From Propionivibrio limicola (GTDB taxonomy: Bacteria; Pseudomonadota; Gammaproteobacteria; Burkholderiales; Rhodocyclaceae): a stretch of DNA of 64,000 nt. How positions within the stretch are numbered: position 1 is the stretch's first letter; each line of letters opens with the position of its first letter. The stretch is taken from positions 124,001 to 188,000 of the forward strand of contig NZ_SSSR01000003.1 in the NCBI RefSeq assembly GCF_009469695.1, given 5' to 3'. The position numbers were made by a program, and so were the translations under genes. Of the stretch, positions 1 through 64,000 are shown in pieces. The notes under the pieces were generated by a model. It did not search any database and had not been told where the DNA came from. It was given only the letters and a program-made list of their open reading frames with translations.

Positions 1-572
1 TGAATCTGGCGATTGCCTTCATGCCGCTGGCGATTCTCGGGTTGTTGTTCAAGAAAGTGATCGAGGCCTATTTGTTCAAGCCGGTGCCGGTGGCGCTGGC
101 GTTCATCGTTGGCGCCTTCCTGATCCTGTGGGCGGAGCGGCGCGAGCATACGGTACGGCTCAATTCGGTCGATGAAATGTCGCCGCTCGACGCGCTCAAG
201 CTTGGGTTTGCGCAAGCTCTGGCGCTGATCCCGGGGACGTCACGCTCCGGGGCGACGATCATCGGCGGCTTGTTCTTCGGCCTCTCTCGCCGTGCGGCGA
301 CCGAGTTTTCCTTTTTTCTCGCGATTCCGACGCTGTTTGCAGCGACGATCTACAGCCTGTACAAGGAGCGCGCGCTGCTCAATGCCGATGATCTCGGTCT
401 GTGGGTGGTCGGTTTCGTGGCTTCGTTCGTTTCGGCTTTTCTCTGTGTGCGCTGGCTGCTGCGCTATGTCAGCTCGCACGATTTCAGTCTGTTTGCCTGG
501 TATCGCCTGGCCTTCGGCTTTATCGTCCTGGCGACCTGGCAACTCGATCTGGTGGCCTGGAGTCATGGATGA
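1..572 (+). CDS. uppP: Undecaprenyl-diphosphatase UppP (BacA), 5' truncated by the window edge
   Basis: Inner-membrane phosphatase that converts undecaprenyl diphosphate to the monophosphate and so recycles the lipid carrier for peptidoglycan synthesis. The window opens inside the gene: the frame is open from base 3 and gives about 189 C-terminal residues, where the family usually has about 270. The conserved active-site segment [10 protein letters not shown] is at bases 231-260, followed by several hydrophobic segments and an LWAERRE loop upstream of it. The stop is TGA at 570-572. The next gene starts at 569 inside an ATGA overlap, which suggests translational coupling. Family assignment is firm; the start is outside the window. 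Confidence 0.93.
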
Positions 573-1138
573 GCGCCAATATTCTTTACCTGCACGGGTT
601 CCGCTCTTCGCCCGCTTCGTGGAAGTCGATCCTGCTGGCTGAAACCCTGCGGGCGCGTGGGCGGGACGGGCACTATTTTTGTCCGGCGCTTTCCTATGTG
701 CCGTTTGAGGCGATTGCCCACGCCGAGATCATCATCAAGCGTCTCAAGGGCGATGTGGCGCTCGTCGGCAGTTCGCTGGGCGGCTACTACGCGACCTATC
801 TGGCCGAGAAATACAATCTCAAGGCCGTGCTGATCAATCCGGCGGTCAAGGCGCCGTCGTTGCTGACCAATTGGGTCGGGACGCAGATCAACCTGCACAC
901 GCGCGAAAATTTCGAGTTTACGTATGAACACATCGAGCAGCTCAAGCGTCTCGATGTGGCGACGATTACGCCGGAGCGCTACCTTGTCCTGCTCGAAACC
1001 GGCGATCAGATTGTCGACTATCGCGATGCCGTGGCGCGCTATGCCGGCTCGCGTCAGATCGTCGTCCAGGGTGGCGAACACCTTTTTCTCAGTTTTCCCG
1101 AGTACGTGCCGCAAGTGCTCGAATTTTGTGGGATGTGA
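569..1138 (+). CDS. yqiA: YqiA-family alpha/beta-hydrolase (esterase), 189 aa
   Basis: Small cytoplasmic esterase of the YqiA/YcfP (UPF0227) family; the physiological substrate is not known. The start ATG at 569 overlaps the uppP stop and gives [11 protein letters not shown], the expected first strand and LHGF oxyanion segment of the family; the longer reading frame upstream would overlap uppP heavily. The nucleophile elbow is GSSLGG with Ser69. The acid is likely in [11 protein letters not shown] and the base is the His of GGEHLFLSF near the C-terminus. Length matches the family (about 190 residues). It is followed seven bases later by the RNase gene, so uppP, yqiA and the next three genes may be one transcript. 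Confidence 0.88.
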
Positions 1139-1145
1139 TTTTTAG

Positions 1146-3074
1146 ATGCATGTGCTTTTCGAAGAAGAGGGTGCTTTCAAAACGGCCAACGTCATGGCTG
1201 ACAACGACGCGTCGTTGCAGGTCGAAATGGCGTCCGGCAAACGTACCAAGATCAAGTCGTCGACGGTTCTCCTGCGTTTCAAGGAGCCGTCGCCGGGCGA
1301 GCTGTTGAGTCAGGCCGAGACGCTGGCGAACGGGATCGAGGCCGAATTTCTCTGGGAGTGTGCGGGCGATGACGAATTTCTTTTTTCTGATCTTGCCGAC
1401 GACTATTTCGGAGGCGCCGGACAAAAAGCGTCAGCGGTCGAAGCGACTGCGCTCCTGCTGGCCCTGCAAGCAGCGCCCGTCTATTTTCATCGCAAAGGCA
1501 AAGGGCGCTTCCGCAAGGCGCCTCCCGACATTCTCGCAGCCGCTCTGGCCGGTCTTGAAAAGAAGCGTCAGCAAGCGCTAGCCATCGAGCGCATGGTCGG
1601 CGAGCTCAAGACGTTTGCGATGCCGTCCGAGTTCAAGCCGCTGCTCGACCAGCTGCTTTACGCGCCGGACCGCAATCGTCCGGAAACGAAGGCACTGGAG
1701 GCGGCGTGTGCCGAAACCGGCCTGTCGGCGGCGCATCTGCTGGAAAAATGCGGCGCCATCCCTTCGCCGTACGATTACCACCTGCAACGCTTCCTGCGCG
1801 AACAGTTCCCGCGCGGCGTCGCCTTTCCCGACGTCGCACTGCCCGAGGCGCCAAGCGGCTTGCCGCGCGCCGACGTGCGGGCGTTTTCCATCGACGATGC
1901 GGCGACGACCGAAATCGATGATGCCTTTTCGCTGCAAGCCTTGCCCGGCATCGGCTGGCGCGTCGGCATCCACATCGCGGCGCCGGGCCTCGGCATCGCG
2001 CCGGGGTCGGAATTCGACGAGATCGCCCGGGCGCGCTTGTCGACGGTGTATATGCCGGGCAACAAGATCACGATGCTGCCGGATGCGGCAGTGGCCAATT
2101 TCACCTTGGCGGAAGGGCGCGATTGCCCCGCCGTTTCGCTCTACCTGACGGTGACGCCCGAATTCGAGATCACCGCGCACGAATCGCGCGTCGAGATCGT
2201 GCCGATCGCGGCGAATCTGCGCCACCACGACATCGAGCCCGTCTTCAACGAGCAGACGCTGGCCGATGTTCTTCCGGAGTTCCCTTTCCGCGACGAGCTG
2301 AAGACGCTCTGGCAACTGGCCAACGCCTGCGAAGGCCGGCGCGGCAAACCGTCGGCGATGCAGGGCGTCAACGACTACAACTTCGCGATCGACGGCGATC
2401 TGGCCGACCCGGAGCAGTGCCGCGTCGAGATCAGCGAACGCAAGCGCGGCAGCCCGCTCGACAAGCTCGTCTCCGAGTTGATGATCGTGGCCAACAGCAC
2501 CTGGGGCGGCCTGCTGGCCGAGAAGGGGATTCCCGCCGTCTATCGCGCCCAGGTCGGCGGCAAGGTGCGCATGACGACCTCGCCGCTGCCGCATGAAGGG
2601 CTCGGCGTCGCGCAGTACGCGTGGTCGTCTTCGCCGTTGCGGCGCTACGTCGACCTGATCAACCAATGGCAGCTCATCGCCTGCCTGCGTGGCGAGGCGG
2701 CACCGTTCAAGCCGAAATCCGATCTGCTGTTCGCCGCCATGCGCGACTTCGAACTGACTTACGGCGCTTATGCCACCTTCCAGCGCCACATGGAACGCTA
2801 CTGGTGTCTGCGCTGGCTGGGGCAGGAGGGCTTGCAGACGATCGATGCCACGATTCGCCGCGAGAATCTCGTCAAGTTCGATCACCTGCCGCTGTTGCAG
2901 CGTGTCCCCTCGATACCGGAGCTGAAGCCGGGGCAGCGTGTCCGCTTGAGCCTGGAAAGCACGGATTTCCTGACGCTTGAGCTCGGCAGCCGTTATCTCG
3001 AAACGCTGGCCGAACCGGAGGCGCCGGCCAGTGATGCGGAGTTGGCTGAAGAGGATACGATGGAGGTTGGCTAA
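1146..3074 (+). CDS. RNB-domain ribonuclease (RNase II/R family), 642 aa
   Basis: Predicted 3'-to-5' exoribonuclease. The RNB catalytic motif is clear at about residues 247-266 (FSIDDAATTEIDDAFS), with the Asp residues that bind the catalytic metal. A second RNB block includes SPLRRYVDLINQWQL near residue 500. The N-terminal region (MHVLFEEEGAFKTANVMADN) differs from the cold-shock domains of E. coli RNase II and resembles the N-terminus of a betaproteobacterial RNB protein group, so I do not give it the symbol rnb. The ATG at 1146 follows yqiA closely. The TAA stop is directly abutted by the GTG of the next gene. Substrate specificity cannot be read from the sequence. Confidence 0.88.
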   Translation: MHVLFEEEGAFKTANVMADNDASLQVEMASGKRTKIKSSTVLLRFKEPSPGELLSQAETLANGIEAEFLWECAGDDEFLFSDLADDYFGGAGQKASAVEATALLLALQAAPVYFHRKGKGRFRKAPPDILAAALAGLEKKRQQALAIERMVGELKTFAMPSEFKPLLDQLLYAPDRNRPETKALEAACAETGLSAAHLLEKCGAIPSPYDYHLQRFLREQFPRGVAFPDVALPEAPSGLPRADVRAFSIDDAATTEIDDAFSLQALPGIGWRVGIHIAAPGLGIAPGSEFDEIARARLSTVYMPGNKITMLPDAAVANFTLAEGRDCPAVSLYLTVTPEFEITAHESRVEIVPIAANLRHHDIEPVFNEQTLADVLPEFPFRDELKTLWQLANACEGRRGKPSAMQGVNDYNFAIDGDLADPEQCRVEISERKRGSPLDKLVSELMIVANSTWGGLLAEKGIPAVYRAQVGGKVRMTTSPLPHEGLGVAQYAWSSSPLRRYVDLINQWQLIACLRGEAAPFKPKSDLLFAAMRDFELTYGAYATFQRHMERYWCLRWLGQEGLQTIDATIRRENLVKFDHLPLLQRVPSIPELKPGQRVRLSLESTDFLTLELGSRYLETLAEPEAPASDAELAEEDTMEVG

Positions 3075-3983
3075 GTGGGCGGGGGGGGGCGGACATTGGC
3101 GGCGCCGGTGACGGCGTTCTTGCGCTGGCTGTCGGAACAGCCGGCGATGCATCTGGCCGTTGGCGTGTCGGTGGTGTTGCATGGCGTGCTGCTGTCGCTG
3201 CACTTCCAGTATCCCGACGCGTCGCGCGCCTTCCGCGATCAGGCGCTCGACATCATCCTGGTCAACAGCAAGTCGGCGCGCAAGCCGACGAAAGCGCAGG
3301 CGCTGGCGCAGGCCAACCTCGACGGTGGCGGCACGACCGATCAGGAGCGGCGTGCAAAAACCCCCTTGCCGCCATCGGCGAAGCAACAGAGCGGCAGCGA
3401 GCTTGAGCAGGCGCAAAAGCGCGTCCAGCAACTTGAAGCGCGGCAGCAGCATTTGCTCGAGCAAGCGCAAGGAAAACGCTTGATCGGACCGCGTCGCGAC
3501 GGCGAGGCCAAGCCCGATCCGACCCCCGCGCCGAGTGGTCGTGACCTGATGAGCAGCGCGCTGGAAATGGCGCGCCTGGAAGGGGAGATCGCCCGCCAGA
3601 CGGAGGAGTACAACAAGCGGCCGCGGGTGAAGAACCTCGGCACGCGGACCGAAGAATACCGTTTTGCCCGCTACATGGAAGAGTGGCGGCAGAAAGTCGA
3701 ACGCGTTGGCACGCTCAATTATCCGGAGGCCGCGCGCGGTAAGCTCTCCGGCAGTCTGACGCTGACGGTGCGCATCAAGAGCGACGGCAGCGTGGAGAGT
3801 GTGGAGATCGACAGGTCTTCCGGGCACAAAGTGCTCGATGATGCGGCTAAGCGAATCGTGCGCATGGCCGCGCCCTATGCGGCCTTCTCGCCGGATGTCC
3901 GTCGTGACGTCGATGTGATCGCGATCACGCGTAAATGGAATTTCACCGCCAGTAATGCCCTTGAGACTACCCGGGCTCCGTGA
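3075..3983 (+). CDS. Energy transducer TonB-like protein, 302 aa
   Basis: Periplasm-spanning protein of the TonB type, which couples the inner-membrane proton motive force to outer-membrane receptors. Visible parts are one N-terminal membrane segment (about residues 26-46, AVGVSVVLHGVLLSLHF), a Gln/Glu-rich likely coiled coil (about 110-140) and a TonB C-terminal domain from about residue 210 (YPEAARGKLSGSLTLTVRI then GHKVLDDAAKRIVRMAAPY). No exbB or exbD lies beside it, so it may use a motor encoded elsewhere. The GTG start at 3075 abuts the RNase stop. It is followed at once by a run of nine G (3081-3089), which makes the exact start less certain; a start about ten codons in would keep the membrane segment. 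Confidence 0.82.
   Translation: MGGGGRTLAAPVTAFLRWLSEQPAMHLAVGVSVVLHGVLLSLHFQYPDASRAFRDQALDIILVNSKSARKPTKAQALAQANLDGGGTTDQERRAKTPLPPSAKQQSGSELEQAQKRVQQLEARQQHLLEQAQGKRLIGPRRDGEAKPDPTPAPSGRDLMSSALEMARLEGEIARQTEEYNKRPRVKNLGTRTEEYRFARYMEEWRQKVERVGTLNYPEAARGKLSGSLTLTVRIKSDGSVESVEIDRSSGHKVLDDAAKRIVRMAAPYAAFSPDVRRDVDVIAITRKWNFTASNALETTRAP
3081..3089. repeat. G9 homopolymer at the start of the TonB-like gene
   Basis: Nine consecutive G residues immediately after the GTG start codon encode Gly-Gly-Gly. Such runs slip during replication, so a length change would shift the frame of a start at 3075 but not of an internal start downstream of the run. Confidence 0.9.
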
Positions 3984-3986
3984 TTC

Positions 3987-4682
3987 ATGGTGTGGCTTTT
4001 TCGCTGGGCCAAGCGCTGCGTTCTCGCCCTGCTTGGGCTGATTGTCCTCTACCAGCTCTGGCTGTTCGGCTGGGTGTTGCTCTGGACATGGGTTAATCCG
4101 GGCATGACGCGCTTCATGGAAATTCGTCTGGCCGAACTGCAGGCGAAGGATCCGAAAGCCAGGTTGAGAAAGCAGTGGGTGGACTACGGTCGGGTGTCGG
4201 TTCATCTGAAGCGGGCGCTGATCGTCTCCGAGGATGGCACCTTCGTGCATCACGAAGGCTTTGACTGGGACGGCATCCAGAGAGCCATTGAAAAGAATCA
4301 GCGGCGCGGGAAAGTCGTCGCCGGTGGTTCGACCATTTCCCAGCAACTCGCCAAGAATCTCTTCCTGTCGCCGGCGAAAACGCCGTGGCGCAAGGCGCAG
4401 GAGGCCGTGATCACGTTGATGATCGAAGCCACGTGGAGCAAGCGGCGCATTTTCGAGGTGTATCTGAACGCGATCGAGTGGGGGAATGGCGTCTTTGGCG
4501 CCGAGGCGGCGGCGCGGCATCATTACGGGATTGGCGCCGCGCAGTTGTCGCCCGAGCAGGCCGCTCGGCTGGCTGCGATGGTGCCGAGTCCGCGTTTTTA
4601 TGACCGTCACCGCAATGCGCCGGGGCTGGTGCGGAAAACGGCGGTTGTGCTGGCGCGGATGCCGTCTGCCCGGATTCCATGA
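3987..4682 (+). CDS. mtgA: Monofunctional peptidoglycan transglycosylase MtgA, 231 aa
   Basis: Inner-membrane-anchored GT51 glycosyltransferase that polymerises lipid II into glycan strands. There is one N-terminal membrane segment (about residues 10-36). The GT51 motifs follow in order: SEDGTFVHHEGFDWDGI with catalytic Glu82, then GGSTISQQLAKNLFL (113-127), then RRIFEVYLNAIEWGNGVFGAEAAA. Length matches the family. The gene starts three bases after the TonB-like stop. In many betaproteobacteria, as I recall, aroE sits between a TonB-like gene and mtgA; it is absent here. It ends at 4682, before a 118-base gap that carries the corA ribosome binding site. Confidence 0.93.
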   Translation: MVWLFRWAKRCVLALLGLIVLYQLWLFGWVLLWTWVNPGMTRFMEIRLAELQAKDPKARLRKQWVDYGRVSVHLKRALIVSEDGTFVHHEGFDWDGIQRAIEKNQRRGKVVAGGSTISQQLAKNLFLSPAKTPWRKAQEAVITLMIEATWSKRRIFEVYLNAIEWGNGVFGAEAAARHHYGIGAAQLSPEQAARLAAMVPSPRFYDRHRNAPGLVRKTAVVLARMPSARIP

Positions 4683-4800
4683 ATTTATTCCGGGAGCCTC
4701 TCGGCAGACGGCAGACGACAGTTTTCGTACAGGCGAATCGAGCCTGCGTGCTAGAATCCGCGCCTGTTCGACGCACCGCAGCACAGGGGAGGCGCACCCG

Positions 4801-6105
4801 ATGAATGAAGAAAAAAATACCCCCAGTAACCTCGAAAACGTGAAGGAGTTGCTCGCCAAGCACCAGCTGGTCGAGGATCTCGTGCATCGTCAGGACATGC
4901 CGCGTCACGATCTCGTCGAAGGTGTGTTGCACAAGCAGCATCTGGCCGAATTGCGCACCTTGCTCGAACGGGTCCCCCTCGCGGAGATTGCCAGTATCAT
5001 CGAGGCACTGGAGCCGGAGGACCGCTTGCTCGTCTGGTACGAGGTGCGCGAGGAGCGCGGGGAATCCATCCTCGAAATCCTCTCCGACGAGGTGCGTCAG
5101 GATCTGATCGGCGACAGTCACTATCGCAACGAAAAGACAACCATCACGGCGTTCGAACTGCGCAACGGACGCCTGAGCCAGATCGCCGTCAATACGCCGT
5201 CCGACCTCAAGTGCCTGAAACCGATCTGGGTCGATCTGGTGGCGCCGACGCCAGAGATTCGCGCTTGGGTCGGCCGCTTCTTCGACGTCCAGTTACCGAA
5301 CCCGAGCAATCTGACCGACCTTGAGGCCAGTGCGCGTTTCTACATCGAGGACAACGGCGAGATTCACCTGCACTCGGACTTCCTGCTCGATACCAAGGAG
5401 GAGTCGCGCAACGTGGCGGTGGCGCTGATTCTGCACCGCGACATCCTGTTTTCGGTACGAACCGAGGAGTTGCCGATCTTCCGCCTGCAGCGTCTGCGCG
5501 CGCGCACGCAACCGGGCTATGTGACGGACGGCAAGGACGTGTTGCTGGACCTCTACGCCGCCGACGCCGAGTACTCCGCCGATGCGCTCGAGGATGTCTA
5601 CGCCGCGCTGGAGGATGTAAGCAAGCACGTGCTGGGCAATGTGGTGACCGACACCGAGGCGGCGAAGATTCTGGCCGACATCGCCCGCGAAGAAGATTTG
5701 AACGGGCGTATCCGGCGTAACGTGCATGACACGCGCCGCGCTGTTTCATTCCTCGTGCGCGGCAAGTTTCTCAACAGCGATCAGTTGGAGGATGCGCGGC
5801 AGATTCTGCGCGACATCGAGTCGCTCGACGGCCATACCTCGTTCCTGTTCGGGAAGATCAACTTCCTGATGGATGCGACGGTCGGTTTCATCAACATCAA
5901 CCAGAACAAAATCATCAAGATCTTCTCGGTGGCCTCGGTCGCCATGCTGCCGCCGACGCTGATTGCCAGCGTCTATGGGATGAACTTTCAGGGCTGGTTC
6001 CCGGAAATTCACTGGGACTACGGCTATCCGTTCTCGCTCGGACTGATGCTGGTTTCGGTGGCCGTGCCGTTCTGGTTCTTCCAAAAGAAGGGCTGGCTGC
6101 GCTAA
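4801..6105 (+). CDS. corA: CorA-type magnesium/cobalt transporter with an N-terminal MgtE_N-like domain, 434 aa
   Basis: Divalent-cation channel of the inner membrane. The C-terminal part is CorA: a cytoplasmic domain, two closing membrane helices and the YGMNF signature at the end of the first (about residue 390), with FSLGLMLVSVAVPFWFF as the second. The first 125 residues, with LRTLLERVPLAEIASIIEALEPEDRLLVWYEV, look like the superhelical N domain of MgtE, a different Mg2+ channel family, where it takes part in Mg2+ sensing. The start ATG at 4801 has a strong GGGGAGG box at 4788-4794; the frame is open further upstream, but that stretch overlaps mtgA. Transport function is firm and the domain fusion is my reading of the sequence. 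Confidence 0.88.
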   Translation: MNEEKNTPSNLENVKELLAKHQLVEDLVHRQDMPRHDLVEGVLHKQHLAELRTLLERVPLAEIASIIEALEPEDRLLVWYEVREERGESILEILSDEVRQDLIGDSHYRNEKTTITAFELRNGRLSQIAVNTPSDLKCLKPIWVDLVAPTPEIRAWVGRFFDVQLPNPSNLTDLEASARFYIEDNGEIHLHSDFLLDTKEESRNVAVALILHRDILFSVRTEELPIFRLQRLRARTQPGYVTDGKDVLLDLYAADAEYSADALEDVYAALEDVSKHVLGNVVTDTEAAKILADIAREEDLNGRIRRNVHDTRRAVSFLVRGKFLNSDQLEDARQILRDIESLDGHTSFLFGKINFLMDATVGFININQNKIIKIFSVASVAMLPPTLIASVYGMNFQGWFPEIHWDYGYPFSLGLMLVSVAVPFWFFQKKGWLR

Positions 6106-6137
6106 GTTTCCGGTCGCTGCCAGCCTTCGGATTTCGC

Positions 6138-7418
6138 TTACCAGGTTCTGAAAATCTCTTCCGCGGCGCTGACGGTGGTGGCGATGTCGGCCTTGTTGTG
6201 TGCCGCCGACACGAACCCCGCCTCGAAGGCCGACGGCGCGAAATAATGGCCGGCGTCGAGCATGGCGTGGAAGAAACGATTGAACGCCGCCGTGTCGCAC
6301 TCCATGACTTCCGCGAAGTTCTGCGGGCACTGCCGGCGGAAGTACAGCCCGAACATGCCGCCGATGGATTGGGCTGAAAACGCGACGCCCGATTTCTCAG
6401 CCGCGCTGGCCAGCCCGTCGCAGAGCGACTTGGTCTTTTGCTCTAGTTGCGCGTAAAAGTCGGGTGCCTGGATCAGTTTGAGCGTCGCCAGTCCGGCGGC
6501 GACGGCGACCGGGTTGCCGGACAGCGTACCCGCCTGATAAACGGGGCCGAGCGGCGCGATTTTTTCCATGATTTCCCGCCGGCCACCGAAGGCGCCGACC
6601 GGCATGCCGCCGCCGATGACCTTGCCGAGCGTCGTCAGGTCCGGCGTGATGCCGTAAAGCCCCTGCGCACAGCCCAGCCCGACGCGAAATCCGGTCATCA
6701 CCTCGTCGAATATCAGCACGCTGCCGTGCCGGGTGCACAGAGTGCGCATGGTCTGCAGGAAGCCCGCGGCGGGGGCGACGAGATTCATGTTGCCGACGAC
6801 CGGCTCGACGATGACGGCAGCGATCCGCGAGCCATGCTCGGCGAAGGCCTGTTCGAGTTGTGCGCTATTGTTGTAGTCGAGAACCAGCGTGTGTTGCGCG
6901 AGATCGGCCGGAACGCCGCCCGAACTCGGGTTGCCGAAGGTCAGCATGCCGGAGCCGGCCTTGACGAGCAGGCTGTCGCTGTGGCCGTGATAGCAGCCTT
7001 CGAATTTGATCAGCAGATCGCGGCCGGTGAAGCCGCGTGCCAGCCGGATGGCACTCATCGTCGCCTCGGTGCCGGAGCTGACGAGGCGCACCATGTCGAG
7101 CGACGGCAGGAGGTCGCACAGCAGGTCGGCTATTTCGACCTCCATTTCGGTTGGCGCGCCGAACGACAGCCCTTTGGCCGCGGCTTCCTGTACGGCGGCT
7201 ACGACCGCCGGATGGGCGTGGCCAAGAATCAGCGGCCCCCATGAGCCGACGTAATCGACGTAGGAGTTGCCGTCGACGTCGGTAACGCGCGCCCCGTTGC
7301 CGCTGGCGAAAAAGCAGGGCGAGCCGCCGACCGAGCGGAAGGCGCGGACCGGCGAATTGACGCCGCCCGGAATGTGGCGCTGGGCGCGTTCGAAAAGTTG
7401 CTGGCTGCGGTTGGTCAA
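6138..7418 (-). CDS. hemL: Glutamate-1-semialdehyde 2,1-aminomutase HemL, 426 aa
   Basis: PLP enzyme that makes 5-aminolevulinate from glutamate-1-semialdehyde, the last step of the C5 route into tetrapyrroles. It starts [27 protein letters not shown], the classic HemL N-terminus. The PLP lysine is in [18 protein letters not shown] near residue 265, and [11 protein letters not shown] carries the Asp that contacts the cofactor pyridine nitrogen. Length is typical. The ATG overlaps the thiE stop by four bases (ATGA), so thiD, thiE and hemL are probably one minus-strand operon. It converges with corA across a 32-base gap. Confidence 0.97.
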
Positions 7419-8050
7419 GCCGGTTCTCCTTCAAAAAGCGATTGATAGGCGCCGGCGCGCGCCTCAATGTCCGGTGCATCGAACAGATCGGTGATGACGG
7501 CGAGCATGTCGGCGCCGGCGGCGATAACGGCGGGAGCGTTTTCGAGCGTGATGCCGCCGATGGCGCAGGACGGTACGGAAAGCTCGCGCTGGCCACGTTC
7601 GAACAAGGCAAGCGGTGCGCGTGGCGCGTGTGGTTTTGTCGGTGAGCCGAAAACGGCGCCGAAAGCGACATAGTCCGCCCCGGCGGCAACGGCTTGGCGA
7701 GCCAGCTCGAAGTTCGCATAGCACGAAGCGCCGAGGATTCGTTCCGGGCCCAACGCCTGCCGTGCGGCTATCAGGTCGCCATCGTCGCTGCCAAGGTGGA
7801 CGCCGTCGGCGCCGAGCGCGAGGGCGAGGGGCAGATCGTCGTTGATGATGAAGAGGGTGTCGAAGCGGCGGCAGAGCGTTTGCAGGGCGCGTGCGATTCC
7901 CGGCCGGTCACCGACGGGACGGTGCTTGTCGCGGAACTGCAGGATTCTTGCACCGCCGCGCAATGCGGCTTCGGCACGGATCAGCAGGTGCTCGTCATCC
8001 AGTGTGTCGGGGGTGATGGCGTAGAGACCGCGTAGGTTGTGTTGGTTCAT
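7415..8050 (-). CDS. thiE: Thiamine-phosphate synthase ThiE, 211 aa
   Basis: Joins hydroxymethylpyrimidine diphosphate and thiazole phosphate to thiamine phosphate in the cytoplasm. The TIM-barrel motifs are present: GLYAITPD at strand 1, [31 protein letters not shown] for diphosphate/Mg binding, [33 protein letters not shown], and the C-terminal [24 protein letters not shown]. Length matches the family. It lies 15 bases downstream of thiD, which supplies its pyrimidine substrate, and overlaps hemL by four bases. No THI-box riboswitch is visible upstream of the operon. Confidence 0.96.
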
Positions 8051-8065
8051 GTGTTCAAGGTGTTT

Positions 8066-8893
8066 TTAACGCAAACGTTGGCGGAAAAAGCGGTCGGGAA
8101 TGTACTGGCCCCGCCCCGGGTGGAAGGCATTCGCCAGCGTTTGCCATGTGTAATCTTCGGCGGCCGCAACGGCCTCAATGACGTTTTTTCCATGGGCCAG
8201 GCCGGCGGCAATGGCCGAGGCGATGGTGCATCCGGAACCGTGGTAGCTGCCCGCGAGTCGCTGGCAACGGTTTTGGTGCACCGGGCCGCTTTGGTCGTAA
8301 AGCGTGTTGACGACGTCGGCCGTCTCTTCGTGGGTGCCGGTTAACAGGATATAGCGGGCGCCAAGGCCGGTCAGGCGGTCGGCGCATGCGGCAAGCGTTG
8401 CCTTGCTTGTGCTCGTGCTTTCCGCCGATGCGGCCAGGCGACGTGCTTCCAGCGAGTTTGGCGTAAGGATGGTGGTCAGCGGCAAGAGTTGTTCGCGGAG
8501 GGCGGCGATCAGTTCCACGTTGGCCAGCGCATCGCCGCGGCCGGAGGCGAGCACGGGGTCGAGCACCACGGGGACGGCGGGATAATCGGCGAGGATGCGG
8601 GCTATCGCGGCGACGTTGTCGGCACTGCCGATGAGTCCGATCTTGAATGCGCTCACCGGTATGTCTGCCAGTACCGTACGGGCCTGATTTTCGACCCAGT
8701 CGGGTGGAACGGGGCGGACGCCGCTGACACCGATCGTGTCCTGAGTGGTCAGCGCGGTGATGGTGGAAAGCGCGTGGCAGCCGAGCGCCGAAAGAGTCAT
8801 GATGTCGGCCTGGATGCCAGCGCCGCCGGTGGGGTCGCTGGCGGCGAATGCGAGGACGGCAGGGCGGCAGGTTGCGCTTGGGAGGATGTTCAT
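8066..8893 (-). CDS. thiD: Hydroxymethylpyrimidine/phosphomethylpyrimidine kinase ThiD, 275 aa
   Basis: Ribokinase-like enzyme that phosphorylates HMP and HMP-phosphate for thiamine synthesis. Visible are the N-terminal substrate motif AFAASDPTGGAGIQADIMTLSALGCHALSTITALTTQDT, the DPVLASGRGD segment, TPNSLEARRL, and the C-terminal anion-hole motif GSGCTIASAIAAGLAHG. It is the first gene of the thiD-thiE-hemL operon and is divergent from pilG across 235 bases. The start ATG is at 8893. Confidence 0.95.
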   Translation of the reverse strand: MNILPSATCRPAVLAFAASDPTGGAGIQADIMTLSALGCHALSTITALTTQDTIGVSGVRPVPPDWVENQARTVLADIPVSAFKIGLIGSADNVAAIARILADYPAVPVVLDPVLASGRGDALANVELIAALREQLLPLTTILTPNSLEARRLAASAESTSTSKATLAACADRLTGLGARYILLTGTHEETADVVNTLYDQSGPVHQNRCQRLAGSYHGSGCTIASAIAAGLAHGKNVIEAVAAAEDYTWQTLANAFHPGRGQYIPDRFFRQRLR

Positions 8894-9043
8894 GAGGCGA
8901 GATCGATGCAGTGACCGGACATGTTGGACCGTCCGGCAAGGAGGTGGAGCGGCCGCTTTCGGCCAGCGTTAAAGCGAATTTCGTCCGGCTGATTTTACCC
9001 GAAAACCAAAGTTTTCCCTGATGTGGCAATTCCTCGTTTGGAG

Positions 9044-9072
9044 CTGACCACAGGCCATAATTGTTGCATAAT
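9044..9072 (+). promoter_or_regulatory. Candidate sigma-70 promoter of the pilG-chpA operon
   Basis: A CTGACC box (9044-9049, four of six matches to the -35 consensus) and a CATAAT box (9067-9072, five of six to the -10) are separated by 17 bases. The expected start is near 9079, fifty bases before the pilG start. Prediction from sequence only. Confidence 0.45.
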
Positions 9073-9128
9073 GCCCGAAAGCACCAAACAAGAAGACCCC
9101 CTGAAAAAGGGCATTCCGGAGGTGAAAA

Positions 9129-9524
9129 TTGGCCGAAGCAACAAATCTGAACGGCATCAAGGTGATGGTCATCGATGACAGTAATACGATCCGGCGCAGC
9201 GCCGAGATTTTTCTCGTGCAGGCCGGGTGTCAGGTTGTCCTGGCAGAAGATGGTTTTGACGCATTGGCGAAGATTGCTGATCACCAGCCGGACATAATTT
9301 TTTGCGACATCATGATGCCCCGGCTGGACGGGTATCAGACCTGTGCATTAATCAAGAAAAATCCACGATTCCGAAATACGCCGCTGATCATGCTGTCTTC
9401 CAAGGATGGCCTGTTTGATCGAGCCAGGGGGCGCATGGTCGGGTCGGATCAATATCTAACCAAACCCTTTACCAAAGATAGTCTGTTGCAGACCGTGGCA
9501 ACCCACGCGTTGCCGCAGGCCTGA
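9129..9524 (+). CDS. pilG: Type IV pilus response regulator PilG, 131 aa
   Basis: Single-domain CheY-like receiver of the Chp chemosensory pathway, which promotes pilus extension when phosphorylated by ChpA. Receiver residues are all present: Asp16/Asp17, the phospho-acceptor Asp60 in FCDIMMPRLDG and Lys112 in LTKPFTK. The start is TTG at 9129: a stop codon lies in frame just upstream, a GGAGGTG box at 9118-9124 is well spaced, and the next in-frame ATG (9165) would cut into the first strand of the fold. It is the first gene of pilG-pilH-pilI-pilJ-chpA. Confidence 0.95.
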   Translation: MAEATNLNGIKVMVIDDSNTIRRSAEIFLVQAGCQVVLAEDGFDALAKIADHQPDIIFCDIMMPRLDGYQTCALIKKNPRFRNTPLIMLSSKDGLFDRARGRMVGSDQYLTKPFTKDSLLQTVATHALPQA

Positions 9525-9563
9525 TGCTTGGCGCGGGTTTTTCAAAACATTGGGAGTGCATGC

Positions 9564-9926
9564 ATGCCAGTCAAGAAGATCCTTGTTGTCGACGATTCGC
9601 CAACCGAACGTCATGTTCTGGTCCAGTTGTTGACGCAAAACGGCTATCAAGTCATTACCGCCGAGAATGGCGAAGAAGGTATCGGCAAGGCCAAAGCCGA
9701 ATTGCCGGACCTTGTCCTGATGGACGTCGTCATGCCGGGCCTCAACGGTTACCAGGCGACACGTACGCTGACGCGCGATGAAGCCACCAAGCACATCCCG
9801 GTCATCGTCTGCACGACGAAAGGCCAGGAAACCGACAAGATTTGGGGCTTGCGGCAAGGCGCGCTGGATTACATCATCAAGCCAGTCAATGGCGACGAGC
9901 TGCTGGCGAAAATTGCCGCGCTCTGA
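9564..9926 (+). CDS. pilH: Type IV pilus response regulator PilH, 120 aa
   Basis: Second CheY-like receiver of the Chp system; in Pseudomonas PilH it counteracts or drains signal from PilG. Asp10/Asp11, phospho-acceptor Asp54 in LMDVVMPGLNG and Lys106 in IIKPVNGDEL are present. The ATG at 9564 gives MPVKKILVVDD, the usual N-terminus, and is preceded by GGGAG; a longer frame from 9528 lacks a ribosome site. It lies 39 bases after pilG and 23 bases before pilI. Confidence 0.95.
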   Translation: MPVKKILVVDDSPTERHVLVQLLTQNGYQVITAENGEEGIGKAKAELPDLVLMDVVMPGLNGYQATRTLTRDEATKHIPVIVCTTKGQETDKIWGLRQGALDYIIKPVNGDELLAKIAAL

Positions 9927-9949
9927 TTTCTGCCGCTCAACATAACCGT

Positions 9950-10462
9950 ATGGCCTCCAATAAATCGAGCTTGCGCGAGTTTCAGGCACACCTGGCCGCG
10001 AAACTGGCGGGTGCCGGCGATCGCTCTTCCTCTGGTTTGCTGGGCATCCAGTCTGGCGCTGATTTCTGGTTGCTGAATCTTTCCGATTCGGGAGAAGTGG
10101 TTCCCTTGACGACGCTGTTCAGCGTTCCGCTGACGCGATCCTGGTTTCTCGGGGTGACGAATATTCGCGGCAACCTTTACTCGGTTGTCGATTTTTCGGC
10201 GTTTCAGGGGAAGGAGCCAACCCCCCAAAACCCCACTTCCCGCCTGCTGCTGATCGGGGCGCGTTTCGGGAATAATGCCGCTCTGATGGTTAATCGGATG
10301 CTTGGTCTGCGGAACGTGGATGACCTGTCGGCGGTCGTCGCCGATCCGGAGGCGCCGGTCTGGGCCAGCCGGGTGTACCGGGACAAAGATGGGCGTCTCT
10401 GGAAAATGCTCAGTGTCCGGGATCTGCTGGCGGACGAAAAATTCATGGACATTGCGGCGTAA
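9950..10462 (+). CDS. pilI: CheW-like adaptor PilI, 170 aa
   Basis: Cytoplasmic scaffold that links the receptor PilJ to the kinase ChpA. The CheW fold is recognisable: VPLTTLFSVPLTRSWFLGVTNIRGNLYSVVDFSAF is the typical beta-barrel core with the NIRG turn, followed by LLLIGARFGNNAALMVNRMLGLRNVDDL. The start at 9950 (MASNKSSLREFQAHLAAKL) was chosen because upstream codons overlap pilH. Length matches PilI (about 170-180). It is in the fixed pilGHIJ order. Confidence 0.92.
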   Translation: MASNKSSLREFQAHLAAKLAGAGDRSSSGLLGIQSGADFWLLNLSDSGEVVPLTTLFSVPLTRSWFLGVTNIRGNLYSVVDFSAFQGKEPTPQNPTSRLLLIGARFGNNAALMVNRMLGLRNVDDLSAVVADPEAPVWASRVYRDKDGRLWKMLSVRDLLADEKFMDIAA

Positions 10463-10533
10463 TCAGCTCTGTTTTCTTTATCAACTGCACTTGACGATCC
10501 TTGCCCAAGCAACGGCGTAATCGGAGAAGTTGT

Positions 10534-12675
10534 ATGGCCCTGAACCTAAGATTTCCGAAGTTTTTGTCTCGTAGTAAAGATGTACAGAAACAGGATGTTC
10601 CCGCTCCAACTGTCGTCGATGACAACTGGGGCGGGCTGGAAAAGAAAAAACCGCTTTTCGAACTTGGCGTGTTGCGCCGCTACCCGATCACGAAGAAACT
10701 GCAGATCCTTGGCGGCGGCCTGCTGTTGCTGATGCTGATCATCGGTGCGTTGGTCTATCGGGACAACCGTGAATCGACATTCAACACGGCCTACGTGGCA
10801 ACGGCAGGCGAAATGCGAATGCTTTCCCAGCGGTTGGCCAAGGCGTCCAACCTGGCGATGCAGGGTGACCCGTTCGCTTTTCGGCAATTGCGTGATTCGC
10901 GCGACAAATTTGCGTCCAACCTCGGAAAATTGACGAACGGCGGCGAGCTCTTCGGGGTGAACGTTCCCCCCTCACCGGATGGCGCGGCGCCCCAGTTGCA
11001 AGTGCTGACCAAGGCTTGGGCTTCGACGGAAAAGAACGCCAATCAGTTGCTTTCGCTGGAAAAGACGCTGGTCCTGTTCGGTGTCCGCGCCTTTGCGATC
11101 AGCGAGAACAGCGATCAGTTGCTTGAACTCGCCGAAGCGCTGGCGGCGCAAAAGATGCAGGGCAATTCCAGCGTGCGTGAAGTTGCCGCAGCGAACCAGT
11201 TGGTGATGTTGACCCAGCGGATCGCGAAAAACGCCGGCATGTTGCGGCTTGCCGACTCGATCAGTCCTGAAGTTGCTTTCCAGCTGGGGCGGGACACGAA
11301 GCTGTTTTCCGAGCTGCTCGAATCCTTTCTCAAGGGGAGCGATGCCGAATCCAAACCGATTCTGGTAGAGCTTGATGAGGCCTACAAGGGATACCAGAGC
11401 GCGGTTGCCGAGATATTGGGCAGCATGCAGGAGCTGGTCTTCGCCAAGCAGGCCGGGGCGCGGATTTTCGTGGAAAACGAAGCGTTGCTGGAGGCCGCCG
11501 ACGTTCTGGCGGGGGCTTACCAGCGCAACGTCGCCGAGCAGGCGGCCTATGTCATTTCGCTGATCGTACTTGTCGCGGCGGCGCTCGCCGTTCTCGCGCT
11601 GATGGCGAAAATCTATCTTGACGACACCCGTCGCCAGGCCGAGCTGGCCGAGAAAAGCCGGCAGGAGAGTGAGGCGATCAACCGGCAGAATCAGGACGCC
11701 ATTCTGCGCCTCATGAACGAGCTTGGCGACCTTGCCGACGGTGACCTGACCGTTTTGGCGACTGTTTCCGAAGATATTACCGGCGCCATCGCCGACTCGA
11801 TCAACTACACCGTCGAAGAGCTGCGGGTTCTGGTCGGCCGGATCAACGATGCGGCGAGCCGGGTGACTTCGGCAACGGAAATTGCGCAGCAAACGTCGGC
11901 GGAACTCCTGCTGGCCGCCAAGCGGCAGTCAGAAGAGATTCAGGAGGCGGGTCATTCGGTCCTGTCGATGGCCAGTTCGATGACCAAGGTTTCGGATGAG
12001 GCCGACCAGTCGGCCCAGGTTGCCCGTCAGTCGCTGCAGGCGGCAGGAAAAGGTGCTCAAGCCGTGCAGGATTCGATCAAGGGTATGGACGGGATTCGCG
12101 AACAGATTCAGGAAACCTCGAAGCGGATCAAGCGCCTCGGCGAGTCGTCGCAGGAAATCGGTGAAATCGTGGAGCTGATTTCCGACATTACCGAACAGAC
12201 GAACGTGCTGGCGCTCAATGCCGCCATTCAAGCCGCCTCTGCTGGCGATGCCGGGCGTGGCTTCTCGGTCGTTGCGGAAGAAGTGCAGCGTCTCGCCGAA
12301 CGTTCCGGCGAGGCGACGAAGCAGATTGCGGCGATCGTGAAGACCATTCAGACGGATACCCAGGGCGCCGTGTCGGCGATGGAAGAGTCAACACGGGGTG
12401 TGGTCGAGGGGGCGAAGCTCTCCGATGCGGCGGGCCAGGCGCTGGCCGAGATCGGGATGGTTTCACAGAACCTCGCCGAGCTGATCGAGAGCATTTCCAG
12501 TGCCACGCGCCAGCAGGCCGATTCGGCGACGAGCGTGGCCAGCCTGATGCAGGACATCCTTCATGTTACGGAGCAGACAACGGCGGGTACGCAGAAGACG
12601 GCGACGGCCGTTGGAGAACTTGCCAGTCTGGCGACCGAGCTGAAGGGGTCGGTGGCTGGCTTCAAGGTAGCCTGA
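10534..12675 (+). CDS. pilJ: Type IV pilus methyl-accepting chemoreceptor PilJ, 713 aa
   Basis: Inner-membrane receptor of the Chp system. Parts in order: a cytoplasmic N-tail (1-55), membrane helix 1 (about 60-78, [18 protein letters not shown]), a periplasmic region with two PilJ-type four-helix modules (motifs [17 protein letters not shown] and [19 protein letters not shown]), membrane helix 2 (about 340-362), a HAMP-like segment, and a methyl-accepting signalling domain whose hairpin tip is [28 protein letters not shown] (written in two parts: [11 protein letters not shown] and [18 protein letters not shown]). ATG 10534 has GGAGAAG upstream. Acts with PilI and ChpA. Confidence 0.95.
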
Positions 12676-12712
12676 TTCTCGCCAGACCAAGTATTCGGAG
12701 ATATTGCCTTAG

Positions 12713-15700
12713 ATGAATGCCGCGACGGAATTCGATGTGGGTCCGCTGACCTGGATCAAAGGGGAAATTGGCCAAGCCCTGGCGCGAGCGGATCAATCGC
12801 TTCAGCAGTATGCCGCCAGTTTGGGCGGCGGCAACGACACGGCACAACTCCGTTTCTGTCGCACCCATCTGCACCAGGTGGTGGGGGCGCTGCGGATCGT
12901 CGGTCTCGACGGCGTTACGGAATTTGCGGTTGCCGTCGAGTCGCTGCTGGAAGAGCTCGAACTCGACAAGGTCGCCGCCAGCGAGCCTGTCGTTGCCTTG
13001 GTCCGGCGTTGTCTGACGGCAATCGGGCTTTATCTTGACGGCCTGGTCGCCGGGCAGCCCAATCAGCCGTTGCGGCTTTCCGCGCTGTATCTCGAAGTTC
13101 AGAAGGTGCGCGGTCTGGAGCGTGCGTCTGTTGGCGATCTGTTCTTCCCGGATCTGTCGGTGCGCCTCCCCCGTAAGCCGGTGGTGAGCGCGATGCCTCC
13201 CGAAGAGCGGCAACGCGTGCTGCGCCAAGAGCGCGCCCGTTTCCAGCGCGGCTTGCTCTCGTGGCTGCGGTCGTCAGGCGATCGCAGCGGTGTCGGCGAG
13301 ATGCACGAGGCCGTGCGAGCGATTGAAGAATTGCAGGAAACCGCGCCGTTGCGCACATTCTGGTTCGTCGCGGCGGCATTCCTCGCTGCTTTGGCCGAAG
13401 GCGCCTTGGCGGATGAAGTGGATGCCCGGCAATTGTGCTCCCGTATCGATTTGCAGATCCGGCGTTTGATCGAAGGCACCGTGAATGTCGCGGAGCGAAT
13501 GACGCGGGACGCCTTGTATCTCGTTGCGATTGCCGATAGCCATAACGACGACGTTGAATGCGTCAGAAATACCTTCGGTCTGCAGGCTTTGATTCCTGTC
13601 GAGGAGTCTTCTGCCCCGTCGTCCGACGAACCGTTGCTGCGGAAATTGGGCGAACTGATTTCGTCCTCCGAGGAGACGTGGGGGAAGTTTTGTGCAGGCA
13701 CGTTGCAGGCGCTGCATTCATTCAAGGCGGAAGTCGATCTGTTGGCCGCGACCGTGGATCAGCTCGGACAAACGGATTTCCGACGTTTGGCACAGGCGAT
13801 CGTTGCCGTTGCCAACTGGCTTGAAGCGGACATTGCGCGCCATTCCGACGCGTTGAGCATGGAGGTGGCGACGGCCATTCTTCTGGCACAGAATGCGCGG
13901 GAAAATTATCAACGGCTTGGCGCTGATTTTGCGCATCAGGTCGATGTGACGGTTGCCCGAATACATGCGTGCATGGCGGGCAATCCGCCAGCGCCGGGGG
14001 CGGAGATTGCGCTGCTCGACGAAATGTCCCGGCAGGCGCAGGAAAAGCTCTTGCTCGGTCAAGTGGCGAAAGAAATGCAGAGCAATCTCGCCCAGATCGA
14101 ACAGGTGCTCGACAATTTCTTCCGCGATCCGGAAAAACGCACGGAGCTCGATGGGCTGAATGCGCTGCTCAACCAGGTTGTCGGCGCGCTCTCGATGATG
14201 CGCCACGATGGCGCGGTGGCCGTGCTGCGGGAGAGCCAGGCGGAGATCAAACGCTTCGCGGAGGCCGAGTATGTGCCGGCGGAGGCCGATTTCGAGCGCG
14301 TGGCAAACCAGTTGTCGATGCTTGGCTTCTTTATCGACTCGATGCAGTACGGGGCTGTCGATTACGAGAGTTTTGTCCGCCAAATGCAGACGCCCCCCGC
14401 CGTCGGGCCCGAAGAATCGGACGATGAAACCGCGATGACCGTCGAGCAGGAGGTCGCGCGTCAGAAAGTCGAAGCTCATGCCTTGCTGGGCGCGTTGAAG
14501 GATCAGCAGGATGACGCGGCGTTGCGGGAAGAATTGAAGCACACCGTGCGGGCGCTCAAGAGCGGGGCCGATCTCGTGGCGGATGCAGCGCTCGGCGAGC
14601 AGGCCAAGGCCATCCTGTCGGTACTGGATTCCGGCGAACAGGCGTTGGACCAGATCGATCAGGCGATGGAAACACTGAAGCCTGTCGCGGATGAGGCGCC
14701 CGCGCCGTCGGCCGAGACGATCAAGATTGCGCAATCGAGTTCCGAGGATATCGACGCCGAACTTCTGGAAATCTTCCTTGAGGAGGCGAAGGAAGTTCTG
14801 GCCACGATCGACGAGAATCTGCGCGTCCTCGGAACGCGGCCGCACGACGCCGAAGTGCTCACGACGATCCGTCGTTCTTTCCACACGCTCAAAGGCAGCG
14901 GCCGGATGGTCGGTCTGAAGGATGTCGGCGAAGTGGCATGGGCGGTCGAGCAGACGCTTAACCAGTGGTTGCGACAGGAGCAGGCGGTCGAGGCGCCCTT
15001 GCTCGACATGCTCGGCGTCGCGCATCAGCTGTTTGCCGACTGGGTGGAATTTCTCGATGGCCACGCCGGGAGCGCTCCCGATCCGTCGCGGCTGGTGGCT
15101 TTGACCGAAGCCCTGCGTAGCGGTGGTATCGGTCGCGAACCGGCGCCGGAATCCGCCGAGCAGCGACCGGAGACGGCCAAGATGCCTCCGGCCGATTTCG
15201 CGCCGGAATCTGCCTTGCCGGAGACCGGTTCTGAGATTGCTGAACTGGATCTGGCGGCAGCGGGTGGCCAGATGGCCGATGTTTCGTCTTTGCCCGCCAT
15301 GGGTGAAGAGGTTGCGACCGACGAGTCGAGTGCCGTCAAGGATACGAACAAGTCACCTGCTCCCGTGCTTGATGACGTCTACAAGCCTCAGCAGCGGATA
15401 ACCATTTCGCCGGTTTTGTACGAGATATTTTCGGAAGAGGCCGCCGGGCATCTGGAAACGTTGCGTCGCGAGCTTCGCGTTCTCGAGTCCGACGAGAGCC
15501 TCGCGACGCCGCATGATATGTACCGGGCGGCGCATACGCTGGCCGGAATTTCCGGCACCGTCGGCCTTTCGTCGATCAACCGTTTGGGATTGGCGCTTGA
15601 GCATGCCCTCCTGCGGCGCGATCATTCCGAACAAAAAAGCAGTCTTGAGGCCTTGGGCGTCATTCGCCAGGCGATCGGCGAACTCGACCTGATGCTGTCT

Positions 15701-18319
15701 GCCGTGCCGGCGCAACGAGATGTGGAAGCGCCTTTTGGCGTTATCGAGTCGTTGGAAGCAGTTTATCCGGTGAGCGGGAAAGTGCCGGCCCAGTCACCTG
15801 AACAACTTGCGCTCGCCGAAGCGGAGGTACGTGAGACTGAGCCCGCCGGGGGGGCTGACGAAGAACTCCCGGCCGCGGACGAGTCCGATAGCGGCGGGGC
15901 GAAGGCCGAAACGTTCATCGCATCCTTGCCGACGATGCTCGATGAAATCGATGAACAGTTGCTGCCGATCTTTCTTGAAGAGGCGCGCGATCTCGAGCAC
16001 GGAATTTCCACCCAACTCGGCGTGTTGCGTAACGCCCCGGATAGCAGCGAGGCGGTACGAACCCTGGCGCGTTTGCTGCACACGCTCAAAGGCAGTGCGC
16101 GGATGGCCGGGGCCATGAATCTGGGTGAGATTACGCATGCCATGGAAACGCGCGTTGAACAGGCCGCGCGTGACGGGTATGTCTCGGAGGACGTTCTCGA
16201 AGCGATTGAGAATGCCTTTGATGCCGTGCTGCACATCATCGACCGCTTGCAGCGTGGCGAAAGCGTTGGCGCGGAGTCCGTGGCAGCGGCGGGGATCACG
16301 GTCACTTCCGAAGGTGCCTCCCCGGTTCCCGTCGAGCCGGCCGTCACTGCTGTCGGGGGGGGGGCCGCGCAGTCGTTGCCGGCGACCGCGCCGGTGCTCG
16401 TCGAGCGGCGCGCCGACCGCTCAAGATTCGCTGCTGCGGAACCGGAAAGCGATGCATCTGCACAACATGCCACCCTGCGTGTCCGCGCCGACCTCATCGA
16501 CCGATTGGTCAATGACGCCGGTGAGTTGGCGATTGCCCGTTCCCGTATTGAAGGCGAGATGCGGAGCCTGAAAGACTCGCTGCTCGATTTGACGGAAAAC
16601 GTCATTCGCCTGCGCCGTCAGTTGCGGGAAATCGAGATTCAGGCCGAAACGCAGATGCAGTCGCGCACCGCGCAGACCGAAGAGTTGCATGCCGGCTTTG
16701 ATCCGCTGGAGTTCGACCGGTTTACCCGCTTCCAGGAATTGACCCGGATGATGGCCGAGTCGGTCAACGACGTGGCGACCGTCCAGCAGGGGCTGCTCAA
16801 GAACCTCGATGACGCCAATGCCGCGATCGTTGCGCAGGCTCGTTTGAACCGTGAGTTGCAACAAGGACTCATGGGTGTGCGCATGCTGCCGTTTGCCAGT
16901 CTGGCCGACCGGCTGTACCGGGTGGTCAGGCAGGCCTCCAAAGAGTTGGGCAAGCGCGCCAACCTGGAAATTGCCGGCGGCAACGTGGAGCTCGACCGTA
17001 GCGTGCTGGACACGATCGTTGCGCCGCTGGAGCACATGTTGCGCAATGCCGTAGCGCACGGACTTGAGGATCGTGAGGCGCGGCTTTTGCGTGGCAAGCC
17101 GGAGATCGGCGACATTACGTTGACGCTCAAACAGGAGGGCAATGAAATCCTTCTGGCGTTGGCGGACGATGGTGGCGGCCTGGATTTCGAGCGAATCCGG
17201 GCGCATGCGCTTGAGGTTGGATTGCTTTCGCCCGATGAAACGGCAACGCCGGAGCGTCTGGCGGAATTGATCTTCGCGCCCGGTTTCTCGACGGCCGCCG
17301 AAATCTCGCAGATTGCCGGGCGCGGCATCGGCATGGATGTCGTCAAGACCGAAATTGCCCGGCTCGGCGGACGGATCGAGATCGACTCGGTTGCCGGTAC
17401 GGGAGCGACATTCAATCTTTATATCCCGCTAACGCTGGCCGTGACGAAAGCCCTGCTCGTACAGGCGGGTGGGCGCTGCTATGCGATTCCTTCGACGATG
17501 ATCGAACAGGTGCTCGACCTCAAGGAAACGGCGCTCAGCCGTATTCGCGAGGCCGGGTCGGCCGAGTGGCTCGGGCACCATTATCCGTTTAGTTATCTGC
17601 CGCACCTGCTCGGTGACAAACACGCGCAACCGGAGCCGCGCCGCCAGTACTGGACGCTCCTCCTGCGCAGCGGTGTGCGTCGGATTTCGGTGCTCGTCGA
17701 CGAATTGCTCGGCAACGAGGAAGTCGTCGTCAAGAACATCGGCCCGCAGCTGGCGCGTGTCGTCGGCATTGACGGTGCCACTGTGCTCGGGAACGGCGAG
17801 GTCGTGCTGATCCTCAATCCCGTGGCGCTCAGCAGCCGGCCGCAACCGGTCGAGGCAGCCGTTTCTGTAGCCCAGCCAGCGTCGCAAGAATCCGTGGCCG
17901 AAATGGAATCGGCAGAGGTCTCTTCGCTACCGACCGTGATGGTCGTCGACGATTCGCTGACCGTGCGCAAAGTCACTGGCCGTCTGCTGGCGCGGGAGGG
18001 GTATCAGGTCATCACCGCGAAGGATGGCGTCGAGGCCCTGGAGTGCTTGCTCGATACGGTGCCCGACGTCATGCTGGTCGATATCGAGATGCCGCGCATG
18101 GACGGATTCGACCTGACGCGCAACGTGCGTGCCGACGAGCGGTTGAAGGACATCCCGATCATCATGATCACGTCGCGCACCGCAGACAAACACCGCTCCT
18201 ACGCCTTCGAACTCGGCGTCAATCACTATCTCGGCAAGCCGTATCAGGAAGAAGAGTTGCTCAAGCTCGTCGCCGGTTATGTCAGCCGCGAGGCGACTCC
18301 TGCGCTGGTAAACGCTTGA
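12713..18319 (+). CDS. chpA: ChpA/PilL-type hybrid chemotaxis histidine kinase, 1868 aa
   Basis: Central kinase of the pilus chemosensory system; it autophosphorylates and passes phosphate to PilG and PilH. Domain order: an N-terminal HPt-like region (THLHQVVGALRIVG, about 49-62); HPt with HTLKGSGRMVG near 723; HPt with HTLAGISGTVG near 940, where the usual Lys after HTL is Ala; HPt with HTLKGSARMAG near 1122; CheA dimerisation helices; HATPase with LEHMLRNAVAHGLEDREARL near 1440-1460 and GRGIGMDVVKTEI; a CheW domain (about 1575-1710); and a C-terminal receiver with its Asp near 1789 in VDIEMPRMDG. It has fewer HPt modules than Pseudomonas ChpA. A G10 run lies in the linker near codon 1214. 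The 3' end overlaps phrB tail-to-tail by 38 bases. Confidence 0.95.
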   Translation: MNAATEFDVGPLTWIKGEIGQALARADQSLQQYAASLGGGNDTAQLRFCRTHLHQVVGALRIVGLDGVTEFAVAVESLLEELELDKVAASEPVVALVRRCLTAIGLYLDGLVAGQPNQPLRLSALYLEVQKVRGLERASVGDLFFPDLSVRLPRKPVVSAMPPEERQRVLRQERARFQRGLLSWLRSSGDRSGVGEMHEAVRAIEELQETAPLRTFWFVAAAFLAALAEGALADEVDARQLCSRIDLQIRRLIEGTVNVAERMTRDALYLVAIADSHNDDVECVRNTFGLQALIPVEESSAPSSDEPLLRKLGELISSSEETWGKFCAGTLQALHSFKAEVDLLAATVDQLGQTDFRRLAQAIVAVANWLEADIARHSDALSMEVATAILLAQNARENYQRLGADFAHQVDVTVARIHACMAGNPPAPGAEIALLDEMSRQAQEKLLLGQVAKEMQSNLAQIEQVLDNFFRDPEKRTELDGLNALLNQVVGALSMMRHDGAVAVLRESQAEIKRFAEAEYVPAEADFERVANQLSMLGFFIDSMQYGAVDYESFVRQMQTPPAVGPEESDDETAMTVEQEVARQKVEAHALLGALKDQQDDAALREELKHTVRALKSGADLVADAALGEQAKAILSVLDSGEQALDQIDQAMETLKPVADEAPAPSAETIKIAQSSSEDIDAELLEIFLEEAKEVLATIDENLRVLGTRPHDAEVLTTIRRSFHTLKGSGRMVGLKDVGEVAWAVEQTLNQWLRQEQAVEAPLLDMLGVAHQLFADWVEFLDGHAGSAPDPSRLVALTEALRSGGIGREPAPESAEQRPETAKMPPADFAPESALPETGSEIAELDLAAAGGQMADVSSLPAMGEEVATDESSAVKDTNKSPAPVLDDVYKPQQRITISPVLYEIFSEEAAGHLETLRRELRVLESDESLATPHDMYRAAHTLAGISGTVGLSSINRLGLALEHALLRRDHSEQKSSLEALGVIRQAIGELDLMLSAVPAQRDVEAPFGVIESLEAVYPVSGKVPAQSPEQLALAEAEVRETEPAGGADEELPAADESDSGGAKAETFIASLPTMLDEIDEQLLPIFLEEARDLEHGISTQLGVLRNAPDSSEAVRTLARLLHTLKGSARMAGAMNLGEITHAMETRVEQAARDGYVSEDVLEAIENAFDAVLHIIDRLQRGESVGAESVAAAGITVTSEGASPVPVEPAVTAVGGGAAQSLPATAPVLVERRADRSRFAAAEPESDASAQHATLRVRADLIDRLVNDAGELAIARSRIEGEMRSLKDSLLDLTENVIRLRRQLREIEIQAETQMQSRTAQTEELHAGFDPLEFDRFTRFQELTRMMAESVNDVATVQQGLLKNLDDANAAIVAQARLNRELQQGLMGVRMLPFASLADRLYRVVRQASKELGKRANLEIAGGNVELDRSVLDTIVAPLEHMLRNAVAHGLEDREARLLRGKPEIGDITLTLKQEGNEILLALADDGGGLDFERIRAHALEVGLLSPDETATPERLAELIFAPGFSTAAEISQIAGRGIGMDVVKTEIARLGGRIEIDSVAGTGATFNLYIPLTLAVTKALLVQAGGRCYAIPSTMIEQVLDLKETALSRIREAGSAEWLGHHYPFSYLPHLLGDKHAQPEPRRQYWTLLLRSGVRRISVLVDELLGNEEVVVKNIGPQLARVVGIDGATVLGNGEVVLILNPVALSSRPQPVEAAVSVAQPASQESVAEMESAEVSSLPTVMVVDDSLTVRKVTGRLLAREGYQVITAKDGVEALECLLDTVPDVMLVDIEMPRMDGFDLTRNVRADERLKDIPIIMITSRTADKHRSYAFELGVNHYLGKPYQEEELLKLVAGYVSREATPALVNA
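16355..16364. repeat. G10 homopolymer inside chpA
   Basis: Ten consecutive G residues encode the Val-Gly-Gly-Gly-Ala part of a low-complexity linker between the third HPt domain and the kinase core. A one-base slip would truncate ChpA and remove kinase, CheW and receiver domains. Confidence 0.92.
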
Positions 18320-19748
18320 CGGTCGAGTAGCGTTGCAAGGCCCGCTTGCGGGCCTCGTCATGCGCGACGATGGGCTCGGGGAAGTCGCGCCCGATACAGA
18401 CGCCGCAGGCTGCTTGCTCGGCGCTACTCATCAGCCAAGGCGCGTGGATGAATTTGTCCGGGACATGCGCGAGTTCCGGCAGATAGCGTCGGATGAAACG
18501 TCCCTGCGGGTCGAAGCGCTGTGACTGCGTCACCGGGTTGAAAATCCTGAAGTAGGGCTGGGCATCGCATCCCGTCGAGGCCGCCCATTGCCAGCCGCCG
18601 TTGTTGGCCGACAGGTCGAAATCGGTCAGATGCGCAGCGAAGCAGGCTTCCCCGCGTCGCCAGTCGATACCGAGATCCTTCGTCAAAAACGAGGCGGTCA
18701 CCATGCGCAGCCGGTTGTGCATGTAGCCCGTCCGGTTGAGCTGTTTCATGGCCGCGTCGACCAATGGATAACCCGTTTCGCCGTTGCACCAGGCCGCAAA
18801 CAGGGCATCGGCCGGCGTACCGCATTCCCATGCAAGTGCGTCGAATTCGGGTTTGAACGCATGCTCCGTGACGTGCGGAAAGTGGTCGAGAATCATGAAA
18901 TAGAAGTCGCGCCAGATCAGTTCGGAAAGCCACGTGGCCGGGCCTTCCTCCCCGCGCAGCGCCCCAACTTCGAGCGCAAGGGAGATGAGCCGGCGAATCG
19001 AAATGGTGCCGAAACGGAGATGGGCAGAGAGATAGGAAACGCCCTTGATGCCGGGGAAATCCCGTTGCTGATGGTAGCGATGAATGCGCGAGCGGAAGTC
19101 TTCGACGAGCTGCGTGGCGCCGGACATGCCGGGGGTAATGCCGAGTTCGGCGAGGTTGGTCGCGGTAAAGCCTATTGTCGCAAGCGTCGGAATGCCGGTC
19201 GCTTGCGGAGCGCCGGCAAGCCGGCCCGAGCCAGCGATGGTTCGAGCGGGAAGTTCTTCTTCGGCGAGGCGTTTCAGCCAGGCTTTCTTGTACGGAGTGA
19301 AGATGGTATGCGGCCGGCCGGACTGCGTCAGGATTTCGAGCCCATCGAAAACCGCCTGGTCCTTGAAGGCCTCGAAGGCGATCCCGGATGAGCGCAGCCG
19401 TTCTTCAACGGCGGCGTCACGTTTCTTTGCCGCAGGTTCATAGTCGCGATTGGTAAACACGGCGGCAACGCCAAGTTCGCAGGCCAGGCGGGGAATGGCG
19501 TCAGCGGCGAAATCATGCAAAACGATCAGGCTGCCGCCGCGTGCACGCAGGGACGAATCGAGCTCAACCAGCGATTCGCGGATGAATTCGACGCGCCGGT
19601 CGGCCGGGTCTGGCAAGGCATCGAGAATCTCCCGGTCGAAAATGAACATGCAATGGACGCGTTGCGCGCGGCGCAGCGCTTCGTCGAGGGCGGTGTTGTC
19701 ATCATCCCGAAGGTCTCTCCGGAACCAGACGAGAACGGAAGAAAGCAC
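18282..19748 (-). CDS. phrB: Deoxyribodipyrimidine photolyase PhrB, 488 aa
   Basis: Light-driven DNA repair enzyme that splits cyclobutane pyrimidine dimers using FADH-. The N-terminal antenna domain begins SSVLVWFRRDLRDDDNTAL. The C-terminal FAD domain shows RFGTISIRRL, LSELIWRDFYFMIL, the signature TGYMHNRLRMVTASFLTKDL and the DFDLSANNGGWQWAASTGCD block. The GTG at 19748 is chosen because an AAAGGA box precedes it at suitable spacing and it gives the normal N-terminus; the frame is open 14 codons further. It overlaps the chpA end by 38 bases and is divergent from yqgE across 47 bases. Confidence 0.95.
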   Translation of the reverse strand: MLSSVLVWFRRDLRDDDNTALDEALRRAQRVHCMFIFDREILDALPDPADRRVEFIRESLVELDSSLRARGGSLIVLHDFAADAIPRLACELGVAAVFTNRDYEPAAKKRDAAVEERLRSSGIAFEAFKDQAVFDGLEILTQSGRPHTIFTPYKKAWLKRLAEEELPARTIAGSGRLAGAPQATGIPTLATIGFTATNLAELGITPGMSGATQLVEDFRSRIHRYHQQRDFPGIKGVSYLSAHLRFGTISIRRLISLALEVGALRGEEGPATWLSELIWRDFYFMILDHFPHVTEHAFKPEFDALAWECGTPADALFAAWCNGETGYPLVDAAMKQLNRTGYMHNRLRMVTASFLTKDLGIDWRRGEACFAAHLTDFDLSANNGGWQWAASTGCDAQPYFRIFNPVTQSQRFDPQGRFIRRYLPELAHVPDKFIHAPWLMSSAEQAACGVCIGRDFPEPIVAHDEARKRALQRYSTVKRLPAQESPRG

Positions 19749-19795
19749 GGTTTTTCCTTTGTATCGATTGCGGTCGCGATTAAAATACACTCACC

Positions 19796-20356
19796 ATGCC
19801 CAGTATCAACCTGACCGACCATTTTCTCATTGCCATGCCGGCAATGAGCGATCCCTATTTCGCAAAATCCCTGGTCTATGTGGCCGAGCATAATGAGCAG
19901 GGGGCGCTTGGCGTTATCATCAACCGTCCAATCGAAATGAACTTTGCGGCCCTGTTCGAGAAAATCGATGTGCACCTGGAGCGCACCGAACTGGCCAGCC
20001 GGCCGGTGTTTTTCGGCGGACCAGTGCAAACGGATCGCGGCTTTGTCCTGCATCGTCCGATCGGCGAGTGGCAATCAACGCTTGCCGTCACTGATGAAAT
20101 CGGGCTGACGACATCGCGCGATGTGCTCCAGGCCGTTGCCAGCCACGGTGGCCCCAACGAAATTGTGCTGACCCTCGGTTATTCCGGCTGGGGCGCCGGG
20201 CAACTCGAACAGGAAATCAGCCAAAACGCCTGGCTGACGGCGCCGGCCGACCCGCGGATCATTTTCGATCTGCCTTATGCCGAAAGGCTGCCGTCGGCCA
20301 TGGAGTTGCTGGGTGTCGACTTTGCCAATCTCGCCGGTATGGCCGGGCATGCCTGA
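19796..20356 (+). CDS. yqgE: YqgE/AlgH family protein, 186 aa
   Basis: Member of the UPF0301 family; molecular function is not established, although AlgH was named in connection with alginate regulation in Pseudomonas. The family hallmarks are the N-terminal [28 protein letters not shown] segment (LIAMP and F..SVVYV-like), [26 protein letters not shown] and the C-terminal [14 protein letters not shown]. Length is typical. It is the first gene of a run with ruvX, whose ATG overlaps the yqgE end by eight bases; this yqgE-ruvX pairing is widely conserved. Confidence 0.94.
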
Positions 20357-20786
20357 AATGGATCCCGTGCGGCAGGGAACCGTCCTCGCCTTTGATTTTG
20401 GCGTCAAACGCATCGGCGTCGCGGTCGGCGAATGGGCGCTTTGCCAGGCGCACGCGCTGACGACGATCCGCAGCGAAGCCAACGCCGAACGCTTCTCCAG
20501 AATCGGTGCCTTGATCGACGAATGGAAGCCGGTCTGCCTCGTCGTTGGTCGGCCGGTGGCGCTTGACGGAACACCGCATGAAATGACCGCCCGCTGCACG
20601 CGTTTTGCCAACCAGTTGCGCGGCCGCTTCGGCCTGCCCGTCGAATATGCCGACGAACGCCTGAGCTCGGCGGAAGCGGAAGAGCGTCTGCGCGAAACCG
20701 GGCATACCGCCAAAAGCGCCAAGGAGCATCTTGACGCGCTTGCCGCCCAGATCATCCTGCAAGGTTTTTTTGAACGTTTTTCTTAA
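20349..20786 (+). CDS. ruvX: Holliday junction resolvase-like RuvX (YqgF), 145 aa
   Basis: RNase H-fold nuclease implicated in 16S rRNA maturation and possibly Holliday junction resolution. Catalytic motifs are visible: [15 protein letters not shown] with the first Asp, [36 protein letters not shown] with the acidic pair, and [15 protein letters not shown] at the end. Two in-frame ATG codons, 20349 and 20358, are possible; both fit family length. It overlaps yqgE and sits 22 bases before pyrR. Confidence 0.94.
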
Positions 20787-20808
20787 GACAGAACGGATCG
20801 CGACCATC

Positions 20809-21315
20809 ATGTCACTTAATACCCTTCCCGATGCCGAGGCCCAGTGTGCCGCGCTGGCCGAATTGATACGCCCGCATTTGCTGCCGGAAACCAGGCTCGT
20901 CGGCATTCACAGCGGTGGCGTCTGGATCGCTCGCCGCCTTTGCCAGTTGCTCGGCCTTCCCGAAGAAATCGGGATGATCGATGTTTCCTTTTATCGCGAC
21001 GATTTCGGCGAAAAGGGGTTGCACCCGCAGATCAGACCGACATCGATTCCGTTCGACGTCGATGGCCGCCCCCTGATTCTCGTCGATGACGTGCTCTATA
21101 CCGGTCGCACGACGCGCGCGGCGATCAACGAATTGTTCGACTACGGCCGTCCGGCGAGTGTGAAACTGGCCGTGCTCGCCGATCGTGGCGGGCGGGAATT
21201 GCCGATTAGTGCCGAATTCTGCCCGTGGCAGGTCGACCTGGACAAGAAGGAAGAGCTTGTTCTCGAAACGTCCGCCAGCGGACAGCTGCAATGGAGGCGT
21301 GCAAACCATGCGTAA
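20809..21315 (+). CDS. pyrR: Pyrimidine regulatory protein / uracil phosphoribosyltransferase PyrR, 168 aa
   Basis: Type I phosphoribosyltransferase-fold protein, bifunctional in Gram-positives (mRNA attenuation and UPRTase); the regulatory role in betaproteobacteria is less clear. The PRPP-binding loop [21 protein letters not shown] is unmistakable (residues about 90-110), with [13 protein letters not shown] near the start and [16 protein letters not shown] after. ATG 20809 gives [12 protein letters not shown]; an earlier in-frame start would lie in ruvX. It overlaps pyrB by eight bases, so the two are translationally coupled. I see no Bacillus-type PyrR attenuator upstream. Confidence 0.94.
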
Positions 21316-22267
21316 TCCCCAACTCAACGCCAACGGCGAACTCAATCACCTGCTGTCGATTGACGGGCTGCCGCGTGAGGTGCTGACCCACATCCTCGAC
21401 ACGGCCTCGAGTTTTCTCGAGGTCTCCGACCGCGACGTGAAGAAGGTGCCGCTGCTGCGCGGCAAGAGCGTGTTCAACGTGTTCTTCGAGAATTCGACGC
21501 GCACGCGCACGACGTTCGAGATCGCCGCCAAGCGTCTGTCGGCCGACGTCATCAACCTCGACGTGCAACGTTCATCGACCTCCAAGGGCGAAACATTGCT
21601 CGATACGGTCGATAACCTCGTCTCGATGCATGCCGACATGTTTGTCGTGCGTCACGCTTCGTCCGGCGCGCCGTACCTGATCGCCGAGCATCTGCATCGC
21701 ACCGGACGCGACGACGTGCACGTCGTCAATGCCGGCGACGGGCGCCACGCGCACCCGACGCAGGGTCTGCTCGACATGTACACGATCCGGCACTTCAAGA
21801 AGGATTTCTCGAACCTGACCGTGGCGGTCGTCGGCGACATCCTGCATTCGCGCGTCGCCCGCTCCGACATTCAGGCGCTGGGTACGCTGGGAGCGGCCGA
21901 AATTCGCGCCATCGGCCCGCAAACGCTGTTGCCGACGGCGATCGAGCGCATGGGCGTGCGCGTTTTTCACGATATGCGCGAGGGGCTTAAAGGCTGTGAC
22001 GTTGTGATCATGCTGCGTTTGCAGAACGAGCGCATGAACGGCGCCCTGTTGCCCTCGGCCGGCGAGTACTTCAAGTGCTACGGGCTGACGCCGGAGGTGC
22101 TGGCGCTGGCCAAGCCGGATGCGATCGTGATGCACCCGGGGCCGATGAACCGCGGCGTAGAAATCCACTCCGAAGTGGCCGACGGCCCGCAGGCAGTCAT
22201 CCTGTCGCAGGTCACCTTCGGCATTGCCGTCCGTATGGCGGTCATGAGCATTTTGGCGGGGAACTGA
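21308..22267 (+). CDS. pyrB: Aspartate carbamoyltransferase catalytic chain PyrB, 319 aa
   Basis: Condenses carbamoyl phosphate with aspartate, the committed step of pyrimidine synthesis. The carbamoyl phosphate motif [19 protein letters not shown] is at about residues 58-76, then [12 protein letters not shown], the [12 protein letters not shown] block, [17 protein letters not shown] and [12 protein letters not shown]. Length is typical. The start ATG overlaps pyrR. Three bases downstream begins a dihydroorotase-like gene; in Pseudomonas and relatives the two products form a dodecameric complex, and PyrB of this class needs the partner for activity. Confidence 0.97.
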
Positions 22268-22270
22268 GTC

Positions 22271-23527
22271 ATGCACGAGCAAAACATCCAGATCAAGAAC
22301 GGGCGCGTGATCGACCCGAAGAGCGGCTTCGATGCGCTGGCCGACGTATTTATTTCCGCCGGTCGTGTCGCCGGTATCGGGGAGGCGCCGGCCGGATTCA
22401 CGGCTGAGCAGACCATCGACGCCAGCGGCCTCGTCGTTTGCCCTGGCCTGATCGACTCCTCGCGCCTGCCAGGCCTGGAAACCGAACTGTCGGCGGCGGT
22501 GGCCGGGGGCGTCACCGCGCTTTCCTGTCCGCCTGACACCAAGCCGCCGCTCGATGAGCCGGGCCTCGTCGAGCGCCTTGTCCGTCGTGCCGAATCGCTC
22601 GGCCTGGCCCGGGTTTACCCGGTCGGCGCGCTGACCATGCAACTGGCCGGCGAAAAACTGTCGGAGATGAACCACTTGTCGCGGGCCGGCTGCATTGCCT
22701 TCTCGCAGGCCAAGCAGCCGGTGTTCGATACGCAGGTGCTGTTGCGCGCCATGCAGTATGCGGCGACGTTCGATTACCCGATTCGCCTCAATCCGCAGGA
22801 TCACTATCTGGCGCGCGATGGCGTCGCGCACGACGGCGAGGTCGCCTCGCGCCTTGGCTTGTCGGGTATTCCCGTGTGTGCCGAAACCGTGGCCATTTCC
22901 ACGGCCCTGCAGCTGGCGCAGGAAACCGGCGTGCGTCTGCATCTGTCGCGTCTCTCGTCGGCCGCCGGCATCGAACTGGTGCGCGAGGCGCAGCAGCGCG
23001 GCATCAAGGTGACGTGCGACGTGTCGATCAATCACCTGCATCTGACCGACAATGACATCGGCTACTTTGATACCCATGCCTGTTTCGACCCGCCGCTGCG
23101 TTCGGGGCGCGATCGTGATGCCCTGCGCAAGGCGGCGGCCGAGGGCGTTGCGGCGATCTGCTCGGATCACACACCGGTCGATGAGGACGGCAAGCAACTG
23201 CCGTTCGGCGAGGCGAAGCCTGGCGCGATCGGCCTTGAGTTGTTGCTGCCGCTGACGTTGAAATGGGCGGAGGAAGAGGACGTGCCGCTGGCAACGGCGT
23301 TGGCCCGGATCAGCTGCGATCCGGCGGTGATTCTCGGCATTGAGGCCGGTGAGCTGGCTGTCGGTCGTCCAGCTGATGTGTGTGTCTTCGACCCGGCCGA
23401 GCCGTGGCGCGTCGTGCCGACGGCGTTGCGCAGCCAGTGCAAGAACACGCCGTTCATGGGCTACGAGATGACCGGCCGCGTGCGGACGACGCTGGTCGGC
23501 GGTCGAGTGGTCTTTGACGCGGCTTGA
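22271..23527 (+). CDS. pyrC': Dihydroorotase-like protein PyrC' (probably non-catalytic), 418 aa
   Basis: Amidohydrolase-fold protein of the class I dihydroorotase family. The zinc-binding HxH after PGLID is missing: the sequence reads VCPGLIDSSRLPGLE, with neither His nor the Arg-x-Pro-Gly substrate motif intact. The later TDHAPH-type active-site loop reads CSDHTPVDEDG. This matches what is known of Pseudomonas PyrC', an inactive chain that stabilises PyrB. It starts three bases after pyrB, which supports that role. A functional dihydroorotase must be encoded outside the window. The gene ends just before a strong terminator. Confidence 0.9.
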   Translation: MHEQNIQIKNGRVIDPKSGFDALADVFISAGRVAGIGEAPAGFTAEQTIDASGLVVCPGLIDSSRLPGLETELSAAVAGGVTALSCPPDTKPPLDEPGLVERLVRRAESLGLARVYPVGALTMQLAGEKLSEMNHLSRAGCIAFSQAKQPVFDTQVLLRAMQYAATFDYPIRLNPQDHYLARDGVAHDGEVASRLGLSGIPVCAETVAISTALQLAQETGVRLHLSRLSSAAGIELVREAQQRGIKVTCDVSINHLHLTDNDIGYFDTHACFDPPLRSGRDRDALRKAAAEGVAAICSDHTPVDEDGKQLPFGEAKPGAIGLELLLPLTLKWAEEEDVPLATALARISCDPAVILGIEAGELAVGRPADVCVFDPAEPWRVVPTALRSQCKNTPFMGYEMTGRVRTTLVGGRVVFDAA

Positions 23528-23538
23528 CGAAGACGGAA

Positions 23539-23576
23539 GACCGGCCCGGCCCGCTCGGGCCGGTCGTTGCTTTTTT
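23539..23576 (+). terminator. Intrinsic terminator after pyrC'
   Basis: A 10-bp GC-rich stem (23539-23548 with 23556-23565, GACCGGCCCG and its complement) with a 7-base loop is followed by GTTGC and six T. It ends the yqgE-to-pyrC' transcript, and its distal edge touches the yggT stop codon. Confidence 0.85.
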
Positions 23577-24126
23577 ACTGCAGGAAGATCAGCAGAATCT
23601 GGGCAATCAGGATGGCGATCAGCGGCGACAGGTCGATATTGGCGATGGGCGGCAGAACGCGCTGGATCGGTCGCAGGAAGGGCTGCGTGATCTGGCTGAT
23701 CGGGCGTCCGATCGGGGCGTGCGGATTGACCCACGAGAGAACGGCTTGCAGGATCAGCAAGCCAATCAGCAGGTAGACGCTCAAGCGCAGCAACGCCACC
23801 AGGCTGCGCAAAAGAATCAGCAAGGCGGTGTTTTCCGGTGAAAGAACGCTCAGTCCGGCATGCAGCGAAATTTCGGCGGTCAGCACGATGACCTGCAGGA
23901 GATAAGTGGCGACCAGGCTGGCTGAGTCGAATCCGAAGACAGCGGGAATCACCTTGCGCAGCGGGACCACCAGCCAACTCGTCAATTGCAGGACGAAGGT
24001 GCCGACCTGATTGCTGAAAGACACCCGAAACGCCTGCATGTAGAAGCGCAGCAGCAACAAAATCGACAGGAAGCCGGCGACTGACTTGAGGATCAGCAGG
24101 CCGGCCTGCAGCAGCAACAGGCCCAT
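23575..24126 (-). CDS. yggT: YggT family integral membrane protein, 183 aa
   Basis: Small hydrophobic inner-membrane protein with two YGGT repeats; proposed roles include osmotic-shock tolerance and membrane or cell-division organisation, none settled. Four to five membrane segments are visible. Each repeat ends in a Pro-rich motif: SWLVVPLRKVIPAVFGFD in the first half and TQPFLRPIQRVLPPIANIDLSPL in the second. Length is typical for the two-repeat form. It lies two bases downstream of proC, in the conserved yggS-proC-yggT order. Confidence 0.92.
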   Translation of the reverse strand: MGLLLLQAGLLILKSVAGFLSILLLLRFYMQAFRVSFSNQVGTFVLQLTSWLVVPLRKVIPAVFGFDSASLVATYLLQVIVLTAEISLHAGLSVLSPENTALLILLRSLVALLRLSVYLLIGLLILQAVLSWVNPHAPIGRPISQITQPFLRPIQRVLPPIANIDLSPLIAILIAQILLIFLQ

Positions 24127-24128
24127 GT

Positions 24129-24941
24129 TCAGTCCTTGCCCAACAGTTCGCCGAGTTCGGCGCCGCGCGCGCAGGCGGCCAGTGCGCCGGCAACGATGCC
24201 TTCCTTGACGCCGGCTTCGGCCATTTTCGACAGTGCCGCTTCGGTGGTGCCGCCCTTCGACGTCACGCGCTCGCGCAGGACGCTGGCCGGTTCGTCCGAT
24301 TGGGCGGCCAGTTTTGCCGCGCCGAGGAAGGTTTCGATGGAAAGCTGTCGCGCTTGCTTCGGGCTCAGGCCGAGTTCGGCGGCGGCTTCCTGCAAGGCCT
24401 CGATGAACAGGAAAACGTAGGCCGGGCCGCTGCCGGAAATGGCCGTCACGGCATTGATCTGGGCCTCCTCATTCACCCAGACCGTCCGTCCGACCGCCTG
24501 CATGATGCGTTCCGCCCCCAGCCGCTCGGCTTCCGATACGGAAGGAGGGGCAAACAGGCCGGTCATGCCGGCGCTGATGAGCGACGGCGTGTTCGGCATG
24601 GTGCGCACCAGTTTCTCGTGGCCGCCCAGCCAGCGCGACAAGTCGGTCAGGCGCAGACCGGCGGCGATGCTGATGACGAGTTGGTCGCGCAAGTGGCGTT
24701 GCAGCGACTGACAGGCTTCGCGCATCTGTTGCGGCTTGACGGCCAGCACGATCGCGTCGCACGCGAGTGCGGCAGCGTCAGCGCCGTCGAAGACGTTGAT
24801 GCCGTAATTCTTCTCCAGCAGCGCGCGTTTTTCGGCGCTGATTTCGATGACCGAGATCGAGGCCGGTTGCGAGCCGTGGTTGAGCAGGCCGCCGATGAGT
24901 GCGGTGGTCATGTTGCCGCCGCCAAGAAAGGTGATTCTCAT
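24129..24941 (-). CDS. proC: Pyrroline-5-carboxylate reductase ProC, 270 aa
   Basis: Reduces 1-pyrroline-5-carboxylate to proline with NAD(P)H. The Rossmann motif FLGGGNMTTALIGGLL is at the N-terminus; VLAVKPQQM follows, and the C-terminal signature SGSGPAYVFLFIEALQEAA with DEPASVLRERVTSKGGTTEAAL is complete. Length is typical. ATG 24941 overlaps the yggS stop by four bases (ATGA), so yggS-proC-yggT is a coupled operon. Confidence 0.97.
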   Translation of the reverse strand: MRITFLGGGNMTTALIGGLLNHGSQPASISVIEISAEKRALLEKNYGINVFDGADAAALACDAIVLAVKPQQMREACQSLQRHLRDQLVISIAAGLRLTDLSRWLGGHEKLVRTMPNTPSLISAGMTGLFAPPSVSEAERLGAERIMQAVGRTVWVNEEAQINAVTAISGSGPAYVFLFIEALQEAAAELGLSPKQARQLSIETFLGAAKLAAQSDEPASVLRERVTSKGGTTEAALSKMAEAGVKEGIVAGALAACARGAELGELLGKD

Positions 24942-25627
24942 GCTTTCCCTCTTTCGCCAAAAATTGCACTGCCGACGCGCACGATGGTGGCGCCTTCGGC
25001 AATGGCGGCTTCCAGATCGTCCGACATGCCCATCGAGAGCGTATCGAGCGGCAAGCCGTCCTTGATAAGGTTTTCCTGGAGTTCGCGCAGGGCGCGAAAC
25101 GCCTGGCGTTGTTGCTCAAAATCCGCGACCGGTTCCGGTATCGCCATCAGGCCGCGCAGTTGCAGCCGAGGCAGTAGGGCGACCTCGTGTGCCAGCGTTG
25201 CAACGGCGTCTGGCGACAATCCGCTCTTGCTGTCTTCGCCGCTGATGTTGACCTGCAGGCAAATCTGCAGGGGGGGGCGTTCTTCTGGGCGTTGTGCCGA
25301 GAGCCGCTCGGCGATCTTGAGGCGATCGACCGCATGCACCCAGTCAAACGCTTCGGCGACATCCCGTGTCTTGTTGCTTTGCAGCGGCCCGATGAAATGC
25401 CATTGCAGGCCGAGTGAACGCAGTTCGGCGATCTTGGCGAGTCCTTCCTGAACGTAGTTCTCGCCGAAAGCCGTTTGACCGGCTGCGGCGGCTTCGCGCA
25501 CGGCGGTCGCTGGCCAGGTCTTGCTGACGGCGAGCAGCGCAATGTCGCCGGGGCGTCTCCCGCGGGTCAGAGCGGCCGCTTCGATACGCGTCCTGACGGC
25601 TTGCAGGTTCTCGGAAATTGTTGTCAT
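24938..25627 (-). CDS. yggS: YggS family pyridoxal phosphate homeostasis protein, 229 aa
   Basis: Single-domain PLP-binding protein that buffers PLP and affects amino acid homeostasis; it has no known catalytic activity. The PLP lysine is in LLAVSKTWPATAVREA (near residue 36). FGENYVQEGLAKI, WHFIGPLQSNK, QVNISGEDSKSG and LSMGMSDDLEAAIAEGATIVRVGSAIFG complete the family pattern. The ATG at 25627 (MTTISENLQAVRTRIEAAA) is the normal start; a longer frame would overlap pilT. A run of eight C on the coding strand (25270-25277) encodes part of ERPPLQ. It is divergent from pilT. Confidence 0.95.
   Translation of the reverse strand: MTTISENLQAVRTRIEAAALTRGRRPGDIALLAVSKTWPATAVREAAAAGQTAFGENYVQEGLAKIAELRSLGLQWHFIGPLQSNKTRDVAEAFDWVHAVDRLKIAERLSAQRPEERPPLQICLQVNISGEDSKSGLSPDAVATLAHEVALLPRLQLRGLMAIPEPVADFEQQRQAFRALRELQENLIKDGLPLDTLSMGMSDDLEAAIAEGATIVRVGSAIFGERGKA
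25270..25277. repeat. G8 homopolymer (C8 in yggS sense)
   Basis: Eight consecutive G on the plus strand lie inside yggS, in the codons for Arg-Pro-Pro-Leu. It is shorter than the chpA and TonB runs, and a slip would frameshift the protein near residue 118. Confidence 0.88.
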
Positions 25628-25694
25628 AATCGGTCGCTGCCCAGAAGGGGCGAAGTATACCACCGGGCGCCATTGCCCCATTGAGGAAGGCTTC

Positions 25695-26741
25695 ATGGAT
25701 ATCACCGAACTGCTGGCGTTCAGCGTCAAGAACAAGGCGTCCGACCTGCATTTGTCGTCGGGTCTGCCGCCGATGATCCGCGTGCATGGTGACGTGCGTC
25801 GAATCAATCTGCCGCCGATGGAGCACAAGGACGTGCATTCAATGGTGTACGACATCATGAATGACGCCCAGCGCAAGCACTACGAAGAGCATCTGGAGTG
25901 CGACTTTTCGTTCGAGATTCCGAATCTGGCGCGCTTCCGGGTCAATGCCTTCATCCAGAACCGCGGGGCCGGCGCGGTTTTCCGGACGATTCCGTCGAAG
26001 GTGCTGACGCTCGAAGAGCTCAATTGCCCGAAAGTTTTCAAGGACATCGCCGAGTATCCGCGTGGCATCGTGCTGGTCACCGGGCCGACCGGCTCGGGTA
26101 AATCGACGACGCTGGCGGCGATGGTCAACCACGTCAACGAAAACGAACATGCACACATCCTGACTGTCGAGGATCCGATCGAATTCGTGCATGAATCGAA
26201 AAAGTGCCTGATCAACCAGCGCGAGGTCGGGCCGCATACGCTGTCATTTTCCAACGCCTTGCGCTCGGCGCTGCGCGAGGATCCAGACGTGATTCTGGTC
26301 GGCGAAATGCGCGACCTGGAGACGATTCGCCTGGCGCTGACGGCGGCCGAAACCGGCCACCTCGTGTTCGGTACCCTGCATACGTCGAGTGCGGCAAAAA
26401 CCATCGACCGGGTGGTGGACGTTTTCCCCTCTGCCGAGAAGGAAATGGTGCGCTCGATGCTCTCCGAATCGCTGCGCGCCGTCATTTCGCAAACGCTGCT
26501 GAAAACGAAGGATGGCGCCGGCCGGACGGCGGCGCACGAAATCATGATCGGCACGCCGGCGATCCGCAACCTGATCCGCGAGAACAAGGTCGCGCAGATG
26601 TATTCCGCGATCCAGACCGGTGCCCAGCTCGGCATGCAGACGCTCGATCAGAACCTGATCGACCTGGTGCGTCGCAACGTCGTCTCGGCCGCCGAAGCAC
26701 GCACCAAGGCGGCCAACAAGGATTCCTTCCCCGGTCTCTAA
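25695..26741 (+). CDS. pilT: Type IV pilus retraction ATPase PilT, 348 aa
   Basis: Hexameric cytoplasmic ATPase that powers pilus retraction and twitching. It begins MDITELLAFSVKNKASDLHLSSG, the classic PilT N-terminus. Walker A is GPTGSGKST (residues 130-138), followed by the Asp box ILTVEDPIEFVH, Walker B ALREDPDVILVGEMRD, the His box LVFGTLHTSSA, and the C-terminal AIRNLIRENKVAQMYSAIQTG needed for retraction. GAGGAAGG precedes the ATG at good spacing; longer upstream codons overlap yggS. It lies 21 bases before pilU. Confidence 0.98.
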   Translation: MDITELLAFSVKNKASDLHLSSGLPPMIRVHGDVRRINLPPMEHKDVHSMVYDIMNDAQRKHYEEHLECDFSFEIPNLARFRVNAFIQNRGAGAVFRTIPSKVLTLEELNCPKVFKDIAEYPRGIVLVTGPTGSGKSTTLAAMVNHVNENEHAHILTVEDPIEFVHESKKCLINQREVGPHTLSFSNALRSALREDPDVILVGEMRDLETIRLALTAAETGHLVFGTLHTSSAAKTIDRVVDVFPSAEKEMVRSMLSESLRAVISQTLLKTKDGAGRTAAHEIMIGTPAIRNLIRENKVAQMYSAIQTGAQLGMQTLDQNLIDLVRRNVVSAAEARTKAANKDSFPGL

Positions 26742-26762
26742 TCCGCAAGCAGAAAGGCAATC

Positions 26763-27899
26763 ATGGAACGCGATCAGGCTCTCAAATTCATGCAAGACCT
26801 CCTGCGCCTGATGACGCAGAAGAACGGTTCCGACCTTTTCATCACCGCCAACTTCCCGCCGGCCATCAAGGTCGATGGCCGGGTGACGCCGGTCTCCAGC
26901 CAGGTGCTGACGGCAGCGCATACGGCCGATCTGGCGCGCTCGATCATGAACGACCGGCAGGCGGCCGAGTTCGAAAAGACCAAGGAGTGCAACTTCGCCA
27001 TTTCGCCGTCCGGGATCGGGCGTTTCCGCGTCAATGCGCTCGTGCAGCAAGGGCGGGTGGCCGTCGTCTGCCGGACGATCAACATGAGCATCCCGACGCT
27101 CGACGAGCTTGGCCTGCCGACGGTGTTGAAAGACATCGCGATGACCAAGCGCGGCCTCGTTATTTTTGTCGGCGGTACCGGGACCGGGAAAACCACTTCT
27201 CTGGCGGCGCTCGTCGATCAGCGCAATACCAACAGCCAGGGGCACATCATTACCGTCGAGGATCCGATCGAGTTTGTGCATGAGCACAAGGGCTGCATCG
27301 TCACCCAGCGCGAGATTGGCGTCGATACCGATTCCTGGGAAGCGGCGCTGAAGAACACGCTACGTCAGGCGCCCGACGTGATCCTGATGGGTGAAGTCCG
27401 CGACCGGGAAACGATGGATTACGCCGTGGCCTTCGCCGAGACCGGTCACTTGTGTCTCGCCACGTTGCACGCCAACAGCACCAACCAGGCCATCGACCGC
27501 ATCATCAATTTTTTCCCAGAAGAACGTCGTCAGCAGTTGCTGATGGATCTGTCGCTCAACCTGCGCGCGATGGTGTCGCAGCGCCTGTTGCCGAAGAAAG
27601 ACGGCAAGGGGCGCGTGGCGGCGGTGGAAATCATGCTCAATTCGCCGCTTATTTCCGACCTCATCTTCAAGGGCGAAGTGCACGAGATCAAGGAAGTAAT
27701 GAAGCGTTCGCGCGAACTTGGCATGCAGACCTTCGACCAGGCGCTGTTCGATCTCTACGAAGCAGGACGCATCAGCTACGAGGACGCGTTGCGCAACGCC
27801 GACTCGATCAACGATCTGCGTCTGCAGATCAAGCTGCATGGAAAGGATTCGAAGGATCGCGACCTCAATTCCGGCATCGGCCACCTCGAAGTCGTCTGA
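26763..27899 (+). CDS. pilU: PilT-like retraction ATPase PilU, 378 aa
   Basis: Accessory retraction ATPase that works with PilT, adding force. Walker A is GGTGTGKTT (137-145), the Asp box is IITVEDPIEFVHEHKGC, Walker B is LRQAPDVILMGEVRD, and the His box is LCLATLHANSTNQAIDR. Its longer C-terminal tail (LHGKDSKDRDLNSGIGHLEVV) is typical of PilU and separates it from PilT. Same operon as pilT, closed by the terminator at 27927-27960. Confidence 0.97.
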   Translation: MERDQALKFMQDLLRLMTQKNGSDLFITANFPPAIKVDGRVTPVSSQVLTAAHTADLARSIMNDRQAAEFEKTKECNFAISPSGIGRFRVNALVQQGRVAVVCRTINMSIPTLDELGLPTVLKDIAMTKRGLVIFVGGTGTGKTTSLAALVDQRNTNSQGHIITVEDPIEFVHEHKGCIVTQREIGVDTDSWEAALKNTLRQAPDVILMGEVRDRETMDYAVAFAETGHLCLATLHANSTNQAIDRIINFFPEERRQQLLMDLSLNLRAMVSQRLLPKKDGKGRVAAVEIMLNSPLISDLIFKGEVHEIKEVMKRSRELGMQTFDQALFDLYEAGRISYEDALRNADSINDLRLQIKLHGKDSKDRDLNSGIGHLEVV

Positions 27900-27926
27900 T
27901 CGTCCGATTCTGCGAGTTTTCCGAGC

Positions 27927-27960
27927 GCCCGGCGCCCGCAAGGGTGGCCGGGCTTTTCTT
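27927..27960 (+). terminator. Intrinsic terminator after pilU
   Basis: A 7-bp GC stem (GCCCGGC at 27927-27933 with GCCGGGC at 27947-27953) with a 13-base loop is followed by TTTTCTTT, 27 bases after the pilU stop. Confidence 0.75.
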
Positions 27961-28087
27961 TGCCCGTTATTTGAATCCCCGGCCGTGGTTGAGTATGGTG
28001 AAAGAGGCCAGCACAGCACCAGAATGATTCCCGCCGTGCGGGATGATGCCAAACAAGCGATGGCCGGGATTGTCGAAGGGAGGGCTC

Positions 28088-28681
28088 ATGTTCGAAGTTC
28101 GCATTCATGGCCGGGGCGGGCAAGGCGTGGTGACGGCGGCCGAAATGCTGTCGATCGCCGCCTTCGAGGATGGTTTCTATGCGCAGGCCTTCCCGAGTTT
28201 TGGTTCCGAACGGACCGGGGCGCCGGTTGTTGCCTTCTGCCGGCTGGCCGAACGGGAAATCCGCTCGCGCGAGCCGATCATGGCGCCGGACGCGCTGATC
28301 ATCCAGGATCCGACCCTGCTGCATCAGGTGGATGTCTTTGCCGGCCTGAAAAAAGGCGGTTTCGTCCTGATCAATACCAGAAACACGTTTGCCGAACTCG
28401 GCTTGGGCGATGCCCTGCGCGACTGGCCAGCCGGCCGCCTATGCACGCTGGCGGCGACCGATCTGGGGCTGAAGCACGTCGGACGGCCGTTGCCGAACGT
28501 GCCGCTGCTCGGCGGTTTTGCGGCCCTGTCTGGAGTGATCCGGCTGGAATCGGTGTGCAAGGCCATCAACGACAAGTTCTCCGGCAAGGTGGCGCAGGGG
28601 AACGTGGCGGCGGCGACGGCGGCGTATGCCCTCGTGCGTGCCGCCATTGAGACCGAGCGGCAGGAGGTGGCCCATGCTTAA
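28088..28681 (+). CDS. 2-oxoacid:acceptor oxidoreductase, gamma subunit, 197 aa
   Basis: Gamma-type subunit of a thiamine-dependent 2-oxoacid oxidoreductase (POR superfamily). The N-terminal HGRGGQGVVTAAEMLSIAAFEDG and PSFGSERTGAPVVAFCR are diagnostic. ATG 28088 gives MFEVRIHGRGGQG, with AGGGAGGG just upstream; an earlier ATG at 28043 has no ribosome site. It is the first gene of a four-gene operon (gamma, alpha, beta, flavoprotein), overlapping the alpha gene by eight bases. The 2-oxoacid cannot be read from the sequence; pyruvate and phenylglyoxylate enzymes have similar subunit sets. Confidence 0.9.
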   Translation: MFEVRIHGRGGQGVVTAAEMLSIAAFEDGFYAQAFPSFGSERTGAPVVAFCRLAEREIRSREPIMAPDALIIQDPTLLHQVDVFAGLKKGGFVLINTRNTFAELGLGDALRDWPAGRLCTLAATDLGLKHVGRPLPNVPLLGGFAALSGVIRLESVCKAINDKFSGKVAQGNVAAATAAYALVRAAIETERQEVAHA

Positions 28682-29939
28682 GCAGATCGAAGGTTCGCGC
28701 GCCGTCGCCGAAGCGGTCGCCCTGTGCCGCCCGGATGTGATCTGCGCCTATCCGATTTCGCCGCAGACGCACATCGTCGAGGGGCTCGGCGAGATGGTGA
28801 AGGCGGGAGCGATTGCGCCGTGCGAATTCATCAACGTTGAATCGGAGTTCGCTGCCATGAGCGTGGCCATCGGTGCGTCGGCGGCAGGCGCGAGAAGCTA
28901 TACGGCGACGGCGTCGCAAGGGTTGCTGTTCATGGTCGAGGCAGTCTATAACGCGTCTGGCCTCGGTCTGCCGATCGTGATGACGGTGGCCAACCGCGCC
29001 ATCGGCGCGCCGATCAATATCTGGAACGACCATTCGGATGCCGTCTCGCAGCGCGACAGCGGCTGGCTGCAGCTTTTCGCGGAGACCAATCAGGAAGCCG
29101 CCGATCTGCACATCCAGGCGTTCCGGATCGCCGAAGAATTGAGCCTGCCGGTCATGGTGTGCATGGACGGCTTCATCCTGACGCATGCTTACGAGCGCGT
29201 CGACCTGCCGACGCAGGAGATGGTCGATGCCTTCCTGCCGCCTTACGCGCCGCGCCAGGTGCTTGATCCGGGCGAGCCGGTGACGATCGGCACCATGGTC
29301 GGGCCGGAAGCCTTCACCGAAGTGCGCTATCTCGCCCATGAGAAACAGCGGCAGGCGCTGGAACTGATGCCCGCGGTCGCCGCCGAGTTTCGGGCGGCGT
29401 TTGGCCGCGACTCGGGCGGATTGGTGCGCGGCTACCGGCTGGACGATGCCGAAACGGTCGTCATCGCCATGGGCTCGGTGCTCGGTACGCTCAAGGATAC
29501 GGTCGATGAGCTGCGCGATGCCGGTGTGAACATCGGCGTCCTCGGTGTCGTCTCGTTCCGGCCGTTTCCCTCCGCCGCCGTGCGCGCCGCCCTCCAATCG
29601 GTGCGGCGGCTGGTCGTGCTGGAGAAATACTTCGCGCTCGGCAGCGGTGGCGTCCTTGCCGCCGACGTGCAGATGGCGCTCGGGAAGAACGGCGGCGAAA
29701 TCTATTCGGTCATTGCCGGACTGGGCGGGCGGCCGATCACCAAGAAGTCGTTGCGTGGGCTGCTGGAAATGGCGGTGCGCGACGAACTGGTGCAGCTGAC
29801 TTTCCTCGACCTCGACCGCACGCTCGTCGCCAAACAGCTGGCGCGCGAGCGTCAGACACGGCGCTCGGGGCCGGCCGCCGAGAGCATCCTGCGCGACGTG
29901 CATGGCACGATGGCACGAAATGAAGGGAAGAAATCATGA
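28674..29939 (+). CDS. 2-oxoacid:acceptor oxidoreductase, alpha subunit, 421 aa
   Basis: Alpha subunit of the POR superfamily, with pyrimidine-binding and transketolase C-terminal-like domains. MLKQIEGSRAVAEAVALCRPDVICAYPISPQTHIVE is the N-terminal signature, with FINVESEFAAMSVAIGASAAGARSYTATASQGL next. A C-terminal domain (VIAMGSVLGTLKDTVDELRDAGVNIGVLGVVSFRPFP) follows. Length fits separate alpha subunits of pyruvate or phenylglyoxylate enzymes, not the fused single-chain type. ATG 28674 overlaps the gamma gene, and the stop overlaps the beta start by four bases. Confidence 0.92.
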   Translation: MLKQIEGSRAVAEAVALCRPDVICAYPISPQTHIVEGLGEMVKAGAIAPCEFINVESEFAAMSVAIGASAAGARSYTATASQGLLFMVEAVYNASGLGLPIVMTVANRAIGAPINIWNDHSDAVSQRDSGWLQLFAETNQEAADLHIQAFRIAEELSLPVMVCMDGFILTHAYERVDLPTQEMVDAFLPPYAPRQVLDPGEPVTIGTMVGPEAFTEVRYLAHEKQRQALELMPAVAAEFRAAFGRDSGGLVRGYRLDDAETVVIAMGSVLGTLKDTVDELRDAGVNIGVLGVVSFRPFPSAAVRAALQSVRRLVVLEKYFALGSGGVLAADVQMALGKNGGEIYSVIAGLGGRPITKKSLRGLLEMAVRDELVQLTFLDLDRTLVAKQLARERQTRRSGPAAESILRDVHGTMARNEGKKS

Positions 29940-30949
29940 GCTTTCAACCCGTCAAGTTCTACCAGACCGGCACCTTCACGGTCGGCAACCGCCTGCTGGC
30001 GCCCGAACAGCGGAGCGTCCAGGCGGCAACGTCGCGGCGCAATTCGCTCAATTCCGGCCATCGCGCCTGTCAGGGGTGCGGCGAGGCGCTCGGCGCGCGT
30101 TACGCGATCGATGCGGCGATGGAGGCGACCGGCAACCGGATGGTGGTCGTCAATGCCACCGGCTGCCTCGAAGTCTTCTCGACGCCGTATCCGGAAACGT
30201 CGTGGCAGATTCCGTGGATTCACTCGCTGTTCGGCAACGCGCCGGCGGTGGCGACCGGCGTGGCCGCCGCGCTGAAGGTCAAGCGCCTGAAGGGCCTGCT
30301 CGGCGACGTGCGCGTGGTGGCGCAGGGCGGCGATGGCGGGACGACCGATATCGGCTTTGGCTGCCTTTCCGGCATGTTCGAGCGCAACGACGACGTGTTC
30401 TACATCTGCTACGACAACGGCGGCTACATGAATACCGGCGTCCAGCGCAGCTCGGCGACTCCGCCGGCAGCGCGGACGGCGACGACCGAGGCCGTCGGCC
30501 CGACGCCGGGCCATGCCTTCGGTCAGGGCAAGTTCGTGCCGGCGATTGCGATGGCGCATGACATTCCGTATGTGGCGACGGCGACCGTCGCCGACCTGCG
30601 CGACCTCGAATACAAGGTCAGGAAGGCGATGACGTTCCGCGGCGCGCGCTACCTGCACATTCTCGTGCCGTGTCCACTCGGCTGGGGTGCGGCATCCAAG
30701 GACACCCTCCGGATCGCCCGGCTGGCCAAGGAAACCGGCGTTTTTCCGGTGTTCGAGGCCGAATCCGGTGAGCTGACCGGTTCGTCAAAAATCCGCCACG
30801 TCTTGCCGGTCGAGGAATATTTGCGGCCGCAGAAGCGATTCGCCCACCTCTTCGGCCCGAAGCCGGACGTGGCCGCGATCGCCCGTCTACAGGCGCTGGC
30901 CAACCGGAATATCCGCAAATACCGCCTGCTTGACGAAGAGGCGCTGTAA
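29936..30949 (+). CDS. 2-oxoacid:acceptor oxidoreductase, TPP-binding beta subunit, 337 aa
   Basis: Beta subunit, which binds thiamine diphosphate and a 4Fe-4S cluster. The TPP/Mg motif is GGDGGTTDIGFGCLSGMFERN with YDNGGYMNTGVQRS following. Cysteines in RACQGCGEALG (near 41-44), NATGCLEV and a later LVPCPLGW are placed as in pyruvate:ferredoxin oxidoreductase beta chains. The operon has no separate delta (ferredoxin-like) subunit; the next gene carries ferredoxin motifs and may replace it. Confidence 0.93.
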   Translation: MSFQPVKFYQTGTFTVGNRLLAPEQRSVQAATSRRNSLNSGHRACQGCGEALGARYAIDAAMEATGNRMVVVNATGCLEVFSTPYPETSWQIPWIHSLFGNAPAVATGVAAALKVKRLKGLLGDVRVVAQGGDGGTTDIGFGCLSGMFERNDDVFYICYDNGGYMNTGVQRSSATPPAARTATTEAVGPTPGHAFGQGKFVPAIAMAHDIPYVATATVADLRDLEYKVRKAMTFRGARYLHILVPCPLGWGAASKDTLRIARLAKETGVFPVFEAESGELTGSSKIRHVLPVEEYLRPQKRFAHLFGPKPDVAAIARLQALANRNIRKYRLLDEEAL

Positions 30950-30962
30950 CGGAGGTATGGCG

Positions 30963-32585
30963 ATGGACAAGCCTTTTGCAATCACTCTCGATCCCGGCTC
31001 GTCGCTGGCCAATCGCACCGGGTCGTGGCGCACCGAGCGGCCGGTTTATGTCGACCGTCTGCCGCCGTGCAACAACGCGTGCCCGGCCGGCGAGGACATT
31101 CAGGGTTGGTTGTACCATGCCGAATCCGGCGACTACGAGGCCGCCTGGCGGCACCTGACCCGCGACAATCCCTTCCCGGCGATCATGGGCCGGGTTTGTT
31201 ATCACTCCTGCGAAACCGCCTGCAACCGGGGGCGGCTCGATGAGGCGGTCGGCATCAACGCCGTCGAACGTTTTCTCGGCGACGAAGCGATCCGGCGCGG
31301 CTGGCAGTTCGCCAAACCGGAAACGGAAACCGGCAAGCATGTGCTGATCGTCGGTGCCGGGCCGGCCGGCATGTCGGCGGCGTACCACCTGCGCCGTTCC
31401 GGGCATCGCGTCACCGTCCATGAGGCGGGGCCGTTGCTCGGCGGCATGATGCGCTTCGGCATTCCCAAGTATCGGCTACCGCGCGACGTGCTCGACGCGG
31501 AAATGAGGCGGGTGATCGACATGGGCGTCGAGGTGGTGCTGAACAGCAAGGTCGGCAACCTGCTGGCGACGATGCAGGACGGCCGGTTCGACGCGGCTTT
31601 TCTCGCGGTCGGCGCGCATATCGGCAAGCGGGCGAGCATCCCGGCCGGGACCGTAGCGCGAATCCTCGATGCCGTCTCCGTGTTGCGCAGCATGGAGGGT
31701 GAGGAAAAGCCGCTGCTCGGCCGGCGCGTTGTGGTTTATGGCGGCGGTAATACGGCGATCGACGTGGCGCGGACCGCCCGGAGAATGGGTGCTGAGCCGA
31801 TCATCGTTTACCGCCGCACCCGCGACAAGATGCCGGCGCACGATCTGGAGGTCGAAGAGGCGTTGCAGGAAGGCGTGATGATCAAATGGCTGTCGACGAT
31901 CCGGCAGGCCGGCGAATCGTCGATCACGGTCGAGAAAATGGTGCTCGATGAGTCGGGCTTCCCGCAGCCGACCGGCGAATTCGAAACGCTCGAAGCCGAT
32001 TCCGTCGTGTTGGCGCTCGGGCAGGACGTCGATCTGGGCCTGCTCGACGGCGTGCCGGGGCTGGAATTCGTCGATGGCGTGGTCAAGGTCGATGGCCAGA
32101 TGATGACCGGCCACCCCGGCGTCTTTGCCGGTGGCGACATGGTACCGACCGACCGCAACATCACCGTTGGCGTCGGGCACGGCAAGAAGGCGGCGCGCCA
32201 TATCGACGCCTGGCTGCGCGGCACGACCTATGTGGCGCCGCCCAAACATCCGCTGGCCACTTTCGAGCGGCTCAATACCTGGTACTACTCGGACGCGCCG
32301 CAGACCGTGCGGCCGGTGCTCGACATCATTCGCCGCCAGTCGACCTTCGAGGAAGTGCAGGGCGGGCTGGACGAAACGAACGCCTTGTTCGAGGCGCGGC
32401 GCTGTCTGTCCTGCGGCAACTGCTTCGAGTGCGACAACTGCTACGGCGTCTGTCCCGACAACGCCGTGATCAAACTCGGCCCGGGCCAGCGTTTCGAGAT
32501 CAATTACGACTACTGCAAGGGTTGCGGTCTGTGTGCCGCGGAATGCCCGTGCGGTGCGATCGATATGGTGCCGGAGGACGGCTGA
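30963..32585 (+). CDS. GltD-like FAD/NAD(P) oxidoreductase with C-terminal 2[4Fe-4S] ferredoxin domain, 540 aa
   Basis: Likely electron-transfer subunit linking the 2-oxoacid oxidoreductase to NAD(P)H or ferredoxin. Parts: an N-terminal Fe-S domain as in glutamate synthase small subunit (PPCNNACPAGEDIQGWLY; RVCYHSCETACNRG), an FAD Rossmann motif (VLIVGAGPAGMSAAYHL, about 119-135), an NAD(P) Rossmann motif (VVVYGGGNTAIDVAR), and a ferredoxin-like C-terminus (RRCLSCGNCFECDNCYGVCP; YCKGCGLCAAECPCGAIDM). Two ATG codons are in frame: 30957 directly abuts GGAGGT, so 30963, six bases from it, is preferred. It resembles the flavin subunit of phenylglyoxylate dehydrogenase; the partner is inference. 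Confidence 0.88.
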   Translation: MDKPFAITLDPGSSLANRTGSWRTERPVYVDRLPPCNNACPAGEDIQGWLYHAESGDYEAAWRHLTRDNPFPAIMGRVCYHSCETACNRGRLDEAVGINAVERFLGDEAIRRGWQFAKPETETGKHVLIVGAGPAGMSAAYHLRRSGHRVTVHEAGPLLGGMMRFGIPKYRLPRDVLDAEMRRVIDMGVEVVLNSKVGNLLATMQDGRFDAAFLAVGAHIGKRASIPAGTVARILDAVSVLRSMEGEEKPLLGRRVVVYGGGNTAIDVARTARRMGAEPIIVYRRTRDKMPAHDLEVEEALQEGVMIKWLSTIRQAGESSITVEKMVLDESGFPQPTGEFETLEADSVVLALGQDVDLGLLDGVPGLEFVDGVVKVDGQMMTGHPGVFAGGDMVPTDRNITVGVGHGKKAARHIDAWLRGTTYVAPPKHPLATFERLNTWYYSDAPQTVRPVLDIIRRQSTFEEVQGGLDETNALFEARRCLSCGNCFECDNCYGVCPDNAVIKLGPGQRFEINYDYCKGCGLCAAECPCGAIDMVPEDG

Positions 32586-32614
32586 CGGCTGGTTTGCCGT
32601 GCGGGTGAACGGAC

Positions 32615-32656
32615 AACGGGGCGGAGACCATCGGTCACCGCCCCGTTTCGTTTCTT
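32615..32656 (+). terminator. Intrinsic terminator of the oxidoreductase operon
   Basis: A 10-bp stem (AACGGGGCGG at 32615-32624 with its complement at 32638-32647) and 13-base loop are followed by the T-rich TCGTTTCTT. It lies between this operon and the convergent radical SAM gene. Confidence 0.72.
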
Positions 32657-32669
32657 GCGGCCGCCGGTT

Positions 32670-34058
32670 TTACTGCATAAGGAAGGTCGTGTCGGTGCCT
32701 TCGTCCCAGCCGTCCCACAGATAGTCGTTGGCCTTGCCGTCGGCGATCAGGCGCAGGGCGTAATTGACCTGTTCCTTGTAGAACTCGCAGAAGGCGCCGA
32801 TCTTGTCCATGCCGCCGTTCATCTCGTGCGCCTCGGCCGGGCAGGGCGAGCCGCAGAAGTGGCGGATGGTGCAGTCGTTGCACGGCGCGAACTGGTCGAC
32901 GTTGCGCGCGGTGACGATGCGGAAAGCGTCGGACTTGAGCGCGGTCTCGACGCCGCCGGCATCCAGCAGATTGCCGCCGTTGAAGCGCGGCAGGCCGATG
33001 AACTCGCTGCACGGATAGAGGCTACCGTCAGCGGCCAGCGCGAAGAAGGCGCGGCCGCCGCCGCACGGCGAGATGTCGCACATCAGCCGGCGCGCCGTCG
33101 GCGCCAGGATGGCGAGCAGGATGTTGGCGAAGTTGGCGACCAGCAGCTTGCGCCCGGTCTGCTTGTACAACTCGTGCGAGCGGTCGAGCGCGGCGAAGAA
33201 GGCTTGCGCCATGTCGCCATCGGCCGGCTTGACGGTGCGTGCGCCGGGCAGCGTGCAGCGCAGCGTGTTGAGCATGCAGGTCGGCACTTCGTGCGCATGG
33301 AACAATTCGACCATCTGTGTCAGGTACGGCAGGTTCTCGGTGGTGCACGTGGTGATCACGCTCCACGAGCCATAGCCCTTGAGCTTGTCCATCGCCGTGA
33401 GTACCTTGTCGTGCACGCTCTTGCCGCCCCAGGTCCGGCGCGTGGCATCGGTGATGCCGGCGACCGGGCCGTCGAGCGAGAGGCCGATGCTGACGTTGCG
33501 CGAAGTCAGGAAGTCGACGGCCTCGTCGTCGAGCAGCGTGCCGTTGGTCTGCACGCCGAAGGCGAAGTCGTTGCCGAATTCCTCGATGGCGGCGAAGACG
33601 GCGCGCTTGTTCATCAGCGGCTCGGCGCCGTGGAAGATGGCGCGGGGTTTACGTTCTTGGCGGCCTTCCGGCATGACCGAACGGAAGTACTCGCGCAGCT
33701 TGCCGAGCGACTCGATCAGCTTGCTTTCCGACATGTGCTGCCCCTCGCTGCGCTGTTGGCCCGGCAGGTAGCAGTAGGTGCAGTTGAGGTTGCAGCGCTC
33801 GGTCGGGTTGAGATAGACGCCGGACGGCGTCAGCGCGAAGCGCAGGGCGTGCAGTTCGCGGGCGAAGCTGTCGGCTTTTTCGCGGAAGCTCTCGGCTAGC
33901 GGCGAGCCGGCGGCGGTCGATTCGGCGATGCGCGTCTTGTCGACGAGCGCCCAGAAGGCGGTGTTCGGGTCGGTAACCGCCGCGTAGGCTTCGTGGCCGA
34001 TGTCCACGGGAAGCAGCGGGCCAGCCGCAGCGGCCCGGTCAAGTTCAGCGACGGTCAT
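32670..34058 (-). CDS. cbpB: Radical SAM/SPASM peptide-modifying enzyme (CbpB-like), 462 aa
   Basis: Predicted maturase of the small peptide encoded just upstream. The radical SAM cluster motif is C89-x3-C93-x2-C96 (ERCNLNCTYCYLPG), with HGAEPL (143-148) as the SAM-amine motif. A C-terminal SPASM domain for auxiliary Fe-S clusters is shown by C332 (PCGGGRAFFALAADG), C350, then C393-x2-C396-x5-C402-x3-C406 (APCNDCTIRHFCGSPCP) and C424. C327 is an extra candidate ligand. No cobalamin-binding domain precedes the SAM domain, so B12 is probably sensed by the riboswitch and not used by this enzyme. Its ATG directly follows the peptide stop codon (TAAATG). I recall NCBI naming such pairs CbpA/CbpB; the reaction is unknown to me. 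Confidence 0.9.
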   Translation of the reverse strand: MTVAELDRAAAAGPLLPVDIGHEAYAAVTDPNTAFWALVDKTRIAESTAAGSPLAESFREKADSFARELHALRFALTPSGVYLNPTERCNLNCTYCYLPGQQRSEGQHMSESKLIESLGKLREYFRSVMPEGRQERKPRAIFHGAEPLMNKRAVFAAIEEFGNDFAFGVQTNGTLLDDEAVDFLTSRNVSIGLSLDGPVAGITDATRRTWGGKSVHDKVLTAMDKLKGYGSWSVITTCTTENLPYLTQMVELFHAHEVPTCMLNTLRCTLPGARTVKPADGDMAQAFFAALDRSHELYKQTGRKLLVANFANILLAILAPTARRLMCDISPCGGGRAFFALAADGSLYPCSEFIGLPRFNGGNLLDAGGVETALKSDAFRIVTARNVDQFAPCNDCTIRHFCGSPCPAEAHEMNGGMDKIGAFCEFYKEQVNYALRLIADGKANDYLWDGWDEGTDTTFLMQ

Positions 34059-34208
34059 TTACTTGGCCGCTTTCTTGTCCATCAGCACGTAGTGCGAGAG
34101 ACCGATGCCGTCCGGGTTGCAGCTCTTGCGGATGGCGATGGTCGGGGCAGCGGCCGGTGCCGTTGATTGGGCGGCCGGATTGGTTTGGGTTTGAACGGTT
34201 TGCGACAT
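34059..34208 (-). CDS. cbpA: Modified-peptide precursor (CbpA-like), 49 aa
   Basis: Ribosomally made precursor, probably modified by the radical SAM enzyme next to it. The N-terminal half is a polar leader rich in Gln, Thr, Pro and Ala without a signal peptide. The C-terminal half reads RKSCNPDGIGLSHYVLM then DKKAAK, with a single Cys30. The ATG at 34208 is set by GAGGAG (34215-34220 on the other strand) at six-base spacing; the longer open frame starts inside the terminator hairpin and is not credible. It ends in TAA, immediately followed by the maturase ATG. It is preceded by the cobalamin riboswitch and terminator. Which residue is modified, and any cleavage site, are unknown. Confidence 0.87.
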   Translation of the reverse strand: MSQTVQTQTNPAAQSTAPAAAPTIAIRKSCNPDGIGLSHYVLMDKKAAK

Positions 34209-34239
34209 GTTCCACTCCTCGGGAAATAAAAATACAAAA

Positions 34240-34285
34240 GGGCTCCGGCTGAAAGCACACGGCTGTATGCCTTCAGCCGGAGCCC
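34240..34285 (-). terminator. Riboswitch-controlled intrinsic terminator in the cbpA leader
   Basis: On the transcribed strand, GGGCTCCGGCTGAAG (34285 to 34271) pairs with a complementary arm (34255 to 34240) across a 15-base loop, then TTTTGTATTTTT follows. The stem is about 15 bp. Its 5' arm can instead pair with CGGAGCTC (34299 to 34292), so terminator and antiterminator exclude each other. Confidence 0.88.
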
Positions 34286-34299
34286 TTGCCTGAGCTCCG
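34278..34299 (-). promoter_or_regulatory. Candidate antiterminator hairpin
   Basis: In the RNA, CGGAGCUC (34299 to 34292) can pair with GGGCUCCG (34285 to 34278) through eight pairs, one of them U-G, with loop AGGCAA. The 3' arm is the first half of the terminator stem. Formation would keep transcription running into cbpA. Deduced by eye from base pairing. Confidence 0.6.
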
Positions 34300-34302
34300 C
34301 TT

Positions 34303-34463
34303 CGGTTCGACACGTCTTCTGGCTACCGGATCAGCCGAATCGCCGCACCTTCCCGGCGGGGTAGTCCCCGTCAGTGGCTGGTCTTGCGACCTTGCAGCAT
34401 TCGTCCCCGGATACAGCGGCGGGCCCGCCACGGATTCGCACCGTGTTCCGTTACGTCAAACCG
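34303..34463 (-). ncRNA. Cobalamin riboswitch aptamer upstream of cbpA-cbpB
   Basis: The minus strand shows the hallmarks of the B12 aptamer in order: ACGGTGCGAATCCGTGG, then GGGCCCGCCGCTGTA, then the GCCACTG element, then the B12 box TAGCCAGAAGACGTGTC. The closing P1 stem can be drawn: CGGUUUGAC (34463 to 34455) with GUCGAACCG (34311 to 34303), nine pairs. The length of about 160 bases is on the short side of the class. It is followed by the antiterminator/terminator region, so control is probably at transcription termination, with B12 expected to turn expression off as in most members of the class. Confidence 0.93.
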
Positions 34464-34475
34464 AATGGAGCGTGC

Positions 34476-34504
34476 ATTCTCCATGCCGACCCGCTTCGGG
34501 TCAA
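34476..34504 (-). promoter_or_regulatory. Candidate sigma-70 promoter for the cbpAB leader
   Basis: TTGACC (34504 to 34499, five of six to -35) and GAGAAT (34481 to 34476, four of six to -10) are separated by 17 bases. The expected start near 34469 is about six bases before the riboswitch P1 stem, which fits well. It lies downstream of the hydrolase stop codon. Confidence 0.55.
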
Positions 34505-34514
34505 GCCGGCCACA

Positions 34515-35162
34515 TTAAACGGCGTGGTCGTGCCAGGTGCGCAGGATGATGTCGCGCAGGAGGTGCAGGCGACGGTGGAAAAAGTGGTCGGCGCCGGGAA
34601 TGACGACGACCGGCAGTTCGAGCGGCTCCGCCCAGGCGAGGACGTTGGCGAGCGGCACAGTTTCGTCGGCCGAGCCGTGGATGATGAGCGTGTCGCTGGC
34701 GACGGCGCGTGTCACATAGTTGCGCGCGCCTTCAATGTAGCCAGCGGCGGTGCCAACGAGGACGAGGCGTTGCGCCGGTTCGCCTGCGGCAGCGAGCGCT
34801 TCGGCGACGCGCGTTTGCACGTAGGCGCCGAACGAGAAACCGGCGAGCACGACCGGCAGTTCGCCGAAGCTGTGCCGCGCCTCGTCGAGGACGGCGAGCA
34901 GGTCGTCGGTCTCGCCGCGGCCGTCGTCATGCGTTCCTTCGCTTGCGCCCACGCCGCGAAAGTTCGGGCGCAGGGCGATGTAGTTGAGGCGGGTGAACGT
35001 TCTGGCCAGCGTGTGCACGACCTTGTTGGTGTGGGTGCCGCCGAAGAGCGGGTGCGGGTGGGCGATGAGCGCGATTCCGCACGGCGCTTCCGGGGCTTCG
35101 ATGATCGTCTCGATGCGGCCGGCCGGGCCGGCGATGAAATGGATGGATTCGCTCGGTTTCAT
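34515..35162 (-). CDS. Alpha/beta-hydrolase (dienelactone hydrolase/YghX-like), 215 aa
   Basis: Cytoplasmic alpha/beta-hydrolase of unknown substrate, of the group that includes CocE/NonD-like small hydrolases in betaproteobacteria. The N-terminal IALIAHPHPLFGGTHTNKVVHTLAR segment, the LRPNFRGVGASEG loop, the nucleophile elbow AGFSFGAYVQ, the acid in IIHGSADETVPL and the base in PGADHFFHRRL are all visible. The ATG at 35162 gives MKPSESIHFIAG with GGAGAGGG upstream; the open frame extends 101 codons further without support. It lies immediately upstream of the cobalamin riboswitch in the same direction, but the cbp promoter candidate is downstream of its stop. Confidence 0.85.
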   Translation of the reverse strand: MKPSESIHFIAGPAGRIETIIEAPEAPCGIALIAHPHPLFGGTHTNKVVHTLARTFTRLNYIALRPNFRGVGASEGTHDDGRGETDDLLAVLDEARHSFGELPVVLAGFSFGAYVQTRVAEALAAAGEPAQRLVLVGTAAGYIEGARNYVTRAVASDTLIIHGSADETVPLANVLAWAEPLELPVVVIPGADHFFHRRLHLLRDIILRTWHDHAV

Positions 35163-35298
35163 GGTGCTCGTTCCCTCTCCTGCGGCGATTGCGCCGGCAA
35201 GGCGCCATTCTATCTCCGGCCATCGAGGCCTCGGCAATCGCTGGCCCCTTGCGCTTCTGCTATCCTCCTCCCTTCCTGCGCCATGCCGATCACCGATC

Positions 35299-35526
35299 AT
35301 GAAATACCTGTTGCTGCTCGCTATTATCGTTTTTGTCGTCTGGGGGCTGCGCAAGGTTCGCCTGCGCGGGCGGGCCATGCATCCGGCGCCGCGTCCGCCG
35401 GAGCGGATGGTTCGCTGCGAGGTGTGCGGCGTCAATGTGCCGGTCAGCGAAAGTCTGCTCGTCAATGGCCGCCGTTATTGCTCGGCGGCGCATCGTGATC
35501 AGGCGGCCAGGAGCACGCGTGATTGA
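35299..35526 (+). CDS. PP0621-family small membrane-anchored zinc-ribbon protein, 75 aa
   Basis: Short protein of unknown function with one N-terminal membrane helix (KYLLLLAIIVFVVWGL) and a compact metal-site candidate: RCEVCGVNVPVSES then NGRRYCSAAH, that is CxxC followed by CxxxH. It lies directly before pilS and overlaps it by eight bases (GTGATTGA), so it is co-translated with the sensor kinase. The conserved linkage suggests a role with PilS, but nothing in the sequence shows it. I recall the family name PP0621 for such proteins. The ATG at 35299 follows the cat of an unrelated upstream frame. Confidence 0.82.
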   Translation: MKYLLLLAIIVFVVWGLRKVRLRGRAMHPAPRPPERMVRCEVCGVNVPVSESLLVNGRRYCSAAHRDQAARSTRD

Positions 35527-37132
35527 GCCGCTGACGGTCTCGCCGGTGAGCGTGTCGCCGCGTGTTTCCGAAGCGCATTGGAAGTCGCTGCGCTATTTCA
35601 CGATTTACCGTTTGTGCATCGCGCTGCTGCTTTTTGCCTCGGCGCTGTTCGAGCCATCTTCCCTGTCGATCTTCAGTGCCCAGCGCGGGCTTCTACCGTT
35701 GCCCGTGGCGGCGTTTTACCAGTTGGCGACGCTGGGTGCCCTGCTCGCGGTGCATTTCTACCGGCATCGTTTCAACGTGCAGCTTGGCTTGCTGGTGGCC
35801 GTCGACGTGCTGGTGTTTACGCTCCTGATCCACTCCGGTGGCGGGCTGCGGAGCGGGATGGGAACGCTGTTGCTGGTGTCGCTGGCGTGCGCCGGGCTGG
35901 TTGGGCAGGGGCGGCTCGTTGTCTTCTACGCGGCCGTGGCGACGCTTTCGGTGCTGGCCGAGCAGTCGGTGCGGGCGCTAAGCGCGGACGCCGAGGTGGG
36001 CGATTTCCTGCAGGCCGGACTGTATTCGATCGGTTTTTTCGCAGTGGCCATTTCGGCCCGCCTGCTGGCCAGCCGGGTGATCGCCAACGAGGAACTGGCG
36101 CGCCGGCGGGGGCGCGATCTGAAGAATCAGATGCAGGTCGGCCAGCGCATCATCGAGGAAATGCAGGATGGCGTGCTCGTCATCGACCGGCATGGCCGGA
36201 TACGGCAGCGCAACCCGCGCGCCGGGCAACTGCTCGGACTGGGGGACCCGTCCGGGCGTCTGCTGGCCGATTATTCGACCGAGTTGGCGCAGGGCTTTGC
36301 CGCCTGGTGCCAGCGACCGTCCGCCGAGCCGATGCTGGTGCGCGCACCAGCGCGCGGCATGCTTTTGCGGGCACGTTTTGTGCCGACCGAGAGCTCGCGC
36401 CGCGATGTGCTCGTTTTTCTCGAAGACATGGGCCGGGTGCAGGAGCAGGCGCGTCAACTGAAACTGGCGGCGCTGGGAAGGCTGACGGCGAGCATTGCCC
36501 ACGAAATCCGCAATCCGCTGTCGGCCATCCGGCACGCGGGCGAGTTGTTGCAGGAGGAATTGCCGGCGGACGGCGCGCCGGTGAGCGAACGTTTGCTGCG
36601 CATCGTGCTCGATAACGCACAACGCGTCGAACGCATCGTCGGCGACGTCCTTGAGCTCGGGCGACGAGACCGGGTCCACCCGGAGCGCATCAACCTGCGA
36701 CAGATGCTGCCTTCGTTCGTCGAAGAGTTTTCGCTCAAGGAAGGAGCGGCGCTCGGCGTCGTGCAGGTCGATTTTTCGGGCCGGAGCGAGTTGTTCTTCG
36801 ACCGTTCGCATCTGCATCAGGTGTTGTGGAATCTGGTTGGCAATGCCTTCCGCTATTCGCGGCGCGAGCCTGGCAGCGTTCAGCTGCGGGTGCGCGACTC
36901 CGGCGAGGACGGGCGCGTCGAACTGCATGTGGCCGACGATGGTCCCGGTGTCGATGCGGCGAGTCGCGAGCAGGTGTTCGAACCGTTTTTCACGACGCAC
37001 AGCAAGGGAACGGGGCTCGGGCTGTATATCGCCCGTGAGTTGTGCGAGGCCAACAATGCCCGGCTGGAACTTCTGGACAGTCAGGCCGGGGCGGAATTCT
37101 GCATTTCAGGAAGGAGTGATGCGTGGCAGTGA
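35519..37132 (+). CDS. pilS: Type IV pilus sensor histidine kinase PilS, 537 aa
   Basis: Inner-membrane kinase that senses pilin and controls pilA transcription with PilR. About six membrane helices lie within residues 25-185, then a PAS-like domain (MQDGVLVIDRHGRIRQRNP), a HisKA box with phospho-acceptor His328 (SIAHEIRNPLSAIRHAGEL), and HATPase motifs LWNLVGNAFRYS, VADDGPGVD and TTHSKGTGLGLYIAREL. The GTG at 35519 has CAGGAG at suitable spacing and gives a normal length; upstream codons would overlap the zinc-ribbon gene. It overlaps pilR by ten bases. No pilA is in the window. Confidence 0.93.
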   Translation: MIEPLTVSPVSVSPRVSEAHWKSLRYFTIYRLCIALLLFASALFEPSSLSIFSAQRGLLPLPVAAFYQLATLGALLAVHFYRHRFNVQLGLLVAVDVLVFTLLIHSGGGLRSGMGTLLLVSLACAGLVGQGRLVVFYAAVATLSVLAEQSVRALSADAEVGDFLQAGLYSIGFFAVAISARLLASRVIANEELARRRGRDLKNQMQVGQRIIEEMQDGVLVIDRHGRIRQRNPRAGQLLGLGDPSGRLLADYSTELAQGFAAWCQRPSAEPMLVRAPARGMLLRARFVPTESSRRDVLVFLEDMGRVQEQARQLKLAALGRLTASIAHEIRNPLSAIRHAGELLQEELPADGAPVSERLLRIVLDNAQRVERIVGDVLELGRRDRVHPERINLRQMLPSFVEEFSLKEGAALGVVQVDFSGRSELFFDRSHLHQVLWNLVGNAFRYSRREPGSVQLRVRDSGEDGRVELHVADDGPGVDAASREQVFEPFFTTHSKGTGLGLYIARELCEANNARLELLDSQAGAEFCISGRSDAWQ

Positions 37133-38514
37133 GCAGGTCTGAACGCCGCTCGGGCGAATTGCCGAGAGTGCTGGTGGTCGATGACGAGGCGGACATCCGC
37201 GAGCTGGTTGATCTGACGCTTGTCCGCATGGGGCTGTCGGCTGATTGCGCCGGTAGCGTTGGCGAAGCCAAAGGGTTTCTGGAGCGTGAGCGCTACAGCC
37301 TGTGCCTGACCGACATGCGCTTGCCCGACGGCGAGGGGCTGGAAATCGTGCGCCTGATCGGCGAACGCTATCCAGAGACGCCGGTCGCCGTCATCACCGC
37401 TTTCGGCAGCGCCGACAATGCCGTCGCCGCGCTCAAGGCCGGGGCGTTTGATTACCTGGCCAAGCCGGTCGCACTCGATCAGTTGCGCACGCTGATCAAG
37501 TCGGCGATCAGCCTGCCGCCTGCCCAGAAAAGCGGAGAAGTGTCGGCCGCGCCAGGCCAAGGGCTGTCCGCGCAGCTGATCGGCGTGTCACCGGCCATTG
37601 AGTCCGTGCGGGATATGATCGCCAAGCTGGCGCGCAGTCAGGCGCCGGTCTACATCTCTGGTGAGTCGGGCAGCGGCAAGGAAATGGCGGCGCGCCTGAT
37701 CCATGGGCAGAGCGCCCGGCATGCGGCGCCTTTCGTGCCGGTTAACTGCGGTGCGATTCCCGAAAACCTGATGGAGAGCGAGTTCTTCGGCTATCGCAAG
37801 GGCGCTTTCACCGGGGCTGACGGTGACCGCGATGGCTTCTTCCAGGCCGCGCATGGCGGCACCCTGTTCCTCGACGAGGTGGCCGATCTGCCGCTGGCGA
37901 TGCAGGTCAAACTGTTGCGCGCGATTCAGGAAAAGAAGGTGCGCAAGGTCGGCTATGCCACCGAGGAGCCGGTCGATGTGCGCATCCTGTCGGCGACGCA
38001 CCGCAAGCTGGCCGATTGCGTCGACGCCGGAACCTTTCGGCAGGATCTGTACTACCGCCTGAACGTGATCGAACTGAAGATGCCGGCTTTGCGCGAACGG
38101 CAGGAGGATATTCCGCTATTGGTCGAGGCTGTTTTGCAGCGCATTTGCGGCGGATGTCCGCCGGTCTTGAGCGCGGAGGCGATGCAGGCGCTGAGCCGCT
38201 ATGCGTATCCGGGCAATGTCCGTGAACTGGAAAACATTCTCGAACGGGCCACGGCGCTGTGTTCGAACGACATCGTGACGCCGGACGATCTGCAACTGGC
38301 TGCCGGCACTGGCGTCGACGGTGTTGGCAGCGTCGAGGGACGTGCTGGCGAAACGCTCGATGACCTCGTCAACCGCGTCGAAAAGCAGGCGATTCTCGAT
38401 GCGCTGGCTAAAACCGGCTTCAACCGCACGGCGGCGGCCCGGCTGCTTGGCGTCACCTTCCGCTCGCTGCGCTATCGCATCGAACGTCTTGGTATCGAGG
38501 ACGGCGCAGAATGA
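37123..38514 (+). CDS. pilR: Sigma-54-dependent response regulator PilR, 463 aa
   Basis: NtrC-type activator of pilin genes. Receiver domain with Asp64 (LCLTDMRLPDG) and Lys114 (YLAKPV). AAA+ domain with Walker A GESGSGKE (180-187), the sigma-54 contact loop GAFTGA (227-232), Walker B LFLDEVADL and the arginine-finger region YYRLNVIELKMPALRER. A Fis-type helix-turn-helix ends the protein (FNRTAAARLLGVTFRSLRYRIERLGI). The start is GTG at 37123, with AAGGAG upstream. The stop overlaps ampD by four bases. Confidence 0.96.
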   Translation: MAVSRSERRSGELPRVLVVDDEADIRELVDLTLVRMGLSADCAGSVGEAKGFLERERYSLCLTDMRLPDGEGLEIVRLIGERYPETPVAVITAFGSADNAVAALKAGAFDYLAKPVALDQLRTLIKSAISLPPAQKSGEVSAAPGQGLSAQLIGVSPAIESVRDMIAKLARSQAPVYISGESGSGKEMAARLIHGQSARHAAPFVPVNCGAIPENLMESEFFGYRKGAFTGADGDRDGFFQAAHGGTLFLDEVADLPLAMQVKLLRAIQEKKVRKVGYATEEPVDVRILSATHRKLADCVDAGTFRQDLYYRLNVIELKMPALRERQEDIPLLVEAVLQRICGGCPPVLSAEAMQALSRYAYPGNVRELENILERATALCSNDIVTPDDLQLAAGTGVDGVGSVEGRAGETLDDLVNRVEKQAILDALAKTGFNRTAAARLLGVTFRSLRYRIERLGIEDGAE

Positions 38515-39134
38515 ACCAGATCGAGACCGTGTCCGGACAACGCGTGCCGACCGACGATTGGCGGGATGGCTGGCTGCAATCGCTGGCGCCGGGTTGCCCC
38601 GTACGCCATGTGCCGTCGCCCAATTCCGACGCACGGCCGGCGGGCGAAAAGGTGTCGCTGGTCGTCGTGCACGCCATTAGCCTGCCGCCCTCGCAATTCG
38701 GCAGCGACGATATCGCGCGCTTGTTCACCAACATGCTTGATCCGGCCGCCCATCCTTATTTCGCCGGAATTCATACGCTGCGTGTTTCCGCGCATTTCCT
38801 GATCCGCCGCGATGGCGAGCTGATCCAGTTCGTGTCGGCTGACCAGCGCGCCTGGCATGCGGGCGTTTCTTCCTGGCGGGGGCGTGAGCGTTGCAACGAT
38901 TTTTCCATCGGGATTGAACTGGAAGGTTGCGACGACCTGCCGTTCGAGGACGCCCAGTACGGGCGTTTGGGCGAGTTGTTGCGGGCGTTGCGGACGCGCT
39001 ACCCGTTCGAGGCGGTGGCCGGGCATTCCACCATCGCGCCCGGCCGCAAGACCGACCCTGGCCCGTTTTTTGAGTGGATGCGTTTGCGCGACCTCGGTGA
39101 AGAATTGTTGCCGGATCTGAACGCTACACGCTGA
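38511..39134 (+). CDS. ampD: 1,6-anhydro-N-acetylmuramyl-L-alanine amidase AmpD, 207 aa
   Basis: Cytoplasmic zinc amidase of peptidoglycan recycling; loss of AmpD derepresses AmpC beta-lactamase where ampR-ampC exist. The amidase_2 fold shows SLVVVHAISLPPSQFG (first zinc His), VSAHFLIRRDGELIQFV, AWHAGVSSWRGRERCNDFSIGIELEG and AGHSTIAPGRKTDPGPFF, with the second zinc His and the Lys/Asp of the active site. Length is slightly above E. coli AmpD. It is translationally coupled to pilR. It converges with tatC across 33 bases. Confidence 0.95.
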   Translation: MNQIETVSGQRVPTDDWRDGWLQSLAPGCPVRHVPSPNSDARPAGEKVSLVVVHAISLPPSQFGSDDIARLFTNMLDPAAHPYFAGIHTLRVSAHFLIRRDGELIQFVSADQRAWHAGVSSWRGRERCNDFSIGIELEGCDDLPFEDAQYGRLGELLRALRTRYPFEAVAGHSTIAPGRKTDPGPFFEWMRLRDLGEELLPDLNATR

Positions 39135-39167
39135 AGGTCGGGCGTGCGCGGGATTGAGTGAGCCCCG

Positions 39168-39908
39168 TTAGCCCCGCCGCGACTCGGTATTCGGCTGGCC
39201 GACAAAGCGCGCCAGCAGCAGGCCCAGTTCATAGAGCAGGCACAGCGGAATGGCGAGCAACAATTGCGACACGACATCGGGCGGGGTGAAGATGGCGGCG
39301 ATGACGAAGGCGCCGACGATGACGTAGGAGCGCCATTCCTTGAGCGTGGCCAGTTCGACAAAACCCATCCGGACCAGCACGATGACGATGACGGGGACTT
39401 CGAAGGTTGCACCAAAGGCCAGGAAGGTGCTCAGCACGAACGACAGATATTTCTCGATGTCGGTCATCCAGGCCACTCCTTCGGGGGCGACTTTCGCCAT
39501 GAAGCCGAAAATGGTCGGGAAAACAACGAAGTAGGCGAACGACATGCCGATGAAAAAGAGCAGGACGCTGGCGGTCAGGAGCGGCAGCGCCAAGCGCTTC
39601 TCGTGGGCGTAAAGGCCGGGGGCGATAAAGGCCCAGGCTTGATAGAGCACGTAAGGCAGGGTGATCAGAAAGGCGACCATCAAGGCGACTTTCATCGGCA
39701 CCATGAAAACGCCGATGACGTCGGTGGCGATCATTTGCCCGCCTTGCGGTAGCGAGTGCAGGAGCGGTTCGGCAAGCAGCGCGTAGAGATCGCGTGCCCA
39801 GGGGAACAGGCAGATGAACACGAGGCCGATCGCCAGCAGCGCCCGGATCAGGCGGTTGCGCAGTTCGATGAGATGGGTCAGGAAGGATTCTTCGGGCGCT
39901 TGATCCAT
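39168..39908 (-). CDS. tatC: Sec-independent protein translocase TatC, 246 aa
   Basis: Six-helix inner-membrane core of the Tat export machine; it binds twin-arginine signal peptides. The N-terminal FLTHLIELRNRLIRAL carries the conserved Glu used in signal recognition, and FEVPVIVIVLVRMGFV, the second conserved Glu. FIAPGLYAHEKRLALPLL and AAIFTPPDVVSQLLLAIPL are family blocks. Length is typical. Seven bases downstream of tatB, it is the last gene of the minus-strand his-tat run. Confidence 0.97.
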   Translation of the reverse strand: MDQAPEESFLTHLIELRNRLIRALLAIGLVFICLFPWARDLYALLAEPLLHSLPQGGQMIATDVIGVFMVPMKVALMVAFLITLPYVLYQAWAFIAPGLYAHEKRLALPLLTASVLLFFIGMSFAYFVVFPTIFGFMAKVAPEGVAWMTDIEKYLSFVLSTFLAFGATFEVPVIVIVLVRMGFVELATLKEWRSYVIVGAFVIAAIFTPPDVVSQLLLAIPLCLLYELGLLLARFVGQPNTESRRG

Positions 39909-39915
39909 GCGCTAT

Positions 39916-40260
39916 TCATTCCTTGGCGCGAAGAGCGGGGTCGCTTTTCGCGGTTTCCGTTGAAGTGGCGGAGGCTGTGCCGCCGATGGATTGCTCAAGC
40001 CCCGCCTGCGCCTGAGTGACTTCGGCATTGATGCTGTGCTCGAGCTGACGAGCCGATTCCTGAACCTGCGCCTGCATTTTTTTCAGTTCATCGAGCTGCA
40101 TTTCACGGCTGATATCGGTTTTGACATCATGCACGTAGCGCTGCAGGCGCCCCAGCAGGTGGCCGGCCGTGCGAGCCACTTTCGGCAGACGCTCCGGACC
40201 GATGACCACGATGGCCACGATGCCGATAACGATCAGCTCGGAAAATGCGATGTCAAACAT
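39916..40260 (-). CDS. tatB: Sec-independent protein translocase TatB, 114 aa
   Basis: Single-span Tat component that, with TatC, forms the signal peptide receptor. It begins MFDIAFSELIVIGIVAIVVIGPERLPKVARTAG: a short N-tail, the Glu within the membrane span and the GPERLP hinge typical of TatB. The amphipathic helix GRLQRYVHDVKTDIS and a polar, low-complexity tail follow. The order tatA-tatB-tatC is intact, with 97 bases between tatA and tatB. Confidence 0.95.
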   Translation of the reverse strand: MFDIAFSELIVIGIVAIVVIGPERLPKVARTAGHLLGRLQRYVHDVKTDISREMQLDELKKMQAQVQESARQLEHSINAEVTQAQAGLEQSIGGTASATSTETAKSDPALRAKE

Positions 40261-40357
40261 GGGGCGGAAGGTATCCTGAAGCGGGAGGCCAGGGCCGGCC
40301 GGGATGGGTTTTCACGTGCCGGCGCCAGGCGCCTTGGGGGGCTTTTGAGGTGTCTTT

Positions 40358-40588
40358 TTAAGACTTGGTTTTTTCCTTGACCTCGCCTTCGATGGTCTGT
40401 CCATCGGAGATCTGTTGCGCCGGGTCGGTCGGTTTGGTGGCCTCGCTCGATCCTTCCCGCATGCCTTCCTTGAAGCCCTTGACCGCGCCGCCCAGGTCTT
40501 CGCCGATGTTGCGCAGTTTCTTCGTGCCGAAGACGAGCATGACGATGAGCAGGACAACCAGCCAGTGCCAGATGCTGAGACTTCCCAT
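40358..40588 (-). CDS. tatA: Sec-independent protein translocase TatA, 76 aa
   Basis: Pore-forming or membrane-thinning Tat component. [43 protein letters not shown] shows the short membrane helix, the FGTKKLR hinge and the amphipathic helix of TatA. The acidic/polar tail ([24 protein letters not shown]) is normal. It starts ten bases after the HIT gene stop in the conserved hisE-HIT-tatABC order. Confidence 0.95.
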
Positions 40589-40598
40589 GATTTACCTC

Positions 40599-40949
40599 CT
40601 AGTTGCGTTTGAGCATCGGTCCGACCGGGTCTGGGCCGCCCACCACGTGCGCGTGCAGGTGCGGGACTTCCTGACCGCCAACGCGGCCGTTGTTGATGAT
40701 GACACGGAATCCGTCCGGACTGCCGTTTTCTTCGGCCAGCTGGTTGGCGACCGACAGCATCCGGCCCAAGACAGCTTCATCGTCCTGGCTGACCGTTTGC
40801 AGCGAGGTGATGTGACGCTTCGGGATGACCAGAAGGTGCATTGGCCGGGCCGGGTTGATGTCGTGAAAGGCGAGCACGAGCTCGTCTTCGTAGGCTTTGC
40901 GCGACGGAATGTCGCCACGCGCGATCTTGCAAAACAGGCAATTGTCCAT
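40599..40949 (-). CDS. HIT family (histidine triad) nucleotide-binding protein, 116 aa
   Basis: HinT-like purine nucleoside phosphoramidase. The triad is HLHAHVVGG near the C-terminus. The N-terminus MDNCLFCKIARGDIPSRKAYEDE carries the usual zinc-binding CxxC pair, and LLVIPKRHITSLQ is conserved. Two ATG codons are in frame, 40961 and 40949; I prefer 40949 because MDNCLFCKI is the standard start and GGA lies nearby, but both are possible. Position between hisE and tatA is typical of betaproteobacteria. Confidence 0.92.
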   Translation of the reverse strand: MDNCLFCKIARGDIPSRKAYEDELVLAFHDINPARPMHLLVIPKRHITSLQTVSQDDEAVLGRMLSVANQLAEENGSPDGFRVIINNGRVGGQEVPHLHAHVVGGPDPVGPMLKRN

Positions 40950-40964
40950 GAGCGCGTCCATTGC

Positions 40965-41288
40965 TTACTTTGTCCGTGAATTCTTTTCTTCGATGCCGGA
41001 AACGCCTTCGCGCCGGCGCAGTTCCTGCAGCACGTCGTCAATGCCGATGCCGTAAAAAGCGAGCAAGACCATCATGTGGTAGAGGACATCGGTTGATTCA
41101 TAAACGATGTTCAGCCGCTTGCCATCCTTGGCGGCCATGATCAGTTCGGCACATTCCTCGCCGATCTTTTTCAGGATCGAATCCGGTCCCTTGGCAAAGA
41201 GCTTGGCCGTGTAGGAGGTTTCCGGATCGGCGTGCCGGCGTGTTGCCAGTGTTTCAGCGAGGCGGTGCAGAATGTCTTGGTCGCTCAT
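40965..41288 (-). CDS. hisE: Phosphoribosyl-ATP diphosphatase HisE, 107 aa
   Basis: All-alpha MazG-like hydrolase for the second step of histidine synthesis, PR-ATP to PR-AMP. The metal-binding pattern is visible in [35 protein letters not shown] (EExxE and ExxD). [21 protein letters not shown] is the family N-terminal block. It is separate from hisI, as usual in this group. ATG 41288 overlaps the hisI stop by four bases. Confidence 0.96.
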
Positions 41289-41689
41289 TTCGCGTAAATG
41301 TCCTTTGGGTCTTTCAACGTCGGGTCAGTTGGAACCCAGCGATCTCCCTGAAGTTCAAGGAAGAAACAACTTTCCCGCCCGGTGTGGCAGGCAATGCCGC
41401 CGATTTGGTCAACGAGCAGTAGCAGCACGTCGCCGTCGCAGTCGGCGCGCAGCGAGCGGACTTTTTGCACGTGGCCGGATTCTTCGCCCTTGTGCCAGAG
41501 GCGCTGGCGCGAGCGCGACCAGTACACCGCGGTGCCGGTGGCGACCGTTTCCTGCAGCGATTCGCGGTTCATCCAGGCGAACATGATGACGCGGCCGCTT
41601 GTCGCTTCCTGGGCGATGGCCGGAATGAGCCCGTTCTCGTCCCACTTGAGTGCATCCAGCCACGGCAGGCTGTAGTCCATGTCGCTCAC
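41285..41689 (-). CDS. hisI: Phosphoribosyl-AMP cyclohydrolase HisI, 134 aa
   Basis: Zinc enzyme that opens the PR-AMP ring. [41 protein letters not shown] is the core signature, and [24 protein letters not shown] has the metal-binding Asp and Cys residues. Length is typical of a stand-alone HisI. It overlaps hisF and hisE by four bases each, which indicates tight coupling. Confidence 0.97.
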
Positions 41690-42447
41690 AGGCGTACCTC
41701 GATGCCGCGTTCGTGCATGTATTCCTTGGCTTGCCGCACCGTGTATTCGCCGAAATGGAAGATGCTGGCGGCGAGTACCGCATCGGCACCGCCGATCGAG
41801 ACGCCATCGGCCAAATGTTGCAGGTTGCCGACGCCGCCGCTGGCGATTACCGGGATATCGACGGCGTCGGAAACGGCGCGCGTCAACGCCAGGTCAAAAC
41901 CATTCTTGGTGCCGTCGCGGTCCATGCTGGTCAGCAGGATTTCACCGGCGCCGAGTTGCTGCACCCGGCGCGCCCAGTCGACGACGGCGAGGCCGGTGCG
42001 GTTGCGACCGCCGTGGGTGAAGACTTCCCACTGGCCAGGCGCGACCTGTTTGGCGTCGATGGCGACGACGATGCACTGGTTGCCGACTTTGGCCGAGGCT
42101 TCGGCGACAAGGTCGGGGTTGGTGACGGCGGCCGTGTTCATGCTGACCTTGTCGGCGCCAGCGTTGAGCAGACGGCGCACGTCAGCGACGGTACGCACGC
42201 CGCCACCGACGGTGAGCGGGATGAAGACCTGCGAGGCGCAGGCTTCGACGATGTGCAGGATGATGTCGCGCTGGTCTGACGAGGCGGTGATGTCGAGGAA
42301 GGTGACTTCGTCGGCGCCCTGTGCGTCATAGCGGCGGGCGATTTCGACCGGATCGCCGGCGTCGCGCAGGTCAACGAAGTTGGTACCCTTGACGACCCGT
42401 CCGGCGGTGACGTCGAGGCAGGGGATGATTCGCTTGGCTAGTCCCAA
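41686..42447 (-). CDS. hisF: Imidazole glycerol phosphate synthase subunit HisF, 253 aa
   Basis: TIM-barrel cyclase subunit that uses ammonia from HisH to form IGP and AICAR. The catalytic Asp is in [18 protein letters not shown], and the second in [22 protein letters not shown]. Half-barrel repeats [22 protein letters not shown] and [20 protein letters not shown] with phosphate loops GGGVRT and ASGGVGNL are present. 36 bases downstream of hisA. Confidence 0.98.
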
Positions 42448-42483
42448 AATGGATTCCTGTCTCTGCTGTTGCGGGGCGGCGGC

Positions 42484-43224
42484 TTAGGCACCGAGTTTGT
42501 CGGCTTCGGCCTGAGCGGCGGCGAAATCGAGCGAGCCGTCGTAGATGGCCCGGCCGGCGATCGTGCCGAAAATGCCTTCGCTTTCCACCGCACACAGTTT
42601 GCGGATGTCCTCGATGTTCGACAGTCCGCCGCTGGCAATCACCGGAATGCGCAAGGCTTGTGCCAGCTTGACGGTGGCTTCGATGTTGATGCCGCTCAAC
42701 ATGCCGTCGCGGCCGATGTCGGTGTAGATGATCGATTCGACGCCGTAATCCTCGCATTTCTTGGCGAGGTCGATGACGTCGTGGCCGGTCAGCTTCGACC
42801 AGCCGTCGACCGCGACCTTGCCGTCCTTGGCGTCGAGCCCGACGATGATCTGGCCGGGGAAGGCGCTGCACGCATCGTGCAGGAAGCCGGGGTTTTTGAC
42901 GGCGGCCGTGCCGATGATGACGTAGCTGACGCCGTCGTCGAGGCAGCGTTCGATTGTGTCGAGGTCGCGGATGCCGCCACCCAACTGCACGGGAATGTCC
43001 TTGCCGACGGCGCGGACGATTTCCTTGATGGCGCTTTCGTTCTTGGGCTTGCCGGCAAAGGCGCCGTTCAGGTCGACCACGTGCAGGCGGCGAGCGCCTT
43101 GCGCTAGCCAATGGGCGGCTTGCTCGCCGGGCGAGTTGGAAAAGACCGTGGCTTCGTCCATGAGGCCCTGTTTGAGACGGACACATTGGCCGTCCTTCAG
43201 GTCAATCGCGGGGATGATCAGCAT
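42484..43224 (-). CDS. hisA: ProFAR isomerase HisA, 246 aa
   Basis: TIM-barrel enzyme that isomerises ProFAR to PRFAR. The catalytic Asp8 is in [20 protein letters not shown] and the second acid in [16 protein letters not shown]. Phosphate-binding loops are [12 protein letters not shown] and [12 protein letters not shown]. Length is typical. It lies 69 bases downstream of hisH. The C-terminus ends [10 protein letters not shown]. Confidence 0.97.
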
Positions 43225-43293
43225 TTTTTAGAACTGGAAAAGTGAAGAAAGGAAATCGGAAAGAGGTCTATCCGGGATCGGTGCATGACTGCC

Positions 43294-43944
43294 TTACGGC
43301 TGCCACTGAATGAAATTGGCCAGCAAAGCGAGGCCGGCGTGAGCGCTTTTCTCGGGGTGGCACTGGATGGCGAAAATATTATCCCGCGCTACCGCACTGG
43401 TAAAGGGGAGGCCGTAGTCGGTGGTGCCGGCAATCGTGTCACGGTCGACTGGATCGACAAAGTAGCTATGCACGAAGTAGAAACGGGCGCCGTCTTCGAT
43501 GCCCTGCCATAAAGCGTGCGGGCGGATCTGGCGGACTTCGTTCCAGCCCATGTGCGGCACCTTGAGCTTGTCGCCCTGTGGCGAATGCATCTTGTCGGCC
43601 GGGAAGCGGCGCACGCGCCCGGCAAAGACGCCAAGGCCGGGGACGTCGCCTTCTTCGCTGTGTTCGAAAAGCATTTGCAGCCCGATGCAGATGCCAAGAA
43701 AGGGTTTGCTCTTGGCCGCTTCGAGAACGGCGGCGCGCAGGCCGCGCGCGTCGAGTTCGCGCATGCAGTCGGGCATGGCGCCCTGGCCGGGGAAAACGAC
43801 GCGTTCGGCGGCGGCGACTTCAGCTGGATCGGCGGTAACGACGATCTCCTTGCCGTTGGCGACGTGCACGAGCGCCTGCCAGACCGAGCGCAAATTACCC
43901 ATGCCGTAGTCGATGACGGCGATTTTTCCAGCGGTGGAGGACAT
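43294..43944 (-). CDS. hisH: Imidazole glycerol phosphate synthase glutaminase subunit HisH, 216 aa
   Basis: Class I glutamine amidotransferase that feeds ammonia to HisF. VIDYGMGNLRSVWQAL opens the protein; the nucleophile Cys is in FLGICIGLQMLFEHSEEG; the His and Glu of the triad are in FAIQCHPEKSAHAGL. Length is slightly above 200, as usual. The ATG shares one base with the hisB stop (TGATG). Confidence 0.97.
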   Translation of the reverse strand: MSSTAGKIAVIDYGMGNLRSVWQALVHVANGKEIVVTADPAEVAAAERVVFPGQGAMPDCMRELDARGLRAAVLEAAKSKPFLGICIGLQMLFEHSEEGDVPGLGVFAGRVRRFPADKMHSPQGDKLKVPHMGWNEVRQIRPHALWQGIEDGARFYFVHSYFVDPVDRDTIAGTTDYGLPFTSAVARDNIFAIQCHPEKSAHAGLALLANFIQWQP

Positions 43945-44531
43945 CAGAGCGAACCCTTGGTGGATGGAATCGAGCCAGCGGCGCGCGGATCGGCTTCGAC
44001 GGCCATGCGCAGGGCGCGGCCGAAGGCCTTGAAGACTGTTTCGGCCTGGTGGTGCGCGTTGATGCCGCGCAGGTTGTCGATGTGTACGGTCATCAGGCCG
44101 TGATTGACGAGGCCCTGAAAGAATTCGCGTACCAGATCGACGTCGAAGGCGCCGATCGTGGCACGACTGAAATCGACGTGAAATTCGAGGCCGGGGCGGC
44201 CCGACAGGTCGATGACGACGCGTGACAAGGCTTCGTCGAGTGGGACATAGGCGTGGCCGTAACGGCGCAAACCCTGTTTGTCGCCGAGAGCTTTCGCCAG
44301 CGCCTGGCCAAAGCTGATGCCGATATCCTCGACTGTGTGGTGCGCGTCGATATGCAGGTCGCCTGCCGCCTCAACTTCGAGATCGATCATCCCGTGGCGG
44401 GCGATCTGGTCGAGCATGTGGTCGAGAAAGGGGACGCCGGTCGCAAACCGGCTCTTGCCGCTGCCGTCGAGATTGAGGCGCACGGTGATCCGCGTTTCGA
44501 GGGTGTTTCGGTTGATTTCGGCCTGCCGCAT
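43944..44531 (-). CDS. hisB: Imidazoleglycerol-phosphate dehydratase HisB, 195 aa
   Basis: Manganese enzyme that dehydrates IGP. Metal-binding histidine motifs are [15 protein letters not shown] (near residue 63) and the C-terminal [37 protein letters not shown] precedes them. It is the monofunctional form without the phosphatase domain of the E. coli protein. ATG 44531 has ACAGGA upstream. It is the first gene of the hisB-to-tatC run and is divergent from hisC. Confidence 0.97.
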
Positions 44532-44681
44532 GAGGTTCCTGTCGCAGAGTGGCGTTCACGAAAAGATTGATGTGCTTCGGCGCGTTGGCGCCGGAGGCTG
44601 GCAATCGCCCGCCGGGTCAAAGCAATAAGCGCGCATGATACCATTTCGAGCTTCCGCTGCATTCGACCCTGAGAGCCGTTC

Positions 44682-45758
44682 ATGAGCCAATTCTGGAGCC
44701 CGCTTGTTCATCGCCTGACCCCTTACGTGCCGGGCGAACAACCCAAGATTACCAACCTCGTCAAACTCAATACCAACGAAAACCCGTATCCGCCGTCGCC
44801 GCGCGCCGTGGCCGCCATGCAGGCTGAACTCGGCAAGGACGGCGCGACCTTGCGTCTTTATCCGGACCCGAATGCTGATGGGCTGAAAGCGGCGATTGCC
44901 CGTCATTTTTCCGCCTTCAACATCGCGCCGGCCCAGGTTTTTGTCGGCAACGGCTCGGACGAAGTGTTGGCTCACACGTTCATGGCGCTGCTCAAGCATG
45001 AGAAGCCGATTCTGTTGCCCGATATCAGCTACAGCTTTTACCCGGTGTATTGCGGCCTGTATGAAGTCGAGCATGCGACGATTCCGCTCGGTGAACGCTT
45101 TGAAGTGCGCGTCGATGATTACGCCCGCGACAATGGTGGCATCATCATCGCCAATCCGAATGCGCCGACCGGGCATCTGCTGTCGTTGGTCGAGATCGAG
45201 CGGCTGGTGGCGATGCATCCGGCGTCGGTTGTCGTTATCGACGAGGCGTATGTCGATTTCGGCGGCGAAACGGCGATTGCCCTGATCAATCGTTATCCCA
45301 ACCTGCTCGTGATTCGCACCTTGTCCAAGTCGCATTCGCTGGCCGGCCTGCGCGTCGGCTATGCCTTGGGCGACAAGGTGCTGATCGAGGCGCTCGAACG
45401 GGTCAAGAACAGTTTTAATTCGTATCCGATTGACCGAATTGCCTTGGCGGGCGCGACAGCCGCGATCGAGGACGCGGCTTATTTCGAAACGACGCGCCAA
45501 GCCGTCATCAAAAGCCGTGGCGCGTTGGTTGCGCAGCTCGAAGAGCTGGGTTTCGAGGTGCTGCCTTCGGGGGCGAATTTCATTTTTGTTCGCCATCCGC
45601 AGCGCGACGCGGCGCAGCTTGCCGCCTCGTTGCGCGAACGAAAAGTCATCGTTCGCCACTTCCGTTTGCCGCGCATTGAACAACACCTGCGTATTACGAT
45701 TGGCACGGATGCCGAGTGTCAGGCGTTGATTGACGCGCTGAAGGAAATCCTGGCCTGA
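44682..45758 (+). CDS. hisC: Histidinol-phosphate aminotransferase HisC, 358 aa
   Basis: PLP aminotransferase for the step before histidinol phosphate. [50 protein letters not shown] and the PLP lysine in [19 protein letters not shown] are clear. It is the only his gene of this region on the plus strand: hisB runs away from it on the left and hisD runs towards it on the right. It therefore needs its own promoter in the 150-base gap with hisB; I saw no convincing one. A shared terminator hairpin lies after its stop. Confidence 0.97.
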
Positions 45759-45781
45759 TTGCCGGTTGCGTGTGGACAACG

Positions 45782-45810
45782 AAAAACGGGAGGCGATGCC
45801 TCCCGTTTGC
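45782..45810. terminator. Bidirectional intrinsic terminator between hisC and hisD
   Basis: An 11-bp perfect stem (AAACGGGAGGC at 45784-45794 with 45798-45808) and a three-base loop. On the minus strand it is followed by TTTTTC, so it is strongest for hisD; on the plus strand it is followed by GCTTTGG. Confidence 0.8.
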
Positions 45811-45825
45811 TTTGGACTGTGCCGA

Positions 45826-47139
45826 TCAGGACTCGACGCGATAGTCGGCGGATTTGGCGTGCGCCGGCAGTCCTTCGCCCTGCGCCAGTATTGAGGCGAC
45901 GCGGCCGAGCGTCTTGGCGCCGGTTTGCGACACGCGAATCAGGCTGCTGCGTTTCTGGAAGTCGTAAACCCCGAGCGGTGACGAGAAGCGTGCACTGCCG
46001 GAGGTTGGCAGGACGTGGTTCGGGCCGGCGCAGTAATCGCCGAGCGATTCCGATGTGTACGGGCCGATGAAGATGGCGCCCGCGTTGGTGATTTTATCGA
46101 CCCATTGATCGGCGTCCGCGATCGACAGCTCCAGGTGTTCCGGGGCGATCCGGTTGGCGATGGCGCAGGCTTCGTCGAGATCACGTACGGTAATCAGGGC
46201 GCCGCGGTCCTGCAGGGCGGTGCGGATGATTTCCTGGCGCGGCATGGTCGGCAGCAGTTTTTCGATCGAGGCATAAACGCGGTCGATGTAGGCGGCATCC
46301 GGGCAGACGAGGATCGACTGGGCGAGTTCGTCGTGTTCGGCTTGCGAGAAGAGGTCCATCGCCACCCAGTCCGGATCGGTTTTGCCGTCGCAGACAACGA
46401 GGATTTCCGACGGGCCCGCCACCATGTCGATGCCGACGACGCCGAAGACGCGACGCTTGGCGGCGGCGACGTAGGCGTTGCCCGGGCCGACAATCTTGTC
46501 GACTTGTGGCACGGTCTGCGTGCCGTAAGCCAGTGCCCCAACGGCTTGTGCGCCGCCGATGCAGAAGACGCGATCGACGCCCGACAGTGCGGCGGCGGCC
46601 AGCACGAGGGCGTTGCGTTCGCCGTTCGGCGTCGGCACGACCATGATCAGTTCCTTGACGCCTGCGACCTTGGCCGGAATGGCGTTCATCAGCACCGATG
46701 ACGGATAGGCCGCCTTGCCGCCCGGGACATAGAGGCCGACGCGGTCGAGTGGCGTGATTTTCTGGCCGAGCATCGTGCCCTTGAGGTCGTCGCTTTGCTC
46801 CTCGTATTGCCACCCCTGCAGCGGCTGGCGCTCGTGATAGACGCGTACGCGCTGGGCGGCGAGTTCGAGTGCCGCGCGCTGGTCGGCGGGCAGGCTGGCG
46901 AGCGCTTGCTGCAGCTCTTCGTGCGACAGTTCGAGTTCGGACATCGACTTGGCGGTCAGGCGGTCGAAGCGGTTGGTGTATTCGATGACGGCTTCGTCGC
47001 CCCGTTTCTTGACGTCGGCCAGAATGTCGGCCACCGTCCGGTCGATTGATTCGTCCTGCGCGCCTTCGAAAGCCAGAAGTGCGTCGAGTTTTGCCTTGAA
47101 GTCAGTGTCGGTGCTGGAAAAACGCTTGATGGTAATCAC
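45826..47139 (-). CDS. hisD: Histidinol dehydrogenase HisD, 437 aa
   Basis: Zinc- and NAD-dependent enzyme for the last two oxidation steps to histidine. Signature [39 protein letters not shown] (shown in part), the zinc-site Gln/His in [12 protein letters not shown], the catalytic pair in [10 protein letters not shown] and the C-terminal zinc ligands in [19 protein letters not shown] are all present. The start is GTG at 47139, overlapping the hisG stop by four bases (GTGA); the frame extends further upstream but inside hisG. Confidence 0.97.
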
Positions 47140-47780
47140 GATCCTACTGCCTTTGAAATTGCATCCATGATGGGGACGAGTGTTTCGCGCTTGAGCTTGA
47201 GTGCGGCCTGGTTGACGATCAGGCGCGAGGAAATGTCGATAATGTGTTCGACGGCGACGAGGTTGTTCGCCTTGAGCGTGCCGCCGGTGGAAACGAGGTC
47301 GACGATGGCATCGGCCAGTCCGGCCAGCGGGGCGAGTTCCATCGAGCCGTAAAGCTTGATCAGGTCGACGTGGACGCCCTTGCTGGCGAAGTGTTCGCGG
47401 GCAATCTTGATGTATTTTGTTGCCACTTTCAGGCGCGCGCCCTGACGCACGGCGTTGGTGTAATCGAAGCCGGCCGGGGTGGCGACCATCATCCGGCATT
47501 TGGCGATTTTCAGGTCGAGCGGTTGGTAGAGTCCTTCGCTGCCGTGTTCGATCAATACGTCCTTGCCCGCAACGCCGATATCGGCGGCGCCGTACTGAAC
47601 GTAAGTCGGGGCGTCGGTGGCGCGCACGATGACCACCCGTACATCGTCTCTGTTGGTCGGGATGATCAGCTTGCGCGATGTCTCCGGGTTTTCCAGAGGT
47701 TCGATGCCGGCTGCGGCGAGCAGCGGCAGCGTTTCTTCGAAAATTCGGCCCTTCGACAGGGCGATGGTGATGCCATCCAC
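47136..47780 (-). CDS. hisG: ATP phosphoribosyltransferase HisG, short form, 214 aa
   Basis: Catalyses the first committed step of histidine synthesis. [49 protein letters not shown] and the PRPP loop [18 protein letters not shown] are diagnostic. At 214 residues it lacks the C-terminal ACT-like regulatory domain, so it is the short form that needs HisZ, which is not in this window. The GTG at 47780 has AGGA eight bases upstream and gives the normal start [12 protein letters not shown]. It is divergent from gltB. Confidence 0.96.
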
Positions 47781-47909
47781 GGCGGGGTTCCTGCTGACTA
47801 AAGGCGCGATTCTACCGCAAAGCGCTGTGACCGAATCGGCGTTCAAGCAGGTGGCGTCAGGAGGCCCGGGTGGTGGAGCCGGTGTTCGATGCTTCTGTGT
47901 GTTTGGTGT

Positions 47910-47937
47910 TTGATCGAACAGGTTTTCACGATATACT
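47910..47937 (+). promoter_or_regulatory. Candidate sigma-70 promoter of gltBD
   Basis: TTGATC (47910-47915, four of six to -35) and TATACT (47932-47937, five of six to -10) with a 16-base spacer. This leaves a leader of about 90 bases before gltB. Prediction only. Confidence 0.5.
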
Positions 47938-48036
47938 TTTAGGTCGCCCTGTTGGTTTAAGAACCAGCATTGTGTGCTTTTTTTGTCTCGGGCGGTTTGT
48001 GCTCTGTGCCATATGATTGTTTTGTGAGGACTAAGT

Positions 48037-52715
<4,679 letters not shown>

Positions 52716-52716
<1 letters not shown>

Positions 52717-54182
52717 TGGGAAAGCCGACCGGCTTCATGGAGTATCAGCGTGTCGCGGAGGGCTATGAGCCCGTAACGGCACGCATCAAGCACTACCGCG
52801 AGTTTGTTTTTACCCTGAATGATGCACAGGCGGGCATTCAAGGGGCGCGTTGCATGGATTGCGGGATTCCGTTCTGCAACAACGGTTGCCCCGTCAATAA
52901 CATCATTCCGGACTGGAACGATCTCGTTTATCGCGGCAAGTGGGAGCAGGCGCTTGAGGTGTTGCACTCGACCAACAATTTCCCTGACTTCACCGGCCGG
53001 ATCTGCCCGGCCCCTTGCGAGGCCGCCTGTACGCTGAATATCAACAGCGAGCCTGTTGGTATCAAGTCGATCGAGCACGCCATCGTCGACAAGGGGTGGG
53101 AGATGGGGTGGATTGCACCGCAGCCTCCGCAGGCCAAAACTGGCAAGAAGGTTGCCGTTGTCGGTTCCGGCCCGGCTGGCTTGGCCGCGGCACAGCAGTT
53201 GGCCCGTGCCGGTCACGACGTGACGGTTTTTGAAAAGAACGACCGGATCGGCGGCTTGCTGGCGTACGGCATCCCCGACTTCAAGTTGGAGAAGTCGGTC
53301 ATCGAGCGGCGCGTCAAACAGATGGAGGCCGAGGGCGTTCGCTTCCGCACGCAGGTGATCGTCGGCTGCGAAAATGTTCCCGCCGGGATCGTCAACGACG
53401 CTACGACGTTCATTTCGTCCGAGCAGATTCAGAGTGAATTTGACGCCGTAATTCTGGCGGCCGGTTCCGAAGTGCCGAGGGATTTGTCTGTCCCGGGGCG
53501 CGAACTGAAGGGCGTTTATGCGGCGCTGGAGTTTTTGATTCCCCAGAACAAGGAGGTGGCGGGCGGCCCCGCCAATCCGATCAGCGCCAAGGGCAAGCAC
53601 GTGATCGTGATCGGGGGCGGCGATACCGGCTCGGACTGTGTGGGAACCAGCTACCGTCACGGTGCGGCGTCGGTTACGCAGTTCGAGTTGTTGCCACAGC
53701 CTCCCGAGCAGGAAGATAAAGCGGCAACCTGGCCCTACTGGCCGAACAAGTTGCGCACTTCATCGTCGCACCTTGAGGGCGATACAAAGCGCATTTTTTC
53801 TGTGGCGACCAAGGAGTTCATCGGCGAGAAGGGCGTGCTCACGGCGTTGAAGACGGTGGACCTTGAGTGGGTTGACGGAAAAATGGCAGAGATTCCGGGG
53901 AGCGAGAAAATCGTGCCGGCTGATCTCGTCTTCCTGGCCATGGGGTTCGTCAATCCGGTGGGCGGTTTGCTCGATGCTTTTGGGGTCGAGAAGGACGGGC
54001 GCGGTAATGCGCAGGCGACGACCGATGGTGAGGGGTGCTATGCCACGAACGTAAGCAAGGTGTTTGCGGCGGGCGACGTACGCCGTGGGCAGTCGCTGGT
54101 TGTCTGGGCCATTCGCGAAGGCCGTCAGTGTGCCCGGGAAGTTGACGCCTTTCTGATGGGGGAAAGTACGCTGCCGCGCTGA
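52716..54182 (+). CDS. gltD: Glutamate synthase small subunit GltD, 488 aa
   Basis: FAD- and NADPH-binding subunit that supplies electrons to GltB through Fe-S clusters. N-terminal cysteines [17 protein letters not shown] and [15 protein letters not shown] motif [47 protein letters not shown] motif [18 protein letters not shown]-terminal [24 protein letters not shown]. Length is typical. It starts at the last base of gltB, and a strong terminator follows. Confidence 0.98.
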
Positions 54183-54203
54183 TCTTTGGCGTCACCGTGT
54201 ACG

Positions 54204-54245
54204 AAAAACCCCGTTGTGGTCAGCCATAACGGGGTTTTTGTTTAG
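54204..54245 (+). terminator. Intrinsic terminator after gltD
   Basis: A 16-position stem (54204-54219 with 54224-54239, core ACCCCGTT with one mismatch region), four-base loop and a TTTTTGTTT tail, 22 bases after the gltD stop. Symmetry gives an A-run on the other side. Confidence 0.85.
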
Positions 54246-54280
54246 AATTGAACCTCACAGTGAGACGACAGGAAGATCGA

Positions 54281-55642
54281 ATGAATATCGTTATTCTCGC
54301 CGCCGGTCAGGGCAAGCGCATGCACTCGAATTTGCCCAAGGTGCTGCACCCGCTGGCTGGAAAAGCGCTGGTGGCGCATGTGATCGACACGGCGCGCAGT
54401 CTGCAGCCGCAGAAACTCTGTGTCGTCTACGGGCACGGCGGCGATGCCGTGCGATCGGCGTTCGATGCGGCGGACCTCTCCTGGGCGCTGCAATCTCCGC
54501 AACTGGGTACGGGGCACGCCGTGCAACAGGCGCTGCCCCATTTGACAGGCGATGGGACGACGCTCGTCCTGTATGGCGATGTGCCGCTTATCCAGGCCGA
54601 GACGCTGCGGCGTCTTGTGCTGGTCGCCCAGCATGGCTTGGCGATCCTGACCGTCGAGCTGGCCGACCCTACCGGTTATGGCCGTATCGTGCGCGATGTC
54701 GCCGGGAGTGTGGTCCGCATCGTTGAGCAGAAGGATGCGAGCGAGGATGAGCGGCGCATCCGCGAGGTCAATACCGGGATTATGGCGATGCCCACGTCTT
54801 GTCTTAGCGAATGGCTGGGCCGGTTGTCGAATACGAACGCGCAGAACGAATACTATCTGACCGATATCGTCGGCATGGCGGTTGTTGCAGGACTGCCGGT
54901 TCGCACTTCACACCCACAGCATGAATGGGAAGTTCTTGGCGTCAATAGCAAGATGCAACTCGCAGAACTTGAACGGATTGCGCAGCGGTGCACGGCGGAA
55001 CGTTTGATGGAACAAGGGGTGCGCCTTGCCGATCCGGCGCGAATCGACGTTCGCGGCCAGCTGGCCTGTGGGCGGGATGTGTTCATTGATGTTAACTGTG
55101 TCTTCGAAGGCAGCGTGCTGCTCGATGAGGCCGTCGAGGTCGGACCGAATTGCGTTCTCAAGAATGCGCGGATCGGAGCCGGTACGCGACTGGCGGCATT
55201 CACCCATATCGAGGATGCCGTGGTCGGGCCGGATGGCGTGATCGGACCGTTTGCCCGCCTGCGTCCCGGGACCGAGCTGGCCGAAGGCGTGCACATCGGC
55301 AATTTTGTCGAAATCAAGAAAAGCCGCATTGCCGCTCATTCCAAAGCCAATCATCTGGCCTATATCGGCGATGCGATTATTGGCAGCCGCGTCAATGTCG
55401 GCGCGGGGACGATTACGTGCAACTACGATGGCGTCAACAAGTTCCAGACGGTCATCGAAGACGACGCCTTCATCGGCTCCGATACCCAGCTTGTCGCGCC
55501 GGTCACAGTCGGCCGCGGTGCAACGCTCGGCGCCGGAACGACGCTGACCAAGGATGCGCCTCCGAACACGCTGACGATATCGCGCGCCAAGCAGGTTTCT
55601 CTTGCGGGCTGGAAGCGTCCCGTAAAAAAAGCTGAAAAGTGA
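54281..55642 (+). CDS. glmU: Bifunctional GlmU (GlcNAc-1-P uridyltransferase / GlcN-1-P acetyltransferase), 453 aa
   Basis: Makes UDP-GlcNAc for peptidoglycan and LPS. The N-terminal pyrophosphorylase domain shows [34 protein letters not shown] and YGDVPLIQ. The C-terminal left-handed beta-helix has hexapeptide repeats and the acetyltransferase site [28 protein letters not shown] (in part). ATG 54281 has AGGAAG six bases upstream. It is followed by glmS, which makes its substrate precursor. Confidence 0.97.
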
Positions 55643-55708
55643 GAGTGGAAGTGACGGGGCTTATGTCGCCCCCAGCTTTCTTTTTCTTGAACTCAATGGA
55701 TTTTGACC

Positions 55709-57538
55709 ATGTGTGGAATCGTTGCGGCAGTCGCTGATCGAAATATCGTTTCTGTTCTTCTCGAAGGTCTGCGCCGGCTGGAATATCGCGGATACGATTC
55801 GGCGGGACTGGCCTTGGTGACGCCAAACGGTCTGCAGCGTCTTCGCGCTGTTGGACGGGTGGCCGAGCTGGAGGCGCAGGTGTCCGCTTCCGGAGCGGCT
55901 GGTTCGGCCGGCATTGCGCATACGCGCTGGGCGACGCATGGCGTGCCGTGTGAGCGCAATGCGCACCCCCACGTGTCGGGCGGGCTGGCCGTCGTGCATA
56001 ACGGCATCATCGAGAATCATGAAGCGCTGCGCGCCCGACTGAAGCAGGAAGGCTACGAATTCACGTCGGATACGGATACCGAGGTCGTTGCGCATCTCGT
56101 GGCCGCGGAGCTCAAAAAGACCCCCGATCTTTTCGCAGCGACGCGTGCCGCGATCACCCAATTGCAAGGCGCCTATGCGCTGGCCGTACTGCGCGAGACC
56201 GACCCGGATCGCGTCATCGTCGCGCGCGAAGGCTCACCGTTGCTGCTGGGACTTTCGGATCAGGGCAACTACGCTGCGTCGGACGCGTCGGCGCTGCTGC
56301 AGGTGACGCGGCGCATCGTGTACCTTGAAAACGGCGATTGTGCTGAATTGACGCGGGATAGCTATCGCATCACCCGAGTCGATGGCACGCCGGTCGTTCG
56401 GGACGAAACGGAAAGTCACCTCTCGGCCGATGCCGTGGAATTGGGGCCGTACCGGCATTACATGCAGAAGGAAATCTTCGAGCAGCCGGTGGCGCTGGCC
56501 AATACGCTCGAAATGCTCGGCACGGCGCGGAGTATTCAGCCGGGTCTGTTCGGTGCGAACACGGAAGAAGTCCTGAAAGATGTGCGGCAGGTCCTGATCG
56601 TCGCATGCGGTACCAGCTTCCACGCTGGTCTGGTGGCTCGCTACTGGCTTGAAGCGATCGCCGGCATTCCATGCAGCGTCGAGGTGGCGAGCGAGTACCG
56701 CTACCGCGACTCCGTGCCCGATAGCAATACGTTGGTCGTGACGCTCTCGCAATCCGGCGAGACGGCGGATACCCTGGCGGCGTTGCAGCATGCAAAAGCA
56801 CTGGGCATGACGAAAACGCTGTGTATCTGCAACGTTCCGGAGTCTTCTCTGGTCAGGGAAAACGCGCTGCGCTTCATTACCCGGGCCGGCCCCGAAATCG
56901 GCGTTGCGTCAACCAAGGCCTTCACCACGCAACTGGCCTCGCTTTATCTGCTGACCCTGATCTTCGCCAAATTGCGCGGGCGACTTGCGCCCGAGGTTGA
57001 AGCCGCTGAACTGCAAGCGCTGCGTCACTTGCCGGTGGCCGTGTCGAAAGTGCTGGAACTCGAACCGCAGATTCGGGCGTGGTCGGAGCGCTTTGCGATG
57101 AAGCAGGATGCGCTGTTCCTCGGGCGCGGCCGGCATTATCCGATCGCACTGGAAGGCGCCCTCAAGCTGAAGGAAATTTCCTATATCCATGCCGAAGCGT
57201 ATCCGGCTGGCGAGCTGAAGCATGGGCCGTTGGCCCTGGTCGACAAGGACATGCCGGTCATTGCCGTCGCGCCGAACGATGCGCTGTTGGAGAAGCTGAA
57301 GTCCAACCTGCAGGAAGTCCGGGCGCGCGGTGGCGAACTCTATGTGTTCGCCGATGCCGACAGCGAGATGACCGATTCGGAGGGCGTGCACGTGCTGCTT
57401 CTGCCCGAGCACTATGGTCAGCTCTCCGCGCTGTTGCACGTCATTCCCCTGCAGTTGCTCGCCTATCACGTGGCGTTGGTGCGCGGAACGGATGTGGACA
57501 AGCCGCGCAATCTGGCGAAATCCGTGACGGTGGAATAA
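55709..57538 (+). CDS. glmS: Glutamine-fructose-6-phosphate aminotransferase GlmS, 609 aa
   Basis: First enzyme of the hexosamine pathway. The start ATG at 55709 puts the catalytic Cys at position 2 ([12 protein letters not shown]), exposed after Met removal; an upstream TTG would bury it and is rejected. Glutaminase motifs [16 protein letters not shown] and [19 protein letters not shown]; two SIS domains with [31 protein letters not shown] and [13 protein letters not shown]-terminal [13 protein letters not shown]. Length is canonical. 66 bases separate it from glmU, with a T-rich hairpin candidate in between. Confidence 0.98.
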
Positions 57539-57613
57539 GGCGGAGGCAGCGCCGGCTCTTTGTGGCGCTGGGGCCTTTATTATCAATGGGAAGGCGTAGC
57601 CGGGAGCTTGGCG

Positions 57614-59059
57614 ATGGGTGAATTGCTCGGTCAGCTGGTCGGTTTTGTCAAAGAATACTGGGAGATCCTTGACCTCCTTCTGGTGGTGATCGGTCTGTCG
57701 GTCTATGTTGTTGCGTCCCACACGCTGCAACAGCGACGACATCCCTCGGCCGCGATCGCCTGGGTGCTCGGCATCCTGCTGCTTCCCTACATCGTCTTGC
57801 CGCTCTACCTGGCGTTCGGCAGCCGCAAGCTGGCCGCGCTGCCCGTCGAGAGGCACGCGCCGCAGCTTGCCTTGCCAAGTCGGCCACTGCTGGCAACAGC
57901 ACTTCGCTCACAGCAACTCGGCATGGCCATGGGCTTGCCGCAACCCGTTGCCTACGGGAAGCTATCGATTCATGGCGACGGGGCGCAAGCGCTGGAATCC
58001 TTGTGTCGAATGATCAGCCAGGCAACAAGGACGCTTGAGGTGTCGACCTTCATTCTGGGGCGCGATGCCGTGGGCGGGGATATCGCGGAAAGACTGAAAC
58101 AGCGAGCCAGGGCGGGGGTCAAGGTCAGGCTCCTCATCGACGGTGTCGGCATCTACTTGAGCCGTTTGCCGGACATCAAAGGGCTGCAGGCCGCTGGCGT
58201 CGAGGTCGTGCGCTTCGTACCGCCGTTCAGATCGCCGAAGCGCGGGCGAACCAATTTGCGCAATCACCGCAAGATGGTGATCGCCGACGGCGCGTGCCTG
58301 TGGTGTGGTGGCCGCAATCTTTCCGCCGAGTATTTCGAGGCTGGCAGTTCCTTGCGATCGATTCTGTCGGGGACGCCCTGGGTCGACCTCACCTTTGACG
58401 TTGAAGGCGCGATCGTTGATCAAGCCCGGTCATTATTTGACAAGGATTGGGCGTTCGCCACCGAGCAAGCAGCGCCTTTGCCGCAAAGTCCGCTCCTCGG
58501 CGCGGGTGTCGGTTGTCTGGCTGAAAGGGGAGCGCAGGTGGTTGATAGCGGCCCTGACCGTGTGGACGATACGATTTTCACTTTGCTGGTCTCCGCATGT
58601 TTTACCTCGCAACGGCGCATTCTTGCCGTGACGCCTTATTTTGTTCCCGAGCCGTCGCTGCTTACCGCGATGACGCTTGCCGCCAGACGCGGCGTCGTCG
58701 TTGATTTGGTATTGCCGGCGCGTTCCAATCATCGACTTGCGGACGTTGCACGTCATCGTTCTCTGCGGGATCTCGTTTCGGCGGGCGCGCGCGTTTGGTT
58801 GCATCCGGCCATGATTCACGCCAAAGCCGTTGTGATTGACGATGAGTTGGCGCTCGCCGGATCGGCGAATCTGGATGGGCGGAGCCTGTTCCTGAATTAC
58901 GAGATGATGATCGCTTTTTACGATAACGAGGCTGTGCGGGGCTTTGCATCGTGGGTCGGTGCCCGTCTCCGCGAATCGAAACCCTATCACCCGGTGGTAC
59001 CGAGTTTGTGGCGAGAGATAGCGGAAGGCTTGATTCTCTGGTTGGCGTTTCAGTTATGA
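57614..59059 (+). CDS. cls: Cardiolipin synthase (phospholipase D family), 481 aa
   Basis: Inner-membrane enzyme that condenses phosphatidylglycerol to cardiolipin. Two N-terminal membrane helices (about residues 15-34 and 45-66), then two HKD sites: NHRKMVIADGACLWCGGRNL and IHAKAVVIDDELALAGSANLDGRS. The ATG at 57614 gives MGELLGQLVGF with GGGAG upstream; the open frame begins 18 codons earlier at a GTG without a ribosome site. It lies 75 bases after glmS. Which Cls type it is (ClsA-like by its membrane helices) is inference. Confidence 0.92.
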   Translation: MGELLGQLVGFVKEYWEILDLLLVVIGLSVYVVASHTLQQRRHPSAAIAWVLGILLLPYIVLPLYLAFGSRKLAALPVERHAPQLALPSRPLLATALRSQQLGMAMGLPQPVAYGKLSIHGDGAQALESLCRMISQATRTLEVSTFILGRDAVGGDIAERLKQRARAGVKVRLLIDGVGIYLSRLPDIKGLQAAGVEVVRFVPPFRSPKRGRTNLRNHRKMVIADGACLWCGGRNLSAEYFEAGSSLRSILSGTPWVDLTFDVEGAIVDQARSLFDKDWAFATEQAAPLPQSPLLGAGVGCLAERGAQVVDSGPDRVDDTIFTLLVSACFTSQRRILAVTPYFVPEPSLLTAMTLAARRGVVVDLVLPARSNHRLADVARHRSLRDLVSAGARVWLHPAMIHAKAVVIDDELALAGSANLDGRSLFLNYEMMIAFYDNEAVRGFASWVGARLRESKPYHPVVPSLWREIAEGLILWLAFQL

Positions 59060-59277
59060 GGATTTGTTGCGCAGCCTTCTCCAAGAAGGGTTCCCCCGTC
59101 TTTCCTGCGGACGCGTCCTCCGGGCGCCGTATCCGCACGAGGTGGTATGGAAAAACTTGCGGACGAATCGCATGAAGTGCTTGTAAAATAGGCGTTTTTG
59201 TCGCGCGTGAAGGTGTTTCTGCTTGGCGTGCCGGTTGTTGCGCTTTGGCGTCAGTTTGGGTGGATAAGGAGTTGTTA

Positions 59278-61281
59278 ATGGTTTCAGATGTTGCGCTCGC
59301 GAACGCGATTCGCGTGTTGGCTATGGATGGCGTTCAAGCCGCTAATTCAGGGCACCCCGGTGCTCCCATGGGAATGGCGGAAATTGCGGTGGCGCTGTGG
59401 GGGCGGCATCTTCGGCACAATCCGGCGGATCCCAAGTGGGTGAATCGGGATCGTTTCGTCCTTTCGAATGGGCATGGCTCGATGCTGCTTTATGCCCTCC
59501 TGCACCTGACGGGCTACGACTTGCCGCTGGATGAGCTAAAGCGCTTCCGTCAACTGCACAGCAAGACACCGGGACATCCGGAATATGGCCATACTCCCGG
59601 CGTCGAAACGACAACGGGGCCGCTCGGGCAAGGCATCAGCAACGCAGTAGGGTTTGCGTTGGCGGAAAAATTGCTGTCGGCCGAATTTAATCGCGAGCAG
59701 TTCCCGATCGTCGATCACTACAGTTATGTTTTCCTCGGCGACGGCTGCATGATGGAAGGGATTTCGCACGAGGCTTGCTCGCTTGCGGGAACCTGGAAGT
59801 TGTCAAAGCTGATCGCGTTCTATGACGATAATGGCATTTCCATTGACGGACATGTCGAGGGCTGGTTTACCGACGATACGCCCAAGCGTTTCGAGGCGTA
59901 TGGCTGGAATGTCATTCGGGAGGTGGATGGGCACAACGCGGATGCCGTTGATCGGGCCATTCAGGCGGCGAAGTCGCAGAATGAAAAGCCGACGCTGATT
60001 TGCTGCAAGACAGTCATCGGGAACGGTTCGCCAAACAAGGCCGGTACTCACGATGTGCATGGCGCTCCGCTCGGTAAGGATGAGGTGGCGGCTACCCGTG
60101 CGGCACTGGGTATCGCCGGGTCGGCGTTTGAAGTTCCCGAAGCGGTGCGTATCGCTTGGGATGGGCGTGAAGTAGGCGCCCGCGCGCAGGCTGAATGGGA
60201 AAAGTTGTTTGCGGAGTATCAGCGCTCCTATCCGGAGTTGGCGAGCGAATTCGAGCGACGGATGAAGGGTGAGTTGCATCCGGCCTATGTGGAGGGCGCT
60301 GGAGCTGCTCTGCAGGAAGTTGCGGCCAAAGGCGAAGCGGTGGCAACGCGCAAATCGTCGCAAAATGCCATCCAGGCCTTGGTCCCGTTTGTGCCGGAAT
60401 TTGTCGGAGGCTCGGCCGATTTGGCGCCTTCCAACTTGACTCAGTGGAAGGGATGTCGCGCCATTCGACCGGAGGCAATGGGGGAGGGCGGTAACTATAT
60501 CCATTATGGCGTGCGCGAGTTTGGCATGGCGGCCATCATGAATGGTTTGGCCTTGCACGGCGGGTTCAGACCTTATGGCGGTACTTTCTTGATGTTCTCG
60601 GAATATGCAAGAAATGCCATAAGGATGGCCGCGCTGATGCGCATTAATCCGATCTATGTGTTTACTCATGATTCTGTTGGGGTGGGCGAGGATGGGCCGA
60701 CTCACCAACCGATCGAACAGACGGCAACGCTACGCATGGTTCCCAATCTGGACGTTTGGCGGCCTTGCGATAGCGTTGAAACTTTCGTTGCATGGCAATG
60801 CGCCATTGAGCACACTTGCTCCCCGACCGCGCTTATTCTCTCCCGGCAGAATCTGCCGCACCAGGGACGTAGTGCCGGGCAGATCGATGCTATTCGTCGT
60901 GGCGGCTACGTTTTGAAGGAGGCTGTCGGCGAGTTGCAGGCGGTGATTGTTGCCACTGGCTCCGAGGTTGCTCTGGCCATCTCGGCACAAGAGATGCTGG
61001 CGCAAAAAGGGATTGGTGTACGTGTTGTCTCGATGCCATCGTGTTTTGCCTTTGATCGGCAAGATAAGGAATATCGGGATTCCGTATTGCCTCGGGGTGT
61101 TCCGCGAGTTGCGGTGGAGGCTGGTGTGACGGGATTCTGGCGCCAATACGTAGGCCTGGATGGGGCTGTCGTCGGGATCGATCGCTTTGGCGAGAGTGCG
61201 CCAGCGAGCCAGGTGTTCGAATATCTTGGTGTTACCGACACCAAGGTTGTTGACGCGGTGCTGTCCGTTTTGCCGGCCTGA
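59278..61281 (+). CDS. tkt: Transketolase, 667 aa
   Basis: Thiamine diphosphate enzyme of the non-oxidative pentose phosphate pathway. The N-terminal [28 protein letters not shown], the TPP motif [21 protein letters not shown] with [10 protein letters not shown], the central [10 protein letters not shown] and [20 protein letters not shown], and [25 protein letters not shown] are the transketolase hallmarks. ATG 59278 follows AAGGAG by six bases. A strong terminator closes the gene, so it is probably monocistronic here; in relatives, gap and pgk often follow. Confidence 0.97.
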
Positions 61282-61310
61282 TGGCGAGCGCCTAGTTGCT
61301 CCTTGTATGA

Positions 61311-61338
61311 AGCCCGACCCGCGCGTCGGGCTTTTTTT
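61311..61338 (+). terminator. Intrinsic terminator after tkt
   Basis: An 8-bp stem (AGCCCGAC at 61311-61318 with GTCGGGCT at 61325-61332), six-base loop and seven T, 30 bases after the tkt stop. Confidence 0.9.
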
Positions 61339-61397
61339 GGCCCGTCGAAAAGCCTATTTTTTGGGGGCGATATGTTCGTGTTTGATGCTTCTGGTCG

Positions 61398-62201
61398 ATG
61401 ATGAATTGGTTGTTTGCATATGTTGCCCTTGGGCTGTTTACCGGTCTGTCCGCAGGCATGCTGGGCATTGGCGGTGGGCTGGTCATGGTTCCCGTGTTGG
61501 CGATGATTTTTGCTTCCCAGAGCAGTTTTCCTTCTGGTGACGTTTTGCATCTAGCCCTCGGGACATCTGCCGCGACAATTTTGTTTACGTCTCTTTCTAG
61601 CCTGAGAAGTCATCATCAGCATGGCGCGGTCATTTGGAAGATTGTTGCGCAGATTTCGCCCGGAATTCTCTTGGGGACTGTGTTTGGCGCATCTCTTGCG
61701 TCGGCTGTTCCTGCCGAACCGCTCGCCGTTATCTTTGCGTGCTTTGTATTGTTTGCTGCTGTGCAAATGGTGTTCAATTTGAAGCCGAAACCCAATAGGC
61801 AATTGCCGGGGCGGATCGCTGTTGTTGCCGTTGGGGGAGCGATCGGTTGCATTTCAGCGCTCGTGGCTATTGGTGGCGGAGTGCTGACGGTTCCTTTCTT
61901 GACGTTTTGTAATGTCAAAATGCAAAAGGCGATCGGAACGTCCGCAGCGGTCGGCTTCCCAATCGCCTTGGGCAGCACTCTGGGATATGTGGCAAATGGG
62001 TGGGCGCGCTCGGGGCTGCCCGAGTGGTGCCTCGGGTTTGTTTACCTGCCGGCCTTGGCTTGGATGGTTCCTTGCAGCATGTTAATGGCGCCTGCAGGGG
62101 CGAAGTGCACCCACAAGTTGCCCGTTGTCGTATTGAAACGCATCTTTGCAATCTTCTTGGTGTTGCTGGCAACAAGGATGTTGCTGCGACTGATCCCCTA
62201 G
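61398..62201 (+). CDS. TSUP family (TauE/SafE) membrane transporter, 267 aa
   Basis: Predicted exporter or importer of sulfur-containing or organic anions; the substrate cannot be told from sequence. About eight membrane helices are arranged in two halves, each with a Gly-rich repeat: GLFTGLSAGMLGIGGGLVMVPVLAMIF in the first and GAIGCISALVAIGGGVLTVPFL in the second. TSAAVGFPIALGSTLGYVANG is also typical. ATG codons at 61398 and 61401 are both possible; the ribosome site is weak. It stands alone between tkt and pilM. Base composition looks slightly less GC-rich than its neighbours. Confidence 0.88.
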   Translation: MMNWLFAYVALGLFTGLSAGMLGIGGGLVMVPVLAMIFASQSSFPSGDVLHLALGTSAATILFTSLSSLRSHHQHGAVIWKIVAQISPGILLGTVFGASLASAVPAEPLAVIFACFVLFAAVQMVFNLKPKPNRQLPGRIAVVAVGGAIGCISALVAIGGGVLTVPFLTFCNVKMQKAIGTSAAVGFPIALGSTLGYVANGWARSGLPEWCLGFVYLPALAWMVPCSMLMAPAGAKCTHKLPVVVLKRIFAIFLVLLATRMLLRLIP

Positions 62202-62386
62202 TCGGCGGTTCGATGTATCTGTTATTGTGGAGCACGTTTCTCGTCGATGGGATGGTGATGGCGAGAGCCCCGTTCGCAAGAGTTGCTGGCTTTACATGAT
62301 GAATGGTTGTTGCTAGCATCTGGGAAAAGAATTTTAAAACATACGCTAAGTATCAATTTATTAAGGGTTTTTCCGGGGGTGGCGTT

Positions 62387-63466
62387 TTGCAGCTTGATCT
62401 TGCGTTTCTTAATCCTAAAGCCCGTTCACTGATCGGCCTCGATATCAGTAGTTCGGCGGTGAAAATGGTCGAATTGGCGGGTGATGCAAGAAATGGCTAT
62501 CGCGTTGAGCGATATGCGATTGAAGTGTTGCCCCGAGACTCGGTGTCGGACGGGAATATTGCCAGCCTTGAGGCTACCGCTGAGACGGTGCGTCGTGCTT
62601 GGAAGAAAATGGCGACGGCCACTCGGAGTGTGGCCGTCGCGTTGCCTGCCTCGCATGTGATCACCAAGAAAATAATCGTGGCGACGGGGCAGCGAGAAGA
62701 TGAAATTGAAGTATTGGTCGAATCCGAGGCGAATCAGTACATTCCATTCCCGCTGGATGAGGTGAATCTTGACTTTCAGGTAATTGGCCCGGCACCTTCA
62801 TCGCCTGATGAAAGTGAAGTCCTGATCGCGGCATCGCGCAAAGAAAAAGTCGAGGACCGCGTTGCCGTGGTCGAGTCTGCCGGTTTGAAGGCTGTTGTTG
62901 TCGATGTCGAATCTTTCGCTGCGCTGTCTGCCTTTTCGTTGGTAGAGCGCCAGTTGCCCGGTGGGGCGAAGGGGAAAATTGTCGCCCTGATCGATGTCGG
63001 TGCAAATGCTATGGGGCTGACTGTCCTGAAGGATGGGCAGCAGCTTTACAGTAGAGAGCAAGCCTTTGGCGGAAATCAACTAACCCAGGATGTCGCACGG
63101 TTGTTTGGTATGTCATTTGAAGAGGCGGAACTTGAGAAGCGCCGAAATAATTTGCCGGAAAATTATGAGAGCGAGTTGCTAAAGCCTTTTGTCGAGAACA
63201 TGGCGCTCGAGGTCTCGCGAGCATTGCAGTTTTTCTTTACATCGACTCAGTTCAGCGAGGTTGATCACATTGTGTTGGCGGGCGGGTGTGCGGTTCTGCC
63301 GGGGGCTGACGAGGCCGTGGCTTTACGTACCCAAGTTGATACGGTTATTGCGAATCCGTTTGCCGAGATGGCGCTTTCCGAACGTGTTCGTGCAAGAAAC
63401 CTCCTCATGGACTCGTCTTCGTTGATGGTGGCGTGTGGTCTTGCGTTGCGGAGGTTCGACGAATGA
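62387..63466 (+). CDS. pilM: Type IV pilus assembly protein PilM, 359 aa
   Basis: Actin-like cytoplasmic protein that binds the N-terminus of PilN and links the alignment subcomplex to the motor. ARSLIGLDISSSAVKMVELAG is the first phosphate motif; VAVALPASHVITKKI, VALIDVGANAMGLTVLKDG and the C-terminal HIVLAGGCAVLPG complete the ATPase fold. The start is TTG at 62387, giving MQLDLAFLNPKA, with GGGGGTGG just upstream; codons before it (from 62303) do not resemble PilM. The stop overlaps pilN by four bases. Confidence 0.94.
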   Translation: MQLDLAFLNPKARSLIGLDISSSAVKMVELAGDARNGYRVERYAIEVLPRDSVSDGNIASLEATAETVRRAWKKMATATRSVAVALPASHVITKKIIVATGQREDEIEVLVESEANQYIPFPLDEVNLDFQVIGPAPSSPDESEVLIAASRKEKVEDRVAVVESAGLKAVVVDVESFAALSAFSLVERQLPGGAKGKIVALIDVGANAMGLTVLKDGQQLYSREQAFGGNQLTQDVARLFGMSFEEAELEKRRNNLPENYESELLKPFVENMALEVSRALQFFFTSTQFSEVDHIVLAGGCAVLPGADEAVALRTQVDTVIANPFAEMALSERVRARNLLMDSSSLMVACGLALRRFDE

Positions 63467-64000
63467 TACGCATCAATCTTCTCCCGCATCGCGAGGAAAA
63501 GCGCAAAGCCAGGCGGCAGCAGTTTTATTCGCTGCTTGGAATGGTTGTGGTGCTTGGTGTGCTCGTCGTATTCCTTGGGTTTTCTGTGATTGGCGGCTAT
63601 ATCTCGGCTCAAGAGTCGAAAAACCAGTTTCTTAAAAAGGAAATAGCGCTACTCGATAAGGAAATTGACCAGATCAAACGCCTCAAGGAGCAAACACAGG
63701 CTCTGCTGGCTCGCAAACAGATCATCGAATCTCTTCAGCAGGATCGTGCCGAAGCGGTTCGGTTGTTAAGCGAAATGGCTAAGCAAATGCCGGAAGGCGT
63801 CTATCTTCGTTCGATGAAGCAGGATGGCCGTAAAGTTTCGTTGAGCGGCTATGCCCAATCGAACGCCCGGGTTTCGACGTTGATGCGGAATATTGAAGCG
63901 TCAGAATGGCTGGAAAGGCCTGAGCTGGTCGAAATCAAAGCGGTTTCCGTTGAGAAGCGCCGGTCGAACGAATTCAACATGACTTTGTTCCTTAAAGGAG
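63463..64000 (+). CDS. pilN: Type IV pilus assembly protein PilN, 3' truncated by the window edge
   Basis: Bitopic inner-membrane protein of the PilMNOP alignment complex. MIRINLLPHREEKRKARRQ is the cytoplasmic PilM-binding motif (INLLP), followed by one membrane helix (about 23-45), a coiled-coil stretch (LDKEIDQIKRLKEQTQALLARK) and the start of the periplasmic domain (PEGVYLRSMKQDGRKVSLSGYAQS). About 179 codons are visible without a stop. ATG 63463 overlaps the pilM stop (ATGA). pilO, pilP and pilQ would be expected to follow outside the window. Confidence 0.95.
   Translation, partial: MIRINLLPHREEKRKARRQQFYSLLGMVVVLGVLVVFLGFSVIGGYISAQESKNQFLKKEIALLDKEIDQIKRLKEQTQALLARKQIIESLQQDRAEAVRLLSEMAKQMPEGVYLRSMKQDGRKVSLSGYAQSNARVSTLMRNIEASEWLERPELVEIKAVSVEKRRSNEFNMTLFLKG

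Follow-up and report, generated by a model that had tools for sequence, protein, structure and literature searches.

Cobalamin riboswitches of the terminator type usually control cobamide enzymes or transporters, and in the matched passages of a B. subtilis reporter study a predicted terminator accompanies 37 of 38 repressing riboswitches (PMC9600662). A radical SAM enzyme paired with a precursor that contains Cys is known from the ranthipeptide maturase PapB and its substrate PapA, where, as the matched passages of PMC9413430 describe, PapB joins Cys to Asp or Glu in CX3D/E motifs and tolerates other spacings in vitro. Closest of all are the NCBIfam families CbpA (TIGR04164) and CbpB (TIGR04163), which are encoded by adjacent genes. 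NCBI has given these families their names; no described product appears among the literature matches listed, in agreement with the earlier note, and a text match to "cbpa" in the matched part of PMC5682303 is a fragment of the journal DOI.

The window, by which we mean the whole 64-kb stretch of Propionivibrio limicola DNA analysed here, carries a locus (Table 1) whose leader is like those of terminator-type cobalamin riboswitches in having an above-gathering aptamer with a terminator downstream, but which controls a predicted modified-peptide pair instead of cobamide enzymes or transporters. The earlier note had read from the letters a cobalamin aptamer, a promoter candidate, a 49-residue frame with one Cys and a SPASM enzyme, and all four lie where it placed them, on the minus strand, with the ATG of cbpB abutting the stop of cbpA at zero gap. 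Its proposal of a CbpA/CbpB pair controlled by a cobalamin riboswitch is borne out by recurrence in distant relatives and by the NCBIfam profile check it had called for, in which both proteins exceed the curated cut-offs: CbpA scores 59.4 bits against 35 (model positions 1-25 of 25) and CbpB 718.5 bits against 375 (positions 2-428 of 428). On these scores the pair is a further member of a named, uncharacterised NCBI family, from which we found no difference. Our preferred reading, which we consider reasonably probable, is that the locus makes a B12-repressed, modified peptide for cobamide acquisition or handling, where we infer repression, modification and function alike.

Table 1. Features of the cbpAB locus in window coordinates
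Feature	Position	Strand	Basis
Candidate promoter, TTGACC-17-GAGAAT	34476..34504	-	Only sigma-70-like match in 32550-34700
Cobalamin riboswitch aptamer, RF00174	34292..34505	-	Rfam, 78.2 bits
Intrinsic terminator (expression platform), 23-bp stem then T-rich tract	34229..34286	-	Folding against shuffles
Shine-Dalgarno-like GAGGAG of cbpA	34215..34220	-	Direct reading of sequence
cbpA, 49-residue precursor	34059..34208	-	TIGR04164, 59.4 bits
cbpB, 462-residue radical SAM/SPASM peptide maturase	32670..34058	-	TIGR04163, 718.5 bits
Hairpin between convergent cbpB and PRK12771-type gene	32616..32646	.	Direct reading of sequence

The RF00174 score compares with a gathering score of 31.5 and covers model positions 1-189 of 189; the posterior falls over part of the 5' arm, where the match overlaps the promoter. 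A chance match is ruled out, since this is the sole Rfam match at gathering level within the 64-kb window and the aptamer recurs in relatives; our own covariance model R1, built from 22 sequences with the window's own leader among them, matches 34301-34450 at 159 bits. The promoter candidate stands against a mean of 0.1 promoter-like matches expected in shuffles of 32550-34700. Of 15 aligned leaders, that of the window among them, 14 retain TTGAC, and most have an A.AAT-like -10 element. The Rfam match shares its 5' end with the promoter, a point absent from the earlier note, so that the transcript probably starts near 34470.

Between the aptamer and cbpA lies a strong terminator hairpin (34239-34286) followed by a T tract, which the earlier note had also passed over. 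We counted 23 pairs in the stem, and the 93-nt terminator region folds at -51.5 kcal/mol (z -6.4), with 0 of 200 shuffles equally stable. A U-rich tract preceded by a hairpin of -20 kcal/mol or lower was found in 47 of 66 leaders compared with 8 of 198 shuffles, a count in which an N in the leader of locus L035 was read as A; the 19 leaders with no hairpin at -20 kcal/mol include many from alphaproteobacterial- and actinobacterial-type loci. Pairing of the terminator arm with the upstream leader was computed at -21.3 kcal/mol compared with -46.6 for the terminator, and proves no antiterminator. The direction that fits a terminator-type expression platform is that B12 would switch cbpAB off. 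The cassette would then be self-contained, comprising promoter, cobalamin aptamer, intrinsic terminator, cbpA and cbpB: with plentiful cobamide the aptamer would permit the terminator and the genes would be off, and with scarce cobamide RNA read-through would allow CbpA and CbpB to be made.

The relatives compared here are the best 80 of at least 512 stretches found by query motifs. Many of their loci are metagenome bins with possibly wrong names, and the cassette is also present in records of cultured species (Azospira oryzae, Rhodoblastus acidophilus and Aromatoleum). The 49-residue frame, on whose conservation the earlier note had staked its reading, lies upstream of cbpB in 78 of these best 80 of at least 512, the two misses being contig ends. 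Directly upstream of the pair there is a cobalamin aptamer in 65 of the best 80 of at least 512 loci, and 11 of the 15 without one show cobamide or cobalt genes in the examined flank; three of the 15 have less than 300 bp of upstream sequence. Four of the best 80 (L034, L062, L064 and L068) have neither an aptamer, with nothing from Rfam even at E <= 1, nor, in the examined flank, any of the 25 representative cobamide or cobalt genes, as might be expected if the riboswitch were incidental and the pair unconnected with cobamides. That the aptamer accompanies 65 loci, that cobamide or cobalt genes occur at 11 of the 15 remaining ones and that the cassette has been copied with its aptamer attached leave this idea with hardly any credibility.

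The copying can be seen in Azoarcus sp. Aa7, which has two copies (98.1%), each extending from the aptamer to just past cbpB, and the cassette behaves as one movable unit. Over 270 nt, terminator included, the cbpA leader shares 85.6% identity with the leader of cobT in the window's own genome, and by this likeness it is a paralogue of the cobT leader; no blastn match (E <= 1e-3) links the cbpA leader to the genome's other four riboswitch leaders. A second genome of the same genus (G473) has cobT after cbpB, behind the cbpA riboswitch.

The conserved core of CbpA, RKSCNPDGIGLSHYVLMDKK, lies in the C-terminal half of the peptide and contains the single Cys of the 49 residues. Among the 78 aligned cores from the best 80 of at least 512 loci, R, C, G, G, L, S and H are unchanged in all 78 and the Tyr position is Y in 75 and F in 3; the core of L083, additional to these 78, carries a one-residue insertion and is omitted from the column count. 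The pattern that placed the core demanded most of the invariant letters, yet all 78 loci from a looser search matched it. Across the window and 13 near relatives, 14 different DNA encodings specify the same 16-residue core protein in 14 of 14 sequences, and this, together with the relatives, rules out a non-coding frame.

Antibiotics or signals are the products of many well-known radical SAM peptide systems, and CbpA could on that precedent be a secreted antimicrobial or signal peptide acting against B12 competitors. Transporters are not absent from the neighbourhoods, with a mixed ABC ATPase ORF cluster (CbiO-, BtuD- and ABC-2-type) in 17 of 81 loci, but the named ORF clusters show no exporter, peptidase or immunity gene that is dedicated to the pair and recurs beside it, which stand beside some unnamed ones and still include some antisense frames of GC-rich loci. 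A core that is nearly invariant across phyla behind a variable N-terminal leader part is, moreover, the reverse of a diversifying antibiotic, and we regard a secreted role as very unlikely.

Radical SAM/SPASM enzymes are recognised by a CX3CX2C motif and a seven-Cys SPASM spacing. In CbpB, C89-C93-C96 and C332-G345-C350...C393-C396-C402-C406...C424 are invariant in 59 of 59 aligned sequences, these being the window's enzyme and 58 relatives at 56-83% identity to it. Pfam finds Radical_SAM and, below threshold, SPASM (18.8 compared with 21.5 bits). It finds no B12-binding domain at E <= 0.01, as the earlier note had said, which fits the idea that the vitamin is the signal and no cofactor of the enzyme. 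The nearest solved relatives by sequence profile and fold are CteB (PDB 5wgg, 5why) and anSMEcpe (4k36-4k39), at Z 33-34 but only about 20% identity, and the common fold does not fix the reaction. The CbpB structure model (pLDDT 88.7) has three strands and two helices at residues 16-74, and its whole-model alignment to CteB starts at residue 8; the N-terminal domain alone, in which a leader-binding (RRE) domain was sought, gave no listed match at E <= 0.001, and an RRE may nonetheless be present.

The second-best NCBIfam match of CbpB is the PapB family (NF047865), but at 117.3 bits against a cut-off of 340 membership is ruled out. PapA has CX3D/E motifs, whereas CbpA has its one Cys followed four residues later by Gly in 78 of 78 aligned cores; position C+3 is acidic (D or E) in 50 of the 78. 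A thioether at Cys30 is possible, and CbpA lacks the CX3D/E acceptor motif that goes with PapB, its maturase's closest characterised relative in NCBIfam. By analogy with its family, CbpB would carry three iron-sulfur clusters and modify the C-terminal core of CbpA.

Cobamide and cobalt genes were sought in the flanks by tblastn with 25 representatives, most of them named by NCBIfam or Pfam. They occur in 26 of the best 80 of at least 512 loci, a raw total that includes L105, whose divergent TonB-receptor-like match is not a synthesis gene; in 54 of the best 80 none of the 25 representatives was found in the examined flank, and no single cobamide gene is a constant partner of cbpAB among the best 80 of at least 512 loci. 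The window has none by the same search save one weak match (44745-45743, 28% identity to an aminotransferase-cobQ fusion), which lies amid histidine-synthesis-like genes and was read as an aminotransferase. An example of a locus with such genes is L109, with the order cobD/cobQ-cbiB-cobO-cobB-cbiC-cbpAB-cbiM-cbiQ-cbiO-cbiD. Several loci have cobT or bluB adjoining cbpAB, and a second, divergent riboswitch precedes cobC-cobU-cobT genes in L059, L061 and L080 and cbiB in L033.

These neighbourhoods favour one of the functional guesses of the earlier note, cobalamin or cobalt supply, over the other, that the peptide replaces a B12-dependent function. In the latter case it would be made at low B12 in the manner of B12-independent isoenzymes, with which riboswitch control by itself is compatible, and in the window's own genome an anaerobic ribonucleotide reductase lies in a region that has a B12 riboswitch upstream of it. 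A substitute of this kind would need no cobamide synthesis or cobalt uptake genes, however, and these flank 26 of the best 80 of at least 512 loci; a 49-residue peptide with one maturase would also be an odd isoenzyme, and we think the replacement idea rather improbable.

The matured peptide might instead serve cobalt only, as a chaperone or cobaltophore feeding CbiX/CbiK in anaerobic (early-insertion) B12 synthesis. The invariant Cys and His are potential metal ligands, cbiM directly follows cbpB in L103 and L109, as cbiX does in L048, and a review gives, in its matched passages, a precedent in CobW, a cobalt chaperone beside CobN in the aerobic pathway (PMC7689651). In a survey of 150 genomes of the host family, 14 of which have CbpB, CbiD occurs in 11 of 14 carriers and 34 of 136 non-carriers (Fisher, p 1.2e-4) and CbiM in 6 of 14 and 13 of 136 (p 0.003; the 19 genomes include one non-carrier, G424, below the family cut-off), enrichments that also suit this possibility. 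CobQ, however, is found in 14 of 14 carriers compared with 93 of 136 non-carriers (p 0.011, one genome counted being below cut-off). All three Fisher values overstate independence, as the genomes share ancestry.

The carriers themselves argue against a role confined to cobalt. In three of them (G391, G421 and G497) a search for CbiD at E <= 1e-30 found nothing and CobI/CbiL does not reach its cut-off, G421 giving a weak 60-bit match to the latter. CobN at cut-off is found in none of the 14, with weaker CobN-like matches in six, the best of them in G421 at 498.8 bits against 822. Lacking CbiD, CobI/CbiL and CobN at these levels, the three should not build the ring that receives cobalt, and a cobalt-insertion-only role for the pair is therefore unlikely.

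A peptide for cobamide acquisition or handling, our preferred reading, would suit corrin-ring makers and apparent salvagers alike. The modified core, with its invariant Arg, Cys, two Gly and Leu-Ser-His, would act within the cobamide supply system, where, as a guess, it may bind or handle a corrinoid or its cobalt, or act as a small cofactor for a step of cobamide assembly. Put more specifically, and only tentatively, CbpA may be the precursor of a radical-modified Cys/His peptide cofactor or ligand of B12 metabolism, which would bind cobalt or corrinoids or join CobT/BluB lower-ligand assembly, would be made only when cobamide is short and would travel from one bacterium to another on a self-regulated cassette of 2 kb. 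Among the literature matches listed there is no report of a radical SAM-modified peptide in cobamide supply, and if this is what cbpAB provides, a cofactor system that ranks among the most studied would gain a new component. A peptide core that is nearly unchanged in very different bacteria, often beside B12-making genes, suggests that B12 supply involves a modified peptide that is as yet unstudied, and the cassette is compact (two genes, about 2 kb) with low B12 as its likely trigger.

In close relatives, abhydrolase and ABC-2 transporter genes lie upstream; these were observed only within the same family or in near relatives and were not counted as parts of the cassette. The hairpin downstream of cbpB is a probable terminator common to it and the PRK12771-type gene, and a similar hairpin is also found 3' of cbpB in locus L060.

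The cassette is compact, the stop of cbpA abutting the ATG of cbpB directly, and both products belong to named NCBIfam families, CbpA to TIGR04164 (59.4 bits against a cut-off of 35) and CbpB to TIGR04163 (718.5 bits against 375). In Pfam, CbpB matches a radical SAM domain and, below threshold, SPASM, but at E <= 0.01 no domain that binds B12. The earlier note's description of the locus as an aptamer, a promoter candidate, a peptide and a radical SAM/SPASM enzyme is correct, but it overlooked a terminator between the aptamer and cbpA. Near cbpB, at 28043-32585 of the window, lie genes like those of the gamma, alpha and beta subunits of pyruvate/2-oxoacid:ferredoxin oxidoreductase; a PRK12771-type NAD(P)-binding protein gene in the same stretch is convergent with cbpB, and its protein ends in a PorD-like ferredoxin domain.

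Features of the cbpAB cassette in the order in which they follow one another on the minus strand (window positions)
Feature	Position	Strand	Remarks
Promoter-like site	34504-34476	minus	
Cobalamin aptamer RF00174	34292-34505	minus	Rfam, 78.2 bits
Intrinsic terminator	stem 34286-34239 + T-rich tail	minus	
Shine-Dalgarno-like GAGGAG	between terminator and cbpA	minus	
cbpA	34208-34059	minus	49 residues
cbpB	34058-32670	minus	462 residues

The pair recurs widely, with a nearly invariant peptide core. A scan of 84,980 species genomes returned at least 512 related stretches, and the best 80 are mostly metagenome bins; their record names, which may be wrong, span a wide range of groups that includes Rhodocyclales, Gallionella, Myxococcales, Planctomycetota, Nitrospinales, Actinomycetes, Chloroflexi, Verrucomicrobia, Omnitrophota, Syntrophaceae and Magnetococcales. 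Of these best 80 loci, 78 have the peptide gene ahead of the enzyme gene; in the other two, just 226 and 105 bases of DNA precede the enzyme gene. Arg1, Cys4, Gly8, Gly10, Leu11, Ser12 and His13 are identical in all 78 cores compared (the window's and those of 77 loci, with L083 excluded for a one-residue insertion), and Tyr fills position 14 in 75 cores, Phe in the remaining three; the search pattern itself required most of the invariant letters, and all 78 loci from a looser search also fit it. The N-terminal part of CbpA varies in both length and sequence. When the window is compared with 13 near relatives, all 14 sequences encode the same 16-residue core, although every codon varies. In 58 relatives CbpB shares 56-83% identity with the window's protein, and the cluster cysteines are invariant.

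The pair is attached to a cobalamin riboswitch, mostly of the terminator type, and is frequently placed among cobamide genes. A covariance model based on 22 aptamers, one of them the window's, placed an aptamer directly upstream in 65 of the best 80 loci, as well as in all 13 host-family loci (some on the same contig as loci of the 80); Rfam, run on 45 of the 80, found 30 with a directly upstream aptamer and 15 without, the same 15 as the covariance model, three of which (L092, L103, L110) have upstream DNA too short to judge. Cobamide or cobalt-uptake genes occur in the flanking DNA examined of 26 of the 80 loci, that is, 11 of the 15 aptamer-less loci against 15 of the other 65, so the pair either has its own B12 switch or tends toward B12-related genes. 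Neighbours identified with NCBIfam or Pfam include CobB, CbiB, CobO, CobQ/CobD, CbiC, CbiD, CbiM, CbiQ, CbiO, CobM/CbiF, CbiT, CobT, CobI/CbiL, CbiG, BluB, CobU, CobJ, CobS, CbiX and CbiJ, none of them a constant partner across the 80 loci. In two of the aptamer-less loci, L044 and L048, a riboswitch stands farther upstream, ahead of cobamide genes. Four loci (L034, L062, L064, L068) have neither feature; upstream of the pair in L064 and L068 the opposite strand carries an ABC ATPase gene, and L062 has, about 1 kb upstream of cbpAB, a gene whose product joins a CBS domain to a RACo-type reductive corrinoid-protein activator (3287-5524).

In the leader, TTGAC is conserved in 14 of 15 aligned sequences, the window's among them, while the spacer to the -10-like box varies; we therefore read TTGAC as the promoter, which the 5' end of the Rfam aptamer match overlaps, and the cbpA transcript would begin near 34470. 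The terminator hairpin has 23 pairs, and the 93-nt stretch that holds it is 6.4 standard deviations more stable than its shuffles. Of 66 leaders, the window's and those of 65 loci, 47 have a hairpin of -20 kcal/mol or lower and then a U-rich stretch after the aptamer, against eight of 198 dinucleotide shuffles, and the leaders without one often belong to alphaproteobacterial- or actinobacterial-type loci. Since a published reporter study predicted terminators for 37 of its 38 repressing cobalamin riboswitches (PMC9600662), the cbpAB leader likely switches off with B12, and cobamide would repress the pair.

Besides the one at cbpAB, five cobalamin riboswitches occur in the window's genome. One stands ahead of the cluster cbiM-cbiO-cobM-cbiX-cbiC-cbiD-cbiT-cobI-cbiG-cobJ, which suggests that the host synthesises cobamide through the early-cobalt route. 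The host cobT, outside the window (L135 7290-8735, G000:C1), has a riboswitch-terminator leader 85.6% identical to that of cbpA over 270 nt, the cbpA leader giving zero blastn matches at E <= 1e-3 to the other four; in G473, a genome of the same genus, cobT lies 3' of cbpB, behind the cbpA riboswitch. Judged from the alignment and this arrangement, the leader is a copied control element common to cbpAB and cobT in the genus. No cobamide genes were found within the window, where the sole weak match (28%, at 44745-45743) is taken as an aminotransferase of a different pathway. Downstream of another host riboswitch (L131 1476-6615, G000:C52) come a partial frame of a citrate-type transporter, a frame for a DDE transposase and, further 3', an anaerobic ribonucleotide reductase gene (NRDD) with a radical SAM activator-like gene; the reductase or the transporter may formerly have been under its control.

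Carriers make up 14 of 150 host-family genomes, and among 369 genomes drawn from the class the window's own is alone above the CbpB cut-off. With kinship uncorrected among the 150 related genomes, carriers more often have CbiD (11/14 against 34/136 non-carriers; Fisher p 1.2e-4), CobQ (14/14 against 93/136; p 0.011) and CbiM (6/14 against 13/136; p 0.003). If the matured peptide served cobalt alone, then the carriers G391, G421 and G497 are awkward, since they hold cbpAB without CbiD (no match at E <= 1e-30) and without CobI/CbiL at cut-off (G421 has a 60-bit match), as is the finding of CobN at cut-off in none of the 14. That case is weakened by sub-cut-off CobN-like matches in six carriers (best 498.8 against 822 bits), including G421, which may thus have a divergent cobaltochelatase. 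G391 and G497 have a late-pathway and uptake cluster within 10 kb (cobO, cobB and btuB-like genes, plus cbiB and bluB in G497), and all three genomes look like corrinoid salvagers. We infer that cbpAB acts in cobamide acquisition or handling, useful both to cobamide makers and to salvagers; binding of cobalt or a corrinoid by the invariant Cys and His is a guess. Among the literature matches listed there was no description of CbpA/CbpB, and none of a radical SAM peptide under a B12 riboswitch or in cobalt supply.

The cassette also moves as a unit. Azoarcus sp. Aa7 has it at two loci with unlike surroundings, the copies being 98.1% identical over 1,959 bp that run from the aptamer 5' end to just beyond cbpB (L052 4167-6125, L055 891-2849). 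In G509, of the window's genus, where no CbpB was found at E <= 1e-100, an ABC permease gene and a PRK12771-type gene end 3 bases apart, and the cassette of L060 lies between these two genes, so the unit gained or lost there is the leader with cbpA and cbpB. Relatives (L060, L158) have an alpha/beta-hydrolase gene followed by ABC-2 type ATPase and permease genes; the window keeps the hydrolase (34515-35465), and by tblastn both transporter genes are missing from its 64 kb. Among the named ORF clusters (some clusters are unnamed), none that recurs beside the pair is a dedicated gene for export, peptidase activity or immunity, a result that mildly favours an intracellular product, although a mixed ABC ATPase cluster occurs in 17 of 81 loci.

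CbpB presumably modifies CbpA. Its predicted model (pLDDT 88.7) is nearest in fold to CteB and anSMEcpe (Foldseek E 4.5e-19 and 1.9e-17; Z 33-34), as is its sequence profile (E 4.4e-32 and 4.5e-29), and the CteB structure comes from a study whose title concerns thioether bond formation. Alignment of the whole model to CteB suggests an N-terminal leader-binding domain, which a search with the N-terminal domain alone did not confirm. The second-best NCBIfam match is PapB, described in PMC9413430 as forming Cys-Asp/Glu thioethers in CX3D/E motifs and accepting other spacings in vitro. In CbpA that acceptor position is an invariant Gly, and 50 of 78 cores have D or E at the residue before it, so any thioether formed would probably use an acceptor unlike PapB's. 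Five actinobacterial-type loci (L069, L070, L074, L089, L091) encode, 3' of cbpB, a second radical SAM/SPASM protein with a SEC-C motif, the protein being named in L091.
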